Assembly (NCBI GenBank): GCA_030628225.1
Contig: DAOVRJ010000116.1
Coordinates: 1-7,605 of the forward strand
From: Candidatus Zixiibacteriota bacterium
GTDB lineage: Bacteria > SM23-81
Direction: 5' to 3'
DNA: 7,605 bases
In this document: one piece after another, positions 1 to 7,605 of the stretch
How positions within the stretch are numbered: position 1 is the stretch's first letter
Layout of the letters: each line of letters opens with the position of its first letter
Program-made: the position numbers and the translations under genes
Notes under the pieces: model-generated
The model's input: the letters and a program-made list of their open reading frames with translations, nothing else
The model's database searches: none
Told to the model about the DNA's origin: nothing

Positions 1-574
1 CCACTACACCCAGCTCCAGGGCCTGTTCGGCAGTCACCGACTCGCTTTCCCGAACGGCTCTCTCCGCCCAGTCGGCATCGCGTCCCCTCTCGCTGGCGAT
101 GCTTCTGATGTAGGAAACGGCATCGTTGGTCACTTTCTCCTTCATGGTATCGTCCATCTCCCGGCCCATGGTCACGGGATGGGCGGCCCCGATATTGGTT
201 CCCGGGGCCATGGCCGCCAGATGGGCAGCCAGGGTGATGAACACCCCGGCGGATGCATCCTGGGCGCCAGCGGGAGAGACATACACCACCACCACAATGG
301 GGGCGTTCAGCATCTTCTTGACGATGGACCGCATAGATTCCATCAGCCCGCCGGGAGTATCCAGCTCTATTATGAGGCAGACAGAGCCGTCCTCGACGGC
401 GCGGTCTATGCTCTCCTGGATAAAACGGGCTGTCACCGGGCTGATCACGCCCTCGACGCGGATGATATCCACTCTCTCCGCGGCCGAGACCGCTGCGCCG
501 AAGGCCAGAGTCACGAACAGACAGAAGGTGAGGATCCTAAGCACCCTTTTTCCCCAGGCACTTTCTGTGGACAA
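1..574 (-). CDS. nfeD: NfeD-type membrane-bound serine protease (ClpP-class), N-terminal 191 residues; runs off the left edge
   Basis: This looks like the protease part of an NfeD1b/PH1510-type protein. In this family a signal sequence is followed by a ClpP-like periplasmic serine protease domain, then usually several membrane helices and an OB-fold, often beside a slipin (stomatin) gene. Visible here: a basic N-terminus and hydrophobic stretch (residues 10-30) ending VSAA, a likely signal peptide; the LDTPGG turn (71-76) expected at the oxyanion site; PAGAQDASAG (101-110) with likely nucleophile Ser108; MAPGTNIGAAHP (122-133); and EKVTNDAVSYIRS (146-158), where Lys147 would be the general base of the Ser-Lys dyad. 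The start is TTG at 574: it has a strong GGAGG eight bases upstream and no ATG fits. Only 13 bases separate it from the aldehyde dehydrogenase stop, so the two are probably co-translated. The membrane and OB-fold parts, and any slipin, would lie beyond position 1. Confidence 0.88.
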   Translation of the reverse strand, partial: MSTESAWGKRVLRILTFCLFVTLAFGAAVSAAERVDIIRVEGVISPVTARFIQESIDRAVEDGSVCLIIELDTPGGLMESMRSIVKKMLNAPIVVVVYVSPAGAQDASAGVFITLAAHLAAMAPGTNIGAAHPVTMGREMDDTMKEKVTNDAVSYIRSIASERGRDADWAERAVRESESVTAEQALELGVV

Positions 575-582
575 ATTTATCA

Positions 583-587
583 CCTCC
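583..587 (-). promoter_or_regulatory. Ribosome binding site of the NfeD-type gene
   Basis: Read on the minus strand, GGAGG is followed by eight bases and then TTG at 574. It directly follows the TGA stop (588-590) of the aldehyde dehydrogenase, an arrangement typical of translational coupling. It decides the TTG start for the protease. Confidence 0.8.
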
Positions 588-2000
588 TCAGGTTCGAAAG
601 CAGATTAGCTTGATCTCGGTCATCTCCTCGACGGCATATTTGAGCCCCTCTCGACCAAAGCCGCTCATCTTCATTCCCCCATAGGGCATGTGGTCTACAC
701 GGAAGGTGGGAACCTCGTTGATCATCACCCCACCCACCTGAATTCGCCGGGCCGCCTGCAGAGCACTGGCCAGATCCCTGGTGAAAATCCCGCCCTGCAG
801 ACCGTATTGGGAATCGTTGACCAGGGCAATGGCCTGGTCCAGGTCCTGCACATCGTTGATCACCATCAGGGGAGCAAAGGCCTCTTCCCGGCAAACCTCA
901 CAATCGTGAGGGACCTTCCGCAAAACCGTCGGCTGGAAAAAAGCTCCCTCCCTCTGACCACCACACACCAGCTCGCCTCCCTGCTCCAGCGCCTCCAGGA
1001 CCCAGCTTTCAGCTCTCTTTGCTGCAGAAACGGAGATCATGGGGCCCATATCGGTGTCCTCTTTCAGGGGATCTCCCACCTTCAATTTCTCGGTTCGGGA
1101 GATCACCGCGCTCACCAGGCTTTCCAAAGCTCCCCTTTGGACGTAAACTCGCTGAACAGATATGCACACCTGTCCCGCCAGGGCAAATGCACCGGCCACA
1201 ATCCTATCGGCAGCCATCTCCAGATCCGCATCTTCCATGACGATCACCGCCGAGTTGGAGCCCAGCTCCAGGGTGGCCTTTTTCAAGCCGGCGTGGGCCA
1301 TCAGTCTCTTGCCCACCTCCAGGCTGCCGGTGAAGGAGATCATCCTCCCGCGGTCGTCAGCCACCAGGGCATCCCCAATCTCCCTGCCGTACCCGGTGAT
1401 CAGGTTAAGCGCCTCGTCGGGAAGGCCCGCCTCCAGCAGAATGCGGCCCAGCATCAAATCCGTCAGCGGAGTGTCGGTGGCCGGTTTCAGAACCACGCTG
1501 TTACCGGCGGCCAGAGCGGGAGCCACTTTGTGGGCGGCCAAATTCACCGGGAAATTAAAGGGTGTGATGGCCACTACCACACCGACAGGAAGCCTGATGG
1601 TGAAACCCAACCTGTCCTCCCCACCTGGGGCGGCGTCAAAAGGAATGCTCTCCCCATAGATCCTTTTGGCCTCCTCGGCAGCAAAGGTAAAGGTCTGCAC
1701 CGCCCGGGCAATTTCTCCCCGGGCCTCCCGAATGGTCTTGCCCACCTCCTTGGCCAGGGTCAGAGACAATTCCTCTCCCCCGGCCGCAATACCCCGGGCA
1801 GTCCGCTGAAGGATCTGGTACCGCTGTTCAGCAGACAGCTCAGCCATCTGTTTCACGCCTCTGCTGGCACTGGCCAGAGCGATATCCACGTCTTTAAGAT
1901 CCGACCGGGGCACCTGGCCGATAACTTCTCCGCTGAAAGGATTGGTCACGGGTATGGTTCGATCTCTATCCACCCACTGACCGCCTATCAGCATCTGCAT
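588..2000 (-). CDS. NAD(P)+-dependent aldehyde dehydrogenase (ALDH superfamily; lactaldehyde/glyceraldehyde-3-phosphate dehydrogenase-like)
   Basis: A complete 470-residue soluble ALDH that would oxidise an aldehyde to the acid with NAD(P)+. All signature parts are present: PFNFP (147-151) with the oxyanion Asn149; LKPA (171-174) with the cofactor-binding Lys172; FTGS (223-226); LELGSN (244-249) with general base Glu245; GQVCISVQR (276-284) with nucleophile Cys279; and EEAFAP (372-377), where Glu373 and Phe375 contact the nicotinamide ribose. FAP replaces the commoner FGP. The GQVCISVQR context and short N-terminus resemble lactaldehyde dehydrogenase/ALDH21-type and non-phosphorylating GAPDH relatives rather than betaine aldehyde dehydrogenases, but the substrate cannot be read from sequence. 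The ATG at 2000 has GGAGG (2008-2012) seven bases upstream, better placed than a second ATG two codons in. It lies 69 bases after the diguanylate cyclase and 13 before the protease, all on one strand. Confidence 0.93.
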   Translation of the reverse strand: MQMLIGGQWVDRDRTIPVTNPFSGEVIGQVPRSDLKDVDIALASASRGVKQMAELSAEQRYQILQRTARGIAAGGEELSLTLAKEVGKTIREARGEIARAVQTFTFAAEEAKRIYGESIPFDAAPGGEDRLGFTIRLPVGVVVAITPFNFPVNLAAHKVAPALAAGNSVVLKPATDTPLTDLMLGRILLEAGLPDEALNLITGYGREIGDALVADDRGRMISFTGSLEVGKRLMAHAGLKKATLELGSNSAVIVMEDADLEMAADRIVAGAFALAGQVCISVQRVYVQRGALESLVSAVISRTEKLKVGDPLKEDTDMGPMISVSAAKRAESWVLEALEQGGELVCGGQREGAFFQPTVLRKVPHDCEVCREEAFAPLMVINDVQDLDQAIALVNDSQYGLQGGIFTRDLASALQAARRIQVGGVMINEVPTFRVDHMPYGGMKMSGFGREGLKYAVEEMTEIKLICFRT

Positions 2001-2069
2001 TCGAGTACCTCCGGAAAACCGGAAAGAAAATTACATCTCGTGGCCATCTTTCTCCCCACCAAGGGCTGC

Positions 2070-3737
2070 TTATCTCATCCAGGCTTCCTCGCTCTGGCCA
2101 GCGATGAAAACCTGGTTTCGACCCAGCTTCTTGGCCCTATAAAGCGCCTCATCCGCCCTCTCCACCAGATCTTTCCTCCTGTCGGCATCCTGCGGATAGC
2201 CAGCTACCCCGATGCTGACCGTCAGCCGTTTCTGTGGTTGGATCTGACCGTGGGGAAATTTGTAGTCTTCGATTCTCTTCCGGATCCTCTCGGCCACCTT
2301 CCAGGCACCCATTTTATCCGTCTCGGTCAGGATGATGACGAATTCCTCCCCACCATAGCGAGCCAGGATGTCGATGTCCCTGACCTCGGCGCTGAGCAGC
2401 TGGGCGACAACCTTGAGCGCCTTATCTCCTGTGGGATGCCCGCAGATATCGTTGTAGTGCTTAAAATTGTCGATGTCCAGCATGATCACCGAAAAGGGGC
2501 GCCGGTGACGATGGCTGCGGCTCTCCTCGGCCCGCAGACAGTCCTGAAAATGCCGGTGGTTGAAGAGCCCGGTGAGGCCATCGGTGATGGAGTGCTGCTT
2601 GGCATTCTGGTAACGCTGGGCATTCCCGATGGCCATGGTCATCTGATCGCTCAGGGAGTTCCAGAACAGCTCATCCTGATCCGCCAAAACCGCTTCCTGG
2701 TGACCCACGATAACCAGCAGTCCAATAAGCTTATCCTTAACCTTTAAAGGAAGAAAGGCACTAAACCGGGGGCTCTCGAAGAATGTCTCCCGTCCATGGT
2801 TTGTCTCCAGCTTATCGGAGATCACCGGCTTGCCCTCTCTAGCAGCCTGTTGAATAATATGATCTACCTTGGCCATCTCGACCATCAGAGAACGGGCACT
2901 GTCCTTCGGAGCGCCCACCTTCCACTTCTTCTGCTGCTCATCCCACAACAAGACGGCACAGTGCTGGCAATTCAGGTGAGCTTTGATAATCTCCACCATT
3001 TTCTCCAGCAATAGGTCAAATTCCAACTGGGCGCCGATTTGCTTGGAGATCTCACTTAGGGTCTCCAGGGCCTCGGCTCGAGCCCTGGCTCCCTTATAGA
3101 GCATCACGTTAAGAACGGCCTGGGCGGCCTGATTGGCAAACAGCTCCAGGAGACCTATGATCTGCACATCGGGCACCTGCCCATCGTATGGACCATCCAC
3201 GGACATCACCCCCAATAGACGACTGTCCGCACTGGCCAGAGGAACGAGGAGATAGTCATCAGGATGCCACCCACCACCGGGATCGTTCTCCCCGTCCACT
3301 TTCACGTCGTAGTCCGTGTTGGTAGCTTCCTGGTGGCTGATAAAAAAGGAGTTGCTGATTTTATATTTCTCCTGAAAAAACTGAAAGAAACACTTCTCTG
3401 GGACCTGTTGTTCCCTGGCCCGCCGAAATACCTCTTCGCTCAATCCCGCCTGAGCTTTTCTGATGAAAACATGACGATCTCTGTCGTACAGGCTGATGAG
3501 CACCCGCTGAAACCCCAGGCTGCGCTGCACTGCCTTGGCCACTTTATCCAGAAGATCATCTAGCTCCAGGTCCAGACGAAGGACCTCGTTGATTTTGAGA
3601 ATCTCGGTCAACTGGCGGTTTTGCACCTCTGTCTGGGCATTTCTTCTCTCCAGCTCCCGCCGGAGCACCTCCAGGGATCGATGATCTATGGCCTTCTTCT
3701 CTTTCAGGGGCCCTCTTTTCTGGCTCTTCGTGCTCAT
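2070..3737 (-). CDS. Diguanylate cyclase with two GAF sensor domains (GAF-GAF-GGDEF)
   Basis: A 555-residue soluble signalling enzyme expected to make cyclic di-GMP from two GTP. An N-terminal charged helix (about 15-50) may be a coiled coil. It is followed by a first GAF domain (about 55-210, with VPLASADSRLLGVMSVDG at 165-182), a linker helix, a second GAF domain (about 225-375, with LPLKVKDKLIGLLVI at 329-343) and the GGDEF domain (about 381-545). The catalytic domain looks intact: ITDGLTGLFN (384-393), metal-binding MLDIDNFKHYND (419-430), GHPTGD (433-438), active-site GGEEF (462-466) and SIGVA (508-512). RDID (453-456), five residues before GGEEF, matches the RxxD inhibitory site, so product feedback is likely. 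No membrane segment is seen; the GAF ligand is unknown. The ATG at 3737 has AGAGGT just upstream (3741-3746). It is the first gene of a possible three-gene transcript with the dehydrogenase and the NfeD protease. Confidence 0.93.
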   Translation of the reverse strand: MSTKSQKRGPLKEKKAIDHRSLEVLRRELERRNAQTEVQNRQLTEILKINEVLRLDLELDDLLDKVAKAVQRSLGFQRVLISLYDRDRHVFIRKAQAGLSEEVFRRAREQQVPEKCFFQFFQEKYKISNSFFISHQEATNTDYDVKVDGENDPGGGWHPDDYLLVPLASADSRLLGVMSVDGPYDGQVPDVQIIGLLELFANQAAQAVLNVMLYKGARARAEALETLSEISKQIGAQLEFDLLLEKMVEIIKAHLNCQHCAVLLWDEQQKKWKVGAPKDSARSLMVEMAKVDHIIQQAAREGKPVISDKLETNHGRETFFESPRFSAFLPLKVKDKLIGLLVIVGHQEAVLADQDELFWNSLSDQMTMAIGNAQRYQNAKQHSITDGLTGLFNHRHFQDCLRAEESRSHRHRRPFSVIMLDIDNFKHYNDICGHPTGDKALKVVAQLLSAEVRDIDILARYGGEEFVIILTETDKMGAWKVAERIRKRIEDYKFPHGQIQPQKRLTVSIGVAGYPQDADRRKDLVERADEALYRAKKLGRNQVFIAGQSEEAWMR

Positions 3738-3783
3738 AAAACCTCTGCTTCACACAATTAAGACAATGAAGAGCAAAAATCTC

Positions 3784-3812
3784 CTCATAGCTTTCACTTT
3801 CACAAGTTACAA
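3784..3812 (-). promoter_or_regulatory. Weak sigma-70-like promoter candidate for the diguanylate cyclase gene
   Basis: On the minus strand, TTGTAA (3812-3807) and TATGAG (3789-3784) are separated by 17 bases, each matching four of six consensus positions. It is the best pair seen between the two divergent genes for this direction, but the match is poor and other spacings are possible. Confidence 0.25.
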
Positions 3813-3852
3813 AAAAAATACTCAATTCGCGCTGACAAAGCAAGCATTTTTC

Positions 3853-3881
3853 TTGACAAGAGCAACTGGAATGCCTAGATT
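3853..3881 (+). promoter_or_regulatory. Sigma-70 promoter of mazG
   Basis: A perfect TTGACA (3853-3858), a 17-base spacer and TAGATT (3876-3881, four of six consensus positions). Transcription would begin near 3888, leaving a leader of about 29 bases before the mazG ATG. This puts the in-frame upstream ATG at 3887 at the very 5' end of the mRNA without a ribosome site, supporting the start at 3917. Confidence 0.65.
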
Positions 3882-3907
3882 TTACAATGGTTCCCTTTCT
3901 ATTACCC

Positions 3908-3912
3908 GGAGG
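3908..3912 (+). promoter_or_regulatory. Ribosome binding site of mazG
   Basis: GGAGG lies four bases before the ATG at 3917. It is the only good site near the 5' end of this frame and selects 3917 over the upstream ATG at 3887. Confidence 0.75.
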
Positions 3913-3916
3913 TCTC

Positions 3917-4735
3917 ATGTCTACAAAATTTGAAGAACTGAAGAAAATCATGCGCCGCTTACGCGGCCCAAACGGTTGTCCCTGGGACAGAGAGCAAACC
4001 CACGCGAGTCTCAGACCTTATCTCATCGAAGAAACCTACGAGGTTCTGGAGGTCATCGACGGTGCGGATGATCTAAAACTGGCCGAGGAACTGGGCGATC
4101 TTTTACTGCAAATCATCTTCCACAGCCAAATCGCAGAGGAGGAGGGCCGTTTCGATATCGAGGACGTCATCGGCGGAATTATCGAGAAGCTGAAACGCAG
4201 ACATCCCCACGTTTTCGGCGATAAAAAAGCGATAAATACCCGCCAGGTGCTCATCGGCTGGGAAAAGGCCAAACAGGAAGAGACCCAGAGAAAGGGCGCG
4301 TCAATTCTGGATGGAGTTCCCAGAGAGCTTCCCGCCCTGCTGAAGGCCCATCGTGTACAGGAGAAAGTCTCCCGAGTGGGCTTCGACTGGGAACATATCG
4401 ATCAGGTGTTCGCCAAAGTGGAAGAAGAGCTGGCCGAGTTTCGCGCCGCCTACCAGAATCATCAGAAAGAACAGGTGGAGGAGGAGCTGGGGGATATCTT
4501 CTTCGCCCTGGTTAACCTGTCTCGTTATCTGGAAACCAGTCCGGAAGACGCTCTGCGCCAGACCATCAACAAATTTGTCTCCCGGTTCAAATATGTGGAG
4601 TCGGCCCTTCAGAATAAGGGATTAGATCCGAGAGAGGTGGGGCTCGAGGCCATGGACAAACTGTGGGATGAGGCAAAATCTCTGGAATCGAGAAAAAATC
4701 CGCCCGATGAAGATAAATCTCCGGGAGCTTCGTAA
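3917..4735 (+). CDS. mazG: Nucleoside triphosphate pyrophosphohydrolase MazG
   Basis: A 272-residue two-domain MazG, close to the roughly 263 residues of the E. coli enzyme. The family hydrolyses (d)NTPs to monophosphate and pyrophosphate, cleans aberrant nucleotides from the pool, and in E. coli lowers ppGpp during starvation. The N-terminal all-alpha domain shows the typical opening LRGPNGCPWDREQTH (15-29), the metal-binding EETYE (38-42) and EELGD (57-61), and RRHPHVFG (94-101). After a linker with GVPRELPALLKAHRVQEK (133-150) comes the C-terminal catalytic domain with EELAE (170-174) and EELGD (189-193), the paired EExxE/EExxD acidic sites that bind magnesium. The tail after about residue 258 is short, charged and probably disordered. 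The gene is divergent from the diguanylate cyclase, has its own sigma-70 promoter, and appears monocistronic, since the next gene has a separate sigma-54 promoter. Confidence 0.96.
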   Translation: MSTKFEELKKIMRRLRGPNGCPWDREQTHASLRPYLIEETYEVLEVIDGADDLKLAEELGDLLLQIIFHSQIAEEEGRFDIEDVIGGIIEKLKRRHPHVFGDKKAINTRQVLIGWEKAKQEETQRKGASILDGVPRELPALLKAHRVQEKVSRVGFDWEHIDQVFAKVEEELAEFRAAYQNHQKEQVEEELGDIFFALVNLSRYLETSPEDALRQTINKFVSRFKYVESALQNKGLDPREVGLEAMDKLWDEAKSLESRKNPPDEDKSPGAS

Positions 4736-4782
4736 GCACGATTTCATCTATGGTACATGGACCGGGCCGGGCACCTCATATA

Positions 4783-4796
4783 TGCAATTCATTGCA
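4783..4796. promoter_or_regulatory. Palindromic TGCAAT-TC-ATTGCA site, candidate enhancer (upstream activating) site A
   Basis: A perfect inverted repeat with 6-bp arms and a 2-base centre in the non-coding region before the PEP-CTERM gene. Its centre is about 155 bases upstream of the start site predicted for the sigma-54 promoter at 4919-4934, within the usual range for enhancer-binding activators. A further ATTGCAT half-site lies at 4849-4855. A related palindrome precedes the second sigma-54 gene. The binding role is inferred. Confidence 0.45.
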
Positions 4797-4918
4797 ACTT
4801 CTGCGGACCGGTTTCCCCGCTCAGTCAGCAGTGCAGTGCGGCCTACCGATTGCATAACCTCCTACGATAACAGAATGATACACAGAACCCTCTCCGGGAA
4901 CGCTGCGCCTGCTGTTCT

Positions 4919-4934
4919 TGGCATGAACCTTGCG
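4919..4934 (+). promoter_or_regulatory. Sigma-54 (-24/-12) promoter of the PEP-CTERM gene
   Basis: TGGCATGAACCTTGCG: invariant GG (4920-4921) and GC (4932-4933) are separated by exactly 10 bases, with the preferred TGGCA and TTGC blocks complete. The predicted start site is near 4945, giving a leader of about 80 bases before the ATG at 5026. The same pattern occurs before the DksA-like gene. Confidence 0.75.
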
Positions 4935-5010
4935 TTGAAGAAAGACAAACCTTGGATTTCCTGGAGAATGATAATCGGGATACCAGTTTTCTTTTAGATT
5001 ATTGATGAAA

Positions 5011-5016
5011 GGAGGG
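5011..5016 (+). promoter_or_regulatory. Ribosome binding site of the PEP-CTERM gene
   Basis: GGAGGG lies nine bases before the ATG at 5026. It falls inside the frame if translation began at the TTG (5002) or ATG (5005), so those upstream starts are unlikely. The ATG at 5026 also gives a clean signal peptide. Confidence 0.75.
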
Positions 5017-5025
5017 CTTAGCTCT

Positions 5026-5745
5026 ATGAGATATCCACTCTTTTTCCTCATCCTAGTTGCCCTGATGGGCCTGGCCACGGCGGACGCATACGTGATCAAC
5101 GGCCTGATGGACGATTGGGGCGTGCAACCGCACATTCAGTGGGTTCCATCCATGAGTTCGGCCAACTGGATTGAGGAGGACAATTGGGGCAGCGGCCATT
5201 CCAATTTCCCCAGCGGCGGCGAGATCTATGACGCGGAGGCCCTTTACTGCGACATCGTCGGGAACACAGCTTACATTGCCCTGGTCACCTCCTTCCCCAA
5301 CATGGGCTACGATTATTCCCTCCCCGGCGACTTCGGCATCGATCTCGACCGGGACGGTATCTACGAATACGGCCTCAAAACCACGGGAAGCCACCAAGGC
5401 GGACTGTACGCCAATCCCATCTGGACCACGGCCTCCACTTACTCCCTGTCCAGCCCCGCCCGGATCATCGGCGGCACACTGCTGGACATACAGCCTTTGG
5501 TATACAATCAGAGCAGTATCGTGGAGAACGGCTTTCCCACTTACATCATCGAGGGAAGTTTCAACTGGGCCAGCCTGGGAACCCCTGTACAACCATTTAA
5601 TCTACACTGGACCATGAGCTGCGGGAACGACATGCTGGACTTGACAGTGCAACCCGTTCCAGAGCCTGGCACTCTTTTTCTATTGGGCCCAGGGCTCGCT
5701 GCCCTGTGGGGCTTTTCGCGAAGGAGAAAAGGGACGAAAAAATAA
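5026..5745 (+). CDS. PEP-CTERM sorting domain protein (exported, exosortase-processed surface protein)
   Basis: A 239-residue exported protein of unknown specific role. Residues 1-21 form a signal peptide (hydrophobic 5-17, ending ATADA). The C-terminus is a textbook PEP-CTERM signal: VPEP (211-214), a hydrophobic span (215-230) and a basic tail, SRRRKGTKK (231-239). Such proteins are cut and transferred by an exosortase at the inner membrane and end up on the surface or in exopolysaccharide. The mature region is rich in aromatic, Gly and Asp residues. It carries GDFGIDLDRDGIYEYG (101-116), an acidic loop that could bind calcium (inference), and HWTMSCGND (194-202) just before the sorting signal, a motif I recall from other PEP-CTERM proteins. 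The only cysteines in the mature part are Cys75 and Cys199, a possible disulfide. It is a single gene between its own sigma-54 promoter and a strong hairpin. No exosortase is in the window, so sorting depends on a locus elsewhere. Confidence 0.88.
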   Translation: MRYPLFFLILVALMGLATADAYVINGLMDDWGVQPHIQWVPSMSSANWIEEDNWGSGHSNFPSGGEIYDAEALYCDIVGNTAYIALVTSFPNMGYDYSLPGDFGIDLDRDGIYEYGLKTTGSHQGGLYANPIWTTASTYSLSSPARIIGGTLLDIQPLVYNQSSIVENGFPTYIIEGSFNWASLGTPVQPFNLHWTMSCGNDMLDLTVQPVPEPGTLFLLGPGLAALWGFSRRRKGTKK

Positions 5746-5764
5746 ATCTTTGCCGGTCAGGGAG

Positions 5765-5800
5765 ATAGAAAACGGGGAGATGATTCTCCCCGTTTTCTAT
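5765..5800 (+). terminator. Perfect 16-bp inverted repeat after the PEP-CTERM gene, probable terminator
   Basis: Left arm 5765-5780 and right arm 5785-5800 pair over all 16 bases around a TGAT loop, 19 bases after the stop codon. There is no T-run after the stem; the T-rich stretch is inside the right arm (CGTTTTC). It could end transcription by a non-canonical route, act in both directions, or protect the mRNA 3' end. Confidence 0.65.
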
Positions 5801-5811
5801 AGCTGCTAGTA

Positions 5812-5825
5812 TGCAATCATTTGCA
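5812..5825. promoter_or_regulatory. TGCAA-TCAT-TTGCA palindrome, candidate enhancer site B
   Basis: An inverted repeat with 5-bp arms resembling site A at 4783-4796; the 20 bases at 5810-5829 match 4781-4800 at 15 positions. A further ATGCAAT lies at 5842-5848. Its centre is about 235 bases before the start site predicted for the sigma-54 promoter of the DksA-like gene. It is followed by CTTTTT, so a weak intrinsic terminator backing up the hairpin at 5765-5800 is an alternative reading. Confidence 0.4.
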
Positions 5826-5902
5826 CTTTTTGTGTCTGCCCATGCAATTTGGGGCAAGCATTTTATCTCTTCCACAAAACCAGCTCTTGGAGAACTTGTC
5901 CC

Positions 5903-5981
5903 CATACATCTTCCGTATGAGCAGCAAGAACCCGTAGATGGGCTATTCTGGCCCGTCGGGGCCTAACCAGCCCCCTTGCTG
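5903..5981 (+). other. GC-rich stretch with nested inverted repeats (possible structured RNA or cruciform)
   Basis: No gene is seen between 5850 and 6027. Within it, CATAC (5903-5907) pairs with GTATG (5915-5919). CAGCAAG (5922-5928) pairs with CTTGCTG (5975-5981), enclosing GGGC/GCCC (5940-5943 with 5951-5954) and GGGGC/GCCCC (5958-5962 with 5970-5974), which would make a three-way junction. A competing hairpin GGCCC/GGGCC (5950-5954 with 5959-5963) excludes both inner stems. It matches no riboswitch or RNA family I recognise and lies upstream of the predicted sigma-54 start, so it would need its own transcript to act as RNA. Confidence 0.3.
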
Positions 5982-6027
5982 AGCGAAACATCCGATAATG
6001 AAAAGAAGCTGCAAAAAGAAGAAAGAA

Positions 6028-6043
6028 TGGCATAACTTTTGCG
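6028..6043 (+). promoter_or_regulatory. Sigma-54 (-24/-12) promoter of the DksA/TraR-family gene
   Basis: TGGCATAACTTTTGCG: invariant GG (6029-6030) and GC (6041-6042) are exactly 10 bases apart, with complete TGGCA and TTGC blocks. The start site would be near 6054, leaving a leader of about 64 bases. It matches the PEP-CTERM gene promoter at 13 of 16 positions. Confidence 0.7.
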
Positions 6044-6103
6044 AGTAATTATCACCGTTTACGGCTGATTACGGGGACTATACGGGGACCGATCATTCTG
6101 AAC

Positions 6104-6108
6104 GGAGG
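6104..6108 (+). promoter_or_regulatory. Ribosome binding site of the DksA/TraR-family gene
   Basis: GGAGG followed by nine bases and then TTG at 6118. It supports a TTG start; the next in-frame ATG, codon 16, has no comparable site and would remove the first helix. Confidence 0.7.
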
Positions 6109-6117
6109 CGATTTCTC

Positions 6118-6522
6118 TTGCGAAAACGAGACCTGCACGTTATCGAGCGGAATCTGTTGAAGATGCGCGGGCGCCTGCAGGAAAATCTTCATCGCGTAGA
6201 AAAGGAAAACATCCGCGTTCCACTCCAGGTGGCCAACGGAGATCCAGGGGGATCCCAGTTCCACATGGCCGATCTTGCCTCGGACCACTATGAGCGGGAG
6301 AACTCCCTGCAGTTATATCTCTGTGAGCAGAATCTTCTGAAAGCCATCGATGAGGCCATAGGTCGCATTAAAAAAGGCACATACGGCATTTGCTCCGCCT
6401 GTTCCAGCCCCATCAACCCCCGCAGGCTCCTGGCGGTGCCCAACACCAAGCTGTGTATCAACTGTCAGAAGGAAAAGGAAAGAAACGGGTTCGCTTCTAA
6501 AACCCACAAGACCCACGGATAA
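6118..6522 (+). CDS. DksA/TraR-family C4-type zinc-finger regulator
   Basis: A 134-residue protein with the two-part layout of the family: a charged helical region (about 1-88) likely to form the coiled-coil hairpin that enters the RNA polymerase secondary channel, then a zinc finger CSAC (92-95), 17 residues, and CINC (113-116). GTYGICSACSSPINPRRLLAVP (87-108, written here only by its ends: GTYGIC to LLAVP) is characteristic. The turn between the helices has ADLASDHYERE (51-61), with acidic residues near where DksA carries its functional Asp pair, closer to the shorter YteA-like or zinc-finger members than to E. coli DksA (151 residues). It probably tunes transcription initiation, perhaps with ppGpp; whether it replaces DksA or is a specialised paralogue is unclear. 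It starts with TTG, is apparently monocistronic, and has its own sigma-54 promoter, unusual for a housekeeping dksA. It converges with the NUDIX gene. Confidence 0.88.
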   Translation: MRKRDLHVIERNLLKMRGRLQENLHRVEKENIRVPLQVANGDPGGSQFHMADLASDHYERENSLQLYLCEQNLLKAIDEAIGRIKKGTYGICSACSSPINPRRLLAVPNTKLCINCQKEKERNGFASKTHKTHG

Positions 6523-6533
6523 AAATGATCCGG

Positions 6534-6566
6534 GAACAGGGAACTACATTTTCCATTTTCCTGTTC
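6534..6566. terminator. Hairpin between convergent genes, probable bidirectional terminator
   Basis: GAACAGG (6534-6540) pairs with CCTGTTC (6560-6566), and the stem extends by G-T, A-T and A-T pairs to 10 bp around a 13-base loop. It starts 11 bases after the DksA-like stop, and its right side overlaps the last codons of the NUDIX gene on the other strand. The T-rich stretch lies in the loop and right arm, not after the stem, so the terminator role is moderate inference. Confidence 0.5.
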
Positions 6567-6969
6567 GATAATCCTCTAAGATGGTAGCATGGTCAAAGGC
6601 CAGTTCATCGGGAAAGCTGTTGGGGGAAAACAATTGGATCTGCTGAGCATCATCGCCGGCCACGGGCTCACCCCGGGCAGTGGCCTCATAGACAGTGGTA
6701 ACGGTATGTCGCCGTGGATCCCGCTGAGGATCTGAGTAAGTATGCAGCTGGCGCTTCAGCTGAACCTCCAGGCCGGTCTCCTCTCTGGCCTCCCGAACGG
6801 CCGCCTGCTCCAAGCTTTCTCCATATTCTACGTATCCCCCCGGAAGGGCCCATCCATACGGGGGGTTTTTCCGTTTGATCAGAACAATCCCCCGATCCTG
6901 CACCTCGATAATCAAATCAACGGTGAGCAGGGGATTCCGATAGGCCTTGCTCTCTTTTGAAACGGTCAT
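6544..6969 (-). CDS. NUDIX hydrolase, ADP-ribose pyrophosphatase type
   Basis: A 141-residue single-domain NUDIX enzyme. The complete Nudix box runs from Gly45 to Leu67 (opening GYVEYGE at 45-51, closing REAREETGL at 59-67), with the metal-binding REAREE glutamates intact. Upstream, [10 protein letters not shown] (36-45) and downstream [16 protein letters not shown] (79-94) match the pattern of ADP-ribose pyrophosphatases such as archaeal MJ1149-like proteins, so hydrolysis of ADP-ribose to AMP and ribose-5-phosphate is the best guess; other NDP-X or oxidised nucleotide substrates are possible. ATG at 6969 is preferred to the ATG at 7029 because AAGAGGA (6977-6983) sits seven bases upstream; the extra 20 residues of the longer reading are unlike the family. 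It is convergent with the DksA-like gene and shares a hairpin with it. No convincing promoter was found at 6970-7107. Confidence 0.9.
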
Positions 6970-6976
6970 GTAAGAA

Positions 6977-6983
6977 TCCTCTT
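6977..6983 (-). promoter_or_regulatory. Ribosome binding site of the NUDIX gene
   Basis: AAGAGGA on the minus strand, seven bases before the ATG at 6969. It decides the shorter start over the ATG at 7029. Confidence 0.65.
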
Positions 6984-7107
6984 TTCCGCGGCAACACGGC
7001 GATTCATCAGGCGAGATGCAGATCAGCAACCGATCTCCAAAAAGAGCTCAACCGATTGTAAACCTGACCGACTCTCTCCGCTCTCTCCTATAGCACGGAA
7101 GCTCGAT

Positions 7108-7350
7108 ATGAAACCGGATGCTGGATACTGGATACTGGATTCTGGATACTGGCTAAAGACTGGGACTGGAGACTCGAGATTCGAGAAAAGAAAGACGGAT
7201 TCTGGGTGCTTGTTAAGAACTAAACCTCGGAAAATGCAGAGTCAACCTGGCATATACTCAGAATCGAGCCTTTCACTTACCAGGATCTAGCATTCTGTTT
7301 TTCATCCAGAATCTAGCATCTAGAATCCAGGATCCAGCATCGAGTTTCAT
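7108..7350. repeat. Imperfect inverted repeat of degenerate CTGGATN heptamers, 243 bp
   Basis: The left arm begins ATGAAAC (7108-7114) and runs as 7-base units: CCGGATG, CTGGATA, CTGGATA, CTGGATT, CTGGATA, CTGGCTA (7114-7155). The right arm, read on the opposite strand from 7350, begins ATGAAAC and gives CTCGATG, CTGGATC, CTGGATT, CTAGATG, CTAGATT, CTGGATG (down to 7303). The arms are in register with scattered mismatches. The centre holds smaller pieces, including CTCGA-GAT-TCGAG (7173-7185) and another partial unit, CTAGATCCTGG, on the minus strand near 7281-7291. There is no transposase and no obvious target duplication. It could be a small non-autonomous mobile element, a dispersed intergenic repeat or a folded RNA. 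An open frame across it is a by-product of the repeat. Confidence 0.7.
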
Positions 7351-7426
7351 TATCTATATCCGCCATCCTCTTCATCAGCACCAAACTCTCATCCCAACGC
7401 AGAGGACCAGGCAGACAGGATAAAGG

Positions 7427-7605
7427 CTATTCCAGTACCTTGTAGACCACGTCATGAGCACGGCAACGGTCCTTGGTCTTGATGCCCACCGAGTCTCCCG
7501 GCTTGGCCTCCTGTATGATCTCGTGCTCGATCTGCATGGAATCCACCGTTTGCTGAAAATCGGTAGTGTGGCCGTGAATATGAATGGTATCGCCGGAAGC
7601 CAGTC
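7427..7605 (-). CDS. Small translation elongation factor-like (EF-Tu domain 2-like) protein, C-terminal 58 residues; start lies beyond the right edge
   Basis: Reading the minus strand from 7605 gives 58 codons ending in TAG (7429-7427). Visible features are SGDTIHIHGHTTDF (3-16), VDSMQIEHE (20-28), EAKPGDSVGIK (32-42) and the end HDVVYKVLE (50-58). This is the beta-barrel pattern of EF-Tu/IF2 domain 2: GD-x-I-x-I-x-G, then SMQ or SIQ, then A-x-x-GD-x-V-G-I. In the stand-alone family of about 80-90 residues the barrel is the whole protein, with no GTPase domain, and the stop here ends at the barrel edge as expected. The biochemical role of these small proteins is not established. A full-length GTPase with domain 2 at its C-terminus is much less likely because the usual order places a third domain after it. 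The first 25-30 residues are missing. Confidence 0.8.
   Translation of the reverse strand, partial: LASGDTIHIHGHTTDFQQTVDSMQIEHEIIQEAKPGDSVGIKTKDRCRAHDVVYKVLE

Follow-up and report, generated by a model that had tools for sequence, protein, structure and literature searches.

Predicted sigma-54 promoters with a shared upstream palindrome before a PEP-CTERM gene and an adjacent DksA/TraR-family gene in a Candidatus Zixiibacteriota genome

We analysed a window of 7,605 nucleotides (the whole stretch of DNA under study), which is contig C278 of a draft genome assembly (G000; 2.34 Mb, 306 contigs, 92% complete). One genome, candidate division Zixibacteria bacterium SM23_81 (G001), is the only close relative known and served for comparison; it has in common with the window the gene order NfeD, aldehyde dehydrogenase, GGDEF, MazG, PEP-CTERM, DksA-like, NUDIX. 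The features between the MazG and NUDIX genes are listed in Table 1. An Rfam search of window positions 4700-6200 gave no match.

Table 1. Genes and predicted regulatory features of the window.
Feature	Position	Strand	Details
Putative upstream activator site 1	4783..4796	.	TGCAATTCATTGCA, 136 bp upstream of promoter 1
ATTGCATAA block	4849..4857	+	About 70 bp upstream of promoter 1
Predicted sigma-54 -24/-12 promoter 1, of PEP-CTERM gene	4919..4934	+	TGGCATGAACCTTGCG, perfect consensus match
PEP-CTERM protein gene	5026..5745	+	239 aa; signal peptide-like N terminus; C-terminal PVPEPGTLFLLG...RRRK
Terminator-type hairpin between the two genes	5765..5800	+	16-bp perfect stem
Putative upstream activator site 2	5812..5825	.	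TGCAATCATTTGCA, 216 bp upstream of promoter 2
Predicted sigma-54 -24/-12 promoter 2, of DksA-like gene	6028..6043	+	TGGCATAACTTTTGCG, perfect consensus match
DksA/TraR C4 zinc-finger protein gene	6118..6522	+	134 aa; TTG start conserved in G001

The PEP-CTERM protein scores above cut-off with PF07589 (24.9 bits, cut-off 20.7) and with TIGR02595, the two models by which its C-terminal PEP-TM-Arg tail was recognized; its N-terminal signal was judged by eye only. It is 72% identical to its G001 counterpart. The initial annotation had called the next gene DksA-like. The family assignment holds (PF01258, zf-dskA_traR, 44.3 bits, cut-off 24.9), but the protein is not a canonical DksA, reaching 58.1 bits against the TIGR02420 cut-off of 115.5. 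It resembles the YteA and DksA-type proteins (TIGR02890, TIGR02420) in its coiled coil, its C4 zinc finger and its HMAD-L-A tip (HMADLA in the alignment), and YteA is its best model at 79.9 bits, yet it stays below both cut-offs. On these scores, we assign the 134-aa protein to the DksA/TraR superfamily as a YteA-like member. A scan of the genome for its relatives returned none, with exact peptide patterns that were too strict. The 73-nt stretch that contains the hairpin has a minimum free energy of -33 kcal/mol (z -6.8). We found no counterpart of this hairpin between the two genes in G001, so that read-through may join them there.

Both proposed promoters proved to have the TGGCA block, the exact GG-N10-GC spacing and the TTGCG block, although they agree at 12 of 16 positions rather than the 13 first claimed. 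We scanned for the consensus TGGCAYR-N4-TTGC (GG-N10-GC), with the reversed pattern as control. The genome-wide scan that had been proposed gave 27 perfect matches in G000, compared to 2 for the control. At this rate the 7.6-kb window is expected to contain 0.09 perfect sites; it contains two, namely these. Allowing up to two mismatches gives 7 matches in the window against 6.3 expected by chance, so only a perfect match is informative here. Both sites are intergenic and on the coding strand; the distance from site end to start codon is 91 bp for the PEP-CTERM gene (ATG, 5026) and 74 bp for the DksA-like gene (TTG, 6118). A search of the coding strand upstream of both genes gave no sigma-70-like promoter. 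The initial annotation had made its proposal depend on RpoN and enhancer-binding proteins, and G000 encodes both: RpoN is above cut-off (TIGR02395, 444 bits) and there are eight strong enhancer-binding-protein domains. Taken as predictions, promoter 1 is very probably a real sigma-54 promoter, and promoter 2 is probably one too.

Sigma-54 sites and an upstream motif before proteobacterial PEP-CTERM genes were described in 2006, when PrsK, PrsR and PrsT were named (Haft 2006, PMC1569441). RpoN dependence of a PEP-CTERM gene has since been proven by experiment in Aquincola (PMC9850573), and a response regulator binds upstream of PEP-CTERM genes in Desulfovibrio vulgaris (PMC3333781). RpoN control of PEP-CTERM genes in some bacteria, which the initial annotation mentioned, was thus already in print (PMC1569441, PMC9850573). 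Among 62 homologues of the window protein in GTDB genomes across phyla, 47 have a sigma-54 site of at least 9/11 upstream, compared to 0 and 5 for the reversed and reverse-complement controls. The PEP-CTERM promoter therefore belongs to the ordinary class described in 2006 (PMC1569441). Only Proteobacteria shared the motif pair in that survey (PMC1569441), which reflects the genomes then on hand. G000 encodes one exosortase, above the cut-off of TIGR03109 (exosortase A).

The initial annotation pointed to PrsK/PrsR as the activator. Both proteins are present in G000: PrsR, on contig C205, scores 579.9 bits with TIGR02915 (cut-off 502.6), and its gene is preceded by those for PrsK (TIGR02916, 396.1 bits, cut-off 300) and a TPR protein with a weak match to PrsT. 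In 42 upstream stretches of homologues, TGT-N8-TTTACA occurs in 20 (0.15 in shuffles) and TGTCGR-N8-ACA in 11 (0 in shuffles). We take this element to be the probable PrsR box, presumably Haft motif 1. Paired boxes (TGTCGR-N7-DACA), 66-69 bp apart, precede the PEP-CTERM genes on contigs C47 and C169, where one C169 copy has one mismatch, and also the GGDEF-like gene 3' of prsR in both G000 and G001. An exact box also precedes the C95 PEP-CTERM gene, whose sigma-54 site is weaker; the C44 gene lacks both. Because the reversed control of this pattern is not rare across the genome, a lone box is weak evidence, and pairing and placement carry the argument; TGTCGG counted alone showed no enrichment. 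The proteobacterial PrsR-type box reaches Zixibacteria-like genomes, where four or five promoters have it in pairs spaced 66-69 bp. The window contig has no TGTCGR-N7-DACA. Upstream of its PEP-CTERM gene there is none within 2 mismatches, and upstream of the DksA-like gene only one chance-level 2-mismatch match, at -277. PrsK/PrsR is therefore not supported as the activator at this locus: the window lacks the box that precedes PEP-CTERM genes on C47, C169 and C95.

The window promoters have a different sequence in common. The palindrome TGCAAW-N2-WTTGCA (TGCAAWNNWTTGCA) occurs at just two places in the 2.34-Mb genome, one upstream of each promoter. The less strict form, TGCAA-N4-TTGCA, has four genomic sites. 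The third precedes the C47 promoter by 396 bp, and three of the four stand no more than 400 bp before one of the 27 sigma-54 sites (binomial 4e-7, a post hoc value because the palindrome was first spotted by eye and tested afterwards). When all 5-bp gapped palindromes were scanned, two kinds recurred in at least two of the 27 upstream regions, and TGCAA-N4-TTGCA was the better of them. Measured within contigs, its enrichment is weak (p 0.008, uncorrected for the 2338 families). We set aside a general scan for 4+4 bp dyads, because AT-rich intergenic DNA set against a mostly coding background gave spurious matches. In G002, a genome of the same phylum, one of three palindromes precedes by 141 bp a sigma-54 site that stands before the gene of a 226-aa protein. 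The ATTGCATAA block also precedes the C47 PEP-CTERM promoter, at -61, and G001 has ATTACATAA at -68.

Loss of the promoter blocks in close relatives had been named as the outcome that would speak against the proposal, and the two promoters differ in this respect. Before the G001 PEP-CTERM gene, the promoter, a palindrome (TGCAAAATGTTGCA, at -134) and the 134-bp spacing are kept in diverged DNA. The DksA-like promoter is absent: the 344 bp before the G001 gene contain no GG-N10-GC, and the position aligned to site 2 has a degenerate palindrome, TGCAAATTGGTTCA. None of 28 distinct distant DksA-type homologue loci (G001 apart) is preceded by a sigma-54 site better than 9/11, and we found no sigma-54 control of YteA/DksA-type genes among the relatives examined. 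Among 79 PEP-CTERM loci, only SM23_81 has a DksA-like gene within 3 kb. As far as one relative can show, the predicted DksA-like promoter is lineage-specific.

As each gene has a convincing sigma-54 promoter with the same rare palindrome upstream, the two are probably switched on together, though probably not via PrsR. The initial annotation had suggested that the DksA-like gene belongs to the surface/exopolysaccharide regulon; the shared palindrome suggests co-control, while the missing box tells against the PrsR route. In the explanation we favour, sigma-54 RNA polymerase would wait at both -24/-12 promoters, and one enhancer-binding protein other than PrsR would bind TGCAA-N4-TTGCA, the putative activator site, as a dimer. 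This single reader would loop across 136 and 216 bp and open both promoters. The PEP-CTERM surface protein and the YteA-like protein would then be made together, from separate transcripts split by the terminator hairpin, and the latter might act on RNA polymerase within the surface response. The promoters, palindromes, hairpin, RpoN, alternative enhancer-binding proteins and absence of the PrsR box are the parts of this model read directly from the DNA; from them we infer that a second enhancer-binding protein besides PrsR acts on the window promoters. We give the full model, two genuine sigma-54 promoters sharing one non-PrsR enhancer-binding protein, an even chance. It would mean that some sigma-54-driven PEP-CTERM genes answer to an activator other than PrsR, and that the surface/exopolysaccharide programme has a dedicated DksA/TraR-family regulator. 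More speculatively, there might be a PEP-CTERM sub-regulon in which a non-PrsR activator uses TGCAA-N4-TTGCA for a surface protein and its own RNA-polymerase secondary-channel regulator, reshaping transcription at large.

PrsK/PrsR could instead drive both promoters through sites unlike the usual box. G000 has intact prsT-like, prsK and prsR genes, the window protein is 32-36% identical to PEP-CTERM proteins encoded beside prsR in another genome (G003), and most sigma-54 promoters of its family are likely PrsR targets. With the box missing from the window contig and present before the C47, C169 and C95 genes, we consider this improbable. It is somewhat less improbable, but still unlikely, that only the PEP-CTERM promoter functions and that the site before the DksA-like gene matches by chance or is decaying, this gene being read from an unrecognized promoter. 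DksA-type genes are usually under housekeeping control, and neither G001 (no GG-N10-GC in 344 bp) nor the 28 distant homologues (no site of at least 10/11) have a comparable site. Yet promoter 2 is a perfect 15-bp consensus, which the reversed control reached only twice genome-wide, it has one of the two exact palindromes upstream, and no sigma-70-like alternative was found.

A further possibility, which we hold only tentatively, concerns history: the DksA-like gene may ancestrally have been read through from the PEP-CTERM sigma-54 promoter, and the window lineage may have acquired a terminator and a promoter copy of its own while keeping the coupling in another way. The kept gene order, the lack of terminator or promoter between the genes in G001, and the half-conserved palindrome block that persists there all fit. 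Against this, a single comparison does not fix the direction of change, and 344 nt is a long gap for read-through. Such a history is compatible with the shared-activator explanation as well, and alters what promoter 2 means.

The locus resembles the 2006 regulon (PMC1569441): a long non-coding stretch containing a -24/-12 site leads to a lone PEP-CTERM gene, and the genome has exosortase, PrsK, PrsR and TGTCG-type boxes at other PEP-CTERM genes. It differs in that the box is missing before the window gene, which has TGCAA-N4-TTGCA at 136 bp, compared to a mean spacer of 63 nt in the 2006 set, and in that a DksA/TraR-family gene with its own predicted sigma-54 promoter comes next. The RpoN1-dependent pepA of Aquincola tertiaricarbonis (PMC9850573) likewise has a -24/-12 promoter and a terminator 3' of the gene. 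Its RpoN dependence was demonstrated experimentally, and its next gene is prsT, reportedly unaffected by rpoN1, with no DksA-type gene (PMC9850573). In the DVUA0057 regulon of Desulfovibrio vulgaris, a sigma-54 exopolysaccharide response regulator similarly binds upstream of PEP-CTERM genes; the two papers on it do not mention DksA (PMC3333781, PMC4641369). Among the papers listed in the literature search (25 of 99), none treats DksA and PEP-CTERM together.

Candidate readers of the palindrome were judged from the promoters adjoining each enhancer-binding protein, with motifs mostly read by eye. Five proteins appear unlikely, as other motifs lie nearby: ATTGC-N6-GCAAT for C232 (seen in G001), another motif before hsp20 for C81, a TGTAC-type motif for C4, TGTTCAAATYCTRTACA for C173 and TGGCAACTTGCCA for the PilR-like C241 protein. 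The C34 and C296 proteins remain candidates.

A sigma-54 promoter in L068 (1825-1839, minus) adjoins a PAS-type enhancer-binding protein gene; its counterparts G001:C62 and C87 (L182, L190) have ATTGC-N6-GCAAT repeats at the promoter of the PAS-type gene, which contain the half-site of the window palindrome in opposite order. L070 (2758-7866, minus) encodes a 1702-aa protein with, largely by eye, a Ser/Thr kinase-like N terminus, TPR-like and GAF-like parts, a sigma-54 enhancer-binding domain and a Fis-like C terminus. A second gene there (2-379, minus), downstream of a sigma-54 site, has a partial enhancer-binding domain, and its counterpart near 15500 of G001:C79 (L186) is 240 aa long, seemingly without a DNA-binding helix-turn-helix.

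The PrsR-type box pairs lie at C205 10605-10690, C47 5787-5871 and C169 7779-7861 in G000 and at C9 114949-115032 in G001. In each pair the nearer box begins 137-148 bp before the sigma-54 site, which makes for a two-site enhancer of striking regularity. The short GGDEF-like gene (about 156-199 aa) lies 3' of prsR in four genomes of the phylum (L067 10986-11585; G001:C9; G002:C77; G003:C171); in G000 and G001 it has a sigma-54 promoter of its own. Finally, window positions 7108-7345 hold intergenic near-repeat runs (ATACTGGATACTGG / ATCCAGGATCCAGCATC) that recur in non-coding DNA of G000, and the same type is also found upstream of the C34 promoter (L050).
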